Made by a program: the position numbers and the translations under genes. The notes below the pieces were generated by a model. The model was given only the letters and a program-made list of their open reading frames with translations. It was not told where the DNA came from and did not search any database. From the NCBI GenBank assembly GCA_020436935.1, contig JAGQWX010000055.1:1-33620 (forward strand): DNA of 33,620 bases. The letters are read 5' to 3'. Origin of the DNA: Saprospiraceae bacterium. Lineage in GTDB: Bacteria > Bacteroidota > Bacteroidia > Chitinophagales > Saprospiraceae. Within the stretch, counting starts at the first letter, position 1, and every line of letters begins with the position of its first letter. This document shows, piece by piece, positions 1-33,620 of this stretch.

Positions 1-385
1 GATACAATGCGACACTGATTTAATAAAATTATTTTTAACCATAATAATAATTAAAATACTTATTTAAGTATTTTTTTTTGTAAATTGTAAAAAATAAAAT
101 AAATTATAGCTATTAGACTGGGGTTCCCCAAAATTTACTCTCATGTATATTTTACTCATAATTAAAAAAAATCTAAAAATATTAACCCAATAAGAATTAA
201 TGAAAATACAATAAATATAAAATAACATGTTAAAATTACAAGATTAGTTAATTAATTAAAATCGATCCTATTCAATTCATATAATAGGTATATTTCTGTA
301 CTAATTTGACATATTTATCCATATAAAGGTTGTGAATTCTGTTTGTAGATTTTCCACTATCTTAGCTCCATAATTATTCAAAAAA
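1..385. other. AT-rich intergenic stretch at left edge
   Basis: I see no gene here. The stretch is extremely AT-rich, with long A and T runs, and contains no convincing reading frame, tRNA or terminator. A short palindrome (TGGGG-TT-CCCCA, 119-130) stands out by its GC content but has no T-tract and too small a loop for a terminator. The stretch leads into the sensor kinase at 386, so its last 100 bases probably hold that gene's promoter. I could not find a clear TAnnTTTG box there. Confidence 0.6.
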
Positions 386-3349
386 ATGATTATCCGCCAA
401 CTAACCCTTTTTTTGATCATGGGTCTTTTAGTGTGCTTCTCGGCCCACGCCCAACGCCTATCCTACAAAAAATACGGGAAGGATGATGGACTTATACAAA
501 CAGAGATCGGTGGGGCGGCCATCCTGCATGACTCCACCATAATCATATATGACGGCTCGAATACTTTAAAGAGGTTTGATGGATATAAGTTTAGGGCATT
601 GTCTGGATGGAATGACGCACCAACCTATACTTCAGGAGTATTCAACTTTGATGCTTTTAATGTACTTACTTCTCAGGAAAGTTTCATTTTGTATAGGGAT
701 GGAATTTTTTCAACATTGCTTTCACGGTTTAAAAGCAACGAATTGAAGTTTAAAGGAAAGGTAGGTAATAATTTTGTGGCTTGTTTTTCTGATTCAATAT
801 TTGTGTACTATGGAGCGGAAAACTGTAGTGAGTTTCAAATGATGCCGGAAGTAATCAAAAATTATTGTCTGGATGAAAAGGTTTATTATTTAAATTTTTC
901 TGATGATATGCATGTGGTTGACCTTTTATTTCCGGACTCAAGTAAGAATATCACATTGCATCTTAAAGATGGTAGAACCACAACATCTGAATGGCCAACA
1001 AGGAAAATCATTACAATGATGGTCAATTTGGACAACGAGGAAGCCCTGCTGGATTTGTACCGTTTCCAGAAAAAAATAAATAGTTCATATGGTTCTAATC
1101 CGCATGCTAACATGTATATCGCACACTCGGATCAAGCAAATAAAGGGATATTGATAGAATCTAAATCGGATACTGTTTTTGCTTTGGGAAAACTACCGGA
1201 AACTCTTGGAAGTGTAACAACGACCAATGATCAGACACTTTTGCATTATGGTCACGGCGGATTGTATAGGATTAACCCATTTATACACTATTTCCCTTCT
1301 GGGGAGCATATGGTTCCTGCACTGCATACCATTGCTGAAGATGAAGAGGGCAAGATATGGTTTGGGAGTTATGGATATGGCTTTTCATTTTTTGACAAGG
1401 AGGTCAAAAAATATGATGGCTGGTCGAATGCCAGGATATTGCCCGGCAGTTTGGTTAAGGATAACGTCATGCTATTTTCAGAAGATGCTTATAATAACGG
1501 TATATATGTTTGGAGAGAAAAGAAATATGAAAAAATTTTAAAAGAAACTGCTTTCATTATAAAATTTTTTCCTATAAATGGATATGTCTTTGGGTCTTTA
1601 AATTATCGGTTAATTATAAAAAAAGACTTAGACAACAAGCACACTCCTTTGATCATTGATGATAAGAAAGGTATTGGCATTACCAATATTCTGGACATAG
1701 AAGAGGACAACAATGGTCGGCTGTGGCTTATCGGCAAAGGTGTTGACATATATGATCCTAAAGTGGATACGGTATTTCATTTTGCTCCACGAGAAAATGA
1801 TAATCGTACTTTGGCGGGTATCTCTTTACAAATGGATGATAAAGGTACACTTTGGTTCGGCACTAAAAATGGGTTGTTTTATTATCAAAATGCAGCACAA
1901 TTTGATCCTGAAAAAGAGAACATTCAAAATGTTGCCAAACACATCGCTCTTCCCAACTATGACCAATCCATCATCACCAGCTTACTACAGGTCGATCACT
2001 TTTTGGTCGTAGGCTCTCAAAAAGGAGTTTCCTTTTTAGATTTAAATTCCTTTTATGCCAATAAAATAAGACCAGTCATTTATCAGCTGGAATATGGTGA
2101 ATCACTTGAGGGTGGGGGAAGTGAGCAAAATTGTTTGTATTTCGACTCTAAACGCAGACTTTGGATAGGGAGTCAGGAAGGTGCCACTATGATTGACTGG
2201 GACAGGTTTGAATTTGACAAGACCACCAGTAAAATAATGCTCGAAAAAGTAGATATTGGAGATGAACCTTACCAATTTGAAAAAGAAGGATTCATCAATG
2301 TGCCTACAAAGAAAAGGAATTTGGTCATCGAATTTGGTTTGGATAAAAATCTCTCCCTGCTCAAAAATGTATATTTTGATTATGCACTGGTCTCCAGAAA
2401 GGGCGACACTATCGTGCAAGAGCAATTCGACCAGGATGGTGTTCTGGATATCAAATATCTTCCACCGGGTAAATATCAGCTGCACATCAAAGCGAATAAA
2501 CATGGTCAATTGATGGATGAAAAAAACATTACCATTTCGGTTCCTCTTTCATTGGAAGAGAATCCTTGGACGTGGGCTTCCCTGACCTTTTCAGTTTTGG
2601 GACTTTTTACTTTTATTTTCTTCAATAAATCGAAACAACAAAAAAGCCTACATGAAAAGGAATTGGCATTGAGTAAGTTGTCTGAAGAGTCTTCGGCATT
2701 GAGGGTGCAATCCATCATCAGTTCCTTCAATCCCCATTTCATTCACAACAGCCTCAATTGGATCCAAAGCAAACACATGAATGACGCTGATACTGTCCGT
2801 ATGGTGGATCGTCTGAGTAAAAACATACGATACATCTTTAATCATACCCGAAAGGGCAAGGCAGTGCACACTTTTGGTGAGGAAATGACTTTGGTGAAGA
2901 ATTATTTGGAGGTGCAAAGGTTGAGGTATGGGGATAAATATGAGTTCAGGCTTCCGTCTGAGGTAGAAATCCAAAGATTTGCCAGCGTTCAAATGATCAT
3001 CATGCAGATACAGATCCATTTTGAAAATGCGATTGAACACGGACTTAGGAACAATGAAGGAGGTGGGTATGTGGCATTGCAAGTCAGTGAGGACGAAAAC
3101 AATTATCAATTTACTATAGAAGACAATGGTGTTGGAAGAGCAAAGTCAAAAGAATTGGGCTCACAAGGCACTCAAATGGGCACAGAAATGCTCCAGGAAT
3201 TACATCAGTTGTTTAATGTAGTGAATAGTTGCAAAATTTCGCAGGAATATGAAGATGATATTTTTGGTGAAAGTGAAACATCTTTTGGGACTAGGGTAAA
3301 AATTGTTATTCCAAAGGAATACAAGTATGAATTATCCAAATCATTTTAA
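386..3349 (+). CDS. Two-component sensor histidine kinase with Y_Y_Y-type periplasmic propeller
   Basis: A 987-residue membrane sensor kinase of the LytS/His_kinase type common in Bacteroidota. Residues 1-22 form a signal peptide ending AHA-Q. The periplasmic part shows repeated two-component-propeller blades (for example GKIWFGSYGYG, GRLWLIGKG, GTLWFGTKNGL, RRLWIGSQEG), then a Y_Y_Y-like beta-sandwich with YLPPGKYQLHIKA near 700. One membrane helix lies at about 727-748. The cytoplasmic kinase has the phospho-acceptor motif SFNPHFIHNSLNW (His784), an N-box (FENAIEHGLRNN) and a G-box (EDNGVGRAK). The gene stands alone on the plus strand; its last 9 bases overlap the 3' end of the opposing protease gene. 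Its likely partner is the LytTR regulator at 3910-4653, which is convergent rather than co-directional. That pairing is inferred from proximity. The sensed ligand is unknown. Confidence 0.93.
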   Translation: MIIRQLTLFLIMGLLVCFSAHAQRLSYKKYGKDDGLIQTEIGGAAILHDSTIIIYDGSNTLKRFDGYKFRALSGWNDAPTYTSGVFNFDAFNVLTSQESFILYRDGIFSTLLSRFKSNELKFKGKVGNNFVACFSDSIFVYYGAENCSEFQMMPEVIKNYCLDEKVYYLNFSDDMHVVDLLFPDSSKNITLHLKDGRTTTSEWPTRKIITMMVNLDNEEALLDLYRFQKKINSSYGSNPHANMYIAHSDQANKGILIESKSDTVFALGKLPETLGSVTTTNDQTLLHYGHGGLYRINPFIHYFPSGEHMVPALHTIAEDEEGKIWFGSYGYGFSFFDKEVKKYDGWSNARILPGSLVKDNVMLFSEDAYNNGIYVWREKKYEKILKETAFIIKFFPINGYVFGSLNYRLIIKKDLDNKHTPLIIDDKKGIGITNILDIEEDNNGRLWLIGKGVDIYDPKVDTVFHFAPRENDNRTLAGISLQMDDKGTLWFGTKNGLFYYQNAAQFDPEKENIQNVAKHIALPNYDQSIITSLLQVDHFLVVGSQKGVSFLDLNSFYANKIRPVIYQLEYGESLEGGGSEQNCLYFDSKRRLWIGSQEGATMIDWDRFEFDKTTSKIMLEKVDIGDEPYQFEKEGFINVPTKKRNLVIEFGLDKNLSLLKNVYFDYALVSRKGDTIVQEQFDQDGVLDIKYLPPGKYQLHIKANKHGQLMDEKNITISVPLSLEENPWTWASLTFSVLGLFTFIFFNKSKQQKSLHEKELALSKLSEESSALRVQSIISSFNPHFIHNSLNWIQSKHMNDADTVRMVDRLSKNIRYIFNHTRKGKAVHTFGEEMTLVKNYLEVQRLRYGDKYEFRLPSEVEIQRFASVQMIIMQIQIHFENAIEHGLRNNEGGGYVALQVSEDENNYQFTIEDNGVGRAKSKELGSQGTQMGTEMLQELHQLFNVVNSCKISQEYEDDIFGESETSFGTRVKIVIPKEYKYELSKSF

Positions 3350-3796
3350 AGTCATAACAGCCATATATGGATGGTCTGGATTTACGATTAGCTCCTGCCT
3401 TTGAGGATGAATCAAAACATCCATATCCTCCAAAGGAATGGCACCAAGAAGAGGCTCGCTATCTCCAGGCAAGACCATAGCAAGACACGAAGTGGTTCTA
3501 TTCTTAAATTTTAAAATGACCGGACCAACGACATCCATTTCTATAAGCCTATTATCAGCGGTATAAACTGAACGTCGCTCGACAAAAGGCAATTGCAGCT
3601 GGGATTGAATGTCTTCATTTATGCACAGATTATATGCACCAGTGTCAACCAACATGGTAACAACAATTCTTTTTACATCTTCAACATCAAGATAATGCTG
3701 CCTTACCAAGCCCAGGTCATCGGCATTGATCAACTCTATTTCAGCATATACTAAGCCCATCTCAGGAAATTTAATTTTTAAACTATGGCAAGGCAT
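3341..3796 (-). CDS. Retropepsin-like (clan AA) aspartyl protease-type protein
   Basis: A 151-residue soluble protein with the hallmark of single-lobe aspartyl proteases: a hydrophobic-hydrophobic-Asp-Thr-Gly motif (MLVDTGAYNLCI), followed by a second strand (DVVGPVILKFKNR) and the flap-like LLGAIPLEDMDVLI segment. Retropepsin-like proteins of this size work as homodimers, each subunit giving one catalytic Asp. No signal peptide is visible, so a cytoplasmic location is likely. The first ATG at 3796 has a purine-rich AAGGA about 7 bases upstream. An internal ATG at 3760 (MGLVYAEIEL) resembles the start I recall for this family and could be the true one. The gene sits in front of the sensor kinase's 3' end and overlaps it by 9 bp. 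No substrate can be read from the sequence. Confidence 0.8.
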   Translation of the reverse strand: MPCHSLKIKFPEMGLVYAEIELINADDLGLVRQHYLDVEDVKRIVVTMLVDTGAYNLCINEDIQSQLQLPFVERRSVYTADNRLIEMDVVGPVILKFKNRTTSCLAMVLPGDSEPLLGAIPLEDMDVLIHPQRQELIVNPDHPYMAVMTLK

Positions 3797-3909
3797 CTAA
3801 AGTTCCTTACGCTTGATTTAAGTTAACAATATAAAAATAAAACCTAATAATCTTTCTAAGTAAACCCAAATTGGTTGAATTGATTTTACAAAAATCAAAA
3901 TTGATTTTG

Positions 3910-4653
3910 CTACAACATCTTTGAAAACTCATTTTTGAATGCTTCGCCAAGTGCAAATGGCCGGATGATATCTGCTACATAAATCTCCTGATTGGTGTGG
4001 TCATACCTGTGTAAGTGATTGATGTTGATGATGGTCTTTTTGTTCACTCTTATAAACTCCAACGGCAACTTCCGGAGGATTACGGTCAAGGATTCGTAGA
4101 CATGGAGTGGGCCATACTTTGTTGTATTGAATATTTGTTTGCCAGAACCAGGCCTGTCATCGTCTGTTGCAATGCTGATGATGTCGTCAAATGGGATGAG
4201 AAAAGTAGAGTTTTCTGTACGCAGCTTGTATTTTTTGTCCCTGGTCAGCAGCTCTCTTCTTTTGTAATTGATCACATTATTGACAAGTTCTTCTTCTTTC
4301 TCCTCCCAGGAGTCGAGGAAAGGCTTTTCCATGATCATGATGACTGCACCGCCAAACTCATTAACTGCTCTTTGAGCATATTCAAACTCTGCAAATGCTG
4401 TATTGATCACAATTGCAGGGAGCGGGCTCCTTAGTGCTTTGAGTTTGTTTAAAAGGAGGAAGGCATCACCTTGCTTGATGAGCACGTCGAGGAATATCAA
4501 GTCTGGCTCTATATTCCGCAAAGCATTGATGCTATCGCTGATGCCTTCACCTTCGCCGATAAAATGAAGAAAAGGACTTTCCATTACTTTTGTTTTCAGG
4601 GCTGTTCTGGCTGAGCTTTCATCGTCAATGATGAATGTTTTCAAAGGATCCAT
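3910..4653 (-). CDS. LytTR-family response regulator
   Basis: A 247-residue DNA-binding response regulator. The receiver domain (about 5-125) has the acidic pair Asp10-Asp11, the phospho-acceptor Asp56 in LIFLDV, and Lys110 followed by Pro in MEKPF. The output domain (about 140-245) is LytTR: it shows FLIPFDDIISIATDDD, then FIRVNKKTIININHLHRY, the usual '(R)V(N/H)(K/R)...IN' signature. The protein would bind direct repeats upstream of target genes once phosphorylated by a LytS-type kinase. The neighbouring propeller kinase at 386-3349 is the obvious partner, although the genes converge and so are transcribed separately. The start ATG at 4653 is the first in frame. The receiver is somewhat divergent, with an acidic EEKEEEL stretch between the domains. 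Confidence 0.93.
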   Translation of the reverse strand: MDPLKTFIIDDESSARTALKTKVMESPFLHFIGEGEGISDSINALRNIEPDLIFLDVLIKQGDAFLLLNKLKALRSPLPAIVINTAFAEFEYAQRAVNEFGGAVIMIMEKPFLDSWEEKEEELVNNVINYKRRELLTRDKKYKLRTENSTFLIPFDDIISIATDDDRPGSGKQIFNTTKYGPLHVYESLTVILRKLPLEFIRVNKKTIININHLHRYDHTNQEIYVADIIRPFALGEAFKNEFSKML

Positions 4654-4891
4654 GGATGTCTATTTTTACAAGTATTCAAAAAGTTTTCAAAACAGATTAT
4701 TGGAGTCATGCAGGATTTTCTTTTTAAACACTGGTACTAAAATTAATAAAAAGAAATAATAGGGCCCATTGAAAAGAAATGATTAAAAAGAAATCGCTCA
4801 TTATTTTTATGTGCCAAATATTTATTACAAATTAGCTTCAAAATTTTAAGATTCATCTAAGAAAAATCCAAGAATAAGAAGAGATTATTAC

Positions 4892-6295
4892 ATGAAAAAT
4901 GCAAATGATGTATTATTATCTACCGAAGAAGTAAATGCAATACTTCAAAGAGCCTGGTCTCATACTTCTTCTCCTAATCGAAATAAGCCCGTCGATAGGC
5001 TTAAGGTAAGTGATTGGGATGTGCTGGCTGAGGATATAAAGATAAGATGTTCTTCGGAAGAGTTTAGTCAATATGAAATCAACACGTTTTCAGGGGAGGC
5101 TTATATGAAATTACTGGGCAAACCTCTGTCCAAAAAGTCCAGATCAATTTATGTTTTGGTTCTCTTTATTCTGATCGTTGAACATAAGCTTGATGATAAA
5201 GACAAGGCTCATTTGGCTAATTTTCTAAAAGCAAGGAACCACTTCCTCCAAAAATATTTTGTCTCAGATCAAACGAATCCTGTCACTACAGCGGAAAATC
5301 CAAATACAAACATCAAGAAAAAAACCGCATCTTCAAGCTATGTCCAGCGTTATTGGTGGGTTTCTCTCATAGCATTGAATGGCTTGCTTTTGATGAAAAA
5401 TTTTGCTTTTTCAACGACACGGACAGAAAATAGTAAGGAAATAATTGAAACCACTGATGAGCGAATTAAATTAAAGATGACCAATAAAAAATTTCGCTTT
5501 CATCCTCCATGTGATGTTGTATTTGATTACGATTTTAAGGATATTTCCTATAAAGAAGCATTTTTGGTCATATATGGTCAAAAAATCCCACTTGATGCTT
5601 CACAAGGGAGTTATACGCATACATTTACAGCTCCAGGTGTATCTAAGGTGGCCATTCAATTGGACAATACCATCAAATATTTTGATCTGGTCATAAGGTC
5701 AAATGGATGGTTTGCTTTGGTGGACAACATCAATATGCCCTTGAAATACAAGAATGGGGCACTCCATTATGATCTTAAAGATTTACCGGCACAACTTCTT
5801 GAAGACGGCCAGCTCTATACCAATTACACAAAAATACATGACTGGGAAGTCAATGGTGACGATATGACATTTGAAGCCCGTGTTAAAAATCCATTGGAAG
5901 AAGGAGGCATCAGCTGCTACGATGTTGCATTTGACCTGGTAGGATTTAAAGATAATTCAATTGCAGAAAGCATTTCCTTCAATTTAGTCACACTCGATTG
6001 TGAGCGTTATGCCAATTTGAAAGTGGGCAAAACAGCATTTTCAGGCCAAAAAGGCGACAATCTGGTTGCTTCAACCTTGGATTTGTCTTCGTATCATGAT
6101 GTCAGGTTTGAAACACATGACCATTGCGCCAAAATTTCGGTAGATGATCAAGTCATTCACGAATTTATATACTCCGGTGAAGTCGGCGACATAAAATATA
6201 TTCAGATTGGCTTTATGGGCAGTGGCTCAATCGATTGGCTGGAAATAAAGTCGAATAAAAGCGACATTTCTTACAGGGACGACTTCAATGGTTAA
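4892..6295 (+). CDS. One-pass membrane protein of unknown function
   Basis: A 467-residue protein I do not recognise as a named family. Residues 1-140 are soluble and mostly helical. A segment there (LLGKPLSKKSRSIYVLVLF, then a helix ending LKARNHF) recalls a small helical domain found at the N-terminus of other Bacteroidota membrane proteins; this is a weak resemblance from memory. A single membrane helix (WWVSLIALNGLLLMKNFAF) lies at about 154-172. The outer part begins with a PKD-like beta-sandwich (about 200-270, FHPPCDVVFDYDF to YFDLVIRSNGW). It ends in a jelly-roll domain of concanavalin-A/LamG type (about 275-460), as judged from strand pattern and the closing GFMGSGSIDWLEI. The topology would be N-in, C-out, suggesting signalling or surface binding. 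It is monocistronic, flanked by 238 and 616 bases of non-coding DNA. Confidence 0.75.
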   Translation: MKNANDVLLSTEEVNAILQRAWSHTSSPNRNKPVDRLKVSDWDVLAEDIKIRCSSEEFSQYEINTFSGEAYMKLLGKPLSKKSRSIYVLVLFILIVEHKLDDKDKAHLANFLKARNHFLQKYFVSDQTNPVTTAENPNTNIKKKTASSSYVQRYWWVSLIALNGLLLMKNFAFSTTRTENSKEIIETTDERIKLKMTNKKFRFHPPCDVVFDYDFKDISYKEAFLVIYGQKIPLDASQGSYTHTFTAPGVSKVAIQLDNTIKYFDLVIRSNGWFALVDNINMPLKYKNGALHYDLKDLPAQLLEDGQLYTNYTKIHDWEVNGDDMTFEARVKNPLEEGGISCYDVAFDLVGFKDNSIAESISFNLVTLDCERYANLKVGKTAFSGQKGDNLVASTLDLSSYHDVRFETHDHCAKISVDDQVIHEFIYSGEVGDIKYIQIGFMGSGSIDWLEIKSNKSDISYRDDFNG

Positions 6296-6428
6296 TGCCA
6301 AAAACAGCCCATATGCTAAATGACAGATGTTTAAGTTTTATTACATATGACTTTAATAAGGTGCATTTCATGACTTCTCAATGACAATATAGATGATGAA
6401 CAAGATATGAATCTATGAGCTGAGTAGA

Positions 6429-6487
6429 GTTAAGCGGTTAGGGTTTATTTGGTTAAACCGGTTATTTGGTTAATTTTTTGACAAATA
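6429..6487. repeat. Degenerate repeat, copy A
   Basis: A block of about 59 bases running from GTTAAGCGGTTAGGGTTTAT to TTTTTTGACAAATA. It aligns by eye with copy B at 6646-6702, sharing the order AAGCG, TTAGG, TTTA, GGTTAAAC, GGTT, GGTT and TTTTTTGACA with scattered substitutions. Both copies are in the same orientation, so the pair looks like an old direct duplication or two decayed members of a dispersed family. Confidence 0.5.
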
Positions 6488-6645
6488 ACACAAATACCAG
6501 GTGCTGAAGTACACCTGATAAAACAACTTTTTTTCTGGTATAAAGTACGTTCAAGACTCTAAAAATAGTTCCTTGCACGAAGTTGCGACATGCATCACAA
6601 AAAATATGCATGAAAATTAAAATATGATTTCAAGTATTTTTTAGG

Positions 6646-6702
6646 GTAAAGCGTTTAGGATTTACTGGGTTAAACTGGTTGTTCGGTTTTTTTTGACAGA
6701 TC
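6646..6702. repeat. Degenerate repeat, copy B
   Basis: Counterpart of the block at 6429-6487, from GTAAAGCGTTTAGGATTTAC to TTTTTTGACAGATC, in the same orientation and about 217 bases downstream. The two copies differ at roughly one base in four by eye. No coding function is seen for either. Confidence 0.5.
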
Positions 6703-6852
6703 ATTGAATGTCGTAATGATGAAATGCACCGATGAAGGGCTGCGGATTTGCACGAGCACAGTATATACATCCTTTATTCCTCCATCCCAATCCTTCAAAA
6801 CATGATCTCTGTAAAACCCGATGATTTTCAACTCGTTATGTTGAGATACCTG

Positions 6853-6887
6853 TAAAAAAAAAGGATGTAACACTTTTGTTACATCCT
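6853..6887 (-). terminator. Rho-independent terminator of the YceI gene
   Basis: On the minus strand a perfect 11-bp stem (AGGATGTAACA / TGTTACATCCT, plus-strand 6862-6872 and 6877-6887) with a 4-base loop is followed by an uninterrupted T-run (plus-strand A-run 6854-6862). It lies 24 bases after the stop of the YceI gene at 6912, as expected for its terminator. Confidence 0.85.
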
Positions 6888-6911
6888 CTTAATGAAAACC
6901 CTATGAAAAAT

Positions 6912-7493
6912 TTAATATACTAAATTAATATTTAGTTCGAATGTGTCGTCGATCGCTTTGTCTCCCAGATTCTCAAAAAATGAGCCTGAGCCGTATTTGA
7001 TATCATACTTTGTACGATCGATTTTAATTTCTGCTGTTGCTGAATTTTCAGAAGCTTTAGCAACGAAAGATATTGGTTTTGTGATGCCTTTGATGGTTAG
7101 ATTTGCAGTTACTGCATATTCTCCTTTCATGGCCATTTCTGTCACCTTTGTTATGTCTAATTTTGCTTCAGTAAACTTTTCTGTACTGAAGAAATCATCA
7201 GAATTGAGGTGGCCTTCCAATCTTTCTTTACCCGTTCCGGATAGATCTGTTACGACGATAGATTTCATATCTACTACGAACGATCCTCCTTTCAGTTTTC
7301 CTTTCTCAATATCCAGTGAACCACTTTTGATCCCAACAGTTCCGGTGTGTGTGCCGGTCACTTTTGACGCCTTCCAATTGATGGTTGATTTCGAAACATC
7401 AACTGTTTTCTTGGCTGGCGGGTTAGTGTTTGCTTGACAAATATTCAAAAATAAAATTGAATTAAGCAAAATAATTGATAAAAATCTTTTCAT
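6912..7493 (-). CDS. YceI family periplasmic lipid-binding protein (classical type)
   Basis: A 193-residue secreted protein of the YceI family, whose known members are lipocalin-like barrels that bind isoprenoid lipids such as polyprenyl chains or quinones. Residues 1-21 are a signal peptide. The mature part shows the family pattern: STINWKASKVTGTHTGTVGI, SFVVDMKSIVVTDLSG, LEGHLNSDDFF, the ANLTIKGITKPISF strand pair, and the C-terminal RTKYDIKYGSGSFFENLGDK ending in DDTFELNINL. It is clearly closer to textbook YceI than the two other YceI-like proteins in the window (11813 and 17420). It is probably transcribed alone: a -7 box lies just upstream (7520-7527) and a strong terminator follows. 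Confidence 0.92.
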   Translation of the reverse strand: MKRFLSIILLNSILFLNICQANTNPPAKKTVDVSKSTINWKASKVTGTHTGTVGIKSGSLDIEKGKLKGGSFVVDMKSIVVTDLSGTGKERLEGHLNSDDFFSTEKFTEAKLDITKVTEMAMKGEYAVTANLTIKGITKPISFVAKASENSATAEIKIDRTKYDIKYGSGSFFENLGDKAIDDTFELNINLVY

Positions 7494-7519
7494 TTTTTTC
7501 TATTTAGAAGTATTCGGTG

Positions 7520-7527
7520 CAAATGTA
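7520..7527 (-). promoter_or_regulatory. Putative -7 box of the YceI gene
   Basis: TACATTTG on the minus strand matches the Bacteroidota -7 consensus TAnnTTTG exactly. It lies 27 bases before the ATG at 7493. A TTG sits 15 bases upstream, closer than the usual 18-20, so the -33 element is weak or absent. Confidence 0.45.
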
Positions 7528-7600
7528 TATTTGTTAAAACAACAATTAGTGGTTTGGTTTTGACATTGACTTTTATTTAACAAAACATACAATTGGTCTC

Positions 7601-8179
7601 TTAGAGGATTTGGGCAACTTCCTTCCAGTCTTTCCTTGTACTACCAAATTCAGGTGACTGTTCCTTGAGTTTTCCTGCATAAAAAAGACCGAGACATTTT
7701 TCATTTTCTGCCAGATTGTAAAACGCTCTTTCTTTGGTTGCAAGACCTGGTGTTGACCAAAATGCTCCAAGCCCGGTGCCCGTGCACGTAAGGTACATAT
7801 TCTGCACTGCGCAGGCCAGGGCAGCCACTTCTTCCCATTCCGGCAGACCAGAATCTTCATTTTTGCACAATATGATGGCGATGGCGAGGGGTGCCTGCAA
7901 AGGACGACCACTGATTTTCTTTTCTTTTATTTCAGTTTGATCAGCTTCGGGGGTGTTTGCACGGTAGTTGTCTCTAAGCATTTCTGAGAGGGCTTGCCTG
8001 GATTCGAGGCTCCTGTAAACGATGAATCTCCAGGGCTGTGTCTTTTTGTGTGTGGGTGCCCAGGTGGCATTTTCCAGGATGCTGTTGACTACTTCGTCGC
8101 TGATTTCTTCCTGACTGTAAAATTCTGTAAATACTGTTCTTCTGTTTCTGATGAGTTGATTGATGGATTCTAGTGTCAT
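7601..8179 (-). CDS. Nitroreductase family protein (FMN-dependent oxidoreductase)
   Basis: A 192-residue cytoplasmic protein of the short nitroreductase group (YdjA/TM1586-like in size). The start shows the family's FMN-phosphate-binding arginines (LIRNRRTVFTEFYS), then EEISDEVVNSILENATWAPTHKKTQPWRF, the classic substrate/FMN segment. Further on come LACAVQNMYLTCTGTGLGAFWSTP, the FMN-isoalloxazine-facing region, and a C-terminal FYAGKLKE strand. Members form homodimers and reduce nitro, quinone or enone compounds with NAD(P)H; the substrate here cannot be told. The gene lies 107 bases upstream of the YceI gene on the same strand, but that gene has its own likely promoter, so they may be separate units. 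Upstream is the repeat tract. Confidence 0.9.
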   Translation of the reverse strand: MTLESINQLIRNRRTVFTEFYSQEEISDEVVNSILENATWAPTHKKTQPWRFIVYRSLESRQALSEMLRDNYRANTPEADQTEIKEKKISGRPLQAPLAIAIILCKNEDSGLPEWEEVAALACAVQNMYLTCTGTGLGAFWSTPGLATKERAFYNLAENEKCLGLFYAGKLKEQSPEFGSTRKDWKEVAQIL

Positions 8180-8310
8180 GTTTGTTGTTTAGATCAAAAA
8201 TGGGTGAATTAATTTGAGGGTGCAAGATGGGGATTTTTTTGGTTTTGGGGGGTAGGTGTTAGGTGTTAGGTAGATTGGCTTTTAGCTGTTAGCTGTTAGC
8301 TTTTATATGA

Positions 8311-8620
8311 CGCTTCTTTGAAGCTGGGGGATGGGAGGTATTAGGTGTATGGTAGATTGGCTTTTAGAGATTAGCTGTTAGCTATTAGCTTTTTTGGGGC
8401 GCTTCTTTGAAGCTGGGGAGGTGTTAGGTGTTAGGTTTTAGATTTTCTATGACGCTTCTTTGAAGCTGGGGGAGTTGGCTATTTGCTTTTTTATGGCGCT
8501 TCTTTGGAAGCTGAGGGAGTTGGTTATAAGCTATTGGATTTTGGGGGCACTTCTTTGAACTTGGGGGATGGTAGGTCTTAGGTTTTAGATTTTTTTATTA
8601 CGCTTCTTTGAAGCTGGGGG
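8311..8620. repeat. Six copies of a GCTTC-TTT-GAAGC palindrome
   Basis: The phrase CGCTTCTTTGAAGCTGGGGG occurs at 8311, 8400, 8453, 8497 (one inserted base), 8548 (imperfect) and 8601, with spacings of 89, 53, 44, 51 and 53 bases. Each copy contains a 5-bp stem with a TTT loop followed by a G-run. Intervening DNA is built from TAGGTGTTAGGT- and TTAGCTGTTAGC-type phrases. The copies are all in one orientation. Confidence 0.75.
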
Positions 8621-8682
8621 AGTTGGCTATTAGCTGTTAGCTTATTTGAACAGGTATTTGTTTTTAATAGAACCACTCAAGA

Positions 8683-8721
8683 TTTTCAATTTTCAAATTT
8701 CAAATTTCAAATTTCAAATTT
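8683..8721. repeat. Short tandem repeat (TTTCAAAT)n
   Basis: About four to five consecutive copies of the 8-mer TTTCAAAT, the first one imperfect, lie just after the stop of the MutS-like gene. Such a tract is prone to slippage. No terminator-type hairpin was found for the MutS-like gene in this stretch. Confidence 0.7.
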
Positions 8722-8735
8722 ATCATAAGTGGATA

Positions 8736-10526
8736 TTAGTCGATTGTGGTTTGGATGACGCCGTTCTTTTCGAGGAGGTACATGGCGTTCCGGCTTTGGC
8801 AAATGCCGTCTTTGATTTTGTAGTCGAAGTAGAGCTGACCATCAACGACTTCAGATGCGAAGTGTTTGTTCGCAATTTGGTCGGGGTATTTTTTTTGCAT
8901 GTTGCAGACCTCGAGATCGTGGGTGGCGAGGATGCCGCAGGCTGATGCAGCCATGAGCTGATCTATGAAGGCCATGGTTCCGGCGGTTTTGTCTTGTGAG
9001 TTGGTTCCGCGCAATATTTCATCGAGGAGGATGAGGCACCGCTGCCCGCGTAAAGTATCAAGAATGTGTTTGAGCCGGAGGATTTCTGCGAAAAAGTAGG
9101 ATTGGCTGTCGTCGAGGGAATCAGAGATGCCCATACTGACCAAAAGGTGGCAAGGGTCTATGCTGGCTGCTCGTGCGCATATTGGTGCACCGAGGCCTGT
9201 CAGTACCATATGGGTGCCGATCGTCCTTAGGAAGGTGCTTTTGCCCGCCATATTGGATCCAGTGAGAATGATGAAGCCATCAGCATCAAGAGAAAAGTCA
9301 TTGGTCACTCTTTTTGATTCGGGAAGGAGCGGATGGCCTCCTGCTTTGATATTGATTCTTTTTTCTTCGTTGAGTTCGGGGAAGACGAAACTTTCATTAC
9401 CAGCGCCAAAATTGCCAAGGGATATGAGAGATTCCATTTCTCCAATTCTTTCAAACCAATGTCTGACCAGAATTCCATTCTTTTGTTTCCAGTTTATGAG
9501 GGCGTGGTATGCGTGCAAATGGAATTGCAAACTGCCACTCACCAGAATGAGCCCCATCGGGTTTGCAGCAGTATTGAGGTTGTTGAAAATGGAGGAAAGT
9601 TTTCCCAGTTTAAGGTCTGCCCCACCCTCTTCCATTAATGAAGATTTGATAGTTACGAGTGCCTCACTGTGGAAGGACTCATTTAAACACAGAGTGATCA
9701 ACCTGGAGAAAGACTTCAGGGTTTTTTCGACTTCATCGGAAAATGCCAATACCTTCTTGATATCTTTTCCCACGGATGCCACGTTGGCCAGGTTGGCCAG
9801 AAAAAGCAAAATGGTAGTACTATAATACATTTGATCTTTGGTAAAAACATAGAGGAAGACGGACAACACAAAGGAAGCGGGCAAAACGTAAGATAATATC
9901 CTTCTCCAGGGGCTCACGCTCTTGTCATCCTCTTCGAGCCAGGCCAAGACTGCCTCTGTTCTTGATTTTCCCACTGATGAAAGTGCTGCTGTGGCTCTAA
10001 ACCTCATCATAAAGTCAGGCCATTCTGATAATTCTTTAACGGCATTTTGTCTGATGATGATCACATTTCGATCAGGAATTTGCTGCATATCTGCAGCAAG
10101 ACGGTTTTTTCCAAAATAAGTGAAACAGCGGTTGAGGTACTGGAACAGAGATGCAGTGCCGAAAAGATCAAGATCATGTGCAAAATCGTGGTCTGATTTT
10201 GCATAATCACTGCCATTTTCTCTATCTGACCTCCTTGTTTTTAAGAAGTCTTTTTCAAACTCGATTTCCGAGACCAGGGAAGTATAAAAATCTAATTTGG
10301 CCTTCACTTTTCCATGATATACCACAAGGAATAAAAACAGGGCTGTCATTACCGGCAGGAGCCAGTAAATATAATTCAGACTATTGTCCCGAATCAACCA
10401 GTATATCGAAAGGGCAATCATCAAACCAAGCGTGCCCCGAATTGCGACCAGAATACCCGCCAATTTTGAGCATTTATTCACTTCACTTTGATAAGCTTGT
10501 CCTGAGCTTTCAAGAAATTTTTTCAT
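8736..10526 (-). CDS. Membrane-anchored MutS-related ATPase
   Basis: A 596-residue protein whose C-terminal third is a MutS ATPase: Walker A GSNMAGKST (423-431, Lys429), then SMGISDSLDDSQSYFFAEI (the MutS signature region), Walker B CLILLDE and the closing helix ILATHDLEVC. It lacks the N-terminal mismatch-recognition domain of MutS1 and also any Smr nuclease as in MutS2. Instead it has hydrophobic helix pairs at about 25-68 and 210-250, so it is probably membrane-bound. MutS-domain proteins of this layout occur in Bacteroidota, and their role is not known to me; standard mismatch repair is unlikely. The start overlaps the stop of the upstream glycoside hydrolase by 4 bp (ATGA), implying translational coupling. 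DNA binding through the central lever-like helices is plausible but unproven. Confidence 0.85.
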   Translation of the reverse strand: MKKFLESSGQAYQSEVNKCSKLAGILVAIRGTLGLMIALSIYWLIRDNSLNYIYWLLPVMTALFLFLVVYHGKVKAKLDFYTSLVSEIEFEKDFLKTRRSDRENGSDYAKSDHDFAHDLDLFGTASLFQYLNRCFTYFGKNRLAADMQQIPDRNVIIIRQNAVKELSEWPDFMMRFRATAALSSVGKSRTEAVLAWLEEDDKSVSPWRRILSYVLPASFVLSVFLYVFTKDQMYYSTTILLFLANLANVASVGKDIKKVLAFSDEVEKTLKSFSRLITLCLNESFHSEALVTIKSSLMEEGGADLKLGKLSSIFNNLNTAANPMGLILVSGSLQFHLHAYHALINWKQKNGILVRHWFERIGEMESLISLGNFGAGNESFVFPELNEEKRINIKAGGHPLLPESKRVTNDFSLDADGFIILTGSNMAGKSTFLRTIGTHMVLTGLGAPICARAASIDPCHLLVSMGISDSLDDSQSYFFAEILRLKHILDTLRGQRCLILLDEILRGTNSQDKTAGTMAFIDQLMAASACGILATHDLEVCNMQKKYPDQIANKHFASEVVDGQLYFDYKIKDGICQSRNAMYLLEKNGVIQTTID

Positions 10527-11668
10527 AAATTCATTCTGTATATTTCACTTCCGGCCATAAGAAAGGCTCCAAGTGCAAAATCTTCAAAATCGGGCATTTT
10601 TTCATAAGAAAGCGGTTGTCCGTCGGAAGGTTCTTTTCCTGTACTTTGAACGAAGCCTAGAAATCCATTGGCGTGTAAAGCGTTTTGTGTAAGACTGTTC
10701 CACGTGCGATTCGCTAGTTTTTTAAATTTTTGACTTTTGAAATAGCCATGGTTGATACCCCAAGTCAAACCGTACAAAAACATCGAAGTTCCACTTGTCT
10801 CCTTGCCACCAAAATGGCCGGAATCGTGTAGACTGACATTCCAAAACAGATCTTTTCTTTGTACTTTGAGCAGTGCTTTCATCATCGTTTTAAAATCTTC
10901 TTCATACTGTTTTCGATGGGCTTCGTCTTCAGGTATGATTTCCAGCACCCGTGCAAGAGCCATTACAATCCACCCATTTCCACGAGCCCAATAACAATCC
11001 TCACCATTGGGTTCAACATATGGCGGATCAAAATCTGCGTCCCGCCACCAAAGGCCATCTTTTGGATTATAAAGTCCGTTGCCCCCTGTTTTGTTTCGGG
11101 TAAACATATACATTTCGTACATTCTGTCCCAATATGCCTGGTCTTGAAATATGACCCCCAATTTAGCAAAAACAGGCATCGCCATTTGAACTGCATCGAT
11201 CCAGGACCAGTCATCAATCTTTTCAGAATGCATCATGCTGTCAATACTGGCCTTGATTTTCTCAATTTTATGAGGAAATGGCTCATACTGATACAAATCA
11301 ATATAAGTTTGACCTGCACACTGATTGTCAGCATTTCTCGTAAAGGTAATTCCATCTCTTAAATTCCAGTTGTGGAATTCTGCCCAATCTTTGGCATACT
11401 TGTAGTACTCCGGTTGTGGATCTATGCTGTACAACTTCATCAGTCCTTCGTAGTAAACTGCCCTTGTCCAGATGTTACTGGCTCTTTCTCTGTTGGTTAT
11501 AATGGTTTTTCCAACATCAGGCCATTTTGCAGAAAAGTAGGTATTGGCCGCTCTAAGTTGATTCAATACTTCAATTTTATCCAACTGGGCTTTTTGACAC
11601 AAGCAAGGAACAGCTAAAAAAATACTAAACCAAATGCCCAACAAATAAATATGGCCAAGTTTCAACAT
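10523..11668 (-). CDS. GH88/GH105-type unsaturated glucuronyl/rhamnogalacturonyl hydrolase
   Basis: A secreted glycosidase of 381 residues from the ATG at 11668; an in-frame ATG at 11701 would add 11. I prefer 11668 because it gives a standard signal peptide (MLKLGHIYLL to CLCQ). The fold is an (alpha/alpha)6 barrel: DDWSWIDAVQMAMPVFAKLG carries the likely catalytic Asp (158), and YWARGNGW (226-233) is the family hallmark. Family members remove the unsaturated uronic acid that polysaccharide lyases leave at the end of oligosaccharides from pectin, rhamnogalacturonan, ulvan or glycosaminoglycans. Which one applies here cannot be told, and no lyase gene is in the window. It heads a two-gene unit with the MutS-like gene, an odd pairing. 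It diverges from the YceI cluster at 11813. Confidence 0.88.
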   Translation of the reverse strand: MLKLGHIYLLGIWFSIFLAVPCLCQKAQLDKIEVLNQLRAANTYFSAKWPDVGKTIITNRERASNIWTRAVYYEGLMKLYSIDPQPEYYKYAKDWAEFHNWNLRDGITFTRNADNQCAGQTYIDLYQYEPFPHKIEKIKASIDSMMHSEKIDDWSWIDAVQMAMPVFAKLGVIFQDQAYWDRMYEMYMFTRNKTGGNGLYNPKDGLWWRDADFDPPYVEPNGEDCYWARGNGWIVMALARVLEIIPEDEAHRKQYEEDFKTMMKALLKVQRKDLFWNVSLHDSGHFGGKETSGTSMFLYGLTWGINHGYFKSQKFKKLANRTWNSLTQNALHANGFLGFVQSTGKEPSDGQPLSYEKMPDFEDFALGAFLMAGSEIYRMNL

Positions 11669-11812
11669 GTTGTGAAATTTTGAGACAAGGTATAAATTCA
11701 TGTTTCAACTATATCTTATTTCGCAGTGATTTGAACAGGATTCAGGTCAAAAGTTTAAGGTTTCAGTGCAAATGATGTAATGGTTCGCTGGCAAAATCGT
11801 TATAATTACCAA

Positions 11813-12346
11813 ATGAAAAAACTTTTCATAATACTCCTCTTAATTGAAACCGTAACACTAAATGCTCAGCTTTTCAATACAGCAAATGGTGAGATAAAAT
11901 TTTTGTCAAAAGCGCCACTCGAAATCATTAAAGCTGAATCTAAAAAGTTACAAGGCGTTCTGGATTTCAGCAAAAAGGTCTTTGCTTTCAAACTGAATAT
12001 GCGTTCATTTGAAGGCTTCAACAGCCCATTACAGAGAGAACACTTCTATGAAAATTATCTTGAAGTCAGTGAATTTCCTGATGCGGTATTCAGTGGTAAA
12101 ATTCTTGAAAATCTAAAAAAGGGTAAAAGCACTTACCGGGCGAAGGGGAATCTTACCATTCATGGAATTACCAAAGAGGTAATAATTGATGTAGATTTAG
12201 ACATTGAAGAAGATAAAATCAGCTTCCAATCTGACTTCAACGTCTCACTGGAAGATTTCAAAATCGAATTGCCAATGATTGTCCATCAAAAAATTGCAAA
12301 AGACATCAATGTCAACGTCAAAGGGCTTTTGAGTGGAAAAATATGA
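11813..12346 (+). CDS. YceI-like secreted protein, first of the redox/sensor cluster
   Basis: A 177-residue protein from the ATG at 11813; an upstream ATG at 11780 would put 11 charged residues before an otherwise clean signal peptide (MKKLFIILLLIETVTLNA-Q), so the later start is chosen. It is a divergent YceI-like barrel: EIKFLSKAPLEIIKAESKKL, REHFYENYLEVSEFPDAVFSGKI, GNLTIHGITKEVIIDVDL and NVSLEDFKIELPM. The same pattern recurs in the protein at 17420, and the two are more alike than either is to the YceI at 6912. Known YceI proteins bind isoprenoid lipids. The stop overlaps the sensor kinase start by 4 bp (ATGA), so the two are translated together. This suggests the protein might act as ligand carrier or input for the kinase, which is inference. 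Confidence 0.88.
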   Translation: MKKLFIILLLIETVTLNAQLFNTANGEIKFLSKAPLEIIKAESKKLQGVLDFSKKVFAFKLNMRSFEGFNSPLQREHFYENYLEVSEFPDAVFSGKILENLKKGKSTYRAKGNLTIHGITKEVIIDVDLDIEEDKISFQSDFNVSLEDFKIELPMIVHQKIAKDINVNVKGLLSGKI

Positions 12347-15135
12347 TAAAATTCTGGGCTTTTGTTCTGGTCTTCTGCAGCTGTGGTCTGAATCTTCGGG
12401 CTCAGTCACCTTATTGGACAACTTTTGATACGCATCTGGATGAAAATATCCTCAAGCTCACCACAGATAGTCTTGGTTTTGTCTGGCAACTTACTGCCAA
12501 CGGGCTTTACAAATTTGATGGCCTAAGAAGCATTAAAAAAACAGCTGCCAATGAGACCATAGGTCAGTTTACGTGCATTGGTCAAAATGCCTCAATGGGT
12601 TTTGTGATCGGAACCTCCAATGGTTTTTTGGTTTTCTACAATCCATACACGGGCGAAATTGTGTTTGAAAAATGGATGGACAGTCCTGTCACCAGCCTGC
12701 ATTGCCCTTCTGCTCAAAATGACTGCTTATCAGTATCTTACGGACATGGTATTAAATTAAAAAAAGAAAGACTCAACAAAAAATTTTCAGTTGAGGATGG
12801 ATTGGTCAGCAATGAAGTCTACCAAGCATGCCTGGTTGGAAATGAAGTTATTGTAGCTTCTGACCAGGGTCTGCAACGCTTGGGTATTACAAAAAACGGA
12901 CTTCAGTCTTTATTTACCTCCGGGACTGAAAATGGAGATTTTGACATCATTCTTACCCAACTCAAAATCAATGATGATGACCTTTGGCTGGCTGATTTCG
13001 ACGCATCTATTCTGCAAATCAATGACAATGGCAAAACTGATCGTTTTCCCTTGTTAAAAAGAGAAAAAATCAATGAATTATATACCCATGATGAGGAACC
13101 TCTGGTTGCGACGAATGGAGGTCTTTATCAACTGAGAGATGGGAAGTTAGAACAATTATTTCCTTCCACAGGAAAAGCTGATGTTGTAACTATGACCATT
13201 GATGAGGAACACAATATATGGTTGGTCACTTCGGAAAATAAGTTAATGCGAGGATCGATGTTGTTCCAAAGATTTCAGAAGTTTTCGCAGGAAATACAGT
13301 GTTTGGCACACCATAATGAGACATTCTATGTTGGTTTTTCTGATAAGCTTTTGAAAGGTAATTTCACAACTGGTTTTTCTGAAATGCTGAAATCAAATGT
13401 AAATTGTTTAAAGGTTTCTGAAGCGGGAAACCTTTGGGTGGGCACCTTTTCGGAAGGATTGATGGTATTTTCTTCAAAGGGTAAATTGCTCGAAAAAAAG
13501 AAAAGCTGGGAAGGCTTTGATCAGCAATCTGTCCTGGATATAGCCCTTGATAAGAACAAGGTTTATGTCTCCAGTCTCAGTGGTGTTGAAGTGTTTGAGA
13601 TTGATGAAACAGAAGATCGGGTGATTTTCAAAAAAATGGAACACCTCAACGACCTCATTGGCGATGGTTTTGTATATCAGACACTGCCATCTGATCAAGG
13701 TTTATTTTCTGGGATGGATCGCCAGGGTTTTCGGATTTATGACGGACAACAGTTGACGAGCATCACCAGGCTACCCTCCGGTCAAAAGTTAGGATCCGTA
13801 CTCTCAATGGCTTTTACGGACAATACGTTATGGTTTTCTTCATCTGAAGTGGGATTGTGCCAATTTAAGGAAGGTAAAATTAAAAAGGTAAATACAAGTG
13901 ATCCGAGCAAAGAAGCCTACACGGCCATCATTCCAATAGATCATGGGCAACTGCTCATGATTAAGCCAAAATCTTTTGAGGTTTTTGATATCAGCAAACT
14001 TCATTTCATGTCTTTTGATGAAGAGTTGGATCTCAGGCCCAGCCCCGCATTTTTAAATGCATATGCTCAGGACAGCAATTATGTCTATATCGCCAACAAC
14101 GACAGGATTTATACTTTTAAAAAAGGTGAAAACCTTAAAACTGATCCGGAAATCATCATAGACCTGGTAGATGTGAACCTGACCCACGCAAAAGGAAGAC
14201 ACATCTTTGAGGAAAATGAAAACAATATTCAATTCAGTTTTTCCGGCAGTTGGATGTCGGATGCGCTCAAGATCAACTATCAGTACAAAATGGATGGTTA
14301 TGATACGCATTGGAGGCAAACAAAGGACAGAAGTGTGTCCTATCCAAAGCTGCCTCCAGGAAATTACACCTTCAGAGTTCGGGCATCGGAAACTACCAGT
14401 TTCTCAAATGAGCCGGAAGTATCATATGCCATCGAAATCAAACAACGGTTTTATAAAACCAGGATATTTCTGATTGTTTGCTCCCTCCTGATTTTGTACC
14501 TCATTTATAAGTTACTCAGTGTAAGAAGAGAAGCTCAGTTGCGAAAAATCGAAATGGAATCCAAGCACGTGACTTCTCAACTTGTGAATTTGAGGAGTCA
14601 AATCAATCCGCATTTTCTATTCAATTCATTCAATACTTTGATGGGCTTGATTGAGGAAGACGACAAAGAACGAAGCCTCAGTTTTGTTGAAAACCTGACG
14701 GACTTTTACAGGTTGGTTTTGGAACACAGTAAGAATCAATTGGTTACATTCAACCATGAAATCAAGCTGGTGAAGTTATACATCAAACTCTTGAATGAAA
14801 GATTTGAAGACTCTATCCATCTGGTGGTACCAGATGACGGAATAAACACCATGATACCTCCACTCACATTACAGCTTCTCATTGAAAATGCTGTAAAGCA
14901 CAATGAAGTAAACAAGGAAAAACACCTCGCCATTGAAATCAGGCAGGAAGGAGACTTTTTATATGTGTCCAACAACAAGAGGAAAAAACTCTACGCTCCA
15001 CTTTCTTCCGGCAGTGGTCTGGAAAATATAAGGAAAAGATACGAATTGCTCAATCCGAGGAGCATCGACATCATAGAAACAGCTGAATCTTTTACCGTTA
15101 AATTACCAATTATTTATGAAAGTAGTCATTCTTGA
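12343..15135 (+). CDS. Two-component sensor histidine kinase with periplasmic propeller and Y_Y_Y domain
   Basis: A 930-residue sensor kinase. A signal peptide (to about residue 20, LRA-Q) precedes a long beta-propeller with blades such as DSLGFVWQLTANGLYKFDG, EHNIWLVTSENKL and GNLWVGTFSEGLMVF. The Y_Y_Y domain lies at about 630-695 (YQYKMDGYDTHWRQT, then YPKLPPGNYTFRVRA). One membrane helix follows at about 708-726. The kinase has the His motif SQINPHFLFNSFNTL (His757), N-box LLIENAVKHNEVNK and a C-terminal GSGLENIRKRYELL segment. Its start overlaps the YceI stop by 4 bp, and its 3' end overlaps the response regulator by 20 bp, so YceI-kinase-regulator is one translational unit. It is a paralogue of the kinase at 386 but keeps a more standard His box. 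Confidence 0.94.
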   Translation: MIKFWAFVLVFCSCGLNLRAQSPYWTTFDTHLDENILKLTTDSLGFVWQLTANGLYKFDGLRSIKKTAANETIGQFTCIGQNASMGFVIGTSNGFLVFYNPYTGEIVFEKWMDSPVTSLHCPSAQNDCLSVSYGHGIKLKKERLNKKFSVEDGLVSNEVYQACLVGNEVIVASDQGLQRLGITKNGLQSLFTSGTENGDFDIILTQLKINDDDLWLADFDASILQINDNGKTDRFPLLKREKINELYTHDEEPLVATNGGLYQLRDGKLEQLFPSTGKADVVTMTIDEEHNIWLVTSENKLMRGSMLFQRFQKFSQEIQCLAHHNETFYVGFSDKLLKGNFTTGFSEMLKSNVNCLKVSEAGNLWVGTFSEGLMVFSSKGKLLEKKKSWEGFDQQSVLDIALDKNKVYVSSLSGVEVFEIDETEDRVIFKKMEHLNDLIGDGFVYQTLPSDQGLFSGMDRQGFRIYDGQQLTSITRLPSGQKLGSVLSMAFTDNTLWFSSSEVGLCQFKEGKIKKVNTSDPSKEAYTAIIPIDHGQLLMIKPKSFEVFDISKLHFMSFDEELDLRPSPAFLNAYAQDSNYVYIANNDRIYTFKKGENLKTDPEIIIDLVDVNLTHAKGRHIFEENENNIQFSFSGSWMSDALKINYQYKMDGYDTHWRQTKDRSVSYPKLPPGNYTFRVRASETTSFSNEPEVSYAIEIKQRFYKTRIFLIVCSLLILYLIYKLLSVRREAQLRKIEMESKHVTSQLVNLRSQINPHFLFNSFNTLMGLIEEDDKERSLSFVENLTDFYRLVLEHSKNQLVTFNHEIKLVKLYIKLLNERFEDSIHLVVPDDGINTMIPPLTLQLLIENAVKHNEVNKEKHLAIEIRQEGDFLYVSNNKRKKLYAPLSSGSGLENIRKRYELLNPRSIDIIETAESFTVKLPIIYESSHS

Positions 15136-15844
15136 AGATGAATCTATTGCAGCAAAAAGGCTGATCAGACTATTGGAGGAAATAGATCCGGACCTCGAAA
15201 TAGCAGGAAATTACCAAAGCATTGCAGACACAGCTTCGCACCTTCTTGAAAAAGGTCAGCCGGATGTATTGTTGCTCGACATTCATGTGCTTGATGGGAA
15301 CAGCATGGAATTGTTCAAAATTTTGCACATTAAATCAAAAGTAGTTTTCACAACAGCCTATGATGAATTTGCAGTCGAAGCCTTTAGAAAAAACGCCATT
15401 GACTATCTTTTAAAACCCATTAAAAAAGATGAGTTGTCGGAAGCAATTGGAAAAGCAAAGGTATTTACCAACCCTGTTCCAATTGACAATACCACACCAT
15501 ACAAAACCAATTTGTTGGCAAAGTTTGGAGCAAAAGTGAAAAATGTAGAGGTGAGCGATATCGCTTACGTGCATTCCAGAGATAAAATCAGTTATATACA
15601 CCTGCACAGCGGGGCCAAAATAGCCACAGACTTCAGACTTCAGGACTTTGAGGAAATGCTTGATCCCACTGCTTTTTTCCGAATTAACAGGCAATACATA
15701 GCCTCTAAAAATGCCATTGACCAAATGGTGACCCACAATGCCTCCAGGTTTAAAGTTTCGCTAAAGCCACCTATTGAAGACGATATTGTGATCAGTACAG
15801 AAAAAACCAGAGAGTTCAAAAAGTGGCTCCAGGATAACCTCTAA
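15116..15844 (+). CDS. LytTR-family response regulator
   Basis: A 242-residue regulator. The receiver (1-120) has Glu7-Asp8 as acidic pair, phospho-acceptor Asp55 (LLLDIHVLDG), Thr80 in VVFTTAYDEFAVEAF and Lys100 in YLLKPIKKDEL. The LytTR DNA-binding domain (about 135-242) shows VSDIAYVHSRDKISYIHLHSG and FFRINRQYIASKNAI. The start lies inside the kinase gene (20-bp overlap), which marks the pair as cognate. About 107 non-coding bases separate it from the heme lipoprotein gene, enough for a regulated promoter; an imperfect -7-like TATGTTTA lies just before 15951. The natural target would be the downstream genes, which is inference. Confidence 0.94.
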   Translation: MKVVILEDESIAAKRLIRLLEEIDPDLEIAGNYQSIADTASHLLEKGQPDVLLLDIHVLDGNSMELFKILHIKSKVVFTTAYDEFAVEAFRKNAIDYLLKPIKKDELSEAIGKAKVFTNPVPIDNTTPYKTNLLAKFGAKVKNVEVSDIAYVHSRDKISYIHLHSGAKIATDFRLQDFEEMLDPTAFFRINRQYIASKNAIDQMVTHNASRFKVSLKPPIEDDIVISTEKTREFKKWLQDNL

Positions 15845-15950
15845 TCAAAACCCGTATCAATTCAGTTGTAAAATTTGTTGATTCAGGGCGATACTATTGA
15901 GATAACATAAGCTTTCCTCTGAATTGAAGTTATGTTTACAATAGATAAAA

Positions 15951-16649
15951 ATGAATATGAAAAGGTTTTTGTTTTTTGCTTTTGCCATTTACGTAACAGC
16001 AATTTTTTCTTGTACGCACGATCCCATTTATTCACCACCTGACACAACGGATCTTACCGGCAATGAACCTTGTGATCCTGATATCATTTATTATGAAAAG
16101 GATATTCAGCCCATTCTAAATTCAAGCTGTGCTTACGTTGGTTGCCATGATGCAAATACAGCAGAACACAATGTAGATCTCAGCTCATATACAAAGGCCC
16201 TCAGAGAAGTAGAACCCGGAAGACTTAAAAATTCAGAACTATATGAAGTGATCACTACTTCAAACCCTGGAAAAAGAATGCCACCTAGTGGTAAACTTCC
16301 CGCAGAATTGATAGGACCAATAGAAAAGTGGATATTACAGGGAGCAAAAAATCTCACTTGTGACCAATCAGCAACAAACTGCAATATTGAAGGCTCGACT
16401 TACTCGGGGGCTGTAAAAGGCATCATGAGCACATATTGCTATGGTTGCCATAGTGGTTCAAATCCTTTGGGAAGAATACGCCTGGACAGCTATGAAACTG
16501 TGAAAGCTTCTGCCAACAACGGCTCACTTTACGGAAGCATTGCGTGGGTAAGCGGGTACCAAAGAATGCCTGATGGTCTGCCAAAACTAGATGATTGTAA
16601 CATTAATAAAGTCAAAAACTGGATAGACAATGGTGCACAGAACAATTAA
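15951..16649 (+). CDS. Two-domain heme c-type lipoprotein
   Basis: A 232-residue lipoprotein: signal peptide to residue 20 with lipobox AIFS-Cys21. Two cytochrome-like domains follow. The first has an unusual CX4CH motif (Cys60, Cys65, His66 in CAYVGCH) with Met110 in KRMPPSGK as possible distal ligand. The second has a standard CXXCH (CYGCH, 163-167) with Met206 in RMPDG. The layout resembles the cytochrome-like domains (PSCyt1 type) frequent in Planctomycetota and Bacteroidota. The second domain is clearly homologous to the next protein. It would be an electron carrier anchored at the periplasmic face of the inner or outer membrane. Its 3' end overlaps the next gene by 20 bp. Redox partner and potential are unknown. 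An ATG at 15957 is an alternative start. Confidence 0.85.
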   Translation: MNMKRFLFFAFAIYVTAIFSCTHDPIYSPPDTTDLTGNEPCDPDIIYYEKDIQPILNSSCAYVGCHDANTAEHNVDLSSYTKALREVEPGRLKNSELYEVITTSNPGKRMPPSGKLPAELIGPIEKWILQGAKNLTCDQSATNCNIEGSTYSGAVKGIMSTYCYGCHSGSNPLGRIRLDSYETVKASANNGSLYGSIAWVSGYQRMPDGLPKLDDCNINKVKNWIDNGAQNN

Positions 16650-16998
16650 AATATGGAGTTTTTTGGCTGTAATATTATTGGCCGGATGTTACTATGATGT
16701 GGAAGAAGAGTTGTACCCCAACAATGGTTGTGCTTCGACAAACCCATCCTATGCCAGTAATGTGCTCCCGATTATTGAAGCCAATTGTTATGCCTGCCAC
16801 AAAACAGGATCAGTATTGAGCTCTGTGAGTCTGGAAGGCTATGAAAAGCTGAAAGCTGCGGCACAAAACGGAAGTTTGCTTGGATCTATTAAACATGCAT
16901 CTGGGTATTCCCCAATGCCACAGTCAGGTGCAAAATTATCTGATTGCAACATCAGCATCATAGAATCCTGGATCAACAACGGAATACCAAATAATTAA
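16630..16998 (+). CDS. Single-domain heme c-type lipoprotein
   Basis: A 122-residue lipoprotein with lipobox LLAG-Cys20, one CXXCH heme motif (CYACH, 53-57) and probable distal Met96 in SPMPQSG. Its mature part aligns along its length with the second domain of the preceding lipoprotein: both share SLEGYEKLKA/RLDSYETVKA-type, NGSL-GSI, SGY--MP and KL-DCNI...W--NG signatures and end in NN. This points to tandem duplication. The start lies 20 bp inside the preceding gene and the stop is 3 bases before the next, so translation is coupled. Small lipid-anchored cytochromes of this kind shuttle electrons over short distances; no catalytic domain is attached. Confidence 0.85.
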   Translation: MVHRTIKIWSFLAVILLAGCYYDVEEELYPNNGCASTNPSYASNVLPIIEANCYACHKTGSVLSSVSLEGYEKLKAAAQNGSLLGSIKHASGYSPMPQSGAKLSDCNISIIESWINNGIPNN

Positions 16999-17001
16999 GT
17001 C

Positions 17002-17403
17002 ATGAAAAAATACCTTTTAATCATCATCGCTCTAATTGTTGTCCTTGGAGGATCTACGGCATATTACATGTACAATAAAAAGAGCGCATCCATAGAAGAC
17101 TTGAAAACCGATGTAAGCGTTGATGCTTCCGCTCTGGTAAGTGCTTATGAATCAGACGAAGACGCTGCAAACACTGAATATCTTGAAAAAGTGATTGAAG
17201 TATCAGGGAAGGTTGATAAGTCTGAAACAAAAGATGGTATACAATCCATTTACCTGCAAACAGAAGGTGGAATGGGAACAGTCTTGTGTCAGATGGAAGA
17301 AGAAATCACAGCGCCTGTTAGCGGAGAAAATATAAAAATTAAAGGAATATGTACAGGCTACCTCATGGATGTGGTACTTGTAAAATGTAAAGTTGTTAAT
17401 TAA
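17002..17403 (+). CDS. OB-fold (tRNA_anti-like) membrane-anchored protein
   Basis: A 133-residue protein with an N-terminal membrane anchor (YLLIIIALIVVLGGSTAYYMY, about 4-24) and a small outer domain. The pattern VDASALVSAYESDEDAANTEYLEKVIEVSGKVDK, then IYLQTEG and VSGENIKIKGICTGYLMDVVLVKC, fits the OB-fold family called tRNA_anti-like in Bacteroidota, in which an Asp/Glu-Ala-Asn turn precedes the 'Y..KVIEVSG.V' strand. Despite the name, a periplasmic OB-fold of this type need not bind nucleic acid. The gene lies 3 bases after the heme lipoprotein and 16 before the second YceI, inside the same operon. Two cysteines near the C-terminal half (in VLCQM and KGICTG) and one in VLVKC could matter in a redox setting. 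Confidence 0.72.
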   Translation: MKKYLLIIIALIVVLGGSTAYYMYNKKSASIEDLKTDVSVDASALVSAYESDEDAANTEYLEKVIEVSGKVDKSETKDGIQSIYLQTEGGMGTVLCQMEEEITAPVSGENIKIKGICTGYLMDVVLVKCKVVN

Positions 17404-17419
17404 AAATAATAGAAGAATA

Positions 17420-17977
17420 ATGAAAAACATCATCACCATCTTTGTTTTGCTGATAGGATTAGTGGTAAATGTGAGTGCTCAAAAATACTTCACAAAAACC
17501 GGTAATATATCATTTCACAGCGACACCCCAATGGAAAAAATAGAAGCTGTCACCAATTCAGCGACTTCTGTTTTGGATATGGAGACTGGTAAAATTCAAT
17601 GGGCCGTACTGGTCAAATCTTTCTCTTTTGAGAAGGCCTTGATGGAGGAACATTTTAATGAGAACTACATGGAAAGTACAAAATTTCCAAAGGCCAAATT
17701 TACTGGCAGCATCGATAATGCCGGATCTTTAAATCTGTCAAAAGACGGTAAGTATAATGTGACGGTGACAGGTAACCTTGAAATCCATGGAGTCACAAAA
17801 CCAGTAACATCATCTGCTGAATTTGTAGTCAAAGGGGGCAAAATCACAGCCAATAGCGGCCTCAAAATTCTAGTAGCAGATTATGGCATTGACATTCCAT
17901 CTCTGGTAAAGGACAAAATTGCAAAAGAAATTGACATCAAAATACAAGCGACTTATGAAGCCATGGCTAAATCTTAG
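17420..17977 (+). CDS. YceI-like secreted protein, second copy in the cluster
   Basis: A 185-residue protein from the ATG at 17420, chosen because it gives a clean signal peptide (MKNIITIFVLLIGLVVNVSA-Q); an ATG at 17393 would overlap the OB-fold gene. The barrel pattern matches the protein at 11813: GNISFHSDTPMEKIEAVTNS, EEHFNENYMESTKFPKAKFTG, VTGNLEIHGVTKPV, and VADYGIDIPSLVKDKIAKEI. It lacks the GSGSFFENLGDK-type C-terminal segment of classical YceI, as does the copy at 11813. The pair therefore forms a subgroup, perhaps with a different ligand. The 3' end overlaps the barrel gene by 23 bp. Lipid (polyisoprenoid or quinone) binding is known for the family and only inferred here. Confidence 0.9.
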   Translation: MKNIITIFVLLIGLVVNVSAQKYFTKTGNISFHSDTPMEKIEAVTNSATSVLDMETGKIQWAVLVKSFSFEKALMEEHFNENYMESTKFPKAKFTGSIDNAGSLNLSKDGKYNVTVTGNLEIHGVTKPVTSSAEFVVKGGKITANSGLKILVADYGIDIPSLVKDKIAKEIDIKIQATYEAMAKS

Positions 17978-18863
17978 AACCATTGGATTGGTATTTCTGC
18001 TGGGACTGCATTTTATTGGTCTGAAGGCCCAGGATGAAGAAGAGGATCTGCTTTCACTGATAGAAGACCCTGAAATTACCAATTATACCTTTGCCACATT
18101 TAAAACCAACAGGGTGATCAACCTTCATTCTGTTGAGAACACGGCAGGAGGAGTACTCGATTTCAAAATCTCACATAGATTTGGCTTTCTGAATGGTGGA
18201 TTTTATGATCTTTTTGGGCTGGATCAGGCATCTATTCGCATAGGAGCTGACTACGGCTTGACCAACAATCTCATGGTGGGCTTTGGCAGAAGCAGTTATG
18301 AGAAAACCTACGATGGTTTTATAAAATACAAATTCCTCCGACAGAGTACAGGGGCGAGAAGGATGCCGATAACAGCTGCGCTTATGGCAAGTTCGGCGAT
18401 CAAAACCGTCCCTTTTTCTGAACCTGACCGCGAAAATTATTTTAGCTCCAGATTGTATTACACTTTTCAGGCCATCATAGGTCGTAAGTTTTCTGAAGGA
18501 TTTAGTCTTCAAATTTCTCCTACAATGGTTCATCGCAATTTGGTCAAAACGTGGGATGAGTCCAATGACGTTTACGCAATGGGGGTCGGAGGACGTATAA
18601 AACTTACCAAAAGAATGTCGATCAACGGTGAATATATCTACGTCTTGCCCAATCAAATAGGTCCAGATTATAGAAATAGTCTAAGCGTTGGAGTGGATAT
18701 AGAAACGGGAGGTCACGTATTCCAACTTCATTTTACAAACAGCACTTCGATGATCGAAAAGGGCTTCGTTACAGAGAGTGTTGGCAACTGGCTGGATGGT
18801 GGAATTCATTTTGGATTCAATGTATCCAGAGTGTTCACCATTGTTGATAACAATAAGAAATAG
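17955..18863 (+). CDS. Outer-membrane beta-barrel protein (DUF5777-like)
   Basis: A 302-residue protein from the ATG at 17955 (signal peptide MKPWLNLRTIGLVFLLGLHF to KA-Q). After an acidic stretch (DEEEDLLSLIEDP) come YTFATFKTNRVINLHSVE and LDFKISHRFGFLNGGFYDLFGLDQASIRIGADYGLTNNLMVG, which I recognise as the start of the DUF5777 barrel family. Alternating amphipathic strands continue to the C-terminus, with IHFGFNVSRVF as a closing strand. It is the last gene of the cluster and overlaps the preceding YceI by 23 bp. A barrel encoded with heme lipoproteins and lipid-binding proteins suggests transport or electron passage across the outer membrane, but a purely structural or solute-uptake role is equally possible. 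No terminator was found after it; a repeat-rich gap follows. Confidence 0.8.
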   Translation: MKPWLNLRTIGLVFLLGLHFIGLKAQDEEEDLLSLIEDPEITNYTFATFKTNRVINLHSVENTAGGVLDFKISHRFGFLNGGFYDLFGLDQASIRIGADYGLTNNLMVGFGRSSYEKTYDGFIKYKFLRQSTGARRMPITAALMASSAIKTVPFSEPDRENYFSSRLYYTFQAIIGRKFSEGFSLQISPTMVHRNLVKTWDESNDVYAMGVGGRIKLTKRMSINGEYIYVLPNQIGPDYRNSLSVGVDIETGGHVFQLHFTNSTSMIEKGFVTESVGNWLDGGIHFGFNVSRVFTIVDNNKK

Positions 18864-19147
18864 GGGGTATATGTTAGGTGTTAGGTGTTAGGTTTTAGAT
18901 ATTAGGTATTGAGGTTTAGTGACACCTTATTGGTTTTGTTCATATGAAAATGAATAACACATTAGAAATTAAATTGGGTATTTTTATAGCTCAAATAAAG
19001 TCAGTCTTTGGTCTTTGGTAAGAGGGAGGTTGGAGGAGGGAGATCGGAGAAGGGAGAAATGCGGGCGGATTCTCTTTAGGGCCAGGGTAGAGCGAGGCAA
19101 TATTGTGGACGTCTTTGGTCTTTGGAAAATTATTGATTGATATACTT

Positions 19148-19176
19148 CGGTGGCTGAGCGGAGTCGAAGCCTGGGC
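19148..19176. repeat. GGTGGCTGAGCGGAGTCGAAGCC-type dispersed repeat, copy 1
   Basis: The phrase starts CGGTGGCTGAGCGGAGTCGA and ends AGCCTGGGC; its ends GGCT/AGCC make it an imperfect palindrome. Phrases of this kind are scattered between genes in many Bacteroidota genomes. A second, mutated copy is at 19487-19512. Confidence 0.55.
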
Positions 19177-19486
19177 TTTGGCTTTTTTTTTGGATGTTGG
19201 CGTTTTAGCGTTTTGGTGTTTTGGTAGGAGGTCTTAAGTTTCAGGTGTCAGGTATTAGATTTTTGATACGTCATGAAAAACGTCTCCACGAGCCTTTAAC
19301 TTTTAACCTTAAATAAGTAACCCTTTTTCTCTCGCAATGGCGCAAAGAGGTGTTGAAGATTGAGTACGAAAAGAATTTAGAAGTCACCGTTAAGGCATTA
19401 AGATTCCTTAGGATTTTTATTTCGCTTAAACCGGAAAGTTATAAACCCTTAAACAAAATAATTCGTAATTGAAGATTAAAATGACT

Positions 19487-19512
19487 CAGGTGGCTGAGCT
19501 GAGTCGGAGCCA
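19487..19512. repeat. GGTGGCTGAGC-type dispersed repeat, copy 2
   Basis: CAGGTGGCTGAGCTGAGTCG followed by GAGCCA differs from copy 1 (19148-19176) by a few substitutions and has the same orientation. It falls inside a spurious 87-codon frame, which argues against that frame being a gene. Confidence 0.55.
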
Positions 19513-19758
19513 GTGTGGTTACTTTCTCGCAAAGGAGCTCATTCACTTTCAGCGAAAATCTGCGGGCTACTCTGCGTCTATCAGCGGGAAAAACAGCCTG
19601 TCTTTGGTCTTTAGGGAGATGGGAGATGGGAGGTGTTTTGAGCTGCTTCTCAATAGTTTTCCTGAGCATACATCCGAAACATTAATTAGTCTCGTAATTA
19701 TCTTGAAGCAGACAATTTGGCTGTTTTTCTAAATTTCAATGGTCTAAGTCCTGTTCGA

Positions 19759-19787
19759 TTGCAACAAATGGGCTATCATTGAGTTTG
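19759..19787 (+). promoter_or_regulatory. Putative promoter of the arsenosugar pair
   Basis: TTG at 19759-19761, an 18-base spacer, then TGAGTTTG at 19780-19787, which is one base off the TAnnTTTG consensus. The box ends 13 bases before the first ATG at 19801, so a start at 19813 would leave a more normal leader. Moderate support only. Confidence 0.35.
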
Positions 19788-19800
19788 GAATAAAAGGAAA

Positions 19801-20151
19801 ATGTTAGGATTTATGAGCAAAACGTATTTTGACCCACAGGATCTTTCCAATTTTGGTAAGATCAAAGACTGGCAACCGGAGCTGGCAAAAAAGTTTTTTG
19901 ATTATTATGGAGCAGCAACAGGCACAGAAGGTGCACTCACTGTCAGAGAAAAAAATCTCATTGCCCTGGCTGTAGCGCACGCTTTGCAATGTCCCTACTG
20001 CATTGATGCTTATACCAGCGACTGTCTCAAAAATGGCGCTGATGAAGAGCAAATGATGGAGGCGGTTCACGTAGCCAGCGCAATGAAGGCCGGCATTACC
20101 CTCGTTTTCTCCACCCAAATGATGAGGCACGCCTCAGAAAAATTAATGTAA
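19801..20151 (+). CDS. Arsenosugar biosynthesis-associated AhpD/peroxidase-like protein
   Basis: A 116-residue (or 112 from the ATG at 19813) all-helical protein of the carboxymuconolactone decarboxylase/AhpD fold. The redox motif is CPYC (Cys64 and Cys67) in ALAVAHALQCPYCIDAYTSDCLKNGA, followed by MMEAVHVASAMKAG. AhpD-type proteins use the CXXC pair to reduce peroxides or partner proteins. The N-terminus TYFDPQDLSNFGKIKDW and the position 8 bases upstream of arsS match the small peroxidase-like protein repeatedly found beside ArsS. A role in handling thiol or arsenic redox state during arsenosugar formation is inferred from that association. The family has no direct biochemical proof known to me. 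Confidence 0.85.
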   Translation: MLGFMSKTYFDPQDLSNFGKIKDWQPELAKKFFDYYGAATGTEGALTVREKNLIALAVAHALQCPYCIDAYTSDCLKNGADEEQMMEAVHVASAMKAGITLVFSTQMMRHASEKLM

Positions 20152-20159
20152 TTTAGCCT

Positions 20160-21227
20160 ATGTCAGTCCATCAGAAAACAAAATCACTTTCCGCAAGAGG
20201 CGAACGCTTATCTGACACTTTTGTGCAGCTCAGTGTCTTAAACGGTAAAGAAGCCTCAGAACTCGATATACCGAAGTTTAGTGAAAAGATCAAAACTTCA
20301 GGTTTTCAAGGTCTCAAACCCGTTGGCGCTGACATTTTCCAGCTCAATATCGGTAAGCTTTGCAATCAGACCTGTGCCCATTGCCATGTGGATGCCGGAC
20401 CGGATAAAAAACACGAAATGATGACCAGAGCGGACCTGGAGACTTGTCTGCGTATCATCGAAAAATACAATTACAAAACGGTGGACATCACCGGTGGTGC
20501 ACCGGAGCTTCACAGCGAATTCAAGTGGTTTGTTGAATCCTGCAGAGCCATGGGAAAAGAGGTAATTGACAGGTGTAACCTCACAGTCATTCTATCCAAC
20601 AAAAAATACCACGATCTGCCACAGTGGTTTGCAGAAAACAAGGTCAAACTCATTTCATCTCTACCCTACTTTTCAAAAGTGAGGACAGATTCACAAAGAG
20701 GAGACGGAGTATTTGAAGATTCCATCATGGCGCTCCAGATGCTCAATGCTGTTGGCTATGGAAAACCCGGCACGGGACTGACCATCGATTTGGTATATAA
20801 TCCCTCAGGTGCATTTTTACCTGGTGCTCAGGAGGGCCTTGAGAAAGAATTCAAGCAGCAATTGCTCAGAAGATATGGCATAGAGTTCAATCAACTTTTT
20901 GCCATTACCAATATGCCGATCAGTAGATTTCTGGAGTATCTGCTCGATTCCGGCAATTATGAGACTTATATGCACGAGCTGGTGAATGCTTACAATCCGG
21001 CAACTGTAGCCAACGTCATGTGCAGGAATATGATTTCTGTTTCGTGGGATGGCCATGTGTACGATTGCGACTTCAACCAAATGCTGGATTTGAAAGTAGC
21101 AGGAAGCTCAAAACACATATCTACATATGACCATGACGACATCATTTCCAGACAGATCGTTTTGAACCAGCATTGCTATGGTTGCACAGCAGGAGCTGGG
21201 TCATCCTGCGGCGGCGAGGTGCTTTAA
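20160..21227 (+). CDS. arsS: Arsenosugar biosynthesis radical SAM protein ArsS
   Basis: A 355-residue radical SAM enzyme. The [4Fe-4S] motif is CNQTCAHC (Cys68, Cys72, Cys75) in QLNIGKLCNQTCAHCHVDAG, followed by the SAM-binding VDITGGAPEL strand. The C-terminal Cys-rich domain contains VMCRNMISVSWDGHVYDCDFNQML and ends in HCYGCTAGAGSSCGGEVL, the signature of the family. Some members carry selenocysteine in that tail; here all positions read as Cys. Characterised ArsS transfers a 5'-deoxyadenosyl group to dimethylarsenic, the committed step towards arsenosugars. ArsM, which makes the dimethylarsenic, is not in this window. The gene follows the AhpD-like gene by 8 bases. Directly downstream begins the palindromic array. 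Confidence 0.92.
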   Translation: MSVHQKTKSLSARGERLSDTFVQLSVLNGKEASELDIPKFSEKIKTSGFQGLKPVGADIFQLNIGKLCNQTCAHCHVDAGPDKKHEMMTRADLETCLRIIEKYNYKTVDITGGAPELHSEFKWFVESCRAMGKEVIDRCNLTVILSNKKYHDLPQWFAENKVKLISSLPYFSKVRTDSQRGDGVFEDSIMALQMLNAVGYGKPGTGLTIDLVYNPSGAFLPGAQEGLEKEFKQQLLRRYGIEFNQLFAITNMPISRFLEYLLDSGNYETYMHELVNAYNPATVANVMCRNMISVSWDGHVYDCDFNQMLDLKVAGSSKHISTYDHDDIISRQIVLNQHCYGCTAGAGSSCGGEVL

Positions 21228-21860
21228 GTTAGATGAGTATCACTGGACTTGATGCAGCTTTTTACTAGAACTTAGAGGATTTGTACGACAAGGACGATTG
21301 GTTTGGTTTGGACGATTGTGATTCTCATGTGGCGGGCTTCCCTCCCAATTGGACGAATGTGATTCACATGTGGCAGGCTTCCTGCCCAATTAGACGAATG
21401 TGATTCACATGTGGTTTCTCGTTCCCAGATGATTGGACGAATGTGATTCACATGTGCTCTTGATTCTCAGTTGATTGGACGAATGTGATTCAAATGTGCT
21501 ATTCGCTCTAAGTTGATTGGACGAATGTGATTCACATGTGGTTTTCGTTCTCATTTGATTGGACGAATGTGATTCACATGTGGCGGGATTCATTCCCAAT
21601 TGGACGAATGTGATTCACATGTGGTGGGCTTCCCTCCCAATTGGACGAATGTGATTCATATGTGGTGGGATTGCCTCTTAATTGGACGAATGTGATTCAC
21701 ATGTGCTCATACCTCCAAAAGGTTGCCAATGGGACTATCCCATTTCAAGTTTTTTTATTCTCTTTTACCTTTCAATCTTCTCCTCCACTAATCTTTTCAT
21801 TTAATTTCTTTAATGGTATTACCTCTTTTAAATTAATCCCAGTCTCATTACCTTAGCGAA
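21228..21860. other. Intergenic region holding the palindromic array
   Basis: No gene is accepted. 21228-21309 carries partial seeds of the array unit (GGACGATTGG at 21292). 21310-21706 is the array itself. 21707-21840 is T/C-rich on the plus strand and probably includes the promoter of the hydrolase at 21861, though no clear -7 box was found. 21841-21860 is the first arm and loop of an inverted repeat that includes the start codon. Confidence 0.7.
21310..21706. repeat. Ten-unit array of a 13-bp palindrome with 41-43 bp period
   Basis: Ten 23-base units start at 21310, 21351, 21392, 21435, 21477, 21519, 21561, 21602, 21643 and 21684. Each begins GGACGA and contains the palindrome ATGTGA-T-TCACAT followed by GTGG or GTGC; only units 1, 3, 5 and 9 have a substitution. 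Spacers of 18-20 bases fall in two classes: a pyrimidine-rich CGGGCTTCCCTCCCAATT type (after units 1, 2, 7, 8, 9) and a TTTTCGTTCTCATTTGATT type (after units 3-6). The period is close to four helical turns, so all palindromes face the same side of the DNA. Spacers resemble each other, which excludes CRISPR. Confidence 0.92.
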
Positions 21861-21868
21861 ATGAGACT
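21841..21868 (+). promoter_or_regulatory. Inverted repeat enclosing the start codon
   Basis: AGTCTCAT (21841-21848) and ATGAGACT (21861-21868) are perfectly complementary 8-base arms around a 12-base loop (TACCTTAGCGAA). In the mRNA the hairpin would place the ATG of the GH113-like gene in the stem and the ribosome-binding region in the loop, which could limit translation. Confidence 0.5.
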
Positions 21869-22871
21869 ACTAATTCTGTTTTTTGTATTGCTTTTGGGTG
21901 GAAAAGAATATACTAATCCACCAAAGCCATCATTTGATATACGGGGCATGACCATGGTAGCTCCTCATCAACCAATAGACATCGAGCCGCTACACAAAAT
22001 CAAGCACACCAACTCTAACTGGGTAGCCCTTGTACCCTATGCATTCCAAAGAGGAGAAGATTGTGTGGTGCAATACAACAGCAATGGGAGATGGTGGGGA
22101 GAGAATATTGAAGGCATCAGAGGTTCAGTGGATCTAGCCAAAAGGGCAGGCTTAAAAATCATGCTCAAACCTCAAATTTACATACACGGAAAGTGGACAG
22201 GAGATATTGAGTGCAATACCGAATCGTTCTGGAAGAGTTGGGAAGAGAGTTACACCAAATTCATCATGCAATTTGCGAGCATAGCCCAGGAAAAAGAAAT
22301 TGAGATGCTATGTTTTGGAACTGAACTGAAAAATCCGATTAAGGAACGTCCTGCATATTTTGTGCAATTGATCAAAGACATCAGGAAAATCTACAAGGGT
22401 CAACTCACTTATGCAGCCAACTGGGACGACTATGATATGGTCAAATTCTGGAAAGACCTGGACTATATTGGCATTAATGCATATTGCCCATTGTCTGAAA
22501 AAGATACACCAACTGTTGCTGAATTGGCAAACAAATGGAAACCCCATCTAAAGAATATGGAAAAGTTTTCAAAAAAGTTCGGTAAAAAAATCTTATTCAC
22601 TGAATATGGATACTTGCCCATAAATGGTAGTACGCTTAAACCATGGGAGGTTCCCCATCAACTTGAAAAGTATGAATTAAACGAAATGGTTCAAGCCAAT
22701 GCTTTTGAAAGCTTGTTCTCTTGTTTGTCAACAAAGTCCTGGTGGGCCGGTGGTTTCATTTGGAAGTGGTTCCCCATGTCAAGCAATGGACGCAATGGCA
22801 AACCACACAAAGATTTTACCCCTCAGGACAAATTGGCCCAAAAAGTGATCGAACGCTGGTATTGCAGATGA
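21861..22871 (+). CDS. Secreted TIM-barrel glycoside hydrolase, GH113-like
   Basis: A 336-residue protein with a short hydrophobic leader (MRLLILFFVLLLGG). The fold reads as a (beta/alpha)8 glycosidase: NWVALVPYAFQ, AGLKIMLKPQIYIHGKWTGDI, EMLCFGTELKN with probable acid/base Glu155, QLTYAANWDDYD, DYIGINAYCPLS, KKILFTEYGYLP with probable nucleophile Glu248, and WWAGGFIWKWFP. The two strand-end glutamates and the W-K-W close fit GH113 and related clan A enzymes, whose known activity is beta-mannanase. The actual substrate is uncertain. The gene stands alone between the palindromic array and the convergent NIPSNAP gene, only 20 bases away. Its start codon is in a hairpin. No carbohydrate-binding module or sorting tail is attached. 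Confidence 0.8.
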   Translation: MRLLILFFVLLLGGKEYTNPPKPSFDIRGMTMVAPHQPIDIEPLHKIKHTNSNWVALVPYAFQRGEDCVVQYNSNGRWWGENIEGIRGSVDLAKRAGLKIMLKPQIYIHGKWTGDIECNTESFWKSWEESYTKFIMQFASIAQEKEIEMLCFGTELKNPIKERPAYFVQLIKDIRKIYKGQLTYAANWDDYDMVKFWKDLDYIGINAYCPLSEKDTPTVAELANKWKPHLKNMEKFSKKFGKKILFTEYGYLPINGSTLKPWEVPHQLEKYELNEMVQANAFESLFSCLSTKSWWAGGFIWKWFPMSSNGRNGKPHKDFTPQDKLAQKVIERWYCR

Positions 22872-22891
22872 GCAGTCCGATAATCTGACGC

Positions 22892-23629
22892 TTATTTCAT
22901 GTTCGAGAAAGGGAGGGACTTCATGTAAATGGATTCCACTTTTGTAACAATCGGACCATTGGCTTCTGACTCAGTCTTGGCTTTCACCCACGCCGGATCT
23001 ACCCTGAAAGTACCAAAACTTTCCTGACCTGCCTGACGGCTTTTGTGGGTCAGGAGATAAATCAATTTTGATCCTCCGTCTTTCTCATCAAATGTATTGA
23101 AGTAAACCACATTTTCCATGCCGTGTTTTTCAAACAACTTGATGGTGTGGTCTCTGAATCTTGCATTGATCTTTGTAGGATCACCTTCAGCCGGAGTGTA
23201 AATGCGCAACTCATATACGCCTGACATCATTTTGGGTTTGAAATTGCCGGGAGAATAGTCGGTTTCCTTCATCATAACAGACTCCACTTTCTCTACGATT
23301 TTTCCATTTTCTTCTGAAGCCTTCCAAACTCTTTGCCACTCGGGATCAGCCATGAAATTTTTCCAGGCTTGTTCTTTAGCCGCCTTATTGTCAAATTTCA
23401 GGATGTAGATGAGCACATTTTCCTGGTCTTCAGGAAGCCAATAGCCCACGTTTTCCATTCCAAAACGGTCAAAAATTGCCAAAGTGTGGTTCTGAAACCT
23501 ATTGATCAGGTCTATTCTTTTGCCTGGAAAACAATAGTACGTTCTGAGTTCGTAAACGGGCCCTTCCTGGGCTATCATTTCAGTACCGAGTGAAAACATA
23601 AGCAGTGCGATGATAAATGAAAGCTTCAT
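22892..23629 (-). CDS. Secreted protein with two NIPSNAP domains
   Basis: A 245-residue protein with a signal peptide (MKLSFIIALLMFSLGTEMIA-Q) and two NIPSNAP-type ferredoxin-like domains: GPVYELRTYYCFPGKRIDL...FDRFGMENVGYWLPE (about 24-125) and GVYELRIYTPAEGDPTKINARF...FEKHGMENVVYFNTF (about 140-240). Each closes with a KVES-(V/I)-(M/Y)MK strand. Secreted or periplasmic double-NIPSNAP proteins are frequent in Bacteroidota and Planctomycetota, often near carbohydrate genes. Their biochemical role is unknown. The gene has its own probable promoter (23648-23678) and converges on the GH113-like gene without a visible terminator between them. Confidence 0.88.
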   Translation of the reverse strand: MKLSFIIALLMFSLGTEMIAQEGPVYELRTYYCFPGKRIDLINRFQNHTLAIFDRFGMENVGYWLPEDQENVLIYILKFDNKAAKEQAWKNFMADPEWQRVWKASEENGKIVEKVESVMMKETDYSPGNFKPKMMSGVYELRIYTPAEGDPTKINARFRDHTIKLFEKHGMENVVYFNTFDEKDGGSKLIYLLTHKSRQAGQESFGTFRVDPAWVKAKTESEANGPIVTKVESIYMKSLPFSNMK

Positions 23630-23647
23630 TGTTTTGAATTTAGGCCT

Positions 23648-23678
23648 TAAATCTAATCACATTTGTAAATTGACCAAA
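23648..23678 (-). promoter_or_regulatory. Putative promoter of the NIPSNAP gene
   Basis: On the minus strand TTTG (plus-strand CAAA 23675-23678) is followed after 19 bases by TAGATTTA (23648-23655), which differs from TAnnTTTG only at the last base. It lies 19 bases before the ATG at 23629, so the leader would be very short. Confidence 0.45.
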
Positions 23679-23882
23679 AGCAATTCTGAGAATTCACAAA
23701 TAATTTTATACTTATCAGAAATAGAATTGTCCACTTCCATGCTGCTAAAATGAACCATATCTTCGTTACAAATACTCGCTGGAGGTCCCACTCCAGCTGC
23801 GTTTTGTGCCTCGATCTGATTCATTTTATCTCCACATGCAAAATGGAAATTCCATATTCCGATAAGTATAACAATGAGGACA

Positions 23883-23913
23883 TAAAAAACCGGGCATGTC
23901 ATACATACCCGGT
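23883..23913 (-). terminator. Rho-independent terminator of the aldehyde dehydrogenase gene
   Basis: On the minus strand ACCGGGTATGT and ACATGCCCGGT form an 11-bp stem with one wobble pair and a 3-base loop (23889-23913), followed by TTTTTTATG. It lies 74 bases after the stop at 23987, in the correct orientation. Confidence 0.85.
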
Positions 23914-23986
23914 CAAATCGCATCTCATTTATATCCAATTAGCTTAATACCTATTAAATCGGTAGATTATATGGAAGCTTACGGCG

Positions 23987-25510
23987 CTAAAAAAATCCTT
24001 CAGGACTCTTTTTGTATGAAATCAAGATGTTTTTGGTCTGACGGTAATGGTCGAGCATCATTTTATGGGTCTCCCTACCTATCCCTGATTTTTTGTAACC
24101 TCCAAAAGGTGCATGAGCCGGATATGCATGATAATTATTGACCCATACCCTTCCAGCTTTTATAGCTCTGGAGACCTGAAAAGCCTGATGGGTGTCTCTT
24201 GTCCACACACCTGCACCAAGACCATATTCAGTATCATTCGCTATTGCGATGGCCTCAGCTTCATCTTTAAACGTGGTTACACATACCACAGGTCCAAAAA
24301 TTTCTTCCTGAAAGACCCTCATCTTGTTGTTGCCCTTGAGGATGGTTGGTTCAATATAATATCCTCCTTCCAGGCCTTCCCGATAGGAAGCAGTGCCTCC
24401 TGCCAAGACTTCACAACCTTCTTCTTTGCCAATCTCAATATATCTCAGGATTTTTTCATATTGCTCGTTGGATGCTTGTGCGCCCATCATGGTACTGCTG
24501 TCCATTGGATGACCTAATTTTATGGCTTTGGTTCTGGCGATCACCTTTTCCATAAAAGCTTCAAATATAGATTCCTGAACCAGGAGGCGTGATGGACAAG
24601 TACAAACTTCGCCTTGATTGAATGCAAACATGACAGCACCTTCGAGGCACTTGTCCAGGTATTCATCGTCGGCATCCATTACACTTTCAAAAAACACATT
24701 GGGGCTTTTACCACCGAGTTCCAGTGTTACAGGTATCAGATTTTGTGCAGCATACTGCATGATCAATCGGCCTGTCCCTGTTTCTCCTGTGAAAGCAATC
24801 TTATTGATTCTTGGGCTGGAGGCCAGAGGTTTGCCGGCTTCAAGGCCAAATCCATTGACTACATTGAGTACGCCAGCTGGAAGAATATCCTCGATCAATT
24901 CCATCAACACCATAATTCCAACGGGTGTTTGTTCTGCCGGCTTCAAAATAACACAGTTTCCTGCTGCCAGTGCAGGCGCAATTTTCCATGCCGCCATAAG
25001 CAGAGGGAAGTTCCATGGAATGATCTGACCCACCACCCCTAGTGGTTCCTGAATGTTCATAGAGAGGGTATTTTTATCCAATTCACTGGCTGAGCCTTCT
25101 TCAGCCCGGATCACTCCGGCAAAATATCTGAAATGATCTACTGCCAAAGGGATATCAGCACCCATCGTTTCTCTGATGGCCTTACCATTGTCCCATGTCT
25201 CCACACGGGCAAGCACCTCCAGATTGTCTTCCATGCGTTGGGCGATTTTCAGTAATAAATTGCTCCTGTAAGTAGCTGAAGAACTGTTCCATTCCGGTGC
25301 GGCAGCCCATGCAGCGTCCAAGGCCAACTCTATATCTTCGGCTGTAGATCGGGCAATTTTGGTGAATACTTTTCCATCAATAGGTGAAAGATTTTCAAAA
25401 TATTGCCCATTCCTTGGAGCAACCCACCTGCCACCGATAAAATTGTCATAATGATTTTTGAAGGAAGGTCCTGCTAGTACGTCACTGGAGACGCTCAATA
25501 CATCACTCAT
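23987..25510 (-). CDS. NAD-dependent aldehyde dehydrogenase (AldB/ExaC-like)
   Basis: A 507-residue cytoplasmic enzyme from the ATG at 25510 ([11 protein letters not shown]); the frame extends 23 codons further up, but that part does not fit the family's N-terminus and lies within the leader. Catalytic residues are visible: Asn167 in IIPWNFP, Glu264 in LELGGKSP and Cys303 in [12 protein letters not shown]. The coenzyme-binding ILKPAEQTP and FTGETGTG segments are also present. The GEVCTCPSR variant and the C-terminal [15 protein letters not shown] are typical of the acetaldehyde/AldB-ExaC-AcoD subgroup, which oxidises short-chain aldehydes to acids. It diverges from an AraC-type regulator gene and has a likely activator-dependent promoter; a strong terminator ends it. 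Exact substrate unknown. Confidence 0.93.
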
Positions 25511-25592
25511 AGTTTTAAGTTTTAACGATTTAAAAATTTCAATTGCTAATTCATCATATATCAATACAATCGTCTGCAATTTATTATGTAGG

Positions 25593-25600
25593 CAAAATTA
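25593..25600 (-). promoter_or_regulatory. -7 box of the aldehyde dehydrogenase promoter
   Basis: TAATTTTG on the minus strand matches TAnnTTTG exactly. At 18-20 bases upstream there is no TTTG or TTG, so the promoter lacks a normal -33 element. This is typical of promoters that need an activator. The leader to the ATG at 25510 would be about 75 bases. Confidence 0.5.
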
Positions 25601-25622
25601 TCAATGCAATCTACTTTAGGTG

Positions 25623-25653
25623 TGCACAATACTTGCAATGCCTTGTACAATCC
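25623..25653 (-). promoter_or_regulatory. Candidate AraC-type operator: direct repeat, 21-bp period
   Basis: On the minus strand GGATTGTACA (25644-25653) and GTATTGTGCA (25623-25632) agree at 8 of 10 bases and are exactly 21 bp apart, two helical turns. They sit directly upstream of the -33 position of the dehydrogenase promoter, the usual place for an AraC-family activator. The regulator gene is the divergent neighbour. Confidence 0.5.
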
Positions 25654-25819
25654 TCTTAACCTGAGTTTAATGCTCTAAAATGATGGAGAATTACACAATA
25701 AAATGCTTAGTTTTATGGTACAGTAGTACGAAGATAGATGGTTATGTGGATCATTCTGAGTCCATAAGCTTCCATGTCTTTGTTTAAAAATTTAAGTTTT
25801 GCCACATTAAACAAAACAC

Positions 25820-26731
25820 ATGCTTGAATTGTCGCAATCATTTTATGGGGAAAGAAAGCTGGAACACCATGTAGAAAATAAAACGTCCTATACCCTGGAC
25901 CATGCAGCCATGCATATTTTCGAAACCCACGAAGAGGCCGAAAAAGTAGTTTTACAATTCGAACAGCCTGTGCTTGCAAGCATGTTGCAGGGCAAAAAGA
26001 TCATGCATCTGAGAGACCTGCAGTCTTTTGACTTTTTGCCTGGTGAATCTCTTATTCTTCCTTCCAATGAGAAGATGAGCATTGACTTCCCGGAAGCCCA
26101 TCAGCACAATCCCACCAGGTGCCTGGCCATGGCCATTTCTGAAGAAAAAATCCAAAAAATCATCGAAACGATGAATTATGAAATGCCCAGACAAGATGAC
26201 TTTGAATGGGGTTTACCTGACTATAATTTTCATTTTACCAATGATGTGGCCATCTATCAGATTTTGCAAAGGCTGATCTACCTCTTCACAGAAAATCATT
26301 CCTCAAAAGACATTTTTGTAGACTTCATGCTGAAAGAACTGGTGATCAGGATTCTCCAGTCCAATCTTAAAAAAATCTATTCCAGCTCAGCGAAAAACAT
26401 AAGCGCCGACAACAGGATGGCATTCATCGTTGATTACATCAGGAAAAACTTAGACCAGTCCCTCAGCGTAAGCAAACTCAGCCAAAAAGCATACATGAGT
26501 GAATCCAACTTCCACCGTGTTTTTAAAAATGAAACCGGATTATCACCCGTCGATTTCATCAACAACGAAAGGATAAAATTGGCCGTAAGTTTGCTCCAAC
26601 AACCTGGCATTACGGTCAAAGAGGTATTTATGCAATGCGGTTTTGAAAACAGGTCATATTTCAACAGGGTCTTCAAACAAGCCACAGAATACTCCCCCGG
26701 AGAATTTCAAAAACATATTGCTAAAGCCTGA
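25820..26731 (+). CDS. AraC-family transcriptional regulator
   Basis: A 303-residue regulator. The C-terminal 100 residues carry two helix-turn-helix units: LDQSLSVSKLSQKAYMSESNFHRVFKNETGLSP and PGITVKEVFMQCGFENRSYFNRVFKQATEYSPGEFQKH, the second being the strongly conserved AraC/XylS signature. The N-terminal part (about 10-180) looks like the AraC-type ligand/sensor domain PF06719: MLQGKKIMHLRDLQSFDFLPGESLILPSNEKM-type cupin strands, then a helical segment. It diverges from the aldehyde dehydrogenase, whose promoter region has a 21-bp direct repeat. Activation of that gene in response to an aldehyde or its precursor alcohol is the simplest reading, by inference. It converges on the GH97 gene, 65 bases away. 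Confidence 0.93.
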   Translation: MLELSQSFYGERKLEHHVENKTSYTLDHAAMHIFETHEEAEKVVLQFEQPVLASMLQGKKIMHLRDLQSFDFLPGESLILPSNEKMSIDFPEAHQHNPTRCLAMAISEEKIQKIIETMNYEMPRQDDFEWGLPDYNFHFTNDVAIYQILQRLIYLFTENHSSKDIFVDFMLKELVIRILQSNLKKIYSSSAKNISADNRMAFIVDYIRKNLDQSLSVSKLSQKAYMSESNFHRVFKNETGLSPVDFINNERIKLAVSLLQQPGITVKEVFMQCGFENRSYFNRVFKQATEYSPGEFQKHIAKA

Positions 26732-26796
26732 CCCAAGAATTGAGTTGGCTTAAATTATAACCCATTTCAAATTTTTGAAGGCAATCCAAAGCCTAA

Positions 26797-29333
<2,537 letters not shown>

Positions 29334-32300
29334 ATGAAAAAACTTTTGCAATATGCCTTATTCTTTGGCATCGCGTCTTTGGTCACCGCTTGTACTTCCA
29401 AAAGAGAAGGGAATCCAAAAATTTTGGTCTTTTCAAAAACTGCAGGATATGTACATGAATCAATTCCTGATGGAATCGCAGCTATTTCAAAACTTGGTGC
29501 GGAGAACGGCTTCACTGTAGACACCACCTCAGATGCTGCCAATTTCAATGAAGAAAACCTGGCGCAGTATGCAGCAGTTGTCTTCATGAGCACCACCGGT
29601 GATTTGTTTGACAGAACTCAGGAGGTAGCTTTCGAGCGGTACATTCAAGCAGGAGGAGGTTATGTGGGTATCCATGCGGCAGCTGATGCAGAGTACGACT
29701 GGCGCTGGTACGGCAGATTGGCAGGGGCATACTTCCAAAGCCATCCTGCACAACAGGAAGCAATTTTTAATATTGTAGACAAATCTTCACCTGCTACTGA
29801 TTTTTTTCCTGATGCCACCTGGATGAGAAAGGATGAGCTGTACAATTACAAAATGCTCAATCCTGATGTAAAAGTTTTGATTACCATTGATGAAAAGAGT
29901 TATGAAGGAGGAGAAAACGGTGAAAATCACCCTATGGCATGGTACCATAAATACGATGGTGGAAGGGCTTTTTACACCGGTCTGGGACATACTAAAGAAT
30001 CTTTCAGTGAAGAATTATTTCTTAAACATGTGTTGGGTGGAATACAATATGCAATTGGTGACAACGCTGTCCTGAACTTTTCCAAGGCTCATTCTGAGTA
30101 TCCTCCGGATCAGGATCGGTTTTCAAAAACAATATTGTCATATGGCAATTTTTACGAACCAACAGAAATGACAGTCCTTCCTAGTCTAGACATCCTGCTC
30201 ATCCAAAGAAGAGGTGAGATCTTGAGATATAGTCAGGAAGACAAAATGATCAAACAAGTAGGTTTTATCAATGTATATCACGCATCATCAACACCGGGTG
30301 TTAATGCCGAGGAAGGTATGCTGGGTCTGGCAAAAGACCCCAACTTTGAAAAAAACCACTATGTATACATCTACCATAGTCCTGCTGATACTTCAGTCAA
30401 CCGTTTGTCGAGATTTACATTTGAAAACGATACCATCCTACCGGAATCTGAAAAAGTCATTCTCGAATTGTACTCTCAGCGTCAAATATGCTGTCACACC
30501 GGAGGTTCAATTGCTTTTGGCGGAGATGGCCTGATGTACATTTCAACGGGAGACAACTCTACCCCATTCAATGAGCCAAAAGCTCCTTTTGTCAACAGTG
30601 GTTATGCGCCACTCAACGATCTTGAGGGCAAAGAGCAGTACGATGCGCGCAGGTCTTCTGGTAATACCAATGACCTCAGGGGTAAAATTTTGAGAATAAA
30701 AGTCAACGAAGACGGATCTTACGACATACCTGAGGGCAACTTATTCCCTCCTGGCACCCCTAAGACACGTCCGGAAATCTTCACCATGGGACACAGAAAC
30801 CCATACAGAATATCTGTAGATCAGAAAACTGGTACTTTATACTGGGGTGATGTAGGCCCTGATGCAGGATTTGATAGTCTGGACACCAGAGGACCAAGAG
30901 GTTACGACGAGGTTGGTCAGGCAAAAAAAGCTGGCAACTTTGGTTGGCCATTGTTCGTAGGTAACAATTACTCATACAGGCGCTATAACTATGCCACGGG
31001 AGAGTCTGGAGACTTTTTTGATCCTGCAAAACCTGTCAATGAATCCAGAAACAATACCGGACTCAAAGATCTTCCGCCTGCAATGCCTGCGATGATCTGG
31101 TACCCATCTGCCGCTTCACCTGATTTTCCTCAGGTAGGTACCGGTGGAAGAAACCCAATGGCAGGGCCAGTGTATTACACCGATATGTTCCCTAAGGAGA
31201 CCAGATTGCCTGATTATTATAACGGAAAACTGATCATTTACGAATGGATCAGAGGTTGGATCAAAGCTGTAAGTTTTGATAAAGATGGCAATTTTGACCA
31301 TATGGAACCGGTTGCTCCGGGAATAAAGCTCAATAACTGCATCGATATGGAGGTGGGTCCTGACGGCAAGCTATACATCCTGGAATATGGTACAGGCTGG
31401 TTCCAACAAAACGAGAACTCTTCTTTGTCCAGAATTGATTACAACTATGGTAACAGACCACCAAAAATTGAGTCAATTGCAGTAGATAAAACATCAGGTG
31501 GAGTGCCGTTCAAGGTAGAAATCAAAACCAATGCTATGGATCCTGATGGTGACCCATTAGAATACATATATGATTTTGGAGATGGTAAATTGGTAGAGAG
31601 CAAAGATTCTGTTATCACTTATACTTTTGACAAAGCTGGAGATTATGAAATTTCTGTTGAAGTCAAAGACAATCAAAAAAACAGTACCTATTCTGAAGGT
31701 GTGAAAGTCTACGCCGGAAATACGAGCCCTGAACTTTCTGTGGTCCTTGATGGTGGAAATAAATCCTTTTACTTCCCTGGAGTAGGAATACCCTATCATA
31801 TTGACATTAAAGATGCAGAAGATAAGGAAGTTGCTCCTGAAAACCTCAAAGTGAGTGTTGATTATCTTGAAGGTTTTGATATGGCCGGTGTGACTCAGGG
31901 CCACTTTACCGGAGATGCCGGAGGAAAGGGCAAGAGCCTCACCGAAAGATTGGACTGTAAGAGTTGCCATAAGCAAGAAGAAAAATCTATAGGTCCGAGC
32001 TACAGACAGGTGAGTGAAAAATACCTGGGTAAGGATAAAAATGAAGCTTCTATTGTGAAGAGCATTATCAATGGTAGTGCGGGAGCGTGGGGTGAAGCAC
32101 AAATGCCTTCCCACCCTGCGATGAATCCGGAAGACGCTAAATCTATTGCACAATACATCATCAGACTGGCTGCTGACGCAAAAGCTGCGACCGTTCTACC
32201 TATGCAGGGTAAGATTGTTCCTCCTGCAGGAGAAAGCAAAAATGCTACCATGATTGTGAAAGCTTCTTACACCGACAAAGGCGGTGAAAACATCAAGCCA

Positions 32301-32738
32301 CTTTCGGGTCAAACTGCTTTTTATCTGCCGGACAATGATTTGGAAGTGACAGGAAGCGAAGAGAAGAAGGGCTTTACGGGATTCAGCAACAGAGGTGCCA
32401 ATCTTTTGGTAGTTCCAAAAGAGAAAGGGTATTTTGCTTTGAATGACATCGACCTTACAGGCGTAAAAAGCATCAACCTCCAGGCAAATTATAGAAACGA
32501 ACCTGCTTACAACATCACGCTAGAAGTAAGACTTGATGCGGAGGACGGTCCTCTTCTGGGCAGCGGAAGCTTCCAAAAATCTAAAGAAGAAAGAAGAGGA
32601 ACCATTCCAGTGCCTATTAAAGCGGTCACTGATGGTAAAAAGCACAAATTGTATTTTGTGAGTATTCCTAAAGAAGAGGGGGCAGAAATTCCTCCTGGAA
32701 TAACCATCAGATCTACACTTTTCCAGGCAGGAAAATAA
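29334..32738 (+). CDS. ThuA / PQQ-type sugar dehydrogenase / PKD / cytochrome c fusion lipoprotein
   Basis: A 1134-residue lipoprotein (lipobox VTA-Cys20). Domains in order: ThuA-like (about 28-240: ILVFSKTAGYVHESI, GGGYVGIHAAADAEYDW, HPMAWYHKYDGGRAFYTGLGH); a GSDH/PQQ-dependent sugar dehydrogenase beta-propeller (about 260-700: EEGMLGLAKDPNF, GGSIAFGGDGLMYISTGDN, GHRNPYRISVDQKTGTLYWGDVGPD); PKD (about 720-800: NAMDPDGDPLEYIYDFGDG); cytochrome c (about 865-950: Cys875-Lys-Ser-Cys878-His879, distal Met924 in AQMPSHPAM); and a C-terminal CBM6-like jelly roll (about 985-1134). ThuA proteins are linked to 3-keto sugar metabolism, and the propeller oxidises sugars with electrons passed to the attached heme. 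It is monocistronic with a strong terminator. Confidence 0.92.
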   Translation: MKKLLQYALFFGIASLVTACTSKREGNPKILVFSKTAGYVHESIPDGIAAISKLGAENGFTVDTTSDAANFNEENLAQYAAVVFMSTTGDLFDRTQEVAFERYIQAGGGYVGIHAAADAEYDWRWYGRLAGAYFQSHPAQQEAIFNIVDKSSPATDFFPDATWMRKDELYNYKMLNPDVKVLITIDEKSYEGGENGENHPMAWYHKYDGGRAFYTGLGHTKESFSEELFLKHVLGGIQYAIGDNAVLNFSKAHSEYPPDQDRFSKTILSYGNFYEPTEMTVLPSLDILLIQRRGEILRYSQEDKMIKQVGFINVYHASSTPGVNAEEGMLGLAKDPNFEKNHYVYIYHSPADTSVNRLSRFTFENDTILPESEKVILELYSQRQICCHTGGSIAFGGDGLMYISTGDNSTPFNEPKAPFVNSGYAPLNDLEGKEQYDARRSSGNTNDLRGKILRIKVNEDGSYDIPEGNLFPPGTPKTRPEIFTMGHRNPYRISVDQKTGTLYWGDVGPDAGFDSLDTRGPRGYDEVGQAKKAGNFGWPLFVGNNYSYRRYNYATGESGDFFDPAKPVNESRNNTGLKDLPPAMPAMIWYPSAASPDFPQVGTGGRNPMAGPVYYTDMFPKETRLPDYYNGKLIIYEWIRGWIKAVSFDKDGNFDHMEPVAPGIKLNNCIDMEVGPDGKLYILEYGTGWFQQNENSSLSRIDYNYGNRPPKIESIAVDKTSGGVPFKVEIKTNAMDPDGDPLEYIYDFGDGKLVESKDSVITYTFDKAGDYEISVEVKDNQKNSTYSEGVKVYAGNTSPELSVVLDGGNKSFYFPGVGIPYHIDIKDAEDKEVAPENLKVSVDYLEGFDMAGVTQGHFTGDAGGKGKSLTERLDCKSCHKQEEKSIGPSYRQVSEKYLGKDKNEASIVKSIINGSAGAWGEAQMPSHPAMNPEDAKSIAQYIIRLAADAKAATVLPMQGKIVPPAGESKNATMIVKASYTDKGGENIKPLSGQTAFYLPDNDLEVTGSEEKKGFTGFSNRGANLLVVPKEKGYFALNDIDLTGVKSINLQANYRNEPAYNITLEVRLDAEDGPLLGSGSFQKSKEERRGTIPVPIKAVTDGKKHKLYFVSIPKEEGAEIPPGITIRSTLFQAGK

Positions 32739-32761
32739 GAGTATAAATTCTGGTATAATAG

Positions 32762-32803
32762 AAAAGCCGGGCAATCATTTGAATGTCCGGCTTTTTATTT
32801 TTG
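32762..32803 (+). terminator. Rho-independent terminator of the ThuA-dehydrogenase gene
   Basis: AAAAGCCGGGCA pairs with TGTCCGGCTTTT (one G-T wobble), a 12-bp stem around a 10-base loop, followed by TATTTTTG. It begins 24 bases after the stop at 32738. Confidence 0.85.
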
Positions 32804-32983
32804 TCTCTTGAGCGCAGAAGCGCGGAAGTTTTTGGTGCCCCAAGGACATAGAAGTGCAGTGCTTTTTTTTCAAGGAGTTGAATCGGTTTTCTTGTTCCCA
32901 AAAGGCACACAAAAGGAGGTTTTTTTACCTGCGGAGATGTTGAAGTTTTTGATTAGCAAACGCTTCGAGGCATGAATGAATTT

Positions 32984-33202
32984 TTACTCAAAAGAGAGGT
33001 TTGAACAAGGGGAAAAGCATATAAATTCTTCAATTTCCTTATGTGGAAGATATAATGCTTTTACTTTTTTTACGAATTCTTTCATTTCCAGGGGTTCGTT
33101 TACCATAATGGGGCCGTTTGAAACTGCTGGCAATTCTTCGAAACTCTGAATGTCGGTTCTATGTGTCTCTTTATATTTGTTAAAAAAGATCCAATCGGTC
33201 AT
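32984..33202 (-). CDS. Small hypothetical protein (doubtful)
   Basis: A possible 72-residue soluble protein (starts MTDWIFFNKYKETHR). The middle (PLEMKEFVKKVKALYLPHKEIEEFICF) has an amphipathic, charge-balanced helix pattern that looks protein-like rather than random. No family was recognised and no signal peptide or motif is present. An out-of-frame 16-codon ATG frame just upstream (MRGYNIYSNDKGLNII) ends on a TGA that overlaps this ATG, so a frameshifted longer gene is possible. No terminator or promoter box supports it. It could also be a decayed fragment. Confidence 0.35.
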   Translation of the reverse strand: MTDWIFFNKYKETHRTDIQSFEELPAVSNGPIMVNEPLEMKEFVKKVKALYLPHKEIEEFICFSPCSNLSFE

Positions 33203-33265
33203 ATGATATTTAGTCCTTTATCATTGGAGTAAATATTATAACCTCTCATCAATATCTTTATGGTT

Positions 33266-33472
33266 CTATCTCAGAACGTCGTCGCATATAGAATAAAGTC
33301 TAAATTCATTCCTGACTAATTTCCAAGGTTCAATTGCTTCCATTACAATAGTCCAACTGATAATTTCAAAAATCAAAACTACACTAAAACTAGAATGTTG
33401 ATTTTCAGCCAAAAGTAAACGGGTGAAAATAAGTATGAGGGGTACTAAAATGTAAAGATGTTCAACTATACT
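33266..33472 (-). pseudogene. Possible 3' remnant of a membrane-protein gene
   Basis: A minus-strand frame with no start codon near its 5' end runs 69 codons to a TAG at 33266-33268. Its translation has a hydrophobic stretch (HLYILVPLILIFTRLLLA) followed by FSVVLIFEIISW and a soluble tail (VMEAIEPWKLVRNEFRLYSI). That looks like the last membrane helices and C-terminus of a protein. The 5' side is cut by a TGA next to the terminator hairpin at 33481. Chance cannot be excluded for a frame of this length in AT-rich DNA. Confidence 0.25.
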
Positions 33473-33480
33473 TCACAAAA

Positions 33481-33524
33481 AGCATAAAAGGCTATATTGG
33501 TTTAATAATACAGCCTTTTATGCT
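33481..33524 (-). terminator. Terminator of the gene at the right edge
   Basis: AGCATAAAAGGCT (33481-33493) and AGCCTTTTATGCT (33512-33524) are perfectly complementary over 13 bp, and four more pairs follow one mismatch. T-runs flank both sides (TTTTTG on the minus strand, TTTTG on the plus), so it may work in both directions. It lies 20 bases after the stop of the secreted-protein gene. Confidence 0.85.
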
Positions 33525-33543
33525 TTTGATTGATGCTTTATAA

Positions 33544-33620
33544 TTAATCCACCAATATCATCTTCTTGACAAATGTCTGACCACCGAACTCGACCTTGTA
33601 CATCAGTACGCCTGAGCTAA
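33544..33620 (-). CDS. C-terminus of a type IX secretion substrate (sorting domain), partial
   Basis: Only the last 24 codons are in the window, reading SSGVLMYKVEFGGQTFVKKM then ILVD and stop. This is the end of a T9SS type A C-terminal sorting domain: the pattern 'SGVY-Y-(L/V)...G....(T/V)KKM-(I/V)L-(V/I)' is characteristic. The sorting tail directs the protein through the type IX secretion pore of Bacteroidota and is removed on attachment to the cell surface. The main part of the protein lies beyond the right edge, so its function cannot be told. Confidence 0.85.
   Translation of the reverse strand, partial: SSGVLMYKVEFGGQTFVKKMILVD

Follow-up and report, generated by a model that had tools for sequence, protein, structure and literature searches.

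A dispersed STAR-type family of intergenic direct-repeat arrays, found so far in one Saprospiraceae genome

Among described bacterial repeats, the closest counterparts of the array analysed here are the STAR elements of Staphylococcus aureus, intergenic 14-base motifs separated by spacers of ~40 bases, which are alike within a locus, distinct between loci and sometimes of two types (PMC3532100). STAR loci differ between species, and in 2012 their function and mode of spread were called unknown (PMC3532100); in 2017, STAR-like elements were listed among false CRISPRs, with their meaning left open (PMC5294841). Nothing further on STAR function or spread was found in later literature, as judged by titles and the beginnings of abstracts. 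A 2026 S. aureus paper reportedly mentions STAR elements. The REP/REPIN sequences associated with RAYT are short, palindromic, intergenic and dispersed. A looser parallel is offered by the Neisserial dRS3 repeats, ATTCCC(N8)GGGAAT, present in almost 700 copies alongside RS blocks that form families of 30–160 bases; one dRS3 type is the target of a phage integrase (PMC3898611). A literature search for tandem repeats in Saprospiraceae found no report, one for palindromic intergenic arrays in Bacteroidetes found nothing on point (again by titles and abstract beginnings), and one for binding-site arrays gave PMC3532100 as the one relevant match.

The window, the whole 33,620-nucleotide stretch of DNA analysed here, carries ten units of GGACGAATGTGATTCACATGT on the forward strand at 21310–21704. 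The initial annotation, made from the letters of this stretch, had described ten near-identical units every 41–43 bp, and both unit number and spacing stand: the unit starts run from 21310 to 21684 in steps of 41, 41, 43, 42, 42, 42, 41, 41 and 41, and TRF reports a period of 41 with 9.6 copies and a score of 346. Unit 2 (21351–21371), unit 4 (21435–21455), unit 6 (21519–21539), unit 7 (21561–21581), unit 8 (21602–21622) and unit 10 (21684–21704) are exact; unit 3 (21392–21412), unit 5 (21477–21497) and unit 9 (21643–21663) have one mismatch each, and unit 1 (21310–21330) has two. The 13-base palindrome ATGTGATTCACAT is exact in 7 of the 10 units, with one mismatch in two others and two mismatches in unit 1. 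Allowing up to two mismatches on both strands, it has 19 matches in the window, every one inside the array, against 2.06 expected, and none of 100 shuffles reaches 19. The spacers, read by eye, fall into two classes in the order A-A-B-B-B-B-A-A-A, just as the initial annotation gave it.

The array starts 82 bases after the stop codon of arsS (20160–21227, forward strand), which encodes an arsenosugar biosynthesis radical SAM protein (TIGR04167, 433.8 bits against a cut-off of 300), and ends 156 bases before a glycoside hydrolase family 113 (GH113) gene (21861–22871, forward strand; PF22612, 4.6e-48). No evidence was found for a functional link of the array to either gene. Nine of the 11 best matches to arsS from named genomes, among 80 of 589 relatives, come from Saprospiraceae MAGs at 62–72% identity, and the other two from one Chitinophagales MAG and one Pedobacter, which makes the host a probable Saprospiraceae member. 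At relatives' arsS, sucD and ddl, searched mostly over ~1.5 kb per side, no homologues of the GH113, DUF202 or helix-turn-helix (HTH) genes that adjoin the arrays of this genome were found at E ≤ 1e-10.

When up to three mismatches are allowed, the 22-base unit has 68 matches in the organism's own genome (5,817,718 bases in 181 contigs), versus none in the reversed control, and all 68 fall in eight intergenic arrays with unrelated neighbour genes. This repeat family is referred to below as F1. Its arrays lie on contigs 132 (the window), 10, 9, 109, 129, 110, 119, 147, 153 and 169. Contigs 10 and 9, and likewise 109 and 129, are each counted as carrying one array because the contigs break inside arrays and each pair has a common spacer class; from this pairing of contig ends we infer eight loci. 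To call all arrays intergenic is to take ORFs of ~70–90 codons that overlap three of them as spurious. The array on contig 110 has 15 units, while that on contig 147 has only two, 75 bases apart. Besides arsS and GH113, both named by family scans, the left and right neighbours are sucD and a DUF202 gene; ddl and an ArsR-type HTH gene (contigs 109/129); cysS and a ThuA gene; a small gene without a family above cut-off and a radical SAM gene; a hybrid sensor and a SusC-type gene; a galactonate-dehydratase-like and a dipeptidase-like gene; and an unnamed gene and rpoC. The DUF202, HTH, ThuA, radical SAM and dehydratase assignments come from family scans, and sucD, ddl, cysS, the hybrid sensor, the SusC-type gene, the dipeptidase and rpoC were read from translations.

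No common neighbour function or fixed promoter position was seen among the scanned neighbours of the eight loci. The left-hand gene is co-oriented with the array at six loci and points away at two, and the right-hand gene is co-oriented at six and convergent at two. Solitary sites show no excess: AATGTGATTCACAT at up to one mismatch has 64 matches in the genome, 62 within arrays and two outside, with two in the control as well. The initial annotation had held that a single conserved array beside arsS or at one replication-related site would support a specific function, and that many similar arrays with unrelated neighbours would point to a neutral tandem repeat; the whole-genome search found the latter situation, at eight loci. 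A palindrome array between two genes could suggest an operator cluster for arsS or GH113, an iteron origin or a centromere, but arrays at eight places beside unrelated genes, two with a convergent right-hand gene, and the lack of a solitary-site excess make these explanations extremely improbable now that a single-locus role has failed. An operator for arsS alone, an iteron origin and a centromere were accordingly dropped.

A second family, F3, came to light in a tandem-repeat scan of part of the genome. Its core, GACGTATATGTCACATTTACT, has 137 copies at up to three mismatches, spread over many contigs of the genome (for example at L233:2565–3321 and L222:2573–3375), and one in the control. 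In 100 of the 137 places and the loci fetched in addition, at least 13 loci have two or more good copies and at least seven have one; two of these single-copy loci lie within 250 bases of a contig end. The single F3 copy on contig 147 has a decayed second copy, and F1 and F3 copies interleave on that contig. The period is 45–85 bases in 11 F3 arrays, and from one locus to another most spacers resemble each other no more than by chance, with contigs 2 and 122 as the clearest exception. Some F3 copies stand alone in unrelated contexts, which suggests that a block of ~27 bases can move by itself. An alignment of the F1 and F3 cores has 14 of 16 bases identical with one 2-base gap (shuffle p = 0.0086, post hoc and uncorrected, for one of six pairs compared), and the two palindromes sit at different places of this alignment.

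Other repeats accompany these families. A third, smaller family, GCGCTTCTTTGAAGCTGGGGGA, with the palindromic core GCTTC-TTT-GAAGC, is present 14 times in the genome when up to three mismatches are allowed, and not at all in the control; it occurs in the window at 8310–8647 and on contigs 55, 91, 137 and 156. On contig 156, three of four copies read GCTCC-TTT-GGAGC, a compensatory change. Low-complexity repeats of the TTAGGTGTTAGG and GGTGGCTGAGCGGAGTCGAAGCC types occupy 18872–19640 of the window and other intergenic stretches; the same types surround F3 copies on contigs 55, 88 and 122.

In 39 relatives, five of the same genus, only two single matches to the F1 unit, with three mismatches, were found (in genomes G009 and G018), and at up to two mismatches the unit is absent from 397 other genomes of the family, its own genome being the sole carrier among the 398 searched. 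For the F3 core, a search at up to two mismatches through 60 other family genomes, which included a single genome of the same genus but not G005, found no copy. Two 13-base cores in tandem, searched as an exact pattern, have no match in 84,980 species genomes, a collection that may omit the organism's own or very near records, and none in viral contigs, where single cores have no match either. Plasmid and phage records contain no match to the window array, and plasmid records none to the F3 array on contig 122; a phage or plasmid origin was rejected on these searches. The same-genus genome G005 has two arrays of a different palindrome, AGCCAA...TTGGCT, at L178:10629–10803 and L175:15963–16133, with periods of 54 and 52. 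Each array immediately precedes an ATPase_2 ORF or coincides with its beginning; both ORFs have matches to PDC-S27, a candidate defence family (E 1.1e-192 and 1.6e-196).

The F1 arrays have in common a core of ~27 bases with the consensus ATTGGACGAATGTGATTCACATGTKGY, and their spacers are mostly array-specific. Diversity within arrays was compared over full units of the commonest length with up to five core mismatches, to which the window array contributes 5 of 9 full units. The scored set has 19 members, comprising nine F1 pieces from seven loci and ten F3 arrays; the contig 147 array (two units), F3 array C120a (two units of one length), the F3 array of contig 88 and the two-unit F3 array C122b were left out. 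Core diversity is below spacer diversity in 19 of the 19 arrays or array halves, with means of 0.074 for cores and 0.234 for spacers in F1 and of 0.062 and 0.237 in F3, so that inside arrays spacer variation exceeds core variation three- to fourfold. This difference indicates that conservation continues after insertion and amplification. It agrees with the initial annotation that units are better kept than spacers, although the kept block is ~27 bases and thus wider than the palindrome on which that annotation had focused; its picture of growth by block duplication with constraint on the unit likewise remains a good reading. In single arrays the 21-base core does not in every case come out as the best-kept rotation (rank 2 of 46 to 23 of 63), partly because the kept block is wider.

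Between loci, spacers mostly lose their resemblance. The spacer score for seven F1 loci is 0.426 within arrays, 0.000 between arrays and -0.069 for shuffled sequences, and for 11 F3 arrays the corresponding values are 0.418, -0.109 and -0.137. Some shared spacer ancestry is faintly visible among the F1 arrays of contigs 132, 109/129, 110 and 119. These figures bear on a plain neutral minisatellite copied to several loci. Its appeal is that TRF calls a normal tandem repeat and that other tandem repeats occur in the scanned part of the genome, but core and spacer divergence rates differ greatly inside arrays, and in several array pairs the spacers are no more similar than shuffled sequence while the core is identical in kind. 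The initial annotation would have taken equal divergence of units and spacers in close strains as pointing to a neutral repeat; within arrays, units and spacers do not diverge equally, and a neutral minisatellite is improbable.

The initial annotation knew of no described element with this layout, yet it is that of the S. aureus STAR elements (PMC3532100). Dispersed intergenic direct-repeat arrays whose motif is kept across loci are seen at the eight F1 loci, spacers alike within and distinct between loci characterize both F1 and F3, and two spacer types at one locus occur in the window array. The STAR core, in contrast, is the GC-rich 14-base T(G/A/T)TGTTG(G/T)GGCCC(C/A), very different from the F1 core of ~27 bases. 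F1 spacers measure 19–22 bases between 21-base cores (steps of 40–43 with the core counted), whereas STAR spacers are of at least ~40 bases; the F3 steps are 45–85 bases. Repeat number varies between strains in STAR elements; for F1, searches of other genomes gave no second carrier of the unit. Unlike in the STAR description, two core families coexist in one genome, and two arrays precede ArsR-type genes. With the NIME/dRS3 repeats the arrays share ~20-base repeats with inverted ends in intergenic arrays, but in F1 and F3 each locus has spacers of its own, and neither core is a known integrase substrate (PMC3898611). The false CRISPRs resemble them in presenting a repeat-spacer appearance without spacer diversity, but form a bioinformatic category rather than a mechanism (PMC5294841). 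True CRISPRs differ in that the spacers of one F1 array are near-copies of each other, not diverse. By eye, the flanking ORFs showed no recognisable cas genes; family scans covered only part of these flanking genes. The window array belongs to a dispersed STAR-type intergenic direct-repeat family, found so far in one genome.

The initial annotation had placed all sites on one face of the DNA. The phase is indeed even in the window array, but over seven F1 loci the 61 steps comprise 25 of 40 bases, 29 of 41, six of 42 and one of 43, so that in several arrays successive sites rotate steadily round the helix. Given the 40-base steps in F1 and the variable steps of F3, helical phasing as a general rule was rejected. 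The palindromes themselves have shuffle p values of 0.02 in F1 and 0.048 in F3. Change per site in the arms compared with the rest of the core is 0.038 versus 0.039 in 72 F1 units and 0.020 versus 0.042 in 106 F3 units. Among pair cells, 26 are broken, seven half-kept and none compensated in F1, and 17 are broken, eight half-kept and none compensated in F3. A transcribed structured RNA, which short palindromes in series and an F3 arm change rate of half that in the remaining core would fit, is extremely improbable: there is no Rfam match at the gathering threshold, folding the window array gives z-scores of -1.51 and -0.78, and neither family has a compensated pair. An RNA element was rejected on these grounds.

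Palindromes of the REP/BIME kind moved by a RAYT (Y1) transposase deserve consideration because F1 is also dispersed, intergenic, palindromic and short, and because the genome has two Y1_Tnp genes. One of these, a RAYT-like gene at L043 (G000:C141:10284–13625), has long CTAAAG/CTTTAG palindromic repeats of its own on its flanks, with periods of 173–215. The F1 unit shows no link to either gene: in the 3.3 kb around each, the nearest F1-like site has at least 8 of 21 mismatches, and the similarity of F1 to the Y1 gene's own repeat is at chance level (p = 0.22). Together with the absence of hairpin covariation among the many broken pair cells, this renders such an origin very improbable, and it was rejected with the unit near neither Y1 gene.

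The best lead to a mechanism is a pair of genes adjoining the arrays. ArsR-type winged-helix genes encoding 119 residues each lie to the right of the F1 array on contigs 109/129 and of the F3 array on contig 122; the two proteins are paralogues (46 of 114 residues identical; PF12840), and their start codons follow the last core by 136 bases (F1, contig 129) and 121 bases (F3, contig 122), in the same orientation. The best of four matches of their profile to the PDB is the ArsR repressor 6j0e (5.2e-6), and both proteins score below the NCBIfam metalloregulator cut-off. In a search of 60 genomes at E ≤ 1e-7, the profile, which was built from these two proteins, matched only them in the home genome; the next match is one in G005 (1.2e-37), followed by a gap to 1.6e-12. 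In G005 the contig begins 77 bases ahead of the orthologue, too close for an array to be seen, and low-complexity words are all that this short stretch has in common with other G005 DNA. Both matches to this subfamily in the home genome have an array upstream of the regulator's own gene, each with a different core family, an observation made post hoc. With ~21 arrays and an estimated ~5,000 genes, the chance of two named genes both following an array is about 2 in 100,000; since the pair was picked after being seen, the association is a lead rather than proof. Beyond the F1 array and its HTH gene, the 3' end of ddl is repeated (L011:360–525 and L014:875–1040, 166 bases, 88.6% identity), as would be expected if a segment with both array and HTH gene had entered at this end of ddl or been duplicated together with it.

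Tentatively, the arrays may be clustered binding sites for a sequence-specific protein, perhaps the two ArsR-type paralogues. Slippage or unequal exchange would lengthen and shorten the arrays, spacers would drift with the locus, and use by a sequence-specific DNA-binding protein would keep the core constant. Each array would then be a cluster of 2–15 binding sites, with the contig 129 protein as candidate binder of the F1 core and the contig 122 protein of the F3 core, each paralogue serving its own family. Since the neighbours form no evident regulon, autoregulation combined with a general chromatin-like or titration role ranks highest among the roles such bound clusters might have, above local silencing and chromosome organisation. 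Against protein binding, the HTH link is post hoc and concerns two genes, and most array loci seen adjoin no regulator gene; other F3 arrays adjoin other regulator families, namely WYL, LysR and BlaI types at L227:1514–2506, L230:1677–2552 and L235:1627–1989. An asymmetric kept block wider than the palindrome, F1 arms no better kept than the rest and palindromes placed differently in F1 and F3 are odd features for a dimer operator. The varying rank of the 21-base core among the rotations of single arrays also counts against protein binding.

Protein binding is the most likely cause of core conservation, and nearly as likely is a selfish or near-neutral STAR-like repeat, whose core would be the substrate of a mobilising or recombining activity (a transposase, an integrase or core-core recombination). 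Exchange starting in matching cores would homogenise cores and leave spacers alone, with cellular function unneeded. This possibility draws on the STAR architecture itself, given what PMC3532100 says of STAR function and spread, on the restriction of the family to one genome so far, on the solitary F3 copies in unrelated contexts and on the scanned neighbours without shared function. Unit decay also speaks for it: at a limit of seven mismatches, F1 units at the array ends show more decay than those inside (2.50 versus 0.71, p = 0.0006), which fits homogenisation by exchange, although the effect is not significant at a limit of five mismatches (p = 0.12) and is not seen in F3. On the other side, no candidate mobiliser was found, the F1 unit being absent within ~1.5 kb of both Y1 transposase genes; core conservation continues inside arrays; and a selfish repeat does not predict the HTH association.

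A more specific form of protein binding, which the gene arrangement makes conceivable but which we consider unlikely, is a paired regulator-array system. The two ArsR-type paralogues would each have spread, or be tied to, their own array set, the cores would have diverged with the proteins, and the F1 and F3 arrays, scattered over the genome, would serve as clusters for nucleation or titration. If this were true, STAR-like elements would gain a protein partner, whereas the passages on STAR elements in PMC3532100 and PMC5294841 name none. F1 and F3 show the STAR-like layout in Bacteroidota with a wholly different core, and this suggests that such intergenic elements form a wider class in bacteria. 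With two such families in one genome, each having a member beside a paralogous HTH gene, binding of the cores is directly testable.
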